50,179 bases of DNA from Chitinophaga pinensis (lineage in GTDB: Bacteria; Bacteroidota; Bacteroidia; UKL13-3), in the NCBI GenBank assembly GCA_945870425.1, contig CAMBSD010000009.1:1-50179 (forward strand). The letters are read 5' to 3'. Numbering within the stretch: position 1 is the first letter of the stretch; the number at the start of each line of letters is the position of its first letter. The notes under the pieces were generated by a model. The model was not told the origin of the DNA and did not search any database. It saw nothing but the letters and a program-made list of their open reading frames with translations. The translations under genes and the position numbers were made by a program. Of the stretch, positions 1-50,179 are shown piece by piece.

Positions 1-201
1 TATGTTGTAGATATGTTTTACCTCAATTAGTATAACGCCTATCAGAATGGTAATTAAAAACAAATAAACTAAAAGTACTGCATTTTTAAGACTATCAAAG
101 AAGGTATTGCTTAAAGGTATTGCGTTTAGGGTATCATTCGATTTGTAAAATCTCATCAATGAAAAGACCCAATTGTTTTGAATTCCTATATTGAAATTCA
201 T
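1..201 (-). CDS. N-terminus of a membrane protein, truncated by the window edge
   Basis: An open frame starts at an ATG at 199-201 on the minus strand and reaches the left edge with no stop, giving 67 residues. About 40 polar residues come first, then a hydrophobic stretch at residues 41-59 (LVYLFLITILIGVILI) that should be one membrane helix, followed by a basic segment. There is no cleavable signal peptide; the form is that of an N-in membrane anchor. It lies 93 nt downstream of the response regulator at 295-933 on the same strand, so it could be another member of the signalling cluster or an unrelated gene. I do not recognise the family. The open frame is certain; the function is unknown. 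Confidence 0.55.
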   Translation of the reverse strand, partial: MNFNIGIQNNWVFSLMRFYKSNDTLNAIPLSNTFFDSLKNAVLLVYLFLITILIGVILIEVKHIYNI

Positions 202-294
202 TTATTGAATCATCATCAAATCAAGCTTTACGCTAAAAGCTATCTACTACTTAAATCAATAGGAAATATAGACTTTTATAAGTAGTTTTATCGA

Positions 295-933
295 TTAATG
301 GTAATTATGACTACTTAATAGCGCCATTAATTTGGCTTGAGAGTTTACATCCATTTTAAAGTATATATTTTTAGTATGATAGTTTATTGCATGTACTGTA
401 ATTTCTAACTTCACGGCCATTTCCTTATATGAAAACCCTTTATTCATCAGGTCAATTGTTTCAAGCTCTCTTAACGTCAAATTGTATTTTTCTTGCAATG
501 AAATATTAATGTTTTTCTCGGAAATCAATTTAATAAGCGTACGTGCGATAAGTGGCGGCATGTAGCATCCAAAATCCACTATTTGGTTAATCACATCCGA
601 TATTTCTCTTAAATAAAAGGGTTTATATAAAAATCCACTTGCCCCATATTTATAAGCTGTGAGTATATGGTTGTTATCCTTATCTCCAGTCATAACGACT
701 ATGTGTGTTTTCGGGAAATTTTGATTGATATCTGAAAGCAAATCCAAACTATTCATATCTTTCAGGTGTATATCCAACAAAATGATATCAGGGCGTTCTT
801 TACAAGATTTGAGGCTGCTAATATCTGAAATTGAAAATGATAAGCTATACTCATCACTTAGTTTTATATATTCTGCTATGGTCTTTCTTAATTCGTTGTT
901 ATCTTCAATTATGCCAATTGACTTATTATACAT
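295..933 (-). CDS. LuxR/NarL-type response regulator (first of a paralogous pair)
   Basis: A two-domain DNA-binding response regulator of 212 residues from the chosen start. The receiver domain (about 4-120) has the acidic pocket E10/D11, phospho-acceptor D54 in ILLDIHLK, T82 in VVMTG and K104 in YKPF. A LuxR-type helix-turn-helix follows at about 150-205 (LTLRELETIDLMNKGFSYKE). The ATG at 933 was chosen because it puts the first beta strand right after the start, as in the paralogue at 4369-4995; ATG 942 is an alternative. It is last of the tightly packed kinase cluster, 78 nt after the receiver-kinase gene. The kinases next door are the likely phosphodonors (inference). The target genes are unknown. 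Confidence 0.9.
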   Translation of the reverse strand: MYNKSIGIIEDNNELRKTIAEYIKLSDEYSLSFSISDISSLKSCKERPDIILLDIHLKDMNSLDLLSDINQNFPKTHIVVMTGDKDNNHILTAYKYGASGFLYKPFYLREISDVINQIVDFGCYMPPLIARTLIKLISEKNINISLQEKYNLTLRELETIDLMNKGFSYKEMAVKLEITVHAINYHTKNIYFKMDVNSQAKLMALLSSHNYH

Positions 934-1011
934 AGAATTCATATAATGCGAAATAATGCAATGTAACAATTGAATTTGCTACATAAATTAGTAGTTAAGG
1001 TTTTATCTGAT

Positions 1012-2109
1012 TTAAAATTCGATTCTAATTTTCACATATCCATCCATGTTTTCAATTTCAATGTTGTAGGATAAATTTTCACATATTGCTAAACAATTAC
1101 TTAACCCTAATCCGAGGCCATTCATGTCCACTGCTTCATGAAATTTTTTAAACGGCCAAATATTGCCCGTATTCAGTTCATTATCCTTCAAATGCGTGCT
1201 ATTTGTTATTTCAAAAATCAACTTATTACTCTTTTCAGTTTTCAAAACAACTTCGATGGGTAGGTCATTCAGATTAAATTTATAGGCATTGTCTAAAAGT
1301 TCATCAAATATATATTTAATGTACTCATAATTTCCAGATGCTCTATCAGAGCTTACATTGGTGTATATCTTAAAATTGATTTTTTTATCGAAATACTGCT
1401 TTTCAATTTGCTTTATAGAATCTAATAAAATATCATTTATGTTTTCAATATCATGAAGAACAGGTTTTGAATTGACTTTGTTAATAAATAAGGTATGTAT
1501 TAGTAACTTTTTAGTATTTCTCATCATTCTATATCCAGATGAATAGATGGCATCCGTTAATTCTGAGATTAATGTGAGGGGAACCTTATCAGCATGTAAA
1601 TTTAATTTCATTAATTCAACCGAATTAATAATGCCGTTGAGGGGTGTCATAAACTCATGATTAAAATTACCGCCAAATAGATTTAACCATTTTTCGTTTT
1701 CCGCAGCATTATCAATTTGATCATTTCTCCTCTTAATTTCAAATCTGGCTTCAATTGTTTTTAATAATGTGGCGCTAGTAAATGGTTTAGTTAAATAATC
1801 ATCTGCACCCAAATCCATACCTTTTCTGATATCTGTTGGTTCAGCAAATGCTGATAGAAAGACGAAAGGAATTTTATATGTTTTACTATTTGCTTTAACA
1901 GACGAAAGCACATCATATCCTTGCATATCTGGAAGCATTATATCACATATAATTAAATCCGGGATTGTTTCATTAATTAAGTTTATACCATCATTGCCAT
2001 TAACTGCAAATAGCGAATTAATTTTTAAAAATGGGAAAAGGCCTTTCATTACCTTTATCACACCGGGGTCGTCCTCTATCACAATAATTTTCTCTTTTCC
2101 TGTCAGCAT
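1012..2109 (-). CDS. Receiver-histidine kinase hybrid with a degenerate ATP-binding motif
   Basis: A 365-residue cytoplasmic protein. An N-terminal receiver domain (about 6-125) has D13/D14, D56 in ICDIMLPD, S86 and K108 (LTKPF). After a linker there is a histidine-kinase part: an H-box with H151 (NHEFMTPLNGI), an N-box with N274 (DELLDNAYKFN) and a G2-type glycine loop at 331-336 (GLGLGL). The usual G1 box with its Asp is replaced by ITNSTHLKD near 301-309, so ATP binding may be weak or changed. Its start overlaps the end of the upstream PAS kinase by 7 nt, which indicates translational coupling. Receiver-first kinases usually act as relay steps downstream of another kinase; the neighbouring PAS kinase is the obvious candidate (inference). 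Confidence 0.85.
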   Translation of the reverse strand: MLTGKEKIIVIEDDPGVIKVMKGLFPFLKINSLFAVNGNDGINLINETIPDLIICDIMLPDMQGYDVLSSVKANSKTYKIPFVFLSAFAEPTDIRKGMDLGADDYLTKPFTSATLLKTIEARFEIKRRNDQIDNAAENEKWLNLFGGNFNHEFMTPLNGIINSVELMKLNLHADKVPLTLISELTDAIYSSGYRMMRNTKKLLIHTLFINKVNSKPVLHDIENINDILLDSIKQIEKQYFDKKINFKIYTNVSSDRASGNYEYIKYIFDELLDNAYKFNLNDLPIEVVLKTEKSNKLIFEITNSTHLKDNELNTGNIWPFKKFHEAVDMNGLGLGLSNCLAICENLSYNIEIENMDGYVKIRIEF

Positions 2110-3989
2110 TGTTGATGATTATTTGGTATGACTAATTTAAACACTGTTAACTCATTTAAAATACTGTTTACTTCAATAGTTCCATTATGCATGTTAGCCG
2201 CATGCTCAACCACCATTAAACCAATGCCAGTGCCAGAAATATTTGAAACATTGCTTGCTCTGTAAAATGACTGAAATAGATTATTTATTTCATCGGCAGG
2301 AATCCCCAATCCAAAATCTTGAACGCTAAATACTATATTACCCTCTTTTTTAAATATTGACAATATAGGAGAGGCTTTGCCTGATGAATATTTAAAAGCA
2401 TTATTCAAAAGGTTGTCTAAAGCATGCTTCATTAATTTTTTATCAATAATAATCTGCTCAAAAGGGTCAACTGAATATAAGACCTGCAATGTTCTTCCAT
2501 CAACAAAGGGTGAATATTTAGATATCGCTGAGTCAACCAATGATTGAATTCCAAACATTTCACCCTTAAATTTAGTGTTACGAGATTCAATAGAACCTAC
2601 CATTAATAACTCGTTTAGTATATTGGTAACATTATGCACCTCCTGCATGATGGTTTGAGTATAATCCTTGGGATTTACAATTAAATTAGGATTTTCCTTT
2701 GGCAAAGTCAAATCGATAATTTCAGCCGAAGAGAGAATTACTGACAATGGGGTTCTAATTTCATGAGAGGTGATATTGATAAACTTCGACTTCATTGAAT
2801 TTAATTGCTGTTCTTTTTCAACGGCAAACTTCATTGCGTTCAATTCAACATATTGATTTGTTATATCTGTTACACTGCCTAAAACGGTTTCACCATCTTC
2901 AGGAGTATTGGCATACCAATAAGAATACTTCAAATAAAGGATACCACTAGAATCACTTCCAATCCTTAATACACCATTCACTTCATTTTTACTTTGCTTA
3001 ACTCGTATAATGGGTCTTAAACATTGCACTCTATCTGCATAGCTAATAAGATGGGTATTAACAAAAGTATACAAGCCCTCTGGGGTTTTCCCAAAAAATG
3101 GAAATAAATTGAAGGCAGCTTGATTAATAAAAATAATTTTCCCACTGAAGTCAATTTGAAAAACGGCATCATTAATTTCATTAATGATTCTTTCAAACCT
3201 TGAATTTAATAATTGCTTTTCTTGCTCAAATTCAATCTGTTTGGATATATCAGAACCTGAGATTACCATAAAATCAACCAAATTATTCTCATCAAGTATG
3301 GGATTTAAGGTTCGTAATACGTATTTCGATTTATCATCCTTGTCTAAAAAATTCTCAACATATTCTATTTTAGTTTTTGAAACTATTGCTTGTTTAAAAT
3401 AATGGTTTCGATCCTCTATTTTCCCTTTAGAGATTTTGCTATTAATCTGAGAATAATCTTCAATTTTCTTTCCAATCAAAAAATCTTTGGTTTCTTTATT
3501 CTTGACAGCATAATCATTAATAAATTGAAATTCATGATTCTTATTAACCACTAAAATATCAGATTGTATGTTATCAAGAATTTTTAAATAATATTCTTTT
3601 TGTTTTATTATCTCAAGCTGACTTAAGTTTAATTCGGTAATATCTTCAAACTGCCAGATATGTCTTTTAATAACTGAATCGATAAACAATGGAATATATT
3701 TAACCTTAATTGTGCGATTTAAAAGTGTATTAAAAGTATTCTCATATTTTATACATTTTTGAGGAAGCTCTTTTAAACCCCATTCGAAAAGTTCATTATC
3801 CTTAAAATGTGGTCTCAAAAAAAATGCAATCTGTTCTGCATTTTTCCCAATTAAATCATTTGGACGTCCATGGATATCGAAAATATCAAGGAATTTTTGA
3901 TTACATGACCTAACCTCTCTATTTGTATTCTCAACTATTAATCCGAAATCAAAAGTGTCTAAAATTTTTTCAATTAAATCAAGTTCCAT
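2103..3989 (-). CDS. Soluble PAS-domain sensor histidine kinase
   Basis: A 628-residue kinase with no membrane segment. Three PAS-like regions occupy roughly 1-120, 130-250 and 260-385. HisKA follows with H409 in a canonical SHEIRTPLSV H-box, then a full HATPase domain with N-box (NLLNNAFKYSSG), G1 (DFGLGIP) and G2 (GTGIGL). It should autophosphorylate in response to an intracellular cue read by the PAS domains; the ligand cannot be told. The ATG at 3989 was chosen because the extra upstream residues overlap the CheY-like gene and are unlike a PAS start. It overlaps the 3' end of that gene by 11 nt and the next kinase by 7 nt, so all three are probably cotranslated. Confidence 0.9.
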   Translation of the reverse strand: MELDLIEKILDTFDFGLIVENTNREVRSCNQKFLDIFDIHGRPNDLIGKNAEQIAFFLRPHFKDNELFEWGLKELPQKCIKYENTFNTLLNRTIKVKYIPLFIDSVIKRHIWQFEDITELNLSQLEIIKQKEYYLKILDNIQSDILVVNKNHEFQFINDYAVKNKETKDFLIGKKIEDYSQINSKISKGKIEDRNHYFKQAIVSKTKIEYVENFLDKDDKSKYVLRTLNPILDENNLVDFMVISGSDISKQIEFEQEKQLLNSRFERIINEINDAVFQIDFSGKIIFINQAAFNLFPFFGKTPEGLYTFVNTHLISYADRVQCLRPIIRVKQSKNEVNGVLRIGSDSSGILYLKYSYWYANTPEDGETVLGSVTDITNQYVELNAMKFAVEKEQQLNSMKSKFINITSHEIRTPLSVILSSAEIIDLTLPKENPNLIVNPKDYTQTIMQEVHNVTNILNELLMVGSIESRNTKFKGEMFGIQSLVDSAISKYSPFVDGRTLQVLYSVDPFEQIIIDKKLMKHALDNLLNNAFKYSSGKASPILSIFKKEGNIVFSVQDFGLGIPADEINNLFQSFYRASNVSNISGTGIGLMVVEHAANMHNGTIEVNSILNELTVFKLVIPNNHQQC

Positions 3990-4368
3990 TTGATAATAAT
4001 TTAACAACAACTGAGTATAAATAATCAAGATTTATGGGCTTCCCCATAAAAAAGTTTAATCGGTTTAATGTAAGCCCAATTTGCTTAGCCTTTTCATGAA
4101 AATCAGACTCTAAAGTAGCACTAACCACAACCAGCTTAAAATTGAAGGTATTGAAAAAATCAGATTCTAAATGTTTCATTAATACATATCCATCCATTAC
4201 AGGCATGTTCAAATCAAGTAAAACAATATCAATATCGGTTTCTAATTTCAATATTTTTAATGCCTCCAAACCATCTCTAGCTATAAGCACTGCAGAATTT
4301 CTATCTTCAAAAAAATGAGATAGTACCATACTATTGATGGCCTCATCGTCAATTACTAGGACCTTCAT
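3979..4368 (-). CDS. CheY-like single-domain response regulator
   Basis: 129 residues made only of a receiver domain: acidic D7/D8, phospho-acceptor D52 in LLDLNMPVMDG, S83 in VVSAT and K110 in MGKPI. With no output domain it is likely a phosphotransfer step or a phosphate sink between the neighbouring kinases and the LuxR regulators (inference from gene context). It begins at the base directly after the stop of the upstream LuxR regulator, with zero spacing, and overlaps the downstream kinase by 11 nt. Confidence 0.9.
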   Translation of the reverse strand: MKVLVIDDEAINSMVLSHFFEDRNSAVLIARDGLEALKILKLETDIDIVLLDLNMPVMDGYVLMKHLESDFFNTFNFKLVVVSATLESDFHEKAKQIGLTLNRLNFFMGKPINLDYLYSVVVKLLSNGT

Positions 4369-4995
4369 TTATTTAAATTGTTGAGTTAGGGACATTAACT
4401 TTCTTTTGCTATCAACGTCCATTTTAATGCAAATATTTCTAATTTGATGATTCAAATTAGGTAAAGACATTTGGCATTTGTGAGCAATTTCTACATATGT
4501 TTCTCCTTGTGTCATCAATTTTAATATATCTGATTCTTTCTCTGTTAAATTAAATCTTTCACAAATATTTTTCAGGGAAGAGCTAGACTGCAAATGCTCA
4601 ATCAAAGAATTAGTAACTTTTGGCTCCAAATAATTCCCATTTTTTAACGTGTGTTGAATTAACTTCTCTAGGGATTTTAAACTAAAAGGCTTGTTAATAA
4701 AAGATGATGCACCAAGTTTTATAGCCTCTAATAATGCTTCATCTTTATATTCACCTGTCATAACTATTATCTTACAATCAGGAAAAAAATCTTTTATATA
4801 TCCAATTCGATATAAACTATTATGGCCTTTTAAGTGAATATCAAGTAAGATAACATCAGGGGGAAAAATAGCATCTTTTATATCATCGATATTTGACATA
4901 GAAAATGCAATGTAATAGTCAGCTTGCAAAGCCATATATTCCTCTATGTTTCTTCTTAATAAATCATCGTCTTCAATTATTCCAATCGCTACCAT
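4369..4995 (-). CDS. LuxR/NarL-type response regulator (second of a paralogous pair)
   Basis: 208 residues, first gene of the cluster. The receiver has E8/D9/D10, D52 in ILLDIHLK, T80 in IVMTG and K102 in INKPF; the LuxR-type helix-turn-helix covers about 148-205 (LTEKESDILKLMTQGETYVE). It is clearly a paralogue of the regulator at 295-933: both share ILLDIHLK, VMTG, KLGAS/YKYGAS and a KMDV-S---KLM pattern near the C-terminus. A TAnnTTTG box at 5027-5034 on the minus strand could drive the whole cluster. Having both regulators in one operon suggests two outputs from one kinase pathway or heterodimers (inference). Confidence 0.9.
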   Translation of the reverse strand: MVAIGIIEDDDLLRRNIEEYMALQADYYIAFSMSNIDDIKDAIFPPDVILLDIHLKGHNSLYRIGYIKDFFPDCKIIVMTGEYKDEALLEAIKLGASSFINKPFSLKSLEKLIQHTLKNGNYLEPKVTNSLIEHLQSSSSLKNICERFNLTEKESDILKLMTQGETYVEIAHKCQMSLPNLNHQIRNICIKMDVDSKRKLMSLTQQFK

Positions 4996-5026
4996 ATCAA
5001 TTTCTTGGTTTGTTTCGAATTACATA

Positions 5027-5034
5027 CAAAAGTA
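5027..5034 (-). promoter_or_regulatory. Putative -7 promoter box for the signalling cluster
   Basis: On the minus strand this reads TACTTTTG, a full match to the Bacteroidota -7 consensus TAnnTTTG. It lies about 30 nt upstream of the ATG at 4995. No TTTG is seen at the expected -33 distance, so the call rests on one box. Confidence 0.4.
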
Positions 5035-5140
5035 AATATTAATTATCACTAATTTTAGTAAATTTATTTATCTTTTATCCTTTGACTACTAGCGTATTAC
5101 ATATAAATTTAAATAAGGTTAAAAGAATAAATAAATTCTA

Positions 5141-5175
5141 AAACAAAAAAACGGGGCAGCTTTCGCAACCCCGTT
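5141..5175 (-). terminator. Rho-independent terminator after recX
   Basis: The arms AACGGGG (5150-5156) and CCCCGTT (5169-5175) form a 7-bp GC-rich stem with a 12-nt loop. On the minus strand the stem is followed by a T-rich run (TTTTTTTGTTTT), so it ends transcripts coming from recX and insulates the downstream signalling cluster. Confidence 0.75.
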
Positions 5176-5345
5176 AAACCTCATTATGAAAAAATAGGCT
5201 CTTTAAATTAAATAAACCATTTAATAAAAAAAGTAATTTCTCTTGTGCAAGGTATGTTGAATGCATATTGCCAAAATCACTACATATAGTCATTTCAAAA
5301 GAAAAAAATACAAATATTTGAATTACAGCTGAATAATATGTACAA

Positions 5346-5819
5346 TTATTCCAATAATTTTAACACATCCCAAATTAAGTCCATCTCATAGCCTTTAGAA
5401 GCTAAGTATTTTGAGGTCTTGTTTCTCTTTACCAAAACATTTTTGTCTTTTAAACTCGCCATTTTTTGCTCAGCCAATTGATTCAATGCAGTCCAGTAGT
5501 CATCTGCATCAATTTCTTTCATACCTTGTTTGATGCAGTAGTCAGAAATTTTTTTCATTTTCAATTCTTGAATTATTTTTCTTCTCCCCCATTTTTTCAC
5601 CCTAAACTTTCCACCTGCAAAGGCTTTAGCAAATCGCTCTTCATTCAAAAAGTTGTTTGTTATTAAATCTACTATTATCGCATCCGCTTCTTCATAATAC
5701 ACACCTAAATCAAACAATTTTTGTTTTACCTCCTCATGGCAGCGCTCCTGGTATGCGCAATAAGACATGAGCTTTAGCAATGCTTCCGACCTACTTAGGT
5801 ATTTTTTCTTGGCCTCCAT
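5346..5819 (-). CDS. recX: RecX family regulatory protein
   Basis: 157 residues, typical of RecX, a small all-helical protein that binds the RecA-DNA filament and limits its activity. Recognisable features are the three-helix repeats with YCAYQERCHEEVKQKL near the N-terminus, the FLNEERFAKAFAGGKF segment, and the WGRRKIIQELKMK basic segment that is a hallmark of the family. It is divergent from murF-alr, and recA lies on the other strand about 2.6 kb away, so the two partners are near but not in one operon. It is followed by a terminator at 5141-5175. The ATG at 5819 is the natural start. Confidence 0.9.
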   Translation of the reverse strand: MEAKKKYLSRSEALLKLMSYCAYQERCHEEVKQKLFDLGVYYEEADAIIVDLITNNFLNEERFAKAFAGGKFRVKKWGRRKIIQELKMKKISDYCIKQGMKEIDADDYWTALNQLAEQKMASLKDKNVLVKRNKTSKYLASKGYEMDLIWDVLKLLE

Positions 5820-5864
5820 TCCTGACTAGTTGATAACTGCAAGTATACGATTGTGTAAAATACT

Positions 5865-5872
5865 TACTTTTG
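5865..5872 (+). promoter_or_regulatory. Putative -7 promoter box for murF-alr
   Basis: TACTTTTG matches TAnnTTTG exactly and ends 16 nt before the ATG of the fusion gene, which implies a leader of about 10 nt. No -33 TTTG at 19-21 nt spacing was found. Confidence 0.4.
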
Positions 5873-5888
5873 TTTATTCAAATAAAAG

Positions 5889-8387
5889 ATGCATTACTCA
5901 ATCAACCAAATAGCAGCCATTCTTAATGCTCAACTTTTGCAGGAAAACTCTTCTGCAAATAATGAACATAGCATTGAGCATTTGCTTATAGATTCTCGTA
6001 AAATTATATTCCCTGAAAGTTCTGTATTTATTGCCATTAAAGGTGATAGGAATGATGGACATGCATACATCCAAGATGTATATGATGCTGGGGTTAGAAA
6101 TTTTATTATTGAAAAACAATTTGTGGAGACGTATAATTATGAGACGTATAATTATACGTCTCTATTAAATGCAAACATTATTGTTGTTCCCAACACCTTG
6201 GATGCATTACAACATTTAGCTGCGCATCATCGATTGCAATTTCATATACCCATTATTGGAATTACAGGCAGCAATGGAAAAACGATTGTCAAAGAATGGC
6301 TTTATCAACTATTAAAAGATAAGTATCACATTGCCAGAAACCCCAAAAGCTATAATTCGCAGGTTGGGGTGCCACTTTCAGTGTGGCAGCTAAACGAGCA
6401 TCATCAATTGGGACTTTTTGAAGCAGGTATTTCACAACCGAATGAGATGGAAAAGCTTGCTCAAATAATAAAGCCTGATATTGGTATATTTACAATGATT
6501 GGTGATGCCCATGACAAGGGTTTTTTAGATCAGTCCAAAAAAATCAAAGAAAAACTAAATCTTTTTAATGATGTTAAAAGTTTGATATATGCCGAGGAAC
6601 AAGAATTATTAAATAATGAACTATTAATATATAAAAAGAATAACAGCCATATCAAAACAACAAGTTGGAGTCGTAAAAACATATCTGCAGACATATACTT
6701 TACCTGTCATACAGTGGGTTTAAAGACTAAAATATCTTATGCCAAAGCAGGCATAAGTATTGAAATTCCTTTTGCTGACGAAGCTTCTATTTGGAATGCT
6801 TGCACCTGCCTTGCTTATCTCATTTCAAGCGATACTACCATAGACGATGGTATAATAAAAGCTTTTGCTGAATTGCAGCCAATAGAAATGCGCTTGCAAT
6901 TAAAAGAAGCCCAAAACAATTGTATGGTTATTAATGATGGTTACAATTCTGACCTAAACTCTCTTGGTATTGCCCTAGATTTCATGCAGCAACAAAGTGC
7001 AGGTTACACAAAAACACTTATCCTTTCTGATATTTTGGAAACAGGCAGAAATCCTGAAGATTTGTATAATGATGTAGCGAAATTGCTTGAGCAAAAAAAC
7101 ATCAGTAAATTAATTGGTATTGGTACTGAATTACCCAAGCATGCTGCGCAGTTTAAACAGACCAATTTTTTTTACGAAACTACGAATGATTTCTTGAAAG
7201 CAGCAAATAGCATTGATTTCAACCATGAGATAATTTTATTGAAAGGGGCTAGAAAATTTGAATTCGAAAAAATTAGTAAACTACTTGAAAAACGCATTCA
7301 TGAAACTGTTTTTGAAATCAATTTGAATGCCTTGGTCAATAACCTGAATACATACAGAGCGCTACTAAAACCCGAGGTAAAATTAATGGCGATGGTAAAA
7401 GCATTTAGTTATGGAACGGGAAGTTATGAAATAGCCAAAGTGCTAGAATTTAATCGAGTGGATTACCTAACCGTTGCCTATGCTGACGAAGGAGTTACCC
7501 TCCGTAAAGCAGGTATTAAAACACCCATCATGGTTATGAATCCAGAGGTGAGCAGTTTTGATACCATCATTAAACACAACCTAGAGCCTGAGATATACAA
7601 TTTCTCCATATTAGATGAACTGCTAAAAGCCAGTAACGAGGAAAGCATTGGTATTCACATCGAGCTAGACAGTGGCATGAAAAGGTTAGGATTTGAACAT
7701 GACCAATTAGATAAATTACTGAACATTCTTTGGCAACAACCTAATTTATATGTAAAATCAATTTTCACACACTTAGCAGCCAGCGAAGCTCACGAACATG
7801 ATGAGTTTACAAAAAATCAAATGGCTAATTTTGAAAAAATGGCCAATAAAATTAGTAGAACTTTTCCTTACCCTATATTAAAGCATTGTTTAAATAGTGG
7901 CGGAATTGTTAGGTTTCCCAACGCTCAATTTGATATGGTAAGGTTGGGCATTGGTCTATATGGCATAGATCCTGCAGAAGAAGTTCAAAAACAATTGCAG
8001 CAAATAGGCACTCTTAAAACTGTTATTTCGCAAATAAGAACCATTTCTGCAGATGAAAGCATTGGCTATGGCCGAAAAGGCAAAGTAGACAAGACTTCCC
8101 GCATAGCGATTACTGCTATAGGCTATGCAGATGGACTAAATCGCAAGCTTAGCAACGGTATTGGCTATATGCTTGTGAATGGCAAAGCTGCACCTGTTAT
8201 TGGTAATATCTGTATGGATATGACCATGATAGATGTAACGGACATTGAGTGTATGGAAGGAGATGAGGTAATTGTCTTTGGTGCAGGGCTTGATATCAGG
8301 GAATTGGCAGAGAAGGTTGGCACCATTCCTTACGAAATTCTAACCTCCATTTCTCAAAGGGTAAAGAGGGTATATTTTTACGAATAA
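5889..8387 (+). CDS. murF-alr: Bifunctional MurF ligase / alanine racemase fusion
   Basis: An 832-residue fusion for peptidoglycan precursor synthesis in the cytoplasm. Residues 1 to about 470 are UDP-MurNAc-tripeptide:D-Ala-D-Ala ligase, with the Mur ligase P-loop GSNGKT at 127-132 and the NPKSYNSQVGVP segment. Residues from about 472 are a PLP-dependent alanine racemase, with the PLP lysine K504 in MAMVKAFSYGTG, SGMKRLGF, and the SIGYGRKG and NICMDMTMIDVT motifs. The racemase makes the D-Ala that feeds the ligase pathway. This fusion is common in Bacteroidota. Odd point: residues 80-89 are a tandem ETYNY-ETYNY duplication made by a palindromic repeat (see 6126-6162), in a loop ahead of the P-loop and not expected to break the fold. 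Confidence 0.95.
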   Translation: MHYSINQIAAILNAQLLQENSSANNEHSIEHLLIDSRKIIFPESSVFIAIKGDRNDGHAYIQDVYDAGVRNFIIEKQFVETYNYETYNYTSLLNANIIVVPNTLDALQHLAAHHRLQFHIPIIGITGSNGKTIVKEWLYQLLKDKYHIARNPKSYNSQVGVPLSVWQLNEHHQLGLFEAGISQPNEMEKLAQIIKPDIGIFTMIGDAHDKGFLDQSKKIKEKLNLFNDVKSLIYAEEQELLNNELLIYKKNNSHIKTTSWSRKNISADIYFTCHTVGLKTKISYAKAGISIEIPFADEASIWNACTCLAYLISSDTTIDDGIIKAFAELQPIEMRLQLKEAQNNCMVINDGYNSDLNSLGIALDFMQQQSAGYTKTLILSDILETGRNPEDLYNDVAKLLEQKNISKLIGIGTELPKHAAQFKQTNFFYETTNDFLKAANSIDFNHEIILLKGARKFEFEKISKLLEKRIHETVFEINLNALVNNLNTYRALLKPEVKLMAMVKAFSYGTGSYEIAKVLEFNRVDYLTVAYADEGVTLRKAGIKTPIMVMNPEVSSFDTIIKHNLEPEIYNFSILDELLKASNEESIGIHIELDSGMKRLGFEHDQLDKLLNILWQQPNLYVKSIFTHLAASEAHEHDEFTKNQMANFEKMANKISRTFPYPILKHCLNSGGIVRFPNAQFDMVRLGIGLYGIDPAEEVQKQLQQIGTLKTVISQIRTISADESIGYGRKGKVDKTSRIAITAIGYADGLNRKLSNGIGYMLVNGKAAPVIGNICMDMTMIDVTDIECMEGDEVIVFGAGLDIRELAEKVGTIPYEILTSISQRVKRVYFYE
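6126..6162 (+). repeat. 15-bp tandem duplication merging into a 22-bp perfect palindrome inside murF
   Basis: The unit gagacgtataattat occurs at 6126-6140 and again at 6141-6155. The second copy plus acgtctc forms a perfect 22-bp palindrome at 6141-6162 (arm gagacgtataa). The reading frame is kept and the duplication encodes ETYNY twice (residues 80-89). Confidence 0.9.
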
Positions 8388-8437
8388 AATTTCTTTGTTT
8401 TTTTTTGAAATAAAAGTGCATGTTATCTCCAAAATTA

Positions 8438-8445
8438 TATATTTG
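8438..8445 (+). promoter_or_regulatory. Putative -7 promoter box for recA
   Basis: TATATTTG, a full match to TAnnTTTG, ends 19 nt before the chosen ATG at 8465. It overlaps the longer possible reading frame from 8420, which supports the shorter start. No well-spaced -33 box is present. Confidence 0.4.
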
Positions 8446-8464
8446 GAAAAATACAATTGATAAT

Positions 8465-9493
8465 ATGAGTGACAATAAAGAAAAATTAAAAGCTTTACAG
8501 CTTACCATCGACAAATTAGACAAAACCTATGGTAAAGGTACTGTAATGCGCATGAGCGAGCAAAAAGTAGATGCCATTGAGGCTATTTCTACTGGTTCTT
8601 TAGGACTTGACATTGCCTTGGGCATTGGCGGATTGCCAAAAGGAAGGGTTATTGAAATATACGGACCTGAAAGTTCGGGTAAAACCACCCTTTCGCAGCA
8701 TGTGATAGCTGAAGCACAAAGAATGGGCGGTATTGCAGCTTTCGTAGATGCAGAGCATGCATTTGATAGAGCCTATGCTGAAAAGTTAGGCATTGATGTA
8801 GATAACCTTATCATATCCCAACCTGATGATGGAGAGCAAGCATTAGAAATTGCGGATGCTTTAATTCGTTCTGGAGCGATTGATGTAATTGTTATTGACT
8901 CAGTAGCGGCCTTGGTGCCTAAAGCTGAATTAGAAGGCGATATGGGTGACAGCAAAATGGGCTTACAAGCACGTTTGATGAGTCAAGCATTGCGTAAACT
9001 AACAGGAACCATCAACAAAACAGGCTGCGTATGCATCTTCATTAACCAGTTGCGTGAAAAAATTGGTGTTATGTTTGGTAACCCAGAAACCACTACAGGT
9101 GGTAATGCTTTGAAATTCTATGCTTCTGTGAGGTTAGATATTCGCAGAATTGGCCAAATTAAAGAAGGTGTAGAAATAATTGGTAATCGCACGAAAGTGA
9201 AAATTGCCAAAAACAAAGTGGCACCTCCTTTCCGTACCGTTGAGTTTGATATTATTTATGGTGAAGGTATTTCTAAATTAGGCGAAATTATTGACTTAGG
9301 TGTGGATTTTGAAATCATAAAAAAATCAGGTTCATGGTTTAGCTACAACGAAACCAAATTAGGACAAGGCCGTGATTCGGTGAAACAAATATTAACCGAC
9401 AACCCTGAGTTGTGTGCTGAAATAGAAGCTAAAATAAAAGAAAAGGCCGCTTCAGGAGATGCAATCTCAAAGGTAAAAGTGGAAGTTGAATAA
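8465..9493 (+). CDS. recA: Recombinase RecA
   Basis: 342 residues from the chosen ATG. RecA forms ATP-dependent filaments on single-stranded DNA, drives strand exchange and promotes LexA-type self-cleavage. Seen here: the Walker A motif GPESSGKT at 67-74, the VDAEHAFD segment, the Walker B region ([11 protein letters not shown]), the L1-loop stretch and [20 protein letters not shown] leading to L2. The frame is open from 8420, but the extra 15 residues are not RecA-like and lie across a promoter box, so the start at 8465 ([13 protein letters not shown]) is preferred. It has its own terminator at 9516-9548 and lies 77 nt downstream of murF-alr. Confidence 0.97.
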
Positions 9494-9515
9494 TTTTTTA
9501 ATACTATACAAACAG

Positions 9516-9548
9516 ACGGGTGCAATGAAAATTGTGCCCGTTTTTTTT
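9516..9548 (+). terminator. Rho-independent terminator after recA
   Basis: The arms acgggtgcaat (9516-9526) and attgtgcccgt (9531-9541) make an 11-bp stem with two G-U pairs and a GAAA tetraloop, followed by eight T (9541-9548). It lies 23 nt after the recA stop. Confidence 0.9.
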
Positions 9549-9550
9549 GC

Positions 9551-9628
9551 TTTGCCTGCGGTTGGTGTTATCACCAAACGCTGCATATATGGTTGGTGAA
9601 GCTTCGCTAAATACCAACCATAGGCAAA
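9551..9628. repeat. Nested inverted repeat element between recA and panD
   Basis: The outer arms tttgcctgcggttggt (9551-9566) and accaaccataggcaaa (9613-9628) are inverted copies matching at 14 of 16 positions. Inside, tatggttggt (9588-9597) pairs perfectly with accaaccata (9613-9622), and ttggtg/caccaa pairs near 9562-9577. The nested 78-bp structure right after a terminator looks like a small dispersed palindromic element or MITE rather than a second terminator, since no T-run follows. Copy number elsewhere is unknown. Confidence 0.55.
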
Positions 9629-9747
9629 CCATGGACAACTAGGCATAACTTGATTTCTAAACACCGCATTTACCATTTATTTAATCACTTAAAAGAGAGC
9701 AAATTTTGTGCTTTTAGCAATTTGATTTAGCTTCGCAGCTCTATTTT

Positions 9748-10095
9748 ATGCAAATACAAATATTAAAATCTAAAATCCACCGTGGCGTAGTTACCCAAAC
9801 TGAGTTGCATTATGTGGGCAGTATTACCATTGACGAGGATTTGATGGATGCAGCAAATCTTATAGAAAACGAAAAAGTGCAGGTGGTGAACGTTAATAAT
9901 GGTGAGCGTTTAGAAACGTATGTGATTACTGGGGCTCGTGGCTCGGGTGTTATATGCTTAAATGGCCCTGCAGCCCGCAAAGCTGCTGTTGGCGACCCTG
10001 TTATCATAATATCTTACGGGATTGTAGAAATGGCGGAAGCCAAGTCATACAAGCCTATTGAAATATACCCTGACAATAACAACAAACTGGCTTAA
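9748..10095 (+). CDS. panD: Aspartate 1-decarboxylase (pyruvoyl enzyme)
   Basis: 115 residues. PanD converts L-aspartate to beta-alanine for pantothenate and coenzyme A synthesis. The proenzyme cleaves itself between G24 and S25 (HYVGSITID) to give the pyruvoyl group, and this site is intact. Other family marks are the N-terminal [26 protein letters not shown] and [15 protein letters not shown]. Length is usual for the family. The stop codon directly abuts the GTG of the next membrane protein gene, so the two are probably cotranslated. Confidence 0.96.
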
Positions 10096-11088
10096 GTGAA
10101 CGCTAAGCTTAAATCCATTATTCAATATACCATCATTGCTGCCATTGGCGCTTTCTTCTTGTACTTTGCCTTTAAAGGGCAGGATTGGAATGAACTGTTT
10201 GAAAAGATAGCACATGCTAATTTTATGTGGCTTGGATTAGGCATGGCAGTATCTTTGTTTAGTCATTATTTAAGGGCCTATCGTGCAATACTTTTATATG
10301 AACCTTTGGGCTATAAAGTATCTGCTTTACATAGCTTTTATGCGGTTATTATTGGCTATATGATGAATTACTTTATCCCAAGAGGTGGTGAAGTATCGAG
10401 GTGTGCTGCCTTATACAAAACCGATAATGTGCCAGTTGATAAATCCCTTGGTACAGTAGTAACTGAGCGAATTGTAGATTTATTCTTTATGTTGGCTTTA
10501 TTAGGACTCATTTTCCTCATTCAGTTTGATTTGTTGTACAATTTCATTCAAGAATATCTGCAAAAAAATCAAGGTGCAGCCAGTTCAGGGCTTCCTATTA
10601 AATGGATTTTATTAGGAGGATTTGTAATCATTGTCCTGGTATTATTTGTGTTTAGAAATAAAATCATGCAACACCCATTGGTTCAAAAAGTGCTTCATTT
10701 CTTGAAGGGTTTCAGTGATGGGTTACTAAGTATTAAACAGGTAAAAAGTCCAGTAACATTTATACTCCTTAGTATAGGCATTTGGTCGTGCTATGTATTG
10801 ATGATGTATTTCTGTTTGTTTGCCATGGATGCTACCAAAGAATTAAGTTTTACAGCTTGTTTAACTGTATTTGCCATCGGCACCATTGGTGTTGCATTGC
10901 CAGCACCGGGCGCAGGCGCAGGCTCTTATCACTTTTTTGTTGCCCAAGCATTGCTTATTTTTGGCGTAGCTTTTAATGATGGAACTGCTTATGCCACTAT
11001 GGTGCATGGGGTTCAGATGCTGATTTTATTGCTTTTAGGTGGCATCATATCTGTATTGGTATTAAACAAGCAGAAAGCCAAATCATAA
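10096..11088 (+). CDS. LPG-synthase-type integral membrane protein (UPF0104-like)
   Basis: A 330-residue polytopic membrane protein with about eight hydrophobic segments. It resembles the lysylphosphatidylglycerol synthase transmembrane (flippase) family: the FIPRGGEVSRCAALYK motif after the third hydrophobic segment, TVVTERIVDLFFML, and PAPGAGAGSYHFF near the C-terminus are typical. It lacks the soluble aminoacyl-transferase domain of MprF, so it is probably a lipid-handling or flippase-like protein of unknown substrate. The start is GTG at 10096, immediately after the panD stop. Confidence is high for the family and low for the function. Confidence 0.85.
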   Translation: MNAKLKSIIQYTIIAAIGAFFLYFAFKGQDWNELFEKIAHANFMWLGLGMAVSLFSHYLRAYRAILLYEPLGYKVSALHSFYAVIIGYMMNYFIPRGGEVSRCAALYKTDNVPVDKSLGTVVTERIVDLFFMLALLGLIFLIQFDLLYNFIQEYLQKNQGAASSGLPIKWILLGGFVIIVLVLFVFRNKIMQHPLVQKVLHFLKGFSDGLLSIKQVKSPVTFILLSIGIWSCYVLMMYFCLFAMDATKELSFTACLTVFAIGTIGVALPAPGAGAGSYHFFVAQALLIFGVAFNDGTAYATMVHGVQMLILLLLGGIISVLVLNKQKAKS

Positions 11089-11108
11089 TCAGCTAAATAC
11101 ATTTTACT

Positions 11109-11546
11109 ATGAATAAAGATTTAGTCGTTTCAGAATCAGTTGACATACAAACTTCTGTTTCTCAAGTATGGGAAGCACTTACCAATCCAAGTATTATCAA
11201 AGAATACCTATTTGGCACCAACACAACTACGGATTGGAAAGTGGGCAGTGAGGTAAATTTTCAAGGAGAGTTTGATGGACATTCTTACCAAGATAAGGGT
11301 ATTGTTTTAGAAAACGATATGCACCAAACTTTAAGCTATAGCTATTGGAGTGGGTTTTCAGGATTAGAGGACATGCCTGAAAACTATGCCATTGTAAAGT
11401 ATACCATAAATCCTAAGAACCCTAACACTACTACTTTCACATGGACACAAACTGGCTACCCTAGCCCTGAGGCTCATCAACATTCTCAATCAGGAATGAA
11501 AGAGTTTTTAGACCATATGAAAACAGTAATAGAAAATCATAAGTAG
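11109..11546 (+). CDS. SRPBCC (AHSA1-type) domain protein
   Basis: 145 residues forming one SRPBCC/START-like domain. The N-terminal strand-helix segment SVSQVWEALTNPSIIKEYLFG and the central DWKVGSEVNFQGEFDG are typical of AHSA1-like members of Bacteroidota. Members of this fold bind hydrophobic ligands in a deep cavity; ligand and role here are unknown. It follows the membrane protein by 20 nt in the same direction and may be part of the panD transcript. Confidence 0.8.
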   Translation: MNKDLVVSESVDIQTSVSQVWEALTNPSIIKEYLFGTNTTTDWKVGSEVNFQGEFDGHSYQDKGIVLENDMHQTLSYSYWSGFSGLEDMPENYAIVKYTINPKNPNTTTFTWTQTGYPSPEAHQHSQSGMKEFLDHMKTVIENHK

Positions 11547-11616
11547 TAATTCAGAAATCATTTAGATATAGTCAGCTCATAATTCTTAATTTTAAATTCT
11601 AAATTCATAATTACCA

Positions 11617-12108
11617 GTGTCACATCACCAAAACATAATTAATAAAATACATACTTGGGATAGCCTTAGCGAGCAAGTAAAAAAATGGCATGCAGCGGGT
11701 GAAAAAATTGTTTTCAGCAATGGCTGTTTTGATTTGATTCACCGAGGGCATATCGATTATTTAGCCAAATCTGCAGATATGGGCACTAAGCTTGTTTTGG
11801 GTTTAAACACGGATGCCTCTGTTAGTAAACTCAAAGGCCCTCATCGCCCTATCCAAGATGAACAATCAAGACAATTTATATTGAGTGCTCTGGCTTTTGT
11901 GGATGCAGTGACTTTGTTTGATGAAGAAACACCATATGAACTCATCAAATTGGTACAACCAGATGTGTTGGTAAAAGGCAGCGATTATAAACCCGAAAAC
12001 ATTGTTGGGTATGATGTGGTGATGGCTAAAGACGGAGAGGTGAAAACCATTGATTATATCGAAGGTTACTCAACAAGTGGGATTGAGACTAAAATAAAAA
12101 ATATTTAG
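11617..12108 (+). CDS. rfaE2: D-glycero-beta-D-manno-heptose 1-phosphate adenylyltransferase
   Basis: 163 residues of the nucleotidyltransferase fold, the stand-alone form of the HldE C-terminal domain that makes ADP-heptose for lipopolysaccharide core synthesis. Seen here: the cytidylyltransferase-like signature FSNGCFDLIHRGHIDYL, GLNTDASVSKLKGPHRPIQDE, and the C-terminal IEGYSTSGIETKI. The likely start is GTG at 11617; no in-frame ATG lies closer to the conserved region. It converges on the toxin gene with only 6 nt between the stops. Confidence 0.88.
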   Translation: MSHHQNIINKIHTWDSLSEQVKKWHAAGEKIVFSNGCFDLIHRGHIDYLAKSADMGTKLVLGLNTDASVSKLKGPHRPIQDEQSRQFILSALAFVDAVTLFDEETPYELIKLVQPDVLVKGSDYKPENIVGYDVVMAKDGEVKTIDYIEGYSTSGIETKIKNI

Positions 12109-12114
12109 AATAAT

Positions 12115-12450
12115 CTATAAATCCATCACTATTTTAATATTTGCCTTTAACTTATTTTGCTGGTCTTTATTTAGCTTTCCCAACTTCTTAATCAATCTCT
12201 GATTATCAATAGCTCTTATTTGATCCACTGAAACATCGCTTAACTTATCTAATTGAGTTTTATTTAGATGAACTCTAAGTATTTCTATTTCCGGCTTTAT
12301 GTTAGTTGTAATTGGGCAAATCAAAGTAGACAAATGTACTTCATTTAACAAATCAGATTGAACTACAACTACTGGTCTAGTTTTTCCTGGCTCGGTTCCT
12401 CTACTTGGATTTAAATCGGCCAACCAAATTTCAAATTGCTTAATCTTCAT
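12115..12450 (-). CDS. MazF/PemK-family toxin
   Basis: 111 residues from the ATG at 12450. The MazF/PemK fold is seen in the N-terminal IWLADLNPSRGTEPGKTRPVVVVQ, the STLICPITTN strand and the SVDQIRAIDNQRL segment. MazF toxins are sequence-specific endoribonucleases that stop translation when freed from their antitoxin. The start overlaps the 3' end of the antitoxin gene by 11 nt, which is the usual toxin-antitoxin order and coupling. Cleavage specificity cannot be read from the sequence. Confidence 0.9.
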   Translation of the reverse strand: MKIKQFEIWLADLNPSRGTEPGKTRPVVVVQSDLLNEVHLSTLICPITTNIKPEIEILRVHLNKTQLDKLSDVSVDQIRAIDNQRLIKKLGKLNKDQQNKLKANIKIVMDL

Positions 12451-12670
12451 CCACAAAAGATTCAAATTCCTTTAATATGGCCAACGAATCATTTTTGGTT
12501 AGCAATGACTCCTTTTGTATTTGCATTTTTAACAACTTTCTTTTGTTAAACTGATTGTATAATTCAACTGCTTCATTGATGTACCTATTCCGATTTGTTT
12601 TGATTTCTGCAGTTATTTTTTCTGTTTCATCAAAAATGTCATTGTCTAATTTTAATGATAATGTTTTCAT
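12440..12670 (-). CDS. MazE-like antitoxin (probable ribbon-helix-helix)
   Basis: 76 residues from the ATG at 12670 (MKTLSLKLDNDIFDETEKI). The N-terminal beta strand plus two helices (KLDNDIFDETEKITAE, NRNRYINEAVELYN) fit a ribbon-helix-helix DNA-binding domain; the acidic C-terminus (LKEFESFVDED) should neutralise the toxin. The frame stays open upstream to 12808, but that extension crosses the promoter, so it is rejected. The promoter and operator at 12683-12714 imply autoregulation. Confidence 0.82.
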   Translation of the reverse strand: MKTLSLKLDNDIFDETEKITAEIKTNRNRYINEAVELYNQFNKRKLLKMQIQKESLLTKNDSLAILKEFESFVDED

Positions 12671-12682
12671 AAATAGCTTTAG

Positions 12683-12714
12683 CAAAAGTATATATTTTAA
12701 GTATATACTACAAA
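12683..12714 (-). promoter_or_regulatory. Canonical Bacteroidota promoter of the toxin-antitoxin operon
   Basis: On the minus strand TTTG (12714-12711) is followed by exactly 20 nt and then TACTTTTG (12690-12683), matching TTTG-N20-TAnnTTTG. The predicted start of transcription is within about 10 nt of the antitoxin ATG at 12670. Confidence 0.7.
12687..12709. promoter_or_regulatory. Palindromic operator in the toxin-antitoxin promoter
   Basis: The arms AGTATATA (12687-12694) and TATATACT (12702-12709) are perfect inverted copies with a 7-nt spacer. The same region also has a direct repeat aagtatata at 12686-12694 and 12699-12707 (13-nt period). It fills the space between the -33 and -7 boxes, the expected place for a ribbon-helix-helix repressor site. 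Confidence 0.65.
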
Positions 12715-12769
12715 TCATTTTTACACTAATTGATTTCAGAAACCAAGCTGAGAAAGCCAAAGTAAAATA

Positions 12770-12777
12770 TATATTTG
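12770..12777 (+). promoter_or_regulatory. Putative -7 promoter box for hutI
   Basis: TATATTTG is a full TAnnTTTG match 49 nt upstream of the hutI ATG and points away from the toxin-antitoxin promoter. No good -33 box was found. Confidence 0.35.
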
Positions 12778-12826
12778 CTTTTGTAATCAAATCAAAGGCT
12801 TGTGCCAAGGGTAAAAAGAATCAATC

Positions 12827-14080
12827 ATGAATAATAGTCTTCTCATAAAAAACATAAAACAATTGGTAGGCATTGACGAAAACGGACGACTGCTTCGCAA
12901 AGGTTCAGAAATGGCAGAATTGTCTGGTATTGAAAATGCTTTTATTTATTGCAAAGATGGTTTGATTGAGGCTTATGGGAAGATGGAGGATATTTCAACA
13001 ATAGATATAGAAACATCTAATGTAACTGAATTAGATGCTACGAATAAAACAGTATTACCTTCATTCGTTGACTCACATACACACTTGGTATTTGCTGCCA
13101 CACGAGAAGAGGAATTTGTGATGCGCATAAAAGGCAAAAGCTATGAAGAGATAGCCGCTGCAGGTGGTGGTATTTTAAATTCTGCCAAGAAATTACAAGC
13201 CATGAGCGAAGATGAATTGTTTGATGCAGCCTTAGCTAGATTAAATGAAGTGATTTCGTATGGTACAGGTGCCATTGAGATTAAAAGTGGATATGGCCTT
13301 ACAGTGAATGATGAAATCAAAATGCTTCGTGTGATTAAGAGATTAAAAGAGGTCTCTCCTATCACGATCAAAGCTACTTTCCTTGGTGCACATGCCTTTC
13401 CAATGGAATACAAATATGATCACCAAGCTTATATTAAACTTATCATTGAGGAAATGTTGCCTCAGATTGCGGCCGAAAACTTAGCTGACTATTGTGATGT
13501 GTTTTGTGACCAAGGTTTTTATAACCCTGAAGAAACCAGTCAAGTGCTTGAAGCTGCTGCACAATATGGACTTAAAGCCAAAATACATGGGAATGAATTG
13601 GGCTATACAGGTGGGGTTCAAACAGCAGTAAAGCACAAAGCCTTAAGCGTGGATCATCTTGAATATACAGGTGATGCAGAAATTGATTGTTTAAAAAACA
13701 GCCAAACCATGCCAGTTGCTCTGCCTAATTGCAGTTTCTTTTTAGGCATTCCTTATGCTCCGTTCCGGAAAATGATTGATGCAGGATTGCCTGTGTGTAT
13801 AGCCAGTGATTATAATCCAGGAAGCTCGCCAAATGGACGAATGGGTTTTGTGATAAGTTTGGCTTGCACACAGATGAAACTAACGCCAGAAGAGGCCATC
13901 AATGCATCTACTATCAATGGAGCTTATGCTTTGGAATTGAGCCATACACATGGAAGCATAAGCAAAGGAAAAATAGCCAATTTAATTATTACCAAACCTA
14001 TTTCGAGCTTGGCCTTTATACCCTACAATTTTGGAAGTGATGTAATTGAAAGTGTTGTGGTGAATGGAAATCTGATGTAA
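12827..14080 (+). CDS. hutI: Imidazolonepropionase
   Basis: 417 residues of the amidohydrolase superfamily. HutI hydrolyses 4-imidazolone-5-propanoate to N-formimidoyl-L-glutamate, the third step of histidine breakdown. Metal ligands H84 and H86 lie in DSHTHLVFA; KIHGNELGYTGG, SVDHLEYTG and ASDYNPGSSPNG carry the further ligands and substrate contacts. Length is normal. The other hut genes (hutH, hutU, formimidoylglutamase) are not in the window, so the pathway is split in this genome or lies elsewhere. The next gene is ornithine aminotransferase, which also leads toward glutamate. Confidence 0.95.
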   Translation: MNNSLLIKNIKQLVGIDENGRLLRKGSEMAELSGIENAFIYCKDGLIEAYGKMEDISTIDIETSNVTELDATNKTVLPSFVDSHTHLVFAATREEEFVMRIKGKSYEEIAAAGGGILNSAKKLQAMSEDELFDAALARLNEVISYGTGAIEIKSGYGLTVNDEIKMLRVIKRLKEVSPITIKATFLGAHAFPMEYKYDHQAYIKLIIEEMLPQIAAENLADYCDVFCDQGFYNPEETSQVLEAAAQYGLKAKIHGNELGYTGGVQTAVKHKALSVDHLEYTGDAEIDCLKNSQTMPVALPNCSFFLGIPYAPFRKMIDAGLPVCIASDYNPGSSPNGRMGFVISLACTQMKLTPEEAINASTINGAYALELSHTHGSISKGKIANLIITKPISSLAFIPYNFGSDVIESVVVNGNLM

Positions 14081-14108
14081 GTCGCTTTAAAATAAGCAAA
14101 TATTGATG

Positions 14109-14116
14109 TAAGTTTG
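14109..14116 (+). promoter_or_regulatory. Putative -7 promoter box for ornithine aminotransferase
   Basis: TAAGTTTG matches TAnnTTTG, with TTTA at 14086-14089 as a partial -33 box (19-nt spacer). Transcription would begin near 14121, which favours translation from the ATG at 14136. Confidence 0.4.
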
Positions 14117-14135
14117 CTTCATGATGAAAGACGCA

Positions 14136-15371
14136 ATGGAACTTATAAAATCTGATTACTTTATTGATTTAGAGCATAATTATGGTGCACATAATTACCA
14201 TCCCATTCCCGTAGTACTTGAAAGTGCTAAAGGTATTTTTATGTGGGATGTAGAAGGTAAAAAGTATTTTGATTTCCTATCTGCCTATAGTGCCGTTAAC
14301 CAAGGTCATTGCCACCCTCGTATTGTAGATGCAATGATTAAACAGGTGCAGAAATTGGCCTTGACTAGTCGTGCCTTTCACAATAACTTACTTGGAGAAT
14401 ATGAAAAATTCATTACTCAATATTTTGGTTATGACAAAGTATTGCCAATGAATACAGGTGTTGAAGGTGGTGAAACTGCTATTAAATTAGCCAGAAGATG
14501 GGGATATGCTGTAAAAGGTATTGCCGAAAACAAAGCCGAAATTGTTTTTGTTGAAGGTAATTTTTGGGGAAGAACCATGGCCGCAATCAGCTCAAGCAAT
14601 GACCCAAGTAGCTATGCTGGTTTTGGACCTTTTATGCCAGGATTTTCATTAATCCCATACAATGATTTAGAAGCTTTAGAAAACAAATTCAAATCCAATC
14701 CAAACATTGCCGCTTTTATGTTTGAGCCTATTCAAGGTGAAGCAGGGGTAGTTGTGCCGCATGAATGCTATTTGCAAGGCGTTCGCGATTTGTGTACCAA
14801 ATACAACGTGTTAATGATTGCGGATGAAGTTCAAACTGGACTTTGTCGTACAGGTAAAATGTTGGCCTGCGATCATGAAAATGTAAAACCAGATTTATTG
14901 GTTTTAGGCAAAGCACTTTCGGGTGGCTTAATGCCCGTAAGTTGCGTTTTGGCCAATGATGAAGTCATGTTAGGAATAAAACCAGGTGAGCATGGAAGTA
15001 CTTATGGTGGAAACCCTGTGGCATGCGCAGTGGCAATGGAGGCTTTAAAAGTATTAACTGACGAGAAACTAGCAGAAAACGCTGAAGCGATGGGTAAAAT
15101 TTTCCGTGAGCGAATGGAAAATTTGATGAGCAAATCAAACCTTATAACTACCGTTAGAGGTAGAGGATTATTGAATGCCATTGTTATCAAGCCTTTTGGT
15201 GATGGTAAATCTGCTTACGATGTTTGCATACAGCTTAAAGACAATGGACTATTAGCTAAACAAACACATGGTGATATTATACGCTTTGCACCTCCTTTGG
15301 TAATTAATGAAGACCAAATACATGAAGCTTGTGACATCATCGAAAAAGTGGTATTAGGACTTGAGGCTTAA
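14136..15371 (+). CDS. rocD: Ornithine-oxo-acid transaminase
   Basis: A class III PLP aminotransferase that moves the delta-amino group of ornithine to 2-oxoglutarate, giving glutamate semialdehyde and glutamate. The N-terminal [12 protein letters not shown] signature, [16 protein letters not shown], the PLP-contact stretch [10 protein letters not shown] and the PLP lysine in [14 protein letters not shown] (K259 from this start) fit the ornithine-specific branch. ATGs at 14121 and 14124 are possible; 14136 (MELIKSDYF) was chosen because the promoter box puts the transcript start at about 14121. Length is about 411 residues, normal for the family. It follows hutI by 55 nt. Confidence 0.93.
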
Positions 15372-15485
15372 TATTGAGTGTAAATTTCTTAATTTTACAT
15401 CTCATAAATTCAGAGAACACATTTAACATTTGAAGCTAATTAATAACATCATAAAACTTTAACTTTCGTATTTCGTTTGATTCAA

Positions 15486-15493
15486 TATATTTG
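15486..15493 (+). promoter_or_regulatory. Putative -7 promoter box for the M28 peptidase
   Basis: TATATTTG lies across the upstream TTG that would extend the frame, and 19 nt before the ATG at 15512, so it decides for the ATG start. Confidence 0.4.
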
Positions 15494-15511
15494 AATAAAC
15501 ATCAACGAATT

Positions 15512-17257
15512 ATGAGAAAATTTCTTTTACTTTTTTCTTGCTGCTTTTGGCTTGTTAACACACATGCTCAGAGCAATTATAAATTCTCAAACCCTGCAGT
15601 TGAGAGTATTCTCAAAGGTAATTACAATGCCACATTTTACAATAATGCTCTTAAACCATCAAGTAAAAACGAGATTATTGACAATATTTTCGATGGAGTA
15701 AACCAAGATTCTTTGCTTAATTTTCTTTCTCAACTAAGTTCATTTACCACACGCAACACAGGCTCTGACACTGTTTCAAATAACATGGGAATTGGAGCTG
15801 CTCGTAGATGGGCTCATGCGCAATTTGAAAGATTTTCTACACAAAACAATAAACGCTTACTCCCTACCTACTTTCAATTCGATAAACTGATTTGCAGTTC
15901 AAATCAGCATAAAAATATTATGGCGGTATTACCCGGATCGGATACAAGTTATAAAGGTTTTGTTTTGGTCGAAGCGCATATTGATAGCCGATGCGAATCG
16001 GTATGCGATACCATTTGTTTGGCGCAAGGCATGGAGGATAATGGAAGTGGCTGTGCATTAGTACTTGAATTGGCAAGGGTTATGAGTTCGAAAAACTATA
16101 GACGTACCATCGTATTTATGCTAACCATTGGTGAAGAACAAGGCCTTGATGGAGCAGATGCTTTTGCCAAATATTGTAAATCAAATAACATGAATATTAA
16201 GGCAGTTTTAAACAACGATGTAATTGGCGGAATTATTTGTGGCAAAACCTCCTCTCCTCCGGGCTGCCCGAGCGAAAATGAAAGAGATAGTATCAATGTT
16301 AGGATATATTCAGCCGGAACAAATTTATCTTCATACAAAGGTTTAGCAAGGTTTGTTAAATTAGAATTTGAAGAAGAAATGAAACCCAAAATGCCCATCA
16401 AAACCATTGTTAATTTGATGAATGCCGAAGACCGCACAGGCAGAGGAGGTGACCATATTCCATTCCGCCAACAAAATTACAATTCGATAAGGTTTACAAG
16501 TGCTAATGAACACGGGGATGCGAATCCTGCAGCAGGTTATCAAGATAGACAGCATAGCACAAGAGATATATTGGGTAAAGATTTTAACAACGATAATATT
16601 ATTGATAGCTTCTATGTAAGCACATCATATCTTCAGCGAAACTGCCTAATTAACGGAACAAGTATTGCTATGGCATCAAATGGGCCGAATGTGCCTGAGT
16701 TTAGCATTACCAATGTAGGTAATGGTATTACCATTGTTTTTAAAAATCCAATTTCACCCAACAATTATAGAGTAGGTGTAAGAACTAGGAAAATTGATTT
16801 TGATACTGTTTATACTGTAAATGGGCAAACAGATTTCACTCTTTTTAACGTTAAAACTGATAGCATCTATTATATTTCAGTGGCTAGATTTGATGATGAA
16901 AATATTGAAAGTCTATTTGCTACTGAACAATTGGTGAAGGTAAAAGGTGCTCCAAACACAGGAATGACTTCATTAACTGATTCAGAAAAACGAATTCATT
17001 TTATACCAGTCAGTCCAAATCCAGCTGATGAAACCTTAAGCTTTTCTGTATGGGTGAAAAACCCAATAAAAAAGGCAAGTGGCCTAATTGAAATAAGAGA
17101 CACACAAGGTAAATTAGTAAGCAGCCTGCAGGTAGCCTTAGAATCTGAAGTAAATGAAGTGTTGTATGAACATGGATATAATGCCAAAGGTCTTTACCAT
17201 TGTGCTTTGTTTATCGAAGGAGAAATAGTTGATACCCAAAAATTGATTTTTAAATAA
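15512..17257 (+). CDS. Exported M28-family metallopeptidase with T9SS type A sorting domain
   Basis: 581 residues. A signal peptide (MRKFLLLFSCCFWLVNTHA, then Gln) leads to an M28-type di-zinc peptidase domain. Probable metal ligands and catalytic residues are His/Asp in EAHIDSR, Asp in MEDNGSG, the Glu pair in TIGEEQG, Asp in NNDVIGG and His in ANEHGDAN. After a fibronectin-like region comes a C-terminal type A sorting domain (FIPVSPNPADETLSF ... LIFK), so the protein should cross the outer membrane by the type IX system. Substrate is unknown; peptides are likely. The frame could extend to a TTG at 15491, but a promoter box there makes the ATG at 15512 more likely. Confidence 0.9.
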   Translation: MRKFLLLFSCCFWLVNTHAQSNYKFSNPAVESILKGNYNATFYNNALKPSSKNEIIDNIFDGVNQDSLLNFLSQLSSFTTRNTGSDTVSNNMGIGAARRWAHAQFERFSTQNNKRLLPTYFQFDKLICSSNQHKNIMAVLPGSDTSYKGFVLVEAHIDSRCESVCDTICLAQGMEDNGSGCALVLELARVMSSKNYRRTIVFMLTIGEEQGLDGADAFAKYCKSNNMNIKAVLNNDVIGGIICGKTSSPPGCPSENERDSINVRIYSAGTNLSSYKGLARFVKLEFEEEMKPKMPIKTIVNLMNAEDRTGRGGDHIPFRQQNYNSIRFTSANEHGDANPAAGYQDRQHSTRDILGKDFNNDNIIDSFYVSTSYLQRNCLINGTSIAMASNGPNVPEFSITNVGNGITIVFKNPISPNNYRVGVRTRKIDFDTVYTVNGQTDFTLFNVKTDSIYYISVARFDDENIESLFATEQLVKVKGAPNTGMTSLTDSEKRIHFIPVSPNPADETLSFSVWVKNPIKKASGLIEIRDTQGKLVSSLQVALESEVNEVLYEHGYNAKGLYHCALFIEGEIVDTQKLIFK

Positions 17258-17325
17258 TTAAATGGGTGTTGATAAAACTTTTTCAAGCCATTGATTTTAT
17301 TTATTCAGGCATATACATTTACAAC

Positions 17326-17718
17326 ATGAAAAAGACGTTTATTATTTCAATTATAACTAGCGTAGCTTTATTGGTTGCGGCTTGCGGTGGTAGTGACACC
17401 ACAACGCAAGCAAAAAGTACTATAAGTAACAATAATACTGCAAGCACCGAAAGTAAAACTGCAATTTCAATTCCAACAGAGATTGAAGCTTTATTAAGCA
17501 AAAACACCTGCGCTACATGTCACGCTGTAGAAACAAAAATAGTAGGGCCAGCCTATAAAGAAGTAGCGCAAAAAAACTATACACCTGAACAAATGGTTGA
17601 ATTGGTGCACAAACCTAAACCTGAGAATTGGCCTGGTTACGCACCAATGGCTGCCTTGCCTGATGTGCCAGCTGAAGACATCATAAAAATTGCAAATTGG
17701 ATTAACACATTAAAATAA
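17326..17718 (+). CDS. Lipoprotein c-type cytochrome
   Basis: 130 residues from the ATG at 17326. A lipoprotein signal (LLVAAC, Cys20) is followed by a low-complexity Thr/Ser/Asn linker and a single class I cytochrome c domain with heme motif C62-A-T-C65-H66 and probable axial Met108 (YAPMAALP). It should be a membrane-tethered periplasmic electron carrier of the c551 kind. Upstream in-frame residues from 17266 are not part of a lipoprotein signal and are dropped. A strong terminator follows at 17737-17770. Confidence 0.9.
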   Translation: MKKTFIISIITSVALLVAACGGSDTTTQAKSTISNNNTASTESKTAISIPTEIEALLSKNTCATCHAVETKIVGPAYKEVAQKNYTPEQMVELVHKPKPENWPGYAPMAALPDVPAEDIIKIANWINTLK

Positions 17719-17736
17719 AAAATCAAATCTCAATAG

Positions 17737-17770
17737 AGCCGTGTAATTTCAAAATTGCATGGCTTTTTTG
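17737..17770 (+). terminator. Rho-independent terminator after the cytochrome gene
   Basis: The arms agccgtgtaat (17737-17747) and attgcatggct (17754-17764) pair over 11 bp with two G-U pairs and a 6-nt loop, then a T-run to 17769. Confidence 0.9.
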
Positions 17771-17816
17771 TTTTTATCATTCCTATTTTTATCTACAAAC
17801 TACTCTTGAATTAATA

Positions 17817-17824
17817 TACTTTTG
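17817..17824 (+). promoter_or_regulatory. Putative -7 promoter box for the aldehyde dehydrogenase
   Basis: TACTTTTG matches TAnnTTTG and lies 20 nt before the TTG start at 17845, supporting that non-ATG start. Confidence 0.4.
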
Positions 17825-17844
17825 CTCATTATTTTAATATCGCA

Positions 17845-19215
17845 TTGAAAAACTTCGCATCAATAAATCCTTATACTGAAGAGGCATTAAAGCAATATGA
17901 CTTCATCTCTTCATCAGAACTTGAAGAAAAATTAAATTCGGTTCATACACATTTTGAAACATGGAAAAAAAAATCATTTACAGAAAGGGGTGAATACTTC
18001 TTAAAGCTATCCTTTTTATTTAGACGTGATGCTGATAAATTAGCGGAATTGGCTTCTATTGAAATGGGCAAATTAATTCATGAAGCCAAAGCGGAGGTAT
18101 TAAAGTCGGTTTCGGCTTGTGATTTTTACGCTACTCAAAGTGCTCAAATTTTAAAAAGTCACATTACAGAAATTGAAAATAATAATTTAATCGAAATTCA
18201 ATACCAACCGATAGGTGTTGTATTAGGCATCTTTCCTTGGAATTTTCCTTATTGGCAAATCCTACGAAGTGTTATTCCCATTCTAATGAGTGGTAATACC
18301 ATGTTAGTTAAACCTGCACCCAATATACCTCAATGCAGTATTGCACTGCAAGAACTAATAAACGAAGCAGGCTTAGGAGATTATGTAAGAACCATATTTG
18401 CTAATAATTCTCAAATAGAAAATTTGATAGCAGATGAAAGAATAAAGGCAAGTACCCTAACTGGCAGCGAAAAGGCAGGTTCCATTGTGGCATCAACATC
18501 TGCTAAACATATTAAAAAATCAGTTTTAGAGCTTGGGGGAAGCGACCCCTTTATTATACTAGAAGATGCCGATTTGGATGCTTGTATTCCTGTTGCCATA
18601 AATTCGCGTTTTCAAAATAATGGTCAAAGTTGTATAGCAGCAAAGCGTTTCATCATAAACAAAAATATAGCTGAGGCATTCATACAAAAAATTATAGACG
18701 CTACAAAAAAACTTCAAATGGGAAATCCATTAGAAAATGACGTAAACATAGGACCGATTGCTCGCAAAGATTTAATGGAACAATTAAGTAAACAAGTAAT
18801 AGATTCAGTAAATTTGGGAGCGAAACTTTTATTTCAGTCTCAGCAAAAAACGAAACAAGGATACTTCTTCCCTCCTACTATTTTAAGCAATATAAAACCT
18901 GAAATGCCTGCATATAGTCAAGAATTATTTGGACCTGTTATGAGTTTATTTGTGGTAGAAAATGATAGAGAAGCCATACAATTAGCTAATGATACACAAT
19001 TTGGATTGGGGGCATCAGTTTGGAGTAAAAACTTATATAGGGCAAAAGAGATTGCTGAACAAATTGAGAGTGGACAGGTTTTTATAAATAGGTTGGTAAG
19101 AAGCGATGTTAGGTTCCCATTTGGCGGAATAAAACATTCAGGATTTGGAAGAGAGTTAGGTGAGTTTGGTTTAAAAGAATTTTGCAATATCAAGTCCATC
19201 ATCACTCAAGGTTAA
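17845..19215 (+). CDS. Aldehyde dehydrogenase, succinate-semialdehyde-type
   Basis: 456 residues of the NAD(P)-dependent aldehyde dehydrogenase superfamily. Catalytic Cys263 (NNGQSCIAAKRF), general base Glu229 (LELGGSDPF) and Asn133 (FPWNFPYW) are present. The NNGQSC context and the overall short length fit the succinate-semialdehyde dehydrogenase branch, but the exact aldehyde cannot be fixed from sequence alone. The start is a TTG at 17845; the first residues (KNFASINPYTEE) fit the family N-terminus, and a promoter box lies just upstream. It stands alone between two terminators. Confidence 0.88.
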   Translation: MKNFASINPYTEEALKQYDFISSSELEEKLNSVHTHFETWKKKSFTERGEYFLKLSFLFRRDADKLAELASIEMGKLIHEAKAEVLKSVSACDFYATQSAQILKSHITEIENNNLIEIQYQPIGVVLGIFPWNFPYWQILRSVIPILMSGNTMLVKPAPNIPQCSIALQELINEAGLGDYVRTIFANNSQIENLIADERIKASTLTGSEKAGSIVASTSAKHIKKSVLELGGSDPFIILEDADLDACIPVAINSRFQNNGQSCIAAKRFIINKNIAEAFIQKIIDATKKLQMGNPLENDVNIGPIARKDLMEQLSKQVIDSVNLGAKLLFQSQQKTKQGYFFPPTILSNIKPEMPAYSQELFGPVMSLFVVENDREAIQLANDTQFGLGASVWSKNLYRAKEIAEQIESGQVFINRLVRSDVRFPFGGIKHSGFGRELGEFGLKEFCNIKSIITQG

Positions 19216-19361
19216 AGCCAAGAATAAGCTACTTTCAACATTCAAAAAAATAGAGTTAAAGCATAAAGATGACCCTATCGAAAGGAATTAAGTCCTGTTT
19301 CTGACATTAAAATATTGTTTCAATTCATTCACAAAGATTTTCAATACAAAAGAATACAAAT

Positions 19362-19397
19362 AATAAGGCCTCCAAACTTTCGTTTGGAGGCCTTATT
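19362..19397. terminator. Strong hairpin terminator between convergent genes
   Basis: The arms aataaggcctccaaac (19362-19377) and gtttggaggccttatt (19382-19397) form a perfect 16-bp stem with a TTTC loop. It lies 17 nt past the stop of the giant minus-strand gene and 146 nt past the dehydrogenase stop. Both sides are AT-rich but without a long T-run, so it may serve both strands and protect the 3' end of the giant transcript. Confidence 0.8.
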
Positions 19398-19414
19398 GGT
19401 ATTTGATTTTAAGA

Positions 19415-22400
19415 TTATCTAATCAATGTTATAGAACCACGAGCTTGTTGTTCTGAACGACCTCTGAATCTGTAATTTAATACATAATAATAAACGCCTT
19501 CAGCACATTCTGAACCATCATTGAAACTCTTACCGTTCCATTTTACATTTGGATCAGTTGACTCAAATACTTTTGTTCCCCAACGATTATAAATAACCAT
19601 TTCGTATTTGTCATATCCTTGAATATCTACCTTAAAATCATCGTTTGTACCATCACTGCCCGGTGTGAATACATTAGGTATCTTAATTTTGAATTCAACA
19701 TTGTTATATATTGTCTTACAAATTGAATCTGGACAAGTTGGATTGCTAGTACTTGCTTGCAAGCAAATAGTAAATGTTCCAATATCATCAGCAAAATCAA
19801 GATTCATTAGATTAATATTTGGTTGGTCTGCTCTAACAAAAACTTTAGGATTTTCCCAAATTTTACGATTAGTATCCTTAAGTGGTGATTTAAGTGAACC
19901 GTCAGGAGCGAATACTGTCCAAGTATACACATCCGACAAGGCTGTATCAGAGAGATTGACAAAACTAAATATACCTTTAGTAGCAGTAGTGTCAATTCTA
20001 AAGTCAGCTTTGGTCGAAGTTGTAAATACCGTTACAGTATCACTTCTTTCGCAAGAGGCAATAGCTTCAGGAGAAGTTAATCCAAGAGAACGAATAAACC
20101 TGCTTGAAGAACCCACTATGTTATATGTTCCTCTTTCGGTAAATCTATATTGGAACGAACTATCACCTAAATAACTAGTTTTTAACAAACTATCAATTTT
20201 TCTTGTATAAGCTGAATCCCAAATATCAAATGTAAAGCGATTGATTGAATCAAAGTTCGACTTGTTTCTTATTTTGAAAATGTCACCTACACACATTCTT
20301 TGCTTAGATGTTTCTATTTTCACTTCAGGAGGAGCGACCACATATACCCTAATTGGAGGTTCGTTTCCACCAAATGTATCTGGCACACTAATAATAGGAC
20401 ATGAAGCATTACCTGCATCTATATTATCTACACCCAAGGCTGTTATATAGTAAATTCCAGGCTTATCATAACTAAATGTGGCTTCTTGTGTATTAGACCA
20501 ATTTAACCTTGCTTGATCTCGGTATTGGTTGCCAGACTGGACAATGGTTAATTGGGTAGCTGTATCTCTTGGATCTCGTCTATCAATATCAGGCGTACTC
20601 AGAACCCTTACACTATAAGGAACACAACCAACACTATCAGAAAGAAGCTTAATCTTAGGCCTTGGACCATTTAAGAATATTTCTTGATTAATGGTATCGG
20701 TACAGCCTTGTTCAGTATATACTGCCAATTGAACTATAAATTTACCATTCTGCCTGTAATCGTATATAGGATTTCGAATAATTGATTGGTAGTTAAATGG
20801 CGTTTTCTTTCTATCACCAAACCACCAGAATACATCAGTAATCTGATCACAAGGAGAACCATCAACTTTCCTACAACTGTCAGTTCCTGTCGTTTGCGGA
20901 TATGCAATTGATGAATCAAATAATTGAACTGTATCTCGACAATTAAAAGCGAGGATATTACTCTTACTAGTGAATTTAGGTCTTGGTTCCATTACATAAA
21001 TATACCTAAAGCATGTATCCCAATATCCGGCACTATCTCTTGTGTACATACTCACTTTATACTTACCCGCTTTGGTAAATTTGTGCTTAGGCACTTGTAC
21101 CATATTTGCATCCGTTATACCATCTGATTCCCAATCCCAATAAATACGCTCTTTGAAATAGGTTCTTTGCAAACCTGTAACAGGGTCAGTCCAAAATGTA
21201 GGAGGTGTACCAAATGTTTTGAAAGTATCAATTGGATAGCCATAACTAGCATTTCTCCAATCGTCAAAAGATCTAATTGAAGGTAACCATGGATCAGCAG
21301 TAAAAGGGAAAGTATCAACAGCTATATCTGGTCTGTAGAAACATTGGTATGGAATCCAATACCTAACATAATCCACAAATTGAACCTCTTCCCCTAAACA
21401 AACCAAGGTATCAGATACATAGAAAGTATCGATAATTCCAATGGCTACAGATCTTTGATATCCTCTAGCACAACCATTTTGTGCTCTTAAAATCCTTTGA
21501 ATAGGGGTTACTTCCCATCTTCTTCCATCGGCAGCCACACTATTTGGATCTTTCATCTCAAAAGAGGTTAAATTATATTTATGTTTAACGGGAGCTAAAA
21601 AGAATGCAGAATCATAAATATACTTAACGGTATCAATTTTCTGAGGCGGTAATCGTTTTTGTTTATCGCCACATTGCCAAATGGTATCTATCCTTAAGTC
21701 AATTCTAACACGTTTACCCACATCAAAAACACTATCCAAGTATACTTTAGGATTGGTTGGATCTTGTCTATCTATAGTGAATCGTTTCCTTGCTACAGGA
21801 ATAGGTGTAGTTTGCTCACCTGTAACATAGAATGAATCAACTGTTTCAAATCCATCACCCCAAATCCATGCATCAGATAACATAAATTTTTGAACAGGCA
21901 GCGTAGGCACACAAGTAACTGTATCACCTCTACCTCTAAGTAAGTTACTACAAAAATAAACATTGGTATCAGCTTTGGTATACGGCAATACATTAAAGGC
22001 TGCTTCCAAACCCAGGATTTGAATAAAATTATGGTACCAAATAGTATCCGACAAACAATCCGGATCTGGCTTGCTACAATCAGTTCCATTACATCCATTT
22101 CCTATAATCAAACCTACTGTTATGAATCCATCACGCTGAGCAGCTAAAGCTCCCATATGCCCAAAACCTGTGGCAGCTGGAGATTGATAGTGAGTCCAGT
22201 TTACACCTGTTCCACCACCATCATTGATACTAGTCCAAAGCGTCATGGGATTAAACTGACCTGTATTATTATAAGCTGGGTAAGCATATCCACCGGTATT
22301 AACTGGCGAATTAGAAGCATCAAATGGAACAAAAGCATCAAGCACACAAGGCGTATTATCATTCCTATCGAATAATGAATCGTAATTAAATAACAAATAA

Positions 22401-25315
22401 GATCTACCACATGATGGAGCCGTTTTACCCGCCAAAACATTGGAAAGTTCAAATCCAACACCAGTGCGAGGTCCTAAATCAAGCCCAGGGCATTCTTTAC
22501 CATCTGGATTTTTGCCTAATCCCCAAGCGTCTGCTTTCATGAATTGTAATTGTGTATTTGAACTTCCATTACAATCAAACTTTGATAGTAATGTATCATC
22601 AACATATTTGTAAATAGAATCTAATCCGGTAAGTTTACTTTTAATTGGGAATTGCCTTCTAACTATACCTTTTTCATCTACAATAAATGAATCAGAGGCT
22701 TCTGAAGCGTTATTTGATGAATCTTGCATGAATAATCTTACTGTAATACATTGGGTTATAACCCTATTGAAAATGTATCTATACAAAGACATTTTCGTTC
22801 CAGGTACCTTTTGTTTACCTCTATATCTTCTTAGTGCACCATTTGGTAGTGTGTCTAATGGATCGGTTATGGTTACAAATGTAGAAGTATCAAAACGGGT
22901 TCCTGCTGGAATGGTGTAATATTTAACTTTTCCATTTTCTCTGTAAAATGGATAACCTAAAGCAGCAGCAATCGGATCTGGAATTGGAGCGTTGGTGGTT
23001 ATAGGTGTATTTGGCCTTAAATCATTTGGCCACATATTGGTCATGGTATCAATTCGGGTAGGGAAAGCATATAATGGTTTATTCCAAGATGATGTATCAA
23101 TAGGTTGAACCCAATTTTTTCCAGCTGGAGGTACTTCATTAGTAGGCCATTTAGTATATCCTATAGCCCATCTAGTTGTATCATAAGGTGGATAATCATG
23201 TCCATTTAAATGCCAATTAAATAATTGCTCCCAACCCTGATATGTATGAATTGGCAATGTATCATGAGACCAACGACATTGTTGCAAACGTCCGTCATAG
23301 GCACGACCATTATTAATAAAATGACCATCTGTATTGTTGGCCATGTTACCAGCATCAGTAAATAATCTCCTTCCATTTTGAGGTGGATACAGATGAGGTG
23401 TAGAGTATGAAGTACATGCTGGAGCCCATCTTTGATCACCAAAATCCCATTTAATATACAAATGTTCAGACTGATATACAGTTGAATTATTAATAAACCA
23501 TACTGGTCGATCAGCTGGACATTGAGATTGCTGGTAAGGGAAAATAATATCTTTGTTCCAAACCGGAGGATTTGGCGGTGCTGGATTTGGAATACTCACA
23601 CTTGGACCTAAAATATTTACACCATATCCAAATAGTTTTGAATTATCAATGTATTTGCTCGAATCTCGAATATCTGATGAAAAGAAACGGAAAGATAGCA
23701 TACTATCAGTTGGTATAACATAGTATGGCAAACTATCTCTCGTAAATTGCACTTTCTTCAAATTATTGCCATACATATACCAAGGCTGATAAACAGTATC
23801 AATTGGTCCAACTATAGTATCCAACCTATTGTAAAAATTTTTGTATAAAGAATATTTACCAAAGCTAGGGTTGGCAGATAAAATTGGATTCAATTTTCTT
23901 CCATAAAAAGTATTAAATCGAGGAGGATTAGCCCAATCAACTGTAACACCGGCTAAACCGGCCTGATTAAATTGTGAATATTTAGGGTCTAAAATAGTAT
24001 CTACTCTAGAGTAATAAAAGAATGTATCAGCAGGTTGATTAGGGCAATATAAAACTAAAAATGGATAATATTGACCTGTTGATTGATATTTGTATGGGTC
24101 TGCAGGATTTTGGTCATCCTTATAGCATAAAGGAGGCTGCTGCTGATTAGGATCATTATAATTCCAAGTCCAGTGAATATCACTTGCACCAATTCCTCTA
24201 AGTGGATAATTATTGTAGAGGAAAATTTGCGCTTGATCTGGGCTTAAACAAACGGAGTCCCCCGCAAATTCAGTTGCCCCATCAAATGGGTCCGTTCTTC
24301 TAGCTTGCAAATCTATCCTAATAACAATATTTTCTGGCCATACTTGGCTAGGATCCATAGAAACAGAGAAACTATCAGAACATACTGAACGCTTGTCATA
24401 AATTACCAAAGAAGGATTAAAACGACCCTCCTTTTTATATGTATACAAAAATTTAGCACCCAAATAGGTGTTTAATTCTTGCTGAGTAGCTGGGTTACTA
24501 GATACAATTACTGAATCATCACCAAAGTACCATTTAAATGATTTCACTTGGTTTGGGGCTATATTGGATGCATTTAAAAAGCTGTAGGTAGAGTAATTAC
24601 AAGAGGCTTTTCCTTCTACAAAAAAACGAGATTTTACATTAGGTGCAATATAAACTCTCTTTCTATCCACAGCGGCTACACTGTTTATACAACCAAGGGA
24701 GTCTGAAACTTGTAATGAAACAGCAAAACTTCCATACAAACCATATCTATGATAAACAGTATCACTTAAATCGTCTAATGTATTACCATCCCCGAAAATC
24801 CAATATGCGCTGGCAATTCCATTACTTGGCAGCACAGGATTTTTAAGAGATAAATTTCTAAATCCGTTAAAATTATTGGCTAAACATTGAGAGTCTAAAG
24901 TAATGGTTTTGTATGCAACAACAGGCAAACTGTATACAGTATCAAGCCAAGTGCTTGTGTATGTTGGACCACCATTTTTAATCTTTGTGATACCTGTAAT
25001 GGTATAAATACCAGGTGCTTTATATACATAGTTGTATGCATTATTTATTGGCCCTCCGGGAGCAGATGGCTTGTTGATGACCGCATCAACATCTCCATTA
25101 CCAAATTTTATGGTATAAGATTGCACATCCATAGGATTGATGTTTACCAAATCAAAGGTAAATACCGTTTGTTGACCCAAACAAAGAATGTTTGGTCCAA
25201 CTCTGATATTGGATGATTGCGCTCTGACAGCAGCCAAACCAATCAAGAAAATGGATAGAAAGAGAAAAAGTCCCTTGCCCCATTTGTAGGTCTTCGTTAA
25301 ATATATGTTTTGCAT
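19415..25315 (-). CDS. Giant T9SS type B surface protein with PKD-like domains
   Basis: 1966 residues. A signal peptide (LFLFLSIFLIGLAAVRA, then Gln) precedes a very long chain of PKD/Ig-like beta domains (repeated forms such as YTIKFGNGD, AYWIFGDGN, VFWWFGDRKK, WDWESDG). The last 90 residues are the gliding-motility-associated C-terminal domain: PNVFTPGSDGTNDDF, IYNRWGTKVFES, WNGKSF, GVYYYVLNY, ending in ITLIR. This directs export by the type IX system and surface attachment. The many Asp, Tyr and Pro residues and PKD folds suggest a cell-surface adhesin or gliding or matrix protein; no catalytic domain was seen. It lies 70 nt downstream of the putative anti-sigma gene and is likely in the sigma operon. 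Confidence 0.9.
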   Translation of the reverse strand: MQNIYLTKTYKWGKGLFLFLSIFLIGLAAVRAQSSNIRVGPNILCLGQQTVFTFDLVNINPMDVQSYTIKFGNGDVDAVINKPSAPGGPINNAYNYVYKAPGIYTITGITKIKNGGPTYTSTWLDTVYSLPVVAYKTITLDSQCLANNFNGFRNLSLKNPVLPSNGIASAYWIFGDGNTLDDLSDTVYHRYGLYGSFAVSLQVSDSLGCINSVAAVDRKRVYIAPNVKSRFFVEGKASCNYSTYSFLNASNIAPNQVKSFKWYFGDDSVIVSSNPATQQELNTYLGAKFLYTYKKEGRFNPSLVIYDKRSVCSDSFSVSMDPSQVWPENIVIRIDLQARRTDPFDGATEFAGDSVCLSPDQAQIFLYNNYPLRGIGASDIHWTWNYNDPNQQQPPLCYKDDQNPADPYKYQSTGQYYPFLVLYCPNQPADTFFYYSRVDTILDPKYSQFNQAGLAGVTVDWANPPRFNTFYGRKLNPILSANPSFGKYSLYKNFYNRLDTIVGPIDTVYQPWYMYGNNLKKVQFTRDSLPYYVIPTDSMLSFRFFSSDIRDSSKYIDNSKLFGYGVNILGPSVSIPNPAPPNPPVWNKDIIFPYQQSQCPADRPVWFINNSTVYQSEHLYIKWDFGDQRWAPACTSYSTPHLYPPQNGRRLFTDAGNMANNTDGHFINNGRAYDGRLQQCRWSHDTLPIHTYQGWEQLFNWHLNGHDYPPYDTTRWAIGYTKWPTNEVPPAGKNWVQPIDTSSWNKPLYAFPTRIDTMTNMWPNDLRPNTPITTNAPIPDPIAAALGYPFYRENGKVKYYTIPAGTRFDTSTFVTITDPLDTLPNGALRRYRGKQKVPGTKMSLYRYIFNRVITQCITVRLFMQDSSNNASEASDSFIVDEKGIVRRQFPIKSKLTGLDSIYKYVDDTLLSKFDCNGSSNTQLQFMKADAWGLGKNPDGKECPGLDLGPRTGVGFELSNVLAGKTAPSCGRSYLLFNYDSLFDRNDNTPCVLDAFVPFDASNSPVNTGGYAYPAYNNTGQFNPMTLWTSINDGGGTGVNWTHYQSPAATGFGHMGALAAQRDGFITVGLIIGNGCNGTDCSKPDPDCLSDTIWYHNFIQILGLEAAFNVLPYTKADTNVYFCSNLLRGRGDTVTCVPTLPVQKFMLSDAWIWGDGFETVDSFYVTGEQTTPIPVARKRFTIDRQDPTNPKVYLDSVFDVGKRVRIDLRIDTIWQCGDKQKRLPPQKIDTVKYIYDSAFFLAPVKHKYNLTSFEMKDPNSVAADGRRWEVTPIQRILRAQNGCARGYQRSVAIGIIDTFYVSDTLVCLGEEVQFVDYVRYWIPYQCFYRPDIAVDTFPFTADPWLPSIRSFDDWRNASYGYPIDTFKTFGTPPTFWTDPVTGLQRTYFKERIYWDWESDGITDANMVQVPKHKFTKAGKYKVSMYTRDSAGYWDTCFRYIYVMEPRPKFTSKSNILAFNCRDTVQLFDSSIAYPQTTGTDSCRKVDGSPCDQITDVFWWFGDRKKTPFNYQSIIRNPIYDYRQNGKFIVQLAVYTEQGCTDTINQEIFLNGPRPKIKLLSDSVGCVPYSVRVLSTPDIDRRDPRDTATQLTIVQSGNQYRDQARLNWSNTQEATFSYDKPGIYYITALGVDNIDAGNASCPIISVPDTFGGNEPPIRVYVVAPPEVKIETSKQRMCVGDIFKIRNKSNFDSINRFTFDIWDSAYTRKIDSLLKTSYLGDSSFQYRFTERGTYNIVGSSSRFIRSLGLTSPEAIASCERSDTVTVFTTSTKADFRIDTTATKGIFSFVNLSDTALSDVYTWTVFAPDGSLKSPLKDTNRKIWENPKVFVRADQPNINLMNLDFADDIGTFTICLQASTSNPTCPDSICKTIYNNVEFKIKIPNVFTPGSDGTNDDFKVDIQGYDKYEMVIYNRWGTKVFESTDPNVKWNGKSFNDGSECAEGVYYYVLNYRFRGRSEQQARGSITLIR

Positions 25316-25385
25316 GGTTTTATATGATTTTCTCTCTAATTATAATTTTGCTAACTTATCTATTAATTTTTACTTATTCAACAAC

Positions 25386-26294
25386 TTATCTTGTTAAAAG
25401 AATAAATCCTGATTTTTGTCGAAATTCTTCTATTCCTTTGTATTGATAATCAAACATATAAAAGTACTTGCCCGGTTCACAATTTTCTCCCGATTTGAAA
25501 TGTTGACCATTCCAACGAATATCTTTCTTGAAACTTTCAAAAACCATGTTGGCTTTTGAGTCGAAAATCCTTAGTCTATAGGTGCTTTCATTTTCTATTT
25601 TAATAACAAACTCCTTATTCAAATTATCATCATCACCAGGTGTGAAAGTGTTTGGAATTTCAGGAGCTATTAAGGTATCAACATCGGCTAAAGTAGAGGT
25701 TTGGGTGATAAGTTCCGGTTCTATTATGGTTACGTTTTCAACTATAGGAGTTTTCACAATTACCTTTTCGACCAGAGTTGGTAGTTGCGGTGTTTCATTT
25801 ACTGACGACCTTAGTTCGGCTTTTAGCTCTTCATTTTCAATATTAGAAGACTTTTGAGCAATGCCATTTTCAAACATAATACTTTTTTCAGCAATTGGCT
25901 TGCTAAGCTGATGTTTGCGCTCAAAAATAAGGTCTGAACTAGGAGGAATTATTGGCCTTTCATCAACAATATAAGGTTCATCAACGATTGAAGGATTATC
26001 CTTAAGTGCAGGAGCTTGAACATTTGAGCTATTTGAAACTTGTACAATTTTATCCTCACTTAAAATTACTACAGAAGCTCCTATTGAAGTAACAAATAAA
26101 GAGAACATTATGGCTTTAGAGGCAACCGACATAGATTTAACAGCCGAAACAAATTTACTCGTTGCAGATGCATTGCCCATTGCAGGGTGCTGACTCAAAC
26201 TTTGCCAAACCTCAGCGGGGGGCTCAGGAGCAAAGGAGTCGAACTGCTGCTTTAGCAAATCGTCAAATTGTTCTATGTTATCTATCTTTTTCAA
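25386..26294 (-). CDS. Putative anti-sigma protein with membrane helix and CHU_C-like periplasmic domain
   Basis: 302 residues in three parts. Residues 1-58 are cytoplasmic, with the FAPEPPAEVWQSL motif typical of Bacteroidota proteins paired with ECF sigma factors. Residues 60-78 form one membrane helix (AIMFSLFVTSIGASVVIL). A long Pro/Glu/Ile/Val-rich linker follows, and residues 211-302 match the gliding-motility-associated C-terminal domain (PNTFTPGDDDNLNKEF, WNGQHF, GKYFYMFDYQYKG, ending ILLTR). The core IYNRWG motif is degenerate (IFDSKAN). There is no cleavable signal peptide, so the protein should stay in the inner membrane. The start overlaps the sigma gene by 17 nt. The anti-sigma role is inferred from context and architecture. 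Confidence 0.75.
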   Translation of the reverse strand: MKKIDNIEQFDDLLKQQFDSFAPEPPAEVWQSLSQHPAMGNASATSKFVSAVKSMSVASKAIMFSLFVTSIGASVVILSEDKIVQVSNSSNVQAPALKDNPSIVDEPYIVDERPIIPPSSDLIFERKHQLSKPIAEKSIMFENGIAQKSSNIENEELKAELRSSVNETPQLPTLVEKVIVKTPIVENVTIIEPELITQTSTLADVDTLIAPEIPNTFTPGDDDNLNKEFVIKIENESTYRLRIFDSKANMVFESFKKDIRWNGQHFKSGENCEPGKYFYMFDYQYKGIEEFRQKSGFILLTR

Positions 26295-26832
26295 TATGAA
26301 TGTTTAACTTCTTTAGTTCGCTTGCAAAAGCAACTCTAGCTCTAGATAATTGTGATTTGGAAGTTCCTTCGCTAATCTCCATGATCTCAGCTATTTCAGC
26401 ATGGCTATACCCTTCAATGGCATATAGATTCAGTACTGTTTTATACCCAAGTGCCAAATTATTCATTGCAATTAGCAGCTCTTTTTGAGAAATTCTTTCT
26501 AAAGAAAAACTGCTAAACGATATTTCAACTTGCTCGTATACATCGCTTTGACCTGTATGTACTTTGTTTGATCGATAAAACTCGAGCGCTGTATTTACCA
26601 TCACTCTTTTAATCCAACCTTCAAAACTGCCTTTAGCAGAATATTGCGAAATTTTGGAGAAGATTTTTATAAAACCTTCTTGCAAAATATCCTTTGCATC
26701 ATCTGGATTTTGGCTATATCTTAAACAAATGCCATATAGAACACGCGAAAAATAATCATACAATTGCTTTTGGGCTTTTGATTCTCCCTGAATGCATCGT
26801 TTAATTAAATTTTCGTCAAATGGTACACTCAC
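26278..26832 (-). CDS. ECF-type RNA polymerase sigma factor
   Basis: 184 residues with sigma-70 region 2 (LRYSQNPDDAKDILQEGFIKIF, then FEGWIKRVMVNTALEFYR) and region 4 (AIEGYSHAEIAEIMEISEGTSKSQLSRAR), with no region 3, as in ECF sigma factors. It should direct RNA polymerase to a small regulon and be held inactive by the membrane protein encoded directly downstream, whose start overlaps its end by 17 nt. The start codon is GTG at 26832; no ATG fits. The likely regulon includes its own operon and perhaps the divergent surface-protein gene (inference). Confidence 0.9.
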   Translation of the reverse strand: MSVPFDENLIKRCIQGESKAQKQLYDYFSRVLYGICLRYSQNPDDAKDILQEGFIKIFSKISQYSAKGSFEGWIKRVMVNTALEFYRSNKVHTGQSDVYEQVEISFSSFSLERISQKELLIAMNNLALGYKTVLNLYAIEGYSHAEIAEIMEISEGTSKSQLSRARVAFASELKKLNIHIEKDR

Positions 26833-26900
26833 TTTTGTATTCTGTTAGCTATGATGATTAATTTTTAAAGATGGTTGCAAGCATAAAACTTTTTTTTATT

Positions 26901-26930
26901 TTTTAGAGGGGGACTGAAGTCCACCGCTAT
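26901..26930. repeat. Possible short palindromic element in the sigma/surface-protein divergent region
   Basis: ggactgaagtcc (26911-26922) is an inverted repeat with 5-bp arms and a 2-nt centre, set in GC-rich flanks (gaggg before, accgc after) that contrast with the AT-rich surroundings. It resembles dispersed palindromic repeats; copy number cannot be checked here. Confidence 0.35.
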
Positions 26931-26934
26931 GGAT

Positions 26935-26967
26935 ATTGTTATTAATTATTTCTTAAAGCTATATTTG
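26935..26967 (+). promoter_or_regulatory. Putative promoter of the divergent T9SS type B gene
   Basis: ATTG (26935-26938, 3 of 4 to the -33 box), a 21-nt spacer and TATATTTG (26960-26967, full TAnnTTTG match). Transcription would start about 25 nt before the TTG start at 26999. Confidence 0.45.
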
Positions 26968-26998
26968 TCCAAGGGATTTATTAAATATTAATACAACT

Positions 26999-29842
26999 TT
27001 GTCAATATTGGCTAGTAGAAAATTTTTCATATTGATTTTTAGTCTAATTGGATTCAGCCAAATTGCTATTTCGCAAATGGTTGATAAACCTATTTCTCAA
27101 AACATAGGTTTGCTTAAGGAGTTTGTTCCTAACCGAGGACAATGGAATAATGAGATCCTATACAGGTCGAAGAGTTCGGACCTTGATGTGCATGTTACAC
27201 GCCAAGGCATTAACTATTTTTTTTATAACCCAAAACAAATTGAACAAATAGCTAGTCATGCCAAGGCAAATGAGAAAAATAAAATTGACTCATTGCTTCA
27301 AATGCATTTGATAAAGCTTGAATTTATAAATTCAAATCCTGCTGATATTGAAATTGAAGGAACCCAAAAGCATTACTATAACTATTTCCAAGGTAAAGAT
27401 CCATCGCACTGGAAAGACAATATACACCCTTGCAAAACCCTTCATTATAAAAACCTTTTTGATGGAATTGATTTAAAAACAAACATCAATAAAACGGGGA
27501 GTATCAGCTATGATTATTACCTGAAACCAAATTCGAATATTGAGAATATAAAATTCAAAATAAGAGGAGCGGACAAGATAGCAGAAGAATATGGTGAGCT
27601 ATTTATTTATTATTCATTTGGCTATTTCAAAGAAAGCAAGCCATACGCATATCAAATAATAGAAGGGAAAAAGCATGAAATTGAAGTCAACTATAAAATA
27701 AATTCCGACCACACAATTGGCTTTGATATTATTGATGATTACAACAAAAATTATGAAATGCTAATAGACCCCGATTTGGTTTTTGCAACATATTCTGGAA
27801 GTTCAGTTGATAATTTTGGCTATTCAGCTACGTATGATGAAGCTGGTAATTTATACGCAGGTGGCATTGCCTTGGCAATAAGCCCATCAGTAGATCCAAA
27901 TGGTAAATATCCAACCACTCCAGGTGCTTTTCAAAGTAAATGGATGGATGGAAGTCCTACCACTATTTTTGTTCCGGGTAGTGGGAATTATGGCATTCCG
28001 CCATGTGATATCAGTTTAAGCAAATATTCATCTGATGGCAAAACTTTAATCTATGCAACCTTGCTTGGGGGCAGTGGTAACGATTACCCACATAGTCTTG
28101 TGGTAGACAAGCAAAATCATTTGGTAGTTTTCGGATCAAGTACCTCCGCAGATTATCCCGTAAAAAAATCTTCTTATGACACATCACATCATGGATTGCA
28201 CGATATTATTTTGAGTAAGTTTAGCGTTGATGGAGATAGTTTAATGGGTTCAACTTACATTGGAGGGAATGATGAGGATGGAAAAAACCAAGGCAGAGGC
28301 TTATTGTATTTTTATGCAGATGATTTTAGAGGTGATGTAATATGTGATGAAGATGGAAGTGTATTTGTATCAAGTTGCAGTTCATCCAATAATTTTCCTA
28401 CCACACCAGGCGCTTTCAGTAGAATATACAAAGGACTACAAGATGGGGTAGTATGTAAATTAAATAATGATCTAAGTAATTTAGAATGGAGCACATATAT
28501 AGGTGGCACTAAACAAGATGCCTTATATAGCATCGATTTCGATTCAAAGAAAAATATTTATTTGTCTGGAGGCACTGTCAGTAGTGATTTATACACCCAC
28601 AATACAGCCTACAAAAACATTCATGCTGAAAGTGATACCACAGATGGATACATTGCCATATTAAGTCCAGATGGAAAAACCATCAGCAGTGCCACTTATT
28701 TTGGCAAAAGCAAATACGACCAAATTTATTTTCTTGAATTGGATACAAAAAACAGTCCTGACATATGGGTTATCGGACAAACCGAAGACGATTATGCATC
28801 AAGTGCTGGAATTTATCATAACAAAAGCGGAAAATTATTTATAGCCAAATTCGATTCGAGCCTAAACAATTTAAATCTCCTGACTACCATTGGTTCTGGC
28901 CGAGCAAAGCCAGATTTAACCATCAATGCTTTTTTAGTGGATGATTGTAAAAGGATTTATTTAAGTGGGTGGGGAGGAACAGATTTAAGCAGTGGTGACC
29001 CTTCAAATTTACCTATTACTTCTGATGCATTTAGTAAGACCAACAATGGCGGGGAGTTCTATTTAATGATGTTGGATAAAAATGCATCTGGTCTTTTGTA
29101 CGCAACCTATTTTGGAGGCACAAAAACAAATGACCATGTGGATGGAGGAACGAGTAGATTTGATAAAAAAGGCATTGTTTATCAATCTGTATGTGCAAGT
29201 TGTCCAAATGAAAATGGCATTCATAATATAGCTGATTTCCCTGTCACTGGTGGAGCATATTCAGTTACAAACCCAAGTCCACGGTGTAGCAATGCCGTAT
29301 TTAAATTTGACTTTAGAATCAAAAAAGCACAATTTGATTTTGGTGTAGACTCTTGCTCAAATATTATTAAGTATAAAAATAAAACAGCAGGGGCAAGTAG
29401 TTTCATGTGGATTTTCCCCGATGGAGATACCTCCTATCTTGAAAATCCAATGAAAACTTTTAAACGTGGAGAACTTAAAAACTACAAATTAATGATGATA
29501 GCCGAGTTTGGAACTGTATGCGCTGATACAGCCATTATGAACATCAATTACAATGACAGTTTAGTGGCCTTGAAATTACCGAATGTATTCACGCCAAATG
29601 GAGATTTGAAGAATGACTATTTCAAACTAGATGGAAACATTTCTCCTTGTTATGATGGTGAAATAATTATTTACAACCGTTGGGGCAATGTGGTGTATGA
29701 AAGCAGTAGTATCAATTTTGCCTGGGATGGCACGGATGGCAATGGTAGCAATGTCTCGGATGGGGTATATTTCTATATTGTTCGTGTAAATGATATCAAA
29801 GGTAATAATACCTATCGAGGAACGGTAACTTTGATTAGGTAA
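26999..29842 (+). CDS. T9SS type B surface protein with SBBP-type repeats and a PKD domain
   Basis: 947 residues. A signal peptide (KFFILIFSLIGFSQIAIS, then Gln) is followed by an N-terminal beta-rich domain (about 40-260, opening with FVPNRGQWNNEILYRS). Beta-propeller-like SBBP repeats follow (about 270-770; repeated YATYFGG/STYIGG, FP-TPGAF and DG-I-KL forms). Then come a PKD-like segment (SFMWIFPDGDTSY) and the gliding-motility-associated C-terminal domain (PNVFTPNGDLKNDYF, IYNRWGNVVYES, ending VTLIR). It should be exported by the type IX system and attached to the surface. The start appears to be TTG at 26999, since no ATG precedes the signal peptide. Binding target is unknown. It stands divergent from the ECF sigma operon. 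Confidence 0.88.
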   Translation: MSILASRKFFILIFSLIGFSQIAISQMVDKPISQNIGLLKEFVPNRGQWNNEILYRSKSSDLDVHVTRQGINYFFYNPKQIEQIASHAKANEKNKIDSLLQMHLIKLEFINSNPADIEIEGTQKHYYNYFQGKDPSHWKDNIHPCKTLHYKNLFDGIDLKTNINKTGSISYDYYLKPNSNIENIKFKIRGADKIAEEYGELFIYYSFGYFKESKPYAYQIIEGKKHEIEVNYKINSDHTIGFDIIDDYNKNYEMLIDPDLVFATYSGSSVDNFGYSATYDEAGNLYAGGIALAISPSVDPNGKYPTTPGAFQSKWMDGSPTTIFVPGSGNYGIPPCDISLSKYSSDGKTLIYATLLGGSGNDYPHSLVVDKQNHLVVFGSSTSADYPVKKSSYDTSHHGLHDIILSKFSVDGDSLMGSTYIGGNDEDGKNQGRGLLYFYADDFRGDVICDEDGSVFVSSCSSSNNFPTTPGAFSRIYKGLQDGVVCKLNNDLSNLEWSTYIGGTKQDALYSIDFDSKKNIYLSGGTVSSDLYTHNTAYKNIHAESDTTDGYIAILSPDGKTISSATYFGKSKYDQIYFLELDTKNSPDIWVIGQTEDDYASSAGIYHNKSGKLFIAKFDSSLNNLNLLTTIGSGRAKPDLTINAFLVDDCKRIYLSGWGGTDLSSGDPSNLPITSDAFSKTNNGGEFYLMMLDKNASGLLYATYFGGTKTNDHVDGGTSRFDKKGIVYQSVCASCPNENGIHNIADFPVTGGAYSVTNPSPRCSNAVFKFDFRIKKAQFDFGVDSCSNIIKYKNKTAGASSFMWIFPDGDTSYLENPMKTFKRGELKNYKLMMIAEFGTVCADTAIMNINYNDSLVALKLPNVFTPNGDLKNDYFKLDGNISPCYDGEIIIYNRWGNVVYESSSINFAWDGTDGNGSNVSDGVYFYIVRVNDIKGNNTYRGTVTLIR

Positions 29843-29844
29843 AT

Positions 29845-31617
29845 TTATTCGCTTGCTAAAAACTGATGTTCGTATAATTGCTTATATAAACCATTTTGAT
29901 CAAGCAAAACTTGATGTGAACCTCTTTCCATTATTTGGCCTTTTTCCATAACAATTATTTCATTAGCGTTTCTAATAGTTGATAAGCGGTGAGCTATCAC
30001 AATGCTAGTTCTGCCATCCATCATTTTACTAATTGCCTTTTGAATAACTTCCTCTGTTTCATTGTCAACAGATGAGGTAGCTTCATCCAAAATAAGAATG
30101 CTTGGATTGTTTACCATGGCTCTTATAAAAGATGTCAATTGCCTCTGTCCTACTGAAAGGGTTGCACCTCTTTCCTGCACCTTTTGATGGTATCCATCGG
30201 GTAATTGTTGGATGAAATAATCTGCACCTAGGAGTTTAGAAGTTTCTATTATTTTCTCATCACTCAACGATTTATCATACAAACGAATATTATCTAAAAT
30301 ACTTCCATTAAATAAAAATACATCTTGCAAAACCACCGAAATATTGGCTCTCAAACTTTGATTAGAAATATCTTTTATATTATGACCATCTAATAAAATT
30401 TCACCTTTATTGATTTCATAAAAACGATTCATTAAATTAATAATAGATGATTTCCCTGCACCCGTAGCACCAACAAGAGCAAGGGTTTTACCTTGATTCA
30501 CCTTAAAGGAAATATCTTTCAAAACATATTCTTCATTCACATAAGCAAACCAAACTTTCTTAAACTCTAACTCCCCTTTTACATGTGTTAAATTTACATC
30601 ACCACTAGGTTCGTCAAATTCTGTTTCATCTAATAATTTAAAGATTCGCTCACTTGCCACCATGCCCATTTGAAGGGTATTAAACCTATCAGCCAATTGT
30701 CTGATTGGCCGAAAAAACAAGGTGATATACATAATGAAAACAATTATAACCCCTACGGATGTGTGGTGATCAATGATACCCTTTGCACCATACCATACTA
30801 TCAAGCCCGTTGAAACAGCAGAAATAATTTCTACAATGGGAAAGAATACAGAATAGTAGAAAACCCCTTTAATATTGGCGTCTCTGTGCTCTGCATTTAT
30901 GGCTTGAAACTTTGCATATTCTTGCTCTTCGCGATTAAATATTTGTACAATTTGCATGCCCGTTATGTGCTCTTGTACGAAGGTGTTTAGTTTGGTCACT
31001 TGAGTTCTCACTTCTTCAAATGATATCCTCACTTTTTCTTTAAACCAATAACCTGCATAGAACAAAAAAGGCAAAACAGACAAAGTAACCACTGATAATT
31101 TCCAATCGGTAAAAAACATCAACCCTAAAACGAAGATGATTTGGAGTAAATCGCCTGTGATATTTATGAGCCCCTCTGCGAACACATCCGTAATGGTTTC
31201 AATATCGCTTATACAGCGTGTTACTAAGGTTCCCACGGAAGTCTTATCATAGAATTTCAATTGGCGTGTGCTCAAGAATTTATATACCCTATTTCGTAAA
31301 TCTTTAATGATGCTTTGACCTAAATAATTGGTTAAAAAAGTACCCCATAACTGCAAAAGGGCCGTAAAAAGCAACAATCCAAAAAGGGTGATACCCATCT
31401 TAATTAATCCTTGTTCATCGCCATTGGCAATATAATTATCGATGGTATGTTGGATAATGTATGGCCTAATAGGACCTAAAAAACTAACCGAAATAGTTAT
31501 GAAACCGGAAATGTAGAATTGCCTTTTGTAGGGTGAGGCAAGAGAAAAAATTCTTCGCATCAGGCCAAAGTTAAAAACCGAGCCCGTTTTAAATGATTTA
31601 CCTTTCTTATCCGACAT
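29845..31617 (-). CDS. MsbA-like ABC exporter (fused permease-ATPase)
   Basis: 590 residues. The N-terminal membrane domain (about 1-330) has six hydrophobic segments. The ATPase domain follows with Walker A GATGAGKSS, signature LSVGQRQL, Walker B ILILDEATSSVD and the H-loop IVIAHRLST, all intact. It should act as a homodimeric exporter in the inner membrane, of the type moving lipids or drugs; the substrate is not determinable. It follows gpsA by 16 nt on the same strand, so a shared transcript is likely. Its stop is only 2 nt from the stop of the convergent surface-protein gene. Confidence 0.92.
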   Translation of the reverse strand: MSDKKGKSFKTGSVFNFGLMRRIFSLASPYKRQFYISGFITISVSFLGPIRPYIIQHTIDNYIANGDEQGLIKMGITLFGLLLFTALLQLWGTFLTNYLGQSIIKDLRNRVYKFLSTRQLKFYDKTSVGTLVTRCISDIETITDVFAEGLINITGDLLQIIFVLGLMFFTDWKLSVVTLSVLPFLFYAGYWFKEKVRISFEEVRTQVTKLNTFVQEHITGMQIVQIFNREEQEYAKFQAINAEHRDANIKGVFYYSVFFPIVEIISAVSTGLIVWYGAKGIIDHHTSVGVIIVFIMYITLFFRPIRQLADRFNTLQMGMVASERIFKLLDETEFDEPSGDVNLTHVKGELEFKKVWFAYVNEEYVLKDISFKVNQGKTLALVGATGAGKSSIINLMNRFYEINKGEILLDGHNIKDISNQSLRANISVVLQDVFLFNGSILDNIRLYDKSLSDEKIIETSKLLGADYFIQQLPDGYHQKVQERGATLSVGQRQLTSFIRAMVNNPSILILDEATSSVDNETEEVIQKAISKMMDGRTSIVIAHRLSTIRNANEIIVMEKGQIMERGSHQVLLDQNGLYKQLYEHQFLASE

Positions 31618-31633
31618 CCTGATTAAATATACT

Positions 31634-32659
31634 CTATACTAGTTTTTCTGTTAGCTTTTCAACCTCCAATTTAGCTGGGGCATTGTTGTAAATGATGTTG
31701 TATGCCGCATCCAATATGGGCATTTTTATATGTAAATTTTCATTTAGTTCAAACATAGTTTTGATTGAGTAATACCCTTCAGCCACCATATTCATTTCTA
31801 ATTGGGCAGATTTTACAGTGTACCCTTTGCCAATCATATTGCCAAAAGTTCTGTTTCGGCTATGTTGCGAGTATCCTGTAACCAGCAAATCTCCTAAGTA
31901 GGCGGAGTGGTTGATTTTTCTATTGGTATCAGTTATGTTTCTTAAAAAGCGCTTCATCTCACGAATGGCATTACTCATCAAAACTGCTTGAAAATTATCG
32001 CCATAACCTAGTCCGTGACAAACACCAGCCATTACCGCATAGATGTTTTTTAATACCGCACCATACTCCGTGCCTCTTACATCATTGGATATAACAGTAC
32101 GTATATATCTATTGTTAAGCAAACTTGCGAAATGTCTAGCCATCTCTTGATTTGAACCTGCAATGGTAAGGTATGATAATTTTTCAGCTGCAACCTCTTC
32201 TGCATGACAAGGACCTGAAATGACCATAATGTTTGATTCAGGAACTTTAAACTCATCTGTTATAAAATCTCCTACAATTTTTTTGCTATGTGGCAATAAT
32301 CCTTTGATAGCTGATACGATCACTTTTCCTTTGAGATCCTCAGCACCAATGCTTTCAAGGCTTTGTTTCAAAAAAGCAGAAGGCACTGCCATCACAAGTA
32401 TATCGCATTTTGAAACGATTTCTTTCAAATTGTTACTTACCAGAACTAAATCAGGGTGGATTTCAATCGAACTGATATAGTCTGGATTATGATGTTTTTC
32501 AGATATATACTTCGCTTTTTCAGCACTTCTAATCCACCACATCAGGTTATCCATCTTGGAATCAGAAGATTTCTTATGCTCGCTAAGTATTTTTACAATG
32601 GCTGTACCCCAGCTTCCCGCTCCTATTACAGCTACATTTTTATGATTAATTGTGGGCAT
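31634..32659 (-). CDS. gpsA: Glycerol-3-phosphate dehydrogenase (NAD(P)+)
   Basis: 341 residues from the ATG at 32659. GpsA reduces dihydroxyacetone phosphate to sn-glycerol 3-phosphate, the entry point of phospholipid synthesis. The Rossmann motif GAGSWGTAI, the VSAIKGLLP lysine region, SGPCHAEEV, and AVLKNIYAVMAGVCHGLGYGDN are characteristic. An extra five in-frame residues upstream (to 32674) are possible but unlike the family. It precedes the ABC exporter on the same strand. Confidence 0.95.
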   Translation of the reverse strand: MPTINHKNVAVIGAGSWGTAIVKILSEHKKSSDSKMDNLMWWIRSAEKAKYISEKHHNPDYISSIEIHPDLVLVSNNLKEIVSKCDILVMAVPSAFLKQSLESIGAEDLKGKVIVSAIKGLLPHSKKIVGDFITDEFKVPESNIMVISGPCHAEEVAAEKLSYLTIAGSNQEMARHFASLLNNRYIRTVISNDVRGTEYGAVLKNIYAVMAGVCHGLGYGDNFQAVLMSNAIREMKRFLRNITDTNRKINHSAYLGDLLVTGYSQHSRNRTFGNMIGKGYTVKSAQLEMNMVAEGYYSIKTMFELNENLHIKMPILDAAYNIIYNNAPAKLEVEKLTEKLV

Positions 32660-32805
32660 GGTTTTAAATATCACCTACAAATAAAGCAGTTTCGCTCTAT
32701 TTTTATACTTTGATTTAAATCTTCTGTGAAAAATATCATTTGGTTTGAAAAAATCTTTTGGTTTGATTTTTGAAATAAATGCGCAATATTCGCCAATTCA
32801 ATACG

Positions 32806-33228
32806 ATGAAAGCAGGAAGAATTTTTATTACACTTACATTATCTTTTTTGAGCCTTGGTTTATTTGCTCAACAAAAATCAAAAAGCAAAATTGTTAAAGG
32901 ATATGATGCCATATACCCCTTTAAAAATGGTAAGGCCAAAGTGGAAAAGGGTGGAAAAATGGGATATATTAACGTGTCAGGAGAAGAATTTATTCCTTGT
33001 AAATATGATGCTATTTACCCTTTTGAAATGGGCAAAGCCAAAGTGGAAAGAAACGGCAAATTCGGCTTCATTAATGAAGAAGGCGAAGAGGTTATCGAAC
33101 CAAAGTTTGACTATATCGGTCCATTCAAGAATGGAAGAGCTATTGTAAGATATGACGGCAAACTTGAGGTGATAGATACCGAAGGCAATGTGCTTACCGA
33201 AGGTAATCATGGCGCTCCCACTCCTTAA
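32806..33228 (+). CDS. Small exported WG-repeat-like protein
   Basis: 140 residues from the ATG at 32806. A signal peptide (GRIFITLTLSFLSLGLFA, then Gln) leads into three short repeats of about 31 residues, each with a YDAIYPF/FDYIGPF strand, GKAKV-/GRAIV-, GK-G(Y/F)I and EG-E. The pattern matches WG (KWG) repeats, a beta-rich periplasmic or surface repeat, although the Trp-Gly pair itself is replaced by Met-Gly or Phe-Gly. Function unknown. Starts from 32779 would add residues ahead of the signal peptide and are less likely. The stop is 9 nt from that of the convergent lipoprotein gene. Confidence 0.75.
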   Translation: MKAGRIFITLTLSFLSLGLFAQQKSKSKIVKGYDAIYPFKNGKAKVEKGGKMGYINVSGEEFIPCKYDAIYPFEMGKAKVERNGKFGFINEEGEEVIEPKFDYIGPFKNGRAIVRYDGKLEVIDTEGNVLTEGNHGAPTP

Positions 33229-33237
33229 AAATCTATT

Positions 33238-34224
33238 TTACTTTTCAGTATAAATTACTTCCAATAAAGATTGACCAACTGCTTTAAGTGTTTTACGGTC
33301 AATATTCGTCATATTATCATTTACAGTGTGCCACCAAGATGGGAAGCCTGTTTCTTCATTAAAGTGAATGATATCAATCGCAGGGATATGTGCCATGGTA
33401 TTTATGTATAAATGATCATCTGTAATTTCTCCTATTTGGTAGTAATAGAAAACATCAGAATAACCCAATTGAACACCTTTTTCCCACACTTTTCTTAAAG
33501 TAGATTCAGCATATGTAACACTGTTCTTTTCCCAAACAAACTTAGCTCCTTTGCCCCCTACCATGTCTAAATTAATAGCAAAATCCGCTTTATAATTGGG
33601 TATATGCATATGCGCAGCCCAATATTGGGTACCTAAACAATATGAATCTTTATACTTTGAATCAGGGTTCCCCAAATCTTCCGCATCAAGACAAATAAAA
33701 TCAACACCAATATCTGTTTTATTTGACTTTAAAACCCTAGCCATTTCAAGCATCACCCCTACTCCACTGCCCCCATCATCTGCACCTAGAATAGATTTGG
33801 TATGATTGGCTTCATTAGGATCATTATCTGCAATGGGTCTGCTATCCCAATGGGCGGTGATTAAAATACGCTTAGTAGCAGATGGGTTAAATTGAGCTAT
33901 CACATTTCTTATACCGATTTTCTTATTATCCCAAGTAGTTGAATTGCCTTTTTGTTCAATTACATTATCTGCATATTTTGTAAATTCAGACATTAACCAA
34001 TCACCACATTTTTTGTGTTCAGGTGTTTCAACCACACGTGGACCAAAAGAAACTTGCTTCTCCACAAAATAAAATGCCGAATCCTCATTGAATAGAGGGC
34101 TCACCTGCTTGTATGCCTCAGGCTGCTGTGTGGTAGCTGCCGGCTTAGGTTTGGGATTGTTATTACAAGACGAGATGATTGCTATAGCAATGCATGATAT
34201 GCTTAATTTTATTATGTATTTCAT
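33238..34224 (-). CDS. Glutaminyl-peptide cyclotransferase-like M28 lipoprotein
   Basis: 328 residues with a lipoprotein signal (IAIISSC, Cys20). The fold is M28-type, but the details fit the bacterial type II glutaminyl cyclases: FVEKQVSFGPRV, AHWDSRPIADNDPNEANH, GADDGGSGVGVMLE, LDAEDLG, CLGTQYWA, NLDMVGGKGAKF, GEITDDHLYIN and WWHTVNDNMTNIDR. The probable single-zinc ligands are D149/D150, E182 and H299. Such enzymes turn N-terminal Gln of exported proteins into pyroglutamate in the periplasm. The window itself encodes many exported proteins with Gln right after the predicted signal cleavage. An aminopeptidase activity is the alternative. Confidence 0.85.
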   Translation of the reverse strand: MKYIIKLSISCIAIAIISSCNNNPKPKPAATTQQPEAYKQVSPLFNEDSAFYFVEKQVSFGPRVVETPEHKKCGDWLMSEFTKYADNVIEQKGNSTTWDNKKIGIRNVIAQFNPSATKRILITAHWDSRPIADNDPNEANHTKSILGADDGGSGVGVMLEMARVLKSNKTDIGVDFICLDAEDLGNPDSKYKDSYCLGTQYWAAHMHIPNYKADFAINLDMVGGKGAKFVWEKNSVTYAESTLRKVWEKGVQLGYSDVFYYYQIGEITDDHLYINTMAHIPAIDIIHFNEETGFPSWWHTVNDNMTNIDRKTLKAVGQSLLEVIYTEK

Positions 34225-34359
34225 TGTTATTAAATTTATTATTTATACCCCACTGCCCCCTCACCCGATGCATCGGGAGGGGAATTAAACTTGGGTAATA
34301 GGGTAATTTATTATTCCAAATTGAAAATTTATGGGCGAATAATGATTCGCCCCTACTAA
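34225..34359. repeat. Two short palindromic elements between the cyclase-like gene and cysS
   Basis: cccgatgcatcggg (34264-34277) is a perfect 14-bp palindrome flanked by C-rich and G-rich runs (ccccctca before, aggggaa after). About 55 nt further, gggcgaat (34333-34340), loop aatg, attcgccc (34345-34352) form a perfect 8-bp hairpin followed by ctac. Both are GC-rich islands in AT-rich DNA. The second resembles dispersed palindromic repeats; neither is followed by a clear T-run on the minus strand, so a terminator role for cysS is possible but weak. Confidence 0.55.
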
Positions 34360-35826
34360 TTAATTGTTTACCGTGTAGGTGGCTCCTTCTTTACCATCTT
34401 TCACTTCAATTCCAATTGATTTTAAATGGTCTCGGATGGCATCGCTTGCGGCATAATCTTTTCTGGCTTTGGCATCGCTTCTTTGTTGTAAGATCAACTG
34501 CATCAAACCATCAATTTTATTGTCATCTGTATTCTTTTCGTCTTTCAATCCCAACACATCAAATACAATTTCATTTGCCAATTTTCCTAGAGCCAATTTA
34601 TCCTCTGCCGAAATACTCTCTTTTCCATCATTGATAAGGTTAATATTTCTAACCATCTCAAACAATTGAGCTAAAGCAATAGGCGTATTAAAATCATCAT
34701 TCAAAGCTTCATAAATACTCTGTTTCAAATCCGTTAATTGAATGCTTGAACTGTCTGATGCTTTCAAATTAGGTATTAATTTAATGGCATTCATTAGTCG
34801 TTGAAAACCCTTTTCTGCTGCTTGCAATGCCTCATTGCTAAAATCAAGTGTACTGCGATAATGAGCTTGCAACATAAAAAATCTAACTGTCATCGGGCTA
34901 TATCCCTTATCTAGCAGTTTGTGATTACCACTAAACAACTCATCGGGTAAAAAAGAATTACCCAAACTTTTACTCATTTTCTGACCATTTACTGTAAGCA
35001 TGTTTGTGTGAATCCAATAGCGTGCTGGGGATTTATGATGGCAAGCCAAATTTTGAGCTATCTCATTGGTATGATGTGTTGGTATCAAATCCATTCCTCC
35101 GCCATGAATATCAAACTGCTCGCCAAGATACTTGCTACTCATAGCACTACATTCGATATGCCAGCCTGGAAAACCCACTCCCCAAGGGCTTGGCCATTTC
35201 ATCAGATGTTCAGGCTTGGCTTTTATCCAAAGTGCAAAATCCAATCGCCCACGCTTATCATTTTGTCCATCTAAGTCACGGGTGTTGTTTAAAAGTTCTT
35301 CTAAATTGCGATTTGAAAGTTCGGTGTAATTATATTCTTTGGTAAATTTTTCTACGTCAAAATATATGGTACCATTGCTTTCGTAAGCATAGCCATTTTC
35401 TAAAATCTGCTTGGTCATTTCAACCTGCTCGATGATATGACCCGTGGCTGTAGGTTCTATGCTTGGCGGCAAGGCATTAAACTGTTGCATGATGGCGTGA
35501 AAGTCAACTGTGTATCGTTGTACAATCTCCATTGGTTCAATCTGCTCAAGCTTGGCTTTTTTAGCAATTTTATCCTCTCCTTCATCAGCATCACTTTCGA
35601 GGTGACCCGCATCTGTTATATTTCTCACATACCTTACCTTCAATCCTAAATGTAGGAAGTAGCGAAACATGATATCAAAGCTTACAAAGGTTCTAGCATT
35701 ACCTAAATGGGCATTGCTGTAAACAGTAGGACCACATACATACATGCCCACATGTCCTTCGTGAAGGGGTTTTAATAATTCAGTTTGTTTGGTTAAGGTA
35801 TTGTATATTTTGAGATTCAAGTCCAT
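34360..35826 (-). CDS. cysS: Cysteinyl-tRNA synthetase
   Basis: 488 residues of a class I tRNA synthetase that charges tRNA-Cys. The HIGH-type motif is in [15 protein letters not shown], the KMSKS motif in [11 protein letters not shown], and the zinc-site region includes [15 protein letters not shown] and THHTNEIAQ. The C-terminal helical anticodon-recognition part ends in [17 protein letters not shown]. Length and motifs are normal. It is transcribed away from the glycan cluster and has 137 nt of upstream non-coding DNA with no strong feature. Confidence 0.97.
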
Positions 35827-35963
35827 TGCTCTGAAATAGGTTGTAAAAATATAGGTTTTTGGAATAATTATGAGTAGGAAATTAATAAACCTACCCCTAA
35901 CTCTTCCAATGAGGTGAAAGAATGCGTTATCAAAACAAATTTATGGCAAGAAAATAATTAGTT

Positions 35964-37298
35964 TTAAATAGTGATTGTATCCTCATAAACTGCCCTCCAA
36001 CCTTGCCACTCCGCATCTTCAATCAATGAAGTATTGTGCCAAATAACAATAAAATCCCCATTCACCTTTTTTACAGCAGATTTCAACCTATGGATGCATT
36101 CAATTGCCTGTGGCACCTGTAGTTTAAGGTAATTTTTAAGAGTTACATCCATGGCACAAGAAGAGTGAAGAACTAGATCTGTTTCTTTGTTTTCAGACAA
36201 ATCAAACCAATTGAATGGTTTAGAAGTAGAGGCCCTAAATCCAATATGCGAAGCATAAGCCATGGTATAATCCTCCTTCACGCCTTGTTGAATGAGGGAG
36301 TGATAGGTAAAAGGCATTTGCATTTTCAAAAAATGCTGACGTGATTTAGTTGCTGCTTTGCCTATTATCAGTTTAAAGGTCTCAAATTCATTTTGTAGCA
36401 TTTTTTTATTAACCGTGGAAAGATATGATGGATGCAAACCACAGTCATATTTATTAGATAAGGACAAAAACAACGCCCTCAATTCTGATGAACTTGTGGG
36501 TATGTTCTTATCAAACCTGCTTTCTTTATTGGCAAGCAAAAAGAAGAAAATTGAACTTACTGATTTTGATCTATCTTTAATGTATTCGAAGGTATCATAA
36601 GGGTCAGAAACACGGCCATTTCTCACATTGATTTGAAAAGTGAGCTCTTTAAAATCAAAATACAAAACATTTCTAATAGCTTTTTTCAGAAATCGAAACA
36701 TTGCCAAACCCTTATAGCGATAAGCAAAATCAATATCAATGGTATTAATTACTTTGAACTTCCCAATAGGCCTCAATTCATCATCTTTTAACTGAGGATA
36801 TTGTTTTTTGATGATTTCACCCAATAGGTTAGCCCAAATATCCACCAATGGAATTTCTAAAAATTGATTTTGAAAAGCCAAGCTGTTTTCTGCCTTAAAC
36901 CTAAGGTGTTCATCCTTTTTGTGAGGTAAATATTCTTCATACCTACTTAACAAATAGAAGCTTGCAGCAAACAAATCAAAATGCAAAAATTGAGTGGCTT
37001 GCCTAAAATCGGGTATATTCTCATAGGGGTTTTTGAAAAATATTTTCCGCCATTTTTCATCCAATTCCACCTCAATTTCATGTCTGTGAATGCTTTCTTC
37101 ATGCAGCAAGGGGACTGAAGGAATATTAACACAGCCTTCAATAATTTTATTGCCATAATTTATTTTAAGAGAACTCGATTTTATGAAATAATCCTCCTTT
37201 TCGGTGATCTTAAATTCAATTCCTAGCCTACGCAAGAGCAACTCATCCAAAACATATTGGGTGCGTGTTGATATATATGGAATGAGAATGAGGAACAT
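35964..37298 (-). CDS. Polysaccharide deacetylase-family protein (DUF7033 type)
   Basis: 444 residues from the ATG at 37298. The N-terminal part (ILIPYISTRTQYVLDELLL, then beta-rich) matches the DUF7033-like domain found before NodB-type deacetylase folds in Bacteroidota. The later part has VINTIDIDFAYRYKG, CGLHPSYLST, SRQHFLKMQMPFTYHSL and MAYASHIGFRASTSKPFNWF, which fit a degenerate NodB/polysaccharide deacetylase barrel (TIDIDFA as the Asp motif, GLHPSY as the His motif). No signal peptide is seen. It sits head to head with a FkbM methyltransferase gene, 39 nt apart, and probably takes part in glycan modification. Confidence 0.75.
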   Translation of the reverse strand: MFLILIPYISTRTQYVLDELLLRRLGIEFKITEKEDYFIKSSSLKINYGNKIIEGCVNIPSVPLLHEESIHRHEIEVELDEKWRKIFFKNPYENIPDFRQATQFLHFDLFAASFYLLSRYEEYLPHKKDEHLRFKAENSLAFQNQFLEIPLVDIWANLLGEIIKKQYPQLKDDELRPIGKFKVINTIDIDFAYRYKGLAMFRFLKKAIRNVLYFDFKELTFQINVRNGRVSDPYDTFEYIKDRSKSVSSIFFFLLANKESRFDKNIPTSSSELRALFLSLSNKYDCGLHPSYLSTVNKKMLQNEFETFKLIIGKAATKSRQHFLKMQMPFTYHSLIQQGVKEDYTMAYASHIGFRASTSKPFNWFDLSENKETDLVLHSSCAMDVTLKNYLKLQVPQAIECIHRLKSAVKKVNGDFIVIWHNTSLIEDAEWQGWRAVYEDTITI

Positions 37299-37337
37299 AC
37301 AAAGTTTTTTGCTGATACTTTTTAGCAAAAATATTGT

Positions 37338-38177
37338 ATGCTTGCACCAAACAAAAATAAATTATCATCAGTGGTAGCATTAGTTCTATTTTTAAAAGAT
37401 TTCTTCCGAAAAATAATTGGAATTGATATTCATAAAACCAAAAAAGGGTACCAATATAATCCTTCAATAAATTACCTTTTCACTCAGTTGCGCAAAAAAG
37501 TAATTGAAAACACCAACACTGATTTGATTATTGATGGAGGTGCAAATGAAGGCCAATATGGGAGTGATTTAATCTCTGAAGGTATCAACCTAAATAATAG
37601 TAATATTTTGTCTTTTGAACCCTTAAGTAAGCCCTTCAAAAAGTTAGACTTAATAAGCAAAAATCATGCAGGTTGGAAGGTTTTTCAATTTGCACTTGGC
37701 GATAAATTAGAAAAAACTGAAATAAATATTTCAAACAATGATGTTAGCTCCTCAATTCTAGAAATGACCGAAGGACATACATTCTTTTCTCCTGACACCT
37801 TTAACACTGGAGAAAAAGAGATGGTAGAAGTCCGAACCTTAAACAGTTTTGAAGCAGAATTAGAGCCATATAAAAATATTTTCTTAAAAATTGATGTACA
37901 AGGTTTCGAAGAAAATGTGTTAACAGGAGCTAGCAACATTTTATCAAAAGTTGTTGCCATAGAAATTGAATTATCTCTGCAAGAAACCTACAAAGGACAA
38001 TGGCTAATCGAAGAAGCACTTACCTCGCTCAGACAAAGTGGCTTTTTGCTTTTAAGTTTCGAACCTGTAATGTGGATTGATAATGGAGCAATGGGACATG
38101 TTAATGCTCTTTTGGTAAAGAAAGAGTTGCTATCACAATTGAAACTTTCTTCTAGTGTTACCCCCTACAAGGCTTAA
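37338..38177 (+). CDS. FkbM-family methyltransferase
   Basis: 279 residues of a class I SAM-dependent methyltransferase. LIIDGGANEGQYG is the SAM-binding motif I, ILSFEPLSKPFKKL follows, and the FLKIDVQGFEENVLTGA motif is diagnostic for FkbM proteins, which O-methylate sugars or other small molecules. It is the first gene of a three-gene plus-strand run: its stop TAA overlaps the ATG of the next gene by 1 nt. Role in surface glycan synthesis is inferred from the neighbours. Confidence 0.9.
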   Translation: MLAPNKNKLSSVVALVLFLKDFFRKIIGIDIHKTKKGYQYNPSINYLFTQLRKKVIENTNTDLIIDGGANEGQYGSDLISEGINLNNSNILSFEPLSKPFKKLDLISKNHAGWKVFQFALGDKLEKTEINISNNDVSSSILEMTEGHTFFSPDTFNTGEKEMVEVRTLNSFEAELEPYKNIFLKIDVQGFEENVLTGASNILSKVVAIEIELSLQETYKGQWLIEEALTSLRQSGFLLLSFEPVMWIDNGAMGHVNALLVKKELLSQLKLSSSVTPYKA

Positions 38178-39271
38178 TGAGTTTATCAAAACAAATATTA
38201 ATTGTTGATATTGAACCCTTCAAAAGAGGTGGTCATTTTAAATATTGGTATCACTTATTTGCTGAAGTTTTACATCCAAAAGCTAGGATAACAGGGATAG
38301 TAAATGATAATATTGATGACCAAAGCAAATCCCATTTTTCAGAATTAATTAAACTTAATCAAGATCATAACATTGTAACACTAATTGACCGATGGCTTAA
38401 TCAACATCTCAATGAAGAAAAAATTATAATTTTAATGTGGGCTTATGATTATAAAAATCAATTGGAATCATTAGATAGGTTAATCAATAAACATAATGTA
38501 AAATTATTTAGCATAGCCGCCATCTCCCATTATTTGCGCAATTCAGTTCATAAAAATGCCTCAAAGGATGATGCTTATATTCTAGATTTTTTTGGCAAAA
38601 GGGAGGCAAAATGGAAAATATTAATTTGGGATCAATTCTTAAACATAAAACTACCAAAACAATCAAATTTATTGCTATTACCCGATGTTCCAAATATGAG
38701 TCATGAAAAGTTTGAATTTCCTGACTATTTAAATCAAAAAATTAAATCCTATAAATATGTAGTAGGATTTGTTGGAATGATGTTTGGATATAGAGGTTTA
38801 AGTATGATTTTAAATCAACATAATAAATCTAAAGAAACTTTGTTTTTATGTTGGGGTCCCTACAACAAAAACATGCTACCATTAATGCAAAGGGGGAAAA
38901 TGAATCGAGCCCTTAATGGTGAGATAGATAATATTGTTGCCATAAATGAGCATTTACCAGAAGGAAAGTTAACGTATATTCTAAGTAAACTCGACTTCTT
39001 GTTCATTGCATCAAATAGCTACCCTGTATCAAGCAGTATTTCCATAAGAGCAGCTGCAATGGGTAAAAAAATTATAACAGACAGAGCAAATGCAGCTATA
39101 AATGATATGATTGTTAGATATGATTGTGGTTATATTATTGACGACTTTTCTTCCTTATCTAATCTTGCCAATTTGTCGACATGTTTTAACAACACAAATA
39201 GTAATTTAACTGAATGGTACAGTAAGAATGCCTTAGAAAAAGTATTAAATAGTTACTTTGAATTAAAATGA
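38177..39271 (+). CDS. Glycosyltransferase-like protein, GT-B-type fold
   Basis: 364 residues, cytoplasmic. The N-terminal ILIVDIEPFKRGGHFKYWYH, with the Gly-Gly-His loop, and the C-terminal part with VVGFVGMMFGYRG, FLCWGPYN, LDFLFIASNSYPVSSSISIRAAAMGKKIITDR and GYIIDD look like a GT4-type GT-B glycosyltransferase. A clear E-x7-E motif is missing, so the family is only probable. It overlaps its upstream neighbour by 1 nt and its downstream neighbour by 4 nt, so the three proteins are coupled. Confidence 0.65.
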   Translation: MSLSKQILIVDIEPFKRGGHFKYWYHLFAEVLHPKARITGIVNDNIDDQSKSHFSELIKLNQDHNIVTLIDRWLNQHLNEEKIIILMWAYDYKNQLESLDRLINKHNVKLFSIAAISHYLRNSVHKNASKDDAYILDFFGKREAKWKILIWDQFLNIKLPKQSNLLLLPDVPNMSHEKFEFPDYLNQKIKSYKYVVGFVGMMFGYRGLSMILNQHNKSKETLFLCWGPYNKNMLPLMQRGKMNRALNGEIDNIVAINEHLPEGKLTYILSKLDFLFIASNSYPVSSSISIRAAAMGKKIITDRANAAINDMIVRYDCGYIIDDFSSLSNLANLSTCFNNTNSNLTEWYSKNALEKVLNSYFELK

Positions 39272-40152
39272 CAATCAAAATAGATAATAACCTTTGCCAT
39301 ATAGTTTGCCCGATTTGTGCAAGCGATTCAATAATAAACTCAGACAAATTATTTTACGAGGGCACTGTAAGATACTCTTCTGCTGAAATACAGCTTTTAA
39401 ACAAACCCGAATTATGGAAATGTAATGACTGCCATTCATTTTTTACGCAAAATGCAATACGAGAGGAAGATAGCATTTCATTATACACAAATAGTGAGGC
39501 TGGAAAAAGGTGGGATACCAAAAAATTTGAAGATGAAAAAACGCCATATTGCCTATCTGTTTATAAAAACTATTTAAGAGAAGGAATTGAGGTTTTGGAT
39601 ATTGGTTGTAACACTGGGGAATTTTTAGATTTTGCAAAGAATAATGGAGCATCAACATATGGATTCGAATATTCAATCGACAGTATTAAAATCTGCGAAT
39701 CAAAAGGTCATGTGATGCTTCAGAATTTAGATGAAAGAAATAAAAAATTCGATTTAATTACCGCTTTTGACTTGGTAGAACATTTATATAACCCATCTAC
39801 TTTTTTTGAACAAGTATCAAAATTGCTTAAACCTAATGGCAAATTAATCATTTTTACTGGTGATATTGAATGTTGGGCTTTCAAAAAATGTAAAGGAAAA
39901 TGGTGGTATCTCAACTATCCTGAACATGTTATGTTTATTTCTAAATACTTTTACGAAAATAAACTTAGCACGTTTAAACTTGAAAATACGTTTTATACAT
40001 TTAACAACAGGTATTTTAAAGGATTAAATTTCACAATGGCTGCCTTATATAATTATTCAAAAATGTTAGGTCTGAGAAAAGGACTTAAACCTTATGAGGG
40101 TCTACCATCACTATCACCAGATCATATAATAGCAGTTTTAGTGAAAAAGTAG
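39268..40152 (+). CDS. Class I SAM methyltransferase with N-terminal zinc-ribbon-like motif
   Basis: 294 residues. Two Cys pairs, CPICAS (near residue 15) and CNDCHS (near 55), suggest a zinc ribbon before the methyltransferase domain. The domain has SAM motif I (VLDIGCNTGEFLDFA), then YGFEYS, LITAFDLVEHLYNP and LLKPNGKLIIFTGD. This layout is common in methyltransferases of sugar or glycan biosynthesis clusters. It overlaps the glycosyltransferase-like gene by 4 nt (ATGA). Its stop is separated by 1 nt from the stop of the convergent flippase gene. Confidence 0.85.
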   Translation: MTIKIDNNLCHIVCPICASDSIINSDKLFYEGTVRYSSAEIQLLNKPELWKCNDCHSFFTQNAIREEDSISLYTNSEAGKRWDTKKFEDEKTPYCLSVYKNYLREGIEVLDIGCNTGEFLDFAKNNGASTYGFEYSIDSIKICESKGHVMLQNLDERNKKFDLITAFDLVEHLYNPSTFFEQVSKLLKPNGKLIIFTGDIECWAFKKCKGKWWYLNYPEHVMFISKYFYENKLSTFKLENTFYTFNNRYFKGLNFTMAALYNYSKMLGLRKGLKPYEGLPSLSPDHIIAVLVKK

Positions 40153-40153
40153 C

Positions 40154-41461
40154 TTATTTTGATTTTCTAATATATAAGACAACATTTTTAATATGCTTTG
40201 GATTAAGTGAAAGAATAAATAATTTCAGTAGTTCACCCTTATTATAAAATAAGCAAACTATAAATAAACTAAAATAATAGGTGACATTTATGGCCAATGC
40301 TGCTCCATTTATTTGATATTTTGGAATCAAATAAAAGCAAGCTGGAATGTAAACTACAAGGTTTACTATTTGAAGCATAGTAATTATTTTTTGTCTATTT
40401 TGCACAATCAGCCATCCGCCTAAAGCTGTTCCAAAAAAAGAAGGAATTATAGAAAATATATGAATTTTAAATACTCCTGGGGACAAATAATACTTATTCT
40501 TATACAAGAACCCTATTATCCAATCTCCGAAAAGCAAACCACCGATTATAATAATTATAGACAACCAAACCAATAATGAACTTAGTTGTATAAATCGCTC
40601 CTTTTGCAACTCTTTGTTATCATTTGTATTAATAATTCCTGGCATAACTGCAGCAACAATGGCAACGGGTATAAAGTAACTTGCCTCACTTATTCTAACT
40701 GCGGCTGCATATTGACCTACTAAATCCATATCATGCAAAAATCTTAGAATCAAAATTTCATTAGATTTCTGGTATAGCATTTGAATAAAAGCCGAAATAA
40801 TAATGGGCCATGAATAAAAAAGTAACTTCTTGGTTTCGTCAAAACTAAATGACCAATTACTTATAAAATAACCTTGCTGCTTAAAGAAATATAACTGCAA
40901 AATTGAGGTCAATACTGATTCAAAAACCACCATTGAGGCAAACCAAATTAATGGGGATTGGAAATATATTAACATCAACTTAACTATAGCAGACAAAAAC
41001 AAGGTAATTATTTGATTAATGGCAGAGTATTTACCCTTTACTTGAGATTGAAAATAAAAATCAATTACAGTAATTGACTGAAATACAATTGAGATACTGA
41101 TTAAGAATACAATCATCACCCTTTCTGGAGTGTCTCGAAGATAAGAATAAGATGTAGCTAAAAGAACCACTAGTATGGCACCAAAAAAACGAAGCCAAAA
41201 TGCCGTGCCTAAAATCTCATTTATTCTTTCTTTGCGTGTAATTAACTCACGAACAACTAGCCCATCCAAACCTAAGGTTGAAATAATGGTGAAAATGGCT
41301 ATAATGCTTAGCGCATATGAAATGGTTCCAAATTGAGCCGGACCGAGAAAGCGTGCGACTAATACACCAACCAGTATTCCAGAAATAATTCTTGAAACTT
41401 TTTCAAGTAATATCCAGAGGCTATTTTTAAAATAATTGTTCTTTGTTTGACTAGAATCCAA
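40154..41461 (-). CDS. Oligosaccharide flippase (Wzx/MOP family)
   Basis: 435 residues with about 12 hydrophobic segments, typical of the polysaccharide biosynthesis branch of the MOP superfamily. The N-terminal NSLWILLEKVSRIISGILVG, ARFLGPAQFGTISYALS and TLGLDGLVVRELI are strong family marks. Such proteins flip lipid-linked sugar chains across the inner membrane. It is convergent with the glycan-modifying genes at 37338-40152, supporting one surface-polysaccharide locus. Confidence 0.9.
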   Translation of the reverse strand: MDSSQTKNNYFKNSLWILLEKVSRIISGILVGVLVARFLGPAQFGTISYALSIIAIFTIISTLGLDGLVVRELITRKERINEILGTAFWLRFFGAILVVLLATSYSYLRDTPERVMIVFLISISIVFQSITVIDFYFQSQVKGKYSAINQIITLFLSAIVKLMLIYFQSPLIWFASMVVFESVLTSILQLYFFKQQGYFISNWSFSFDETKKLLFYSWPIIISAFIQMLYQKSNEILILRFLHDMDLVGQYAAAVRISEASYFIPVAIVAAVMPGIINTNDNKELQKERFIQLSSLLVWLSIIIIIGGLLFGDWIIGFLYKNKYYLSPGVFKIHIFSIIPSFFGTALGGWLIVQNRQKIITMLQIVNLVVYIPACFYLIPKYQINGAALAINVTYYFSLFIVCLFYNKGELLKLFILSLNPKHIKNVVLYIRKSK

Positions 41462-41633
41462 GATAATATGATTTACTGCAAATAAAAGATTATTAAACGT
41501 ACAACATTAATAATTATTATTCTTGTAGTAACAAATTATAAACTGCTTAAGACAACGATTTGTTTATAAAAGTGTATTTACATTAGTTGAATTATTTCTT
41601 TTTAGTTAATGTTGTAATATTTATTTATTAGTC

Positions 41634-42509
41634 ATGAAAAAAAGCATTTTAATATTATCAAGCATTTTAAGTTTTAGCTTGGCTCAAAGTCAAACCATTT
41701 CGTTTCCACAAGCTAGTCCTACGACTACAGTTTCTCAAAATTTTGCCACTTCAAAGATTGAATTAACTTATTCAAGACCAAGTGCAAAAGGCCGCAAAGT
41801 ATATGGAGATGTCGTTCCTTTTGGAAGTATTTGGAGAACAGGTGCCAATAGCGCCACCACCATTAGCTTTGGCGAAGATGTTAAAATCAACAATACTGAT
41901 ATTAAAGCAGGAAAATATGGTTTGCTAACGATTCCAGGTGCAAGCGAATGGACGATTATCTTAACAAAAGATTTAACAGTAACCAATGCACAAGCTTATA
42001 AACAGGAAAATGATGTATTGAGATTTATAGTAAAACCAGAAACATTACCCTACTTCACTGAAACATTTGAAATTGAAATTGCCAATGTTAAAACCAATCA
42101 AATTGATATTGAACTTATCTGGGAAAAAACTTCAGTTTCATTTTCTGTTAGTGCTGACTTAGACAGCAAACTAAGCAAGCAAATAGCCGATGTAATGGGG
42201 AAAGATAGCAGACCTTATTATCAATCGGCTAATTGGTATTATGAAAATGGAAAGGATTTAAAAACGGCCTATGAATGGGTGAATAAAGCCGTTGATGCCA
42301 ATCCAAATGCATTTTGGGTATTACACCTGAAAGCTAAAATTCAAAAATCTTTAAAAGATTATAACGCTGCAATAACTACAGCAAATATTTCATTAGAAAA
42401 AGCTAAAGCTGATGGTGACGAGGCCTATGTTAAAAATAACGAGAAACTAATAAACGACATAAAAGCCCTTCCAGATTATTCTGAAAAAGGCAATAAAAAG
42501 AAACAATAA
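41634..42509 (+). CDS. Exported DUF2911 protein
   Basis: 291 residues. A signal peptide (KKSILILSSILSFSLAQS, then Gln) leads to a DUF2911 domain: YSRPSAKGRKVYGDVVPFGSIWRTGANSAT and GKYGLLTIPGASEWTIILT are its hallmark strings. The C-terminal part (from about 200) is helical and resembles tetratricopeptide-like repeats (YYENGKDLKTAYEWVNKAV). Function unknown; likely periplasmic. A hairpin terminator follows at 42518-42545. Confidence 0.88.
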   Translation: MKKSILILSSILSFSLAQSQTISFPQASPTTTVSQNFATSKIELTYSRPSAKGRKVYGDVVPFGSIWRTGANSATTISFGEDVKINNTDIKAGKYGLLTIPGASEWTIILTKDLTVTNAQAYKQENDVLRFIVKPETLPYFTETFEIEIANVKTNQIDIELIWEKTSVSFSVSADLDSKLSKQIADVMGKDSRPYYQSANWYYENGKDLKTAYEWVNKAVDANPNAFWVLHLKAKIQKSLKDYNAAITTANISLEKAKADGDEAYVKNNEKLINDIKALPDYSEKGNKKKQ

Positions 42510-42517
42510 TATCACAC

Positions 42518-42545
42518 AAGGGGGATGATTAAAATTATCCCCTTT
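42518..42545 (+). terminator. Hairpin terminator after the DUF2911 gene
   Basis: aagggggatgat (42518-42529) pairs with attatccccttt (42534-42545) over 12 bp with two G-U pairs and a TAAA loop. Only a broken T-run (ttgttattta) follows, so strength is moderate. Confidence 0.65.
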
Positions 42546-42590
42546 GTTATTTATTCTATTTGGCATAATTTTGGTTAGAATTTGTATACC

Positions 42591-42971
42591 ATGAAAATCC
42601 TTAAAATTTTTCTTATCGCTTTTTTAATACCCTTCTTGTCGAAAGCTGACCAGTTTGATGATGTTATTGCATTCATGAAAGCAGCAAACTCATCAAGCAT
42701 CTCTAAAATGATGAATACCAATGTGGAATTAACCTTGGTAGAAAACGAAGGAATGTATAGCAGACAGCAAGCAGAGATGATGTTGAAGAACTTTTTTAAT
42801 CAAAATCCTCCCAAATCAGTGGTGGTGCAACACAGAGGCTCTGCTGCCCAAGGTGCTAAATATGCCATTGCGATTTACGAATCAAATGGAATAAAATATA
42901 GAGCTTATGTTTTTATGAAAGATTCTGGTACTGGTTTAATGATACACGAACTGCGATTCGAGAAGGAGTAG
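42591..42971 (+). CDS. Exported DUF4783 protein
   Basis: 126 residues from the ATG at 42591. A signal peptide (KILKIFLIAFLIPFLSKA) leads to a small alpha+beta domain with DDVIAFMKAANSSSISKMMN, EGMYSRQQAEMMLKNFF and YRAYVFMKDSGTGLMIHELRFEK, matching the DUF4783 family, a cystatin/NTF2-like fold. Function unknown. It lies 48 nt upstream of nadC, a linkage often seen in Bacteroidota. The upstream TTG at 42582 is a less likely start. Confidence 0.88.
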   Translation: MKILKIFLIAFLIPFLSKADQFDDVIAFMKAANSSSISKMMNTNVELTLVENEGMYSRQQAEMMLKNFFNQNPPKSVVVQHRGSAAQGAKYAIAIYESNGIKYRAYVFMKDSGTGLMIHELRFEKE

Positions 42972-43019
42972 GAACGCATTTTATAGCATCTCTTTCCAAA
43001 AAAACATTTATTTTGCTGC

Positions 43020-43880
43020 ATGTTTAAACAATTGCTAAGTAACCCTGATATTCTTGAATTAATTGATATTGCCATTAGAGAAGATATTGGAGATGGGGAT
43101 CATACCTCATTAGCTTGCATAGATAAGGAGATTATAAAAGAGGCCTATTGCATAGCCAAACAAGATGCTGTGATTGCTGGAATTGAATTAGCCTCATTCA
43201 TTTTTAACAAAATTGATGCTAAATTGATATTCAACCCTCATTTAACTGATGGAGATTCAATCAAATCTGGAGACATTATTTTTCATGTAAAAGGCAGTCC
43301 ACAGAGCATTCTTACTGCTGAAAGATTGGTATTAAATTTTATGCAACGTCTTAGTGGGATTGCTACACAAAGTAAAGAAATAAGTACGTTACTTGCTCCT
43401 TACCATACAAAGGTATTAGATACAAGAAAAACAACACCGGGTTTACGTTTACTAGAAAAGTATGCCGTAAAATTAGGTGGTTCTGAAAATCATAGAATCG
43501 GTTTGTATGATATGATCATGATTAAAGATAATCATATTGATTTTGCAGGAGGAATATCAGAGGCCATATCAAGAACAAAAGCTTATTTGACAAAAAACAA
43601 TCTTGACCTGAAAATAGAAATTGAAACCAGAAGCATTGATGAGGTGAAACAGGTTTTAGCCATAGGAGGCATTCACCGAATCATGTTGGATAATTTTGTC
43701 CCAGAAATGATAGCCGAAGCAGTGAAGCTTATTGATGGAAAATATGAAACTGAAGCATCTGGTGGTATTACCCGAGAAACCATCACCCAATTTGCACAAG
43801 CAGGCGTGGATTACATATCGGTAGGAGCACTTACACACTCTTCGAAAAGTATAGATTTAAGTTTGAGAGTTAGTATGTAA
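43020..43880 (+). CDS. nadC: Nicotinate-nucleotide pyrophosphorylase (carboxylating)
   Basis: 286 residues. NadC converts quinolinate and PRPP to nicotinate mononucleotide in de novo NAD synthesis. Seen: REDIGDGDHTS at the N-terminus, LTAERLVLNFMQRLSGIAT, the active-site VLDTRKTTPGLRLLEKYAVKLGG (split motif), HRIGLYDMIMIKDNHI, and ASGGITRETI near the end. Length is normal. It is convergent with dxs, with 3 nt between the stops. Confidence 0.96.
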   Translation: MFKQLLSNPDILELIDIAIREDIGDGDHTSLACIDKEIIKEAYCIAKQDAVIAGIELASFIFNKIDAKLIFNPHLTDGDSIKSGDIIFHVKGSPQSILTAERLVLNFMQRLSGIATQSKEISTLLAPYHTKVLDTRKTTPGLRLLEKYAVKLGGSENHRIGLYDMIMIKDNHIDFAGGISEAISRTKAYLTKNNLDLKIEIETRSIDEVKQVLAIGGIHRIMLDNFVPEMIAEAVKLIDGKYETEASGGITRETITQFAQAGVDYISVGALTHSSKSIDLSLRVSM

Positions 43881-43883
43881 AGC

Positions 43884-45803
43884 TTAGGCTAATACCTTTG
43901 CCATTAACATTGCCTTTACCATCTTGCTAATAGATTTGGCATCAAAACCACATTCAGCATACAGTTCAGATTGCTCACCATGCTCAACATAAGCGTCTGG
44001 CATACCTAACCTTTTTAATTCAGCGGTATAGTTATGTTCAGCCATAAACTCAAGTATAGCACTACCAAATCCACCCATTATTGTACCATCTTCTACGGTC
44101 AATATTTTCTTATATTTAGCGAAAATATCATGAAGCAAACGCTCATCAAGTGGTTTTACAAATCGCATATCATAGTGACCAACAAAAATGCCTTTTTCAT
44201 TCAGTATTTCAATAGCGGAAGCTGCTAAATTTCCGGCTGTTCCAAATGATAAAATGGCCAACTCCTCACCTTCTGTTAACACCCTACCTTTACCAATTTC
44301 AATTTCTGCAAATGGGGTTCTCCATTCAGGCATTTGTCCATTGCCTCTTGGGTAGCGAATAGAGAAAGGTCCCGCATTTTTATCTAACTGGGCGGTGTAC
44401 ATTAGGTTTCTCAATTCTTCTTCATTGATAGGGGCACTTACCACCATGTTAGGCACACAGCGCATAAATGGAATATCAATCATACCATGATGCGTAGCTC
44501 CATCAGCACCTGCCAAGCCTGCCCTATCCATACAGAAAACAACATGAAGTTTTTGTAGAGCTACATCATGCACCACTTGATCGTAGGCTCGTTGCATAAA
44601 ACTAGAATATATATTACAAAAAGGAACTAAGCCTTGTGTAGCCAATCCTGCAGAAAAAGTAACTGCGTGTTGTTCTGCTATACCCACATCAAATGAGCGT
44701 TTCGGCATAGCTTTCATCATAATATTCATGCTACTACCAGAAGGCATTGCAGGTGTAATTCCAACAATTTTCTCATTCTTCTCAGCCAATTCAACCAAGG
44801 TATGTCCAAATACATCTTGGTATTTTGGGGGTAGCGGTTTGGATGGAACAGATTTATAAATTTCTCCACTAACTTTATCAAACAAACCAGGAGCATGCCA
44901 TTTGGTTTGGTCTTTTTCGGCCGGGGCGTAACCCTTGCCTTTAACCGTTACAATATGCAACAATTTAGGTCCTGGAATTTTCTTTAAGTCATTAAAAATT
45001 TTTACCATGTGATTTACATCGTGTCCATCTACGGGGCCGAAATAACGGAACCGTAAACTCTCAAACATATTGCTATGTTTAAGCAAACCACCTTTCATGG
45101 TTGATTGTAATTTGGATATAATATCTTGTGAAACTTGACCTACTTTGTGAAGTTTGTCTAAGGCCTTCCAAACATCATCTTTAAATTTGTTGTAGGTTGG
45201 GGAAGTGGTTATATCCGTTAAATATTCTTTTAAAGCACCCACATTTGGGTCGATGCTCATACAATTATCGTTTAAGACAACAATGATATTGCTGTCTTCA
45301 ACACCTGCATGATTTAGCCCTTCGAAAGCCAAACCAGCCGTCATAGCACCATCACCAATAATGGCAACGTGTTGCCTATCCAATTCACCTTTAATTCTTG
45401 ATGCAACTGCCATGCCTAATGCAGCTGAGATGGAAGTAGACGAATGACCTACTCCAAATGTATCATATTCACTTTCGCTTCGTTTAGGAAAACCCGAAAG
45501 TCCTTTATAAACGCGGTTTGTATAAAACTGATCTCTCCTACCCGTTAATATTTTATGGCCATAAGCCTGATGTCCCACATCCCAAACCAATTGATCATAG
45601 GGTGTATTGAAGGCATAATGAAGCGCCACTGATAATTCAACCACACCAAGACTTGCGCCAAAATGACCACCATATACAGAAACCATGTCAATAATATATT
45701 GACGTAATTCTGCACTTACTTTTACTAAATCCTCCTCCTTAAATTTCTTTAGATCATCAGGAAATTGTATTTGACTTAGATAGGGACCTGCTTCGATTTT
45801 CAT
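43884..45803 (-). CDS. dxs: 1-deoxy-D-xylulose-5-phosphate synthase
   Basis: 639 residues. DXS condenses pyruvate and glyceraldehyde 3-phosphate with thiamine diphosphate, the first step of the MEP isoprenoid pathway. The ThDP motif is GDGAMTAGLAFEGLNHAG to VLNDNCMSIDPN; the transketolase domain has VGIAEQHAVTFSAGLA, FCMDRAGLAGADGATHHG and IRYPRGNG. VWDVGHQAYGHKILTGRRD and FGVGHSSTSISAALGMA are typical N-terminal motifs. Length is normal for the family. Confidence 0.97.
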   Translation of the reverse strand: MKIEAGPYLSQIQFPDDLKKFKEEDLVKVSAELRQYIIDMVSVYGGHFGASLGVVELSVALHYAFNTPYDQLVWDVGHQAYGHKILTGRRDQFYTNRVYKGLSGFPKRSESEYDTFGVGHSSTSISAALGMAVASRIKGELDRQHVAIIGDGAMTAGLAFEGLNHAGVEDSNIIVVLNDNCMSIDPNVGALKEYLTDITTSPTYNKFKDDVWKALDKLHKVGQVSQDIISKLQSTMKGGLLKHSNMFESLRFRYFGPVDGHDVNHMVKIFNDLKKIPGPKLLHIVTVKGKGYAPAEKDQTKWHAPGLFDKVSGEIYKSVPSKPLPPKYQDVFGHTLVELAEKNEKIVGITPAMPSGSSMNIMMKAMPKRSFDVGIAEQHAVTFSAGLATQGLVPFCNIYSSFMQRAYDQVVHDVALQKLHVVFCMDRAGLAGADGATHHGMIDIPFMRCVPNMVVSAPINEEELRNLMYTAQLDKNAGPFSIRYPRGNGQMPEWRTPFAEIEIGKGRVLTEGEELAILSFGTAGNLAASAIEILNEKGIFVGHYDMRFVKPLDERLLHDIFAKYKKILTVEDGTIMGGFGSAILEFMAEHNYTAELKRLGMPDAYVEHGEQSELYAECGFDAKSISKMVKAMLMAKVLA

Positions 45804-45917
45804 TAGGTATTATAACACAATTTATTACAGTTTGTTTAACGACAAACCATAAATATTATGCGATTAAAGTAATTGTTAAAAACACTATTAAGAAAAAAAT
45901 ATATTTCATTTGATATT

Positions 45918-46703
45918 TTACAATCTAGCTTCACTAACTATCAGGTCTTTAGGGTGTATTGATAGAACTGGAACCGATGATTGCTTAATCATTTGCTCTG
46001 AATATTTGCCCTTGAAGAATGAAGTGAATGAAGTTTCTTGTTCAGTCATCATAATAATCAAACCTGCTTTTTTATTATTACAATATTCAATTGTACTTGT
46101 GGTAGGATTACCTCCCATTTTAATTTCTATTGTAGCATCAAGACCTTTGTCTCCAAAATTATTTGCCACTTGTCGAGAATAATTCTGAAGCAAAACTTCA
46201 GCATCTTTACCACTTTCATTTGTTACCCCAATAACGTGAAGCGTAGAAAGGAAAATTTTTCCAAAGGCCACCGCAAAAGGGGCTTTTTGTCTGGTTTCAA
46301 AAGACGTATCAACTGGAACAATAATATCCTTAAAATCAAAGGAGTTAATACTGCCAGGGATTGTTAATACAACTTTTTCAACTTGATCTATAAATTTACA
46401 AGTATCTGCAAAATTCATCAAACCATTCAACTCAGCATTATTAGAAACCGAAAAAATTATCAAATCTGGATTTTCGGCTTGTGCAACTATCAAAATGTCC
46501 TTAATGGGCTTATTAGAACTCTGTATTTTTTTGAATTTCAATTGACCAAAAGTCGAATCAATATTATAATTTCCCTCAGCACATTGCATAGCAATCACCT
46601 CAGCATTGTGGGCTTTTGCAATTTTGGCGGCTATATCAATAACCACAGCAGATTTTTGAGGCGTATCAAAAGCTAAAAGAATTTTGTTAATTGTTAAAGC
46701 CAT
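45918..46703 (-). CDS. Universal stress protein with two tandem Usp-like domains
   Basis: 261 residues. The first domain (about 1-120; NKILLAFDTPQKSAVVIDIAAKIAKAHN, NPDLIIFSVSN) and the second (about 125-261; KDIIVPVDTSFETRQKAPFAVAFGK, KKAGLIIMMTE, SSVPVLSIHP) each follow the UspA alpha/beta pattern. The G-2x-G-9x-G ATP-binding pattern is not clear, so it may not bind ATP. The role is probably a stress-linked regulatory protein. It stands alone on the strand between dxs and the enoyl-CoA hydratase gene, with about 110 nt on each side. Confidence 0.85.
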   Translation of the reverse strand: MALTINKILLAFDTPQKSAVVIDIAAKIAKAHNAEVIAMQCAEGNYNIDSTFGQLKFKKIQSSNKPIKDILIVAQAENPDLIIFSVSNNAELNGLMNFADTCKFIDQVEKVVLTIPGSINSFDFKDIIVPVDTSFETRQKAPFAVAFGKIFLSTLHVIGVTNESGKDAEVLLQNYSRQVANNFGDKGLDATIEIKMGGNPTTSTIEYCNNKKAGLIIMMTEQETSFTSFFKGKYSEQMIKQSSVPVLSIHPKDLIVSEARL

Positions 46704-46813
46704 ATTGGTATTTTTATTTCGTACAATTTAGCAACTTAAAAATAAATTGGCAAAACTTGGTGATACTGAAATATAATAAAATTTACAATGTATTGATTTT
46801 CAGTGATTCTATA

Positions 46814-47596
46814 TTATCTACCTTTGAATTCAGGTTTGCGTTTTTCATTAAATGCCTTCACTCCTTCTTTATTATCTTCACTTCTACCTGCAATTTCTTG
46901 GTATTGAGCTTCGCATTCAAGCATAGTATCCAAGTCGCTTTGAAAAGATTTGTTTAACATTTTTTTCATCAATGCAATGGCTTTTGTAGGAGCAAGGGAA
47001 TAGTAATCGGTTAATTTTTTCACTTCATTATCTAACTCTTCTGATGCACATATTCTGTTAACCATGCCCCATTCAAATGCTTGTTTAGCCGACACCTTAC
47101 TACCCATGGTGCTCATTTCGAAAGCCCTTGCCGAACCTACCAATCGTGGTAAAAAATAAGAAGAACCTGAATCAAGCACCAATCCAACATTTACAAAAAC
47201 CTCGATTAATGAAGCATTTTCAGATGCCACAATCATATCACAAGCTAATGCCAAAGAACAACCGGCACCTGCAGCTACACCGTTTAATCTGCAAATGACA
47301 GGTATTGGTAAATTGCGAATGGCCTTTATCATTGGATTATATCTTTTATCAATAGACTCTCTTAGGCTTCTATTTTCAGCACCAGCAATGGATTTCAAAT
47401 CTTGTCCACTGCAAAAAGCTTTACCCGCTCCTGTAATCACCAGCACCCTAATTGACTTGTCCTTTGCAATGTTTTTCAATGCATCTATCACTTCAAAACT
47501 TTGTTGCTCGTTAAAGGCATTAAAAACCTCAGGACGGTTAAGGGTAAGGGTTGCAAGGCCATTATTGTTATCAAATAAAATGGTTTCGTAGCTCAT
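46814..47596 (-). CDS. Enoyl-CoA hydratase/isomerase family protein (PaaG-like)
   Basis: 260 residues of the crotonase superfamily. Oxyanion-hole segments are AFCSGQDLKSI and NGVAAGAGCSLALACD; the acidic segment VGLVLDSGSSYFLPRLVG, with Asp rather than the usual Glu, fits 1,2-epoxyphenylacetyl-CoA isomerase (PaaG) and related isomerases. It could work in phenylacetate or fatty acid breakdown. No other paa genes are in the window, so the substrate is uncertain. A TATATTTT box lies about 30 nt upstream. Confidence 0.85.
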   Translation of the reverse strand: MSYETILFDNNNGLATLTLNRPEVFNAFNEQQSFEVIDALKNIAKDKSIRVLVITGAGKAFCSGQDLKSIAGAENRSLRESIDKRYNPMIKAIRNLPIPVICRLNGVAAGAGCSLALACDMIVASENASLIEVFVNVGLVLDSGSSYFLPRLVGSARAFEMSTMGSKVSAKQAFEWGMVNRICASEELDNEVKKLTDYYSLAPTKAIALMKKMLNKSFQSDLDTMLECEAQYQEIAGRSEDNKEGVKAFNEKRKPEFKGR

Positions 47597-47709
47597 ATTG
47601 TTTGGAATTGATTTTGGAGCGAAAATATAAAAAAGCCAAGGTACATCTATACCCTTTACAAAGAATATTTTCTACAGTTGAAAAATCGAATAAATAGCTG
47701 ATTTTTTTC

Positions 47710-48312
47710 TTACAGAATAAAAAACATGGGAATAAAACCCACTATGAGACCAAGATAAACCTGACTTGAATTATGAGAATTAGCAAATAATCTAGCACTA
47801 GAAACCAATCCAATCATGACAAAGGTTATTGCAATAAGCGGTCGAAGTTCGGCACCAGTATTTACATAATTCACCATTAACAGCGCTAAAAATGAGCCCA
47901 GTGTAGCGGTATGAATACTGATTTTATAAAAATAATTTACAATAAAAATAATAGTGAGCACTGCCATGCAAGCCAACAGATAGTTCAGAACGATTGGAGT
48001 TGCGGATATTTTAGTGAAATTATAATAATCAAAACCATAAATAAATATGGTGAGCAAATATGGAATACGTCTTTCTTCCCTGTCATACAACATAATAGTT
48101 TTAATTCTTCCTGAGATTTTTAAAACAAAAACTAAAATGATAGGTATGATGGATGTAGACACAAAAATAAACATCAAATAAAACCATTTCAACTTGGCTG
48201 GAACCCCAGAATGAAGTTGGGGAAATAGAAAAAAAAGAGTGAATAAATTTAAGAGATTTACAAAAGCTGGATGAAAAATTACAGATATGAAGTTATGCGT
48301 TACTTTTCTCAT
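47710..48312 (-). CDS. PAP2-like integral membrane protein
   Basis: 200 residues from the ATG at 48312, with about six hydrophobic helices. A basic loop DREERRIPYL and a C-terminal SARLFANSHNSSQVYLGLIVG resemble the SR-x5-H part of PAP2-type phosphatases, but the first phosphatase motif is not evident, so activity is doubtful. Short unannotated proteins of this kind are widespread in Bacteroidota. The extension to 48348 adds residues with no support. It is divergent from the hydrolase gene at 48428. Confidence 0.65.
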   Translation of the reverse strand: MRKVTHNFISVIFHPAFVNLLNLFTLFFLFPQLHSGVPAKLKWFYLMFIFVSTSIIPIILVFVLKISGRIKTIMLYDREERRIPYLLTIFIYGFDYYNFTKISATPIVLNYLLACMAVLTIIFIVNYFYKISIHTATLGSFLALLMVNYVNTGAELRPLIAITFVMIGLVSSARLFANSHNSSQVYLGLIVGFIPMFFIL

Positions 48313-48371
48313 TATAAAATCAATATGAGGTATACTTTTGTGCAGCAATTTTACAATTTCTTTTTGTAATA

Positions 48372-48403
48372 TTTGGTGCTTTGCAAAAAACAGATAACAT
48401 TTG
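48372..48403 (+). promoter_or_regulatory. Putative promoter for the T9SS-exported hydrolase
   Basis: TTTG (48372-48375), a 20-nt spacer and AACATTTG (48396-48403), which matches 5 of the 6 fixed positions of TAnnTTTG. The ATG follows 25 nt later. Confidence 0.5.
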
Positions 48404-48427
48404 CCTAACTTACAAACATATATCTAA

Positions 48428-49672
48428 ATGAAAAAAACCATACTATCAATTTTCGCATGCCTAATTTTAGGAGTTTATCAAACCAACGCTCAAAGGTACC
48501 TTATGCCTGTATTCGACAGCATTGTTATTACAGACAGCATTCCTTATGGGTCTGCTAACAATTACCTTGGAGCGAGCACCACGCTTGCAATGGATCTTTA
48601 CATGCCATATGGGGATACTGCCGCAAACCGCCCTTTGTTGGTTTTGGCTCATGGAGGTTCATTTATAGGTGGCAATAAAAAGGCTACAGATATTGTGAAG
48701 GTTTGCATGGAATTTGCCAAAAGGGGATATGTGTGTGCTTCGATTAAATATAGATTAGGCGTAAGCACCAGTAATCCATTAACTCTTGCTAATGAGTTTG
48801 CCAACGCTGTTTGGAGAGGTACATTGGATGGACGTGGCGCGATTCGTTATTTTTACAAAGATGCTAGCATGGGAAATAATTATAAAATAGACACCAATAA
48901 TATTTATGTAGGTGGCATTTCTGCGGGTGGTGTTTTAGGATTACATGTGGCATTCCTAGATAAGCCATCAGAAGCTGGCTCAGCCAATCCAAGCATTGAC
49001 ACCGCAAGCATTGGTGGTGTTGAAGGAAGCAGTGGAAATGCAGGCTACAGCTGGAAAGTAAAAGGAGTAATAAATCTTTGTGGAGCAATTGGTACATCTA
49101 CTTGGATGAATGACAACAAAAATATAGGCATTGTGAGCGTTCATGGAACCAACGACAATACAGTTCCATTTAAAACCGATTATTTCAAAGCAGGAGTTAT
49201 TCCAATTGCCTTGCTAAGTGGAAGCTATATCGTTGACTCTGTGGTAAAAGCAAATGGAGACCCAAGTGCATTAAAAGTATTCTATGGCCAAGACCATGTG
49301 CCATTTTCATTGCCAACTCCCACAGGATTAGCATACATGGATACCACTATTAGATTTGTGGCAGATTTCCTTTATAAGGATATCAAGAGAATCCCATCTA
49401 ATGGCTCAGGTCTAAACAATCGATACATGGATGATTTAGATTTGAAAGTTTTTCCTGTACCTTCAAAAAGTAGCATAACAATTCAGTTTGAGAATAATCA
49501 AAATACAAATTTTGCTTTTGAATTATTCGACCTTAATGGAAAACTACTTTCAAGCCAATCAACTATTTCAAATACATTACAGATTGAAAGAAACAACCTA
49601 ATGAATGGTTTTTATATTCTTAAGATAAAATCTGAAAAGTTTGAAAGTTTCAAAAAAATAATTTTTGAATAG
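48428..49672 (+). CDS. Exported alpha/beta hydrolase with T9SS type A sorting domain
   Basis: 414 residues. A signal peptide (TILSIFACLILGVYQTNA, then Gln) precedes an esterase-like alpha/beta hydrolase: the oxyanion HGG in LAHGGSFIGG, the nucleophile elbow GISAGG (Ser in GxSxG), a probable Asp in HGTNDNTVPF and a His in GQDHVPF. The carboxyl end (VFPVPSKSSITIQF, ELFDLNGKLLSSQ, NGFYILKIKS) is a type A T9SS sorting domain, so the enzyme should reach the cell surface. The substrate could be an acylated polysaccharide or ester; not determinable. It is followed after 3 nt by the Rieske gene. Confidence 0.88.
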   Translation: MKKTILSIFACLILGVYQTNAQRYLMPVFDSIVITDSIPYGSANNYLGASTTLAMDLYMPYGDTAANRPLLVLAHGGSFIGGNKKATDIVKVCMEFAKRGYVCASIKYRLGVSTSNPLTLANEFANAVWRGTLDGRGAIRYFYKDASMGNNYKIDTNNIYVGGISAGGVLGLHVAFLDKPSEAGSANPSIDTASIGGVEGSSGNAGYSWKVKGVINLCGAIGTSTWMNDNKNIGIVSVHGTNDNTVPFKTDYFKAGVIPIALLSGSYIVDSVVKANGDPSALKVFYGQDHVPFSLPTPTGLAYMDTTIRFVADFLYKDIKRIPSNGSGLNNRYMDDLDLKVFPVPSKSSITIQFENNQNTNFAFELFDLNGKLLSSQSTISNTLQIERNNLMNGFYILKIKSEKFESFKKIIFE

Positions 49673-49675
49673 GCA

Positions 49676-50023
49676 TTGTTACGCTATTATAAAATCTACG
49701 ACTTTAAACGAGATGGCGTTGAGCCTCAATTATTGAATACTCCGCGCACTATTGAATTGGAAGGTAGATATATTTGCCTTGTCAGACTGCAAGATGGGTA
49801 TTATGCCATAGATGACAAATGCCCTCATGCAGCAGGACGATTAGGGCTTGGTAACTGTGATGAAAATGGGATGGTCATTTGTCCTATTCATCGTTACAAA
49901 TACGATCCTAAAACAGGCAAAGGCCAGCCAGGACAAGGAGATTACGTCAATCATTATCCTGTTGAAACGAGAGAAGATGGTGTATATATCGGATTTACTA
50001 AAAAGTGGTGGCAACTGTTTTAA
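49676..50023 (+). CDS. Small Rieske [2Fe-2S] protein
   Basis: 115 residues with a complete Rieske cluster motif: C-P-H (KCPHAAG), a spacer, then C-P-I-H (VICPIHRYKYD). These Cys2-His2 residues should bind a [2Fe-2S] cluster, as in NirD-like or dioxygenase ferredoxins. No membrane segment or signal peptide, so it is cytoplasmic. The likely start is a TTG at 49676, 3 nt after the hydrolase stop; no ATG lies ahead of the conserved part. The partner oxidoreductase is unknown. Confidence 0.82.
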   Translation: MLRYYKIYDFKRDGVEPQLLNTPRTIELEGRYICLVRLQDGYYAIDDKCPHAAGRLGLGNCDENGMVICPIHRYKYDPKTGKGQPGQGDYVNHYPVETREDGVYIGFTKKWWQLF

Positions 50024-50030
50024 CAAAAAC

Positions 50031-50179
50031 ATGAAGTATCTTTTTTTTATTTTATTCTTCTTAACATTCATGGTTTGCAAAGCGCAGTACAATGATACAT
50101 TATTTATAAAACTTTGCGAAAGCAACCATGTGATTGGAGATTTAATAAAGAAGCAACATTCAGTATTTGATTTAAAAAG
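50031..50179 (+). CDS. N-terminus of an exported protein, truncated by the window edge
   Basis: An ATG at 50031 opens a frame that runs to the right edge without a stop (49 codons). It begins with a signal peptide (KYLFFILFFLTFMVCKA) and has Gln right after the likely cleavage site (A-Q-YNDTLF). It lies 7 nt after the Rieske stop, so it may be in the same transcript. The mature part is too short to assign a family. Confidence 0.65.
   Translation, partial: MKYLFFILFFLTFMVCKAQYNDTLFIKLCESNHVIGDLIKKQHSVFDLK

Follow-up and report, generated by a model that had tools for sequence, protein, structure and literature searches.

Dma1 and Dma2, which belong with the Das / ECF21 sigma factors, are anti-sigma factors of Bacteroides thetaiotaomicron. 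They are built from an N-terminal sigma-binding segment, one helix, a long disordered tether and a C-terminal outer-membrane beta-barrel, and upon loss of Dma2 the adjacent ECF sigma operon is among the most induced (PMC13088901). The 302-aa protein described here resembles Dma in layout, with a putative sigma-binding segment at the N-terminus, a single helix, a disordered tether, a beta domain directed toward the outer membrane and an ECF sigma gene as neighbour. Dma ends in a beta-barrel, whereas the 302-aa protein ends in a domain resembling the type B signal of the type IX secretion system (T9SS), and its gene is usually followed by that of a T9SS adhesin. The original prediction, made from the DNA sequence, knew of no described regulator of this architecture. 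Dma has the same layout (PMC13088901), and in this respect the statement has to be corrected. No anti-sigma factor with a T9SS signal was found in our literature search, which had limited coverage of subscription papers.

Other known systems share single traits with the locus. The RsgI / SigI system of Clostridium thermocellum also combines a one-helix anti-sigma factor with an outer domain of the kind found in the regulated exported proteins, but it is Gram-positive, uses polysaccharide-binding sensor domains and involves an unrelated sigma family; RsgI has a self-cleaving periplasmic domain (PMC12203970). In the 302-aa protein the region from helix to CHU_C domain is predicted to be disordered. 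In the PorA - PorXY - SigP pathway of Porphyromonas gingivalis a protein with a T9SS signal feeds an ECF sigma pathway as well; PorA, however, is surface-exposed cargo that acts via a two-component system, and is no anti-sigma factor itself (PMC7712824). Type B cargo with its PorP/SprF carriers (for example SprB-SprF and PG1035-PorP; PMC12618676, PMC9143113) has the C-terminal CHU_C domain and its predicted fold in common with the 302-aa protein. The latter differs from such cargo in having an inner-membrane helix instead of a signal peptide and in the loss of the NRWG core.

In the window (the whole stretch of DNA that was analysed, 50,179 nucleotides), the sigma gene (26278..26832, minus strand) encodes a protein of 184 aa with Sigma-70 regions 2 and 4 (Pfam Sigma70_r2 and Sigma70_r4_2, both above cut-off) and the small size of an ECF sigma factor. 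Its ORF overlaps by 17 bp with that of the 302-aa protein (25386..26294, minus strand), a membrane-anchored anti-sigma-type protein with a C-terminal CHU_C domain, as seen from ORF, Pfam, hydropathy and a structural model. Downstream on the same strand lies a giant adhesin-like cargo gene (19415..25315), the 1966-aa product of which has a signal peptide at the N-terminus (recognised by eye), several PKD domains and a CHU_C domain at residues 1877-1964 (Pfam) that scores 40 with TIGR04131 at a cut-off of 35. The divergent neighbour of the sigma gene (26999..29842, plus strand) codes for a DUF7948 protein of 947 aa with CHU_C (Pfam). Gene starts were taken from the ORFs. The original prediction had named the order, overlap and lengths of the three minus-strand genes, the single membrane helix and CHU_C-related C-terminus of the second protein and the real CHU_C signal of the third, and our analysis agrees with it on all these points.

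The anti-sigma-type segment of the 302-aa protein (residues 1-40; 26175..26294, minus strand) was recognised by family alignment and profile homology. It follows the pattern NIDxLLKxxMxxFxPxxPxxxWxxI, and in the roughly 40-residue segment of 46 family members D11 and P26 are invariant and W30 almost so. The single membrane helix (residues 57-78; 26061..26126, minus strand) is apparent from hydropathy in all family members and from an AlphaFold2 model, which was built with 43 sequences and also predicts short helices at residues 7-19 and 29-34. No N-terminal Sec signal peptide was found in the 302-aa protein, where residues 57-78 are the sole hydrophobic stretch and lie behind the soluble segment. 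The following tether (residues 79-205; 25680..26060, minus strand) is predicted to be disordered, with pLDDT mostly <60, and is rich in P, E, K, S and T in the 46 family members. Between two species of the genus, identity reaches 85% in the segment and 87% in the CHU_C domain, as compared to 38% in the helix and 37% in the tether. This pattern is expected if both ends bind partners; it suggests two binding modules that are separated by a spacer.

Of the 64 genomes in the GTDB family of the window, 59 gave matches to a profile built on the N-terminal 88 residues, in some cases within other architectures, among them sigma-adjacent proteins with outer-membrane barrel ends. The N-termini of the CHU_C type and of these barrel proteins, which come from the same taxonomic order, were aligned by hhalign with 98.4% and an E value of 8.5e-15. 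Dma itself was compared by its published layout. The barrel model scored above cut-off in four of the seven proteins tested, just below it in L111 and L119, and gave no match in L112. Because the N-termini are homologous and the layout is shared, the CHU_C proteins look like a Dma-type plan in which a T9SS signal replaces the barrel; they are not filed as Dma members because they do not have the barrel. In the window's genome, a second sigma gene lies beside the gene for a 518-aa protein that combines this N-terminal segment with a barrel-like end (L111:5810-7904, G000:C15), a candidate for a Dma-type pair. In genus g3, the gene for a 1460-residue CHU_C protein comes after a barrel-type pair. 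That CHU_C had directly taken the place of the barrel in this operon was considered and rejected, as two g3 genomes (G020, G021) also carry the CHU_C type elsewhere.

A CHU_C-type tag normally sends proteins out through the T9SS. In the 302-aa protein, the T9SS type B signal-like domain comprises residues 206-302 (25389..25679, minus strand). Pfam CHU_C matches residues 212-299 with 49.6 bits at a cut-off of 27, whereas the score with TIGR04131, the NCBI type B sorting model, is 28.3 and below the cut-off of 35. Structure prediction, which had been suggested as a check on the C-terminal domain, returned the fold of a T9SS cargo signal, with pLDDT of 93-98 across most of the length (AlphaFold2). 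The best Foldseek match of the domain model in the PDB was a 75-residue chain in the T9SS translocon with its NucA substrate bound, and a finer alignment to the NucA signal gave Z 8.8 and 1.9 A over 72 of 75 residues; the signals of RemZ, RemA, PorU and PorZ were also among the structural matches. The fold alone is no proof of function, because domains of unrelated proteins score equally high. Together with Pfam CHU_C, the fold matches of the model support a C-terminal domain of the T9SS signal type. The predicted structure of the last 130 residues of the adhesin shows the four strands of the anti-sigma domain with no shift in register. The sole weighty PDB match of the anti-sigma CHU_C domain at the sequence level was the C-terminus of GhpA, the grappling hook protein of Aureispira (9flp_A 5813-5883; E 2.7e-6). 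For the anti-sigma-type segment, a sequence search of the PDB gave no convincing match.

We aligned 192 CHU_C domains, 82 from anti-sigma-type proteins and 110 from cargo (adhesins, DUF7948 proteins and the genome's other CHU_C proteins). The new finding is that NRWG, near-universal in cargo, is absent from every anti-sigma copy, though most of the signal is kept. The W of this motif is present in 0 of 82 anti-sigma versus 104 of 110 cargo domains (Fisher 1e-47, uncorrected for relatedness), while NxFTPNxDGxND, VFE, W-N/D-G, GxY and the final L-x-R are mostly retained in the anti-sigma copies. In the 302-aa protein, D-S-K-A (residues 245-248; 25551..25562, minus strand) stands at the N-R-W-G position of the cargo domains in the alignment; the CHU_C domain of the adjacent adhesin is intact, with NRWG at residues 1910-1913. 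In Flavobacterium johnsoniae, mutating any of five conserved motifs in the SprB signal stops secretion of a fusion protein (PMC12618676), and type B signals bind PorP/SprF barrels (PMC9143113, PMC12618676). We infer that the five motifs published for the SprB signal include NRWG. The anti-sigma CHU_C domain is probably not secretable. Because the NRWG core is universally lost, the original idea of a protein that stays in the inner membrane and reads the T9SS, or competes with its cargo, becomes more specific. In a tree of the CHU_C domains the anti-sigma label requires six changes, with support too weak to date its origin.

The pairing of a sigma gene with such a protein in related genomes had been proposed as a further check. 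Homologues were found in 50 of the 64 genomes of the family, and 49 family loci were fetched with their surroundings, the gene order being read where the contig was long enough. The order of sigma, anti-sigma-type protein and adhesin-like CHU_C protein of about 1500-2500 aa recurs in nearly all of them, and in most a divergent DUF7948-CHU_C gene lies on the other side of sigma. In all 46 complete family members examined, the gene adjoins sigma and the protein combines a single membrane helix with an end of the CHU_C type (counts of loci and motifs, here and below, are uncorrected for relatedness). The one close relative with a name, at 61% identity, is from a metagenome-assembled Bacteroidetes bacterium.

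At the level of the class, a search with the full-length profile, in which five candidates were scored per genome, gave matches in at least 119 of the 395 genomes drawn, some of them matches of CHU_C alone. Forty matching loci were fetched. In 36 of these a sigma gene directly precedes a CHU_C protein of 284-499 aa, and 34 of the 36 pairs come from 14 families other than the window's. The N-terminal segment was detected by profile in 34 pairs and by eye in the two others (L185 and L190, from the window's family). Since all 46 complete family members and 34 loci of other families show the pair, it is not due to chance; homologous pairs of sigma and CHU_C anti-sigma-type genes are widespread in the window's family and 14 others. 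This outcome speaks for the original prediction, as does the cargo-signal fold of the C-terminal domain. Another CHU_C gene lies directly downstream in 25 of the 36 class-wide pairs. Such a gene was not called in the remaining 11, among them one locus truncated where its contig stops, and coupling to an adjacent adhesin is therefore not universal.

A promoter-like motif precedes the sigma gene (26853..26880, minus strand). It consists of TTGCAACC (26880-26873), a 16-bp spacer and CATC (26856-26853), and in the window its 5' end is 48 bp upstream of the GTG start. It was identified by its count in the family and its fixed position: 36 of 45 loci have TTGCAACC ahead of sigma, with an expectation of 0 from shuffled sequences, and 39 of 47 have a wider form of the motif. 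Where the start was consistently called, the motif lies about 46-50 bp before the start codon, with CATC 16 bp past TTGCAACC. Most loci of other families have GCAAC(C/T) and a CATC-like box at similar spacing before sigma. Four sites were found in the window's genome, and the one with the 16-bp spacer belongs to the sigma operon. In six genomes of one genus the motif is also located 43-75 bp before the gene for a secreted ~228-aa protein (L205:3275-3958, with its equivalents in L206-L210), which is likely a second regulon member in this genus; the one copy tested, that of L205, has a type A T9SS signal. This distribution fits autoregulation and a small regulon. A broad regulon was rejected, since the family-wide recurrent sites that were read represent the operon, one secreted-protein gene and positions inside ORFs. 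Control of the divergent DUF7948-CHU_C gene was likewise rejected, as the motif was not seen on the strand of this gene.

Architecture, synteny, fold, motif loss and promoter motif are computed evidence. As the best explanation of the whole we propose, with confidence and doubt in about equal measure, that the sigma, anti-sigma and adhesin genes form an operon that regulates itself and encodes a T9SS cargo mimic that reads adhesin export. The N-terminal segment of the 302-aa protein would hold the ECF sigma factor at the inner membrane, and the disordered tether of about 125 residues would let the CHU_C domain reach through the periplasm as far as the outer membrane, on its T9SS side. There the domain would mimic a type B cargo signal, having the fold, the register and most of the conserved residues of the adhesin signal and never NRWG, and could dock, unsecreted, at a PorP/SprF-like carrier of type B cargo or at the complex that exports the adhesin. 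In this way the anti-sigma protein would report on the state of the export route, be it free, loaded or blocked. Pulling or proteolysis of the tethered protein, following a change at this route, may free the sigma factor, competition being another candidate release step. The freed sigma factor would act at the TTGCAACC-16-CATC promoter to transcribe its own operon, and would thereby set the supply of adhesin. An unsecreted, tethered mimic that occupies the carrier or the export complex appears as the most likely sensor principle, its chance of being right being close to even. More tentative, and in our view somewhat doubtful, is the narrower proposal that the anti-sigma factor is a non-secretable decoy cargo queueing for the type B carrier or the translocon, the occupancy of which switches adhesin transcription. 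We found SprA in the window's genome and in each of the 34 outside genomes that were checked. The window's genome has five PorP/SprF genes, none of them in the operon, a point that counts against the docking proposal.

The 302-aa protein might instead be exported and dock at the surface. It would then span both membranes and sense an outside signal as proposed for Dma, with the T9SS signal substituting for the barrel. The Dma-like layout (PMC13088901), the homologous N-terminus and a tether long enough to span the periplasm are in line with this, and longer anti-sigma forms in several lineages have PKD domains before CHU_C, like surface adhesins. The C-terminal Arg and most signal motifs are retained, too, but the NRWG core that nearly all cargo has is missing in every anti-sigma copy. 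We know of no precedent for the export of a protein that is still fixed in the inner membrane, and this also counts against surface docking, which we regard as unlikely. It is also conceivable, if rather improbable, that the CHU_C domain binds the co-encoded adhesin, or its signal, as it accumulates in the periplasm, and that sigma answers this backlog and not the state of the carrier. The gene linkage with the adhesin would suit such a sensor, as would the identity of the domain to the adjacent adhesin signal, which at 36% is higher than the 30% to the DUF7948 signal (n=30). However, several loci are without an adjacent adhesin, a known CHU_C-CHU_C interaction was not found, and the mirror-tree value of 0.78 for the adhesin signal is no stronger than 0.81 for the DUF7948 signal. 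Specific co-evolution with the adhesin signal was rejected, as these values are inseparable from general relatedness.

That the CHU_C domain is a vestige of a fusion with an adhesin, with no sensing and with sigma release by membrane proteolysis alone, is very improbable. Loss of NRWG and a TIGR04131 score below cut-off would be compatible with such decay, but CHU_C is the most conserved part of the protein within the genus, and it is retained in 15 families with the same motif pattern. We give hardly any credence to a membrane protein that is merely co-transcribed with sigma and has no anti-sigma role. No Pfam anti-sigma model matches the 302-aa protein, and its presumed binding to sigma is read from sequence. 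Yet a sigma gene directly precedes all 34 class-wide loci with a profile-detected N-terminal segment, while in the four fetched CHU_C loci without this segment no sigma gene adjoins, and sigma genes also neighbour those for proteins of other architectures that have a homologous N-terminus.

The CHU_C anti-sigma type is a concrete and widely conserved candidate for the means by which Bacteroidota fit the output of giant surface adhesins to what the T9SS can export. With the tethered cargo mimic as sensor, Bacteroidota that have this arrangement, in most cases next to the gene for a giant secreted adhesin, may regulate how much adhesin they make through a reading of their own export machinery. 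If true, the decoy-cargo checkpoint would couple secretion directly to transcription through an altered cargo signal, a feedback kept in many families of Bacteroidota. The Dma plan would be modular, with a barrel or a T9SS signal at the outer-membrane end. By the loss of NRWG, regulators can be told from cargo in sequence, and this mark allows proteins called T9SS substrates from CHU_C alone to be re-annotated.

Two further observations concern the barrel-type proteins and the adhesins. In the barrel-type candidates L112:8081-9463, L113:6686-8104, L114:6828-8246 and L118:2052-3656, the N-terminal segment is present two or three times in tandem, next to a single sigma gene. Within the last part of the adhesin (19415-19807 in the window, residues ~1837-1966), three cysteines located just before the CHU_C domain are invariant in 25 adhesins, and possibly form a disulphide or serve as a linkage point.
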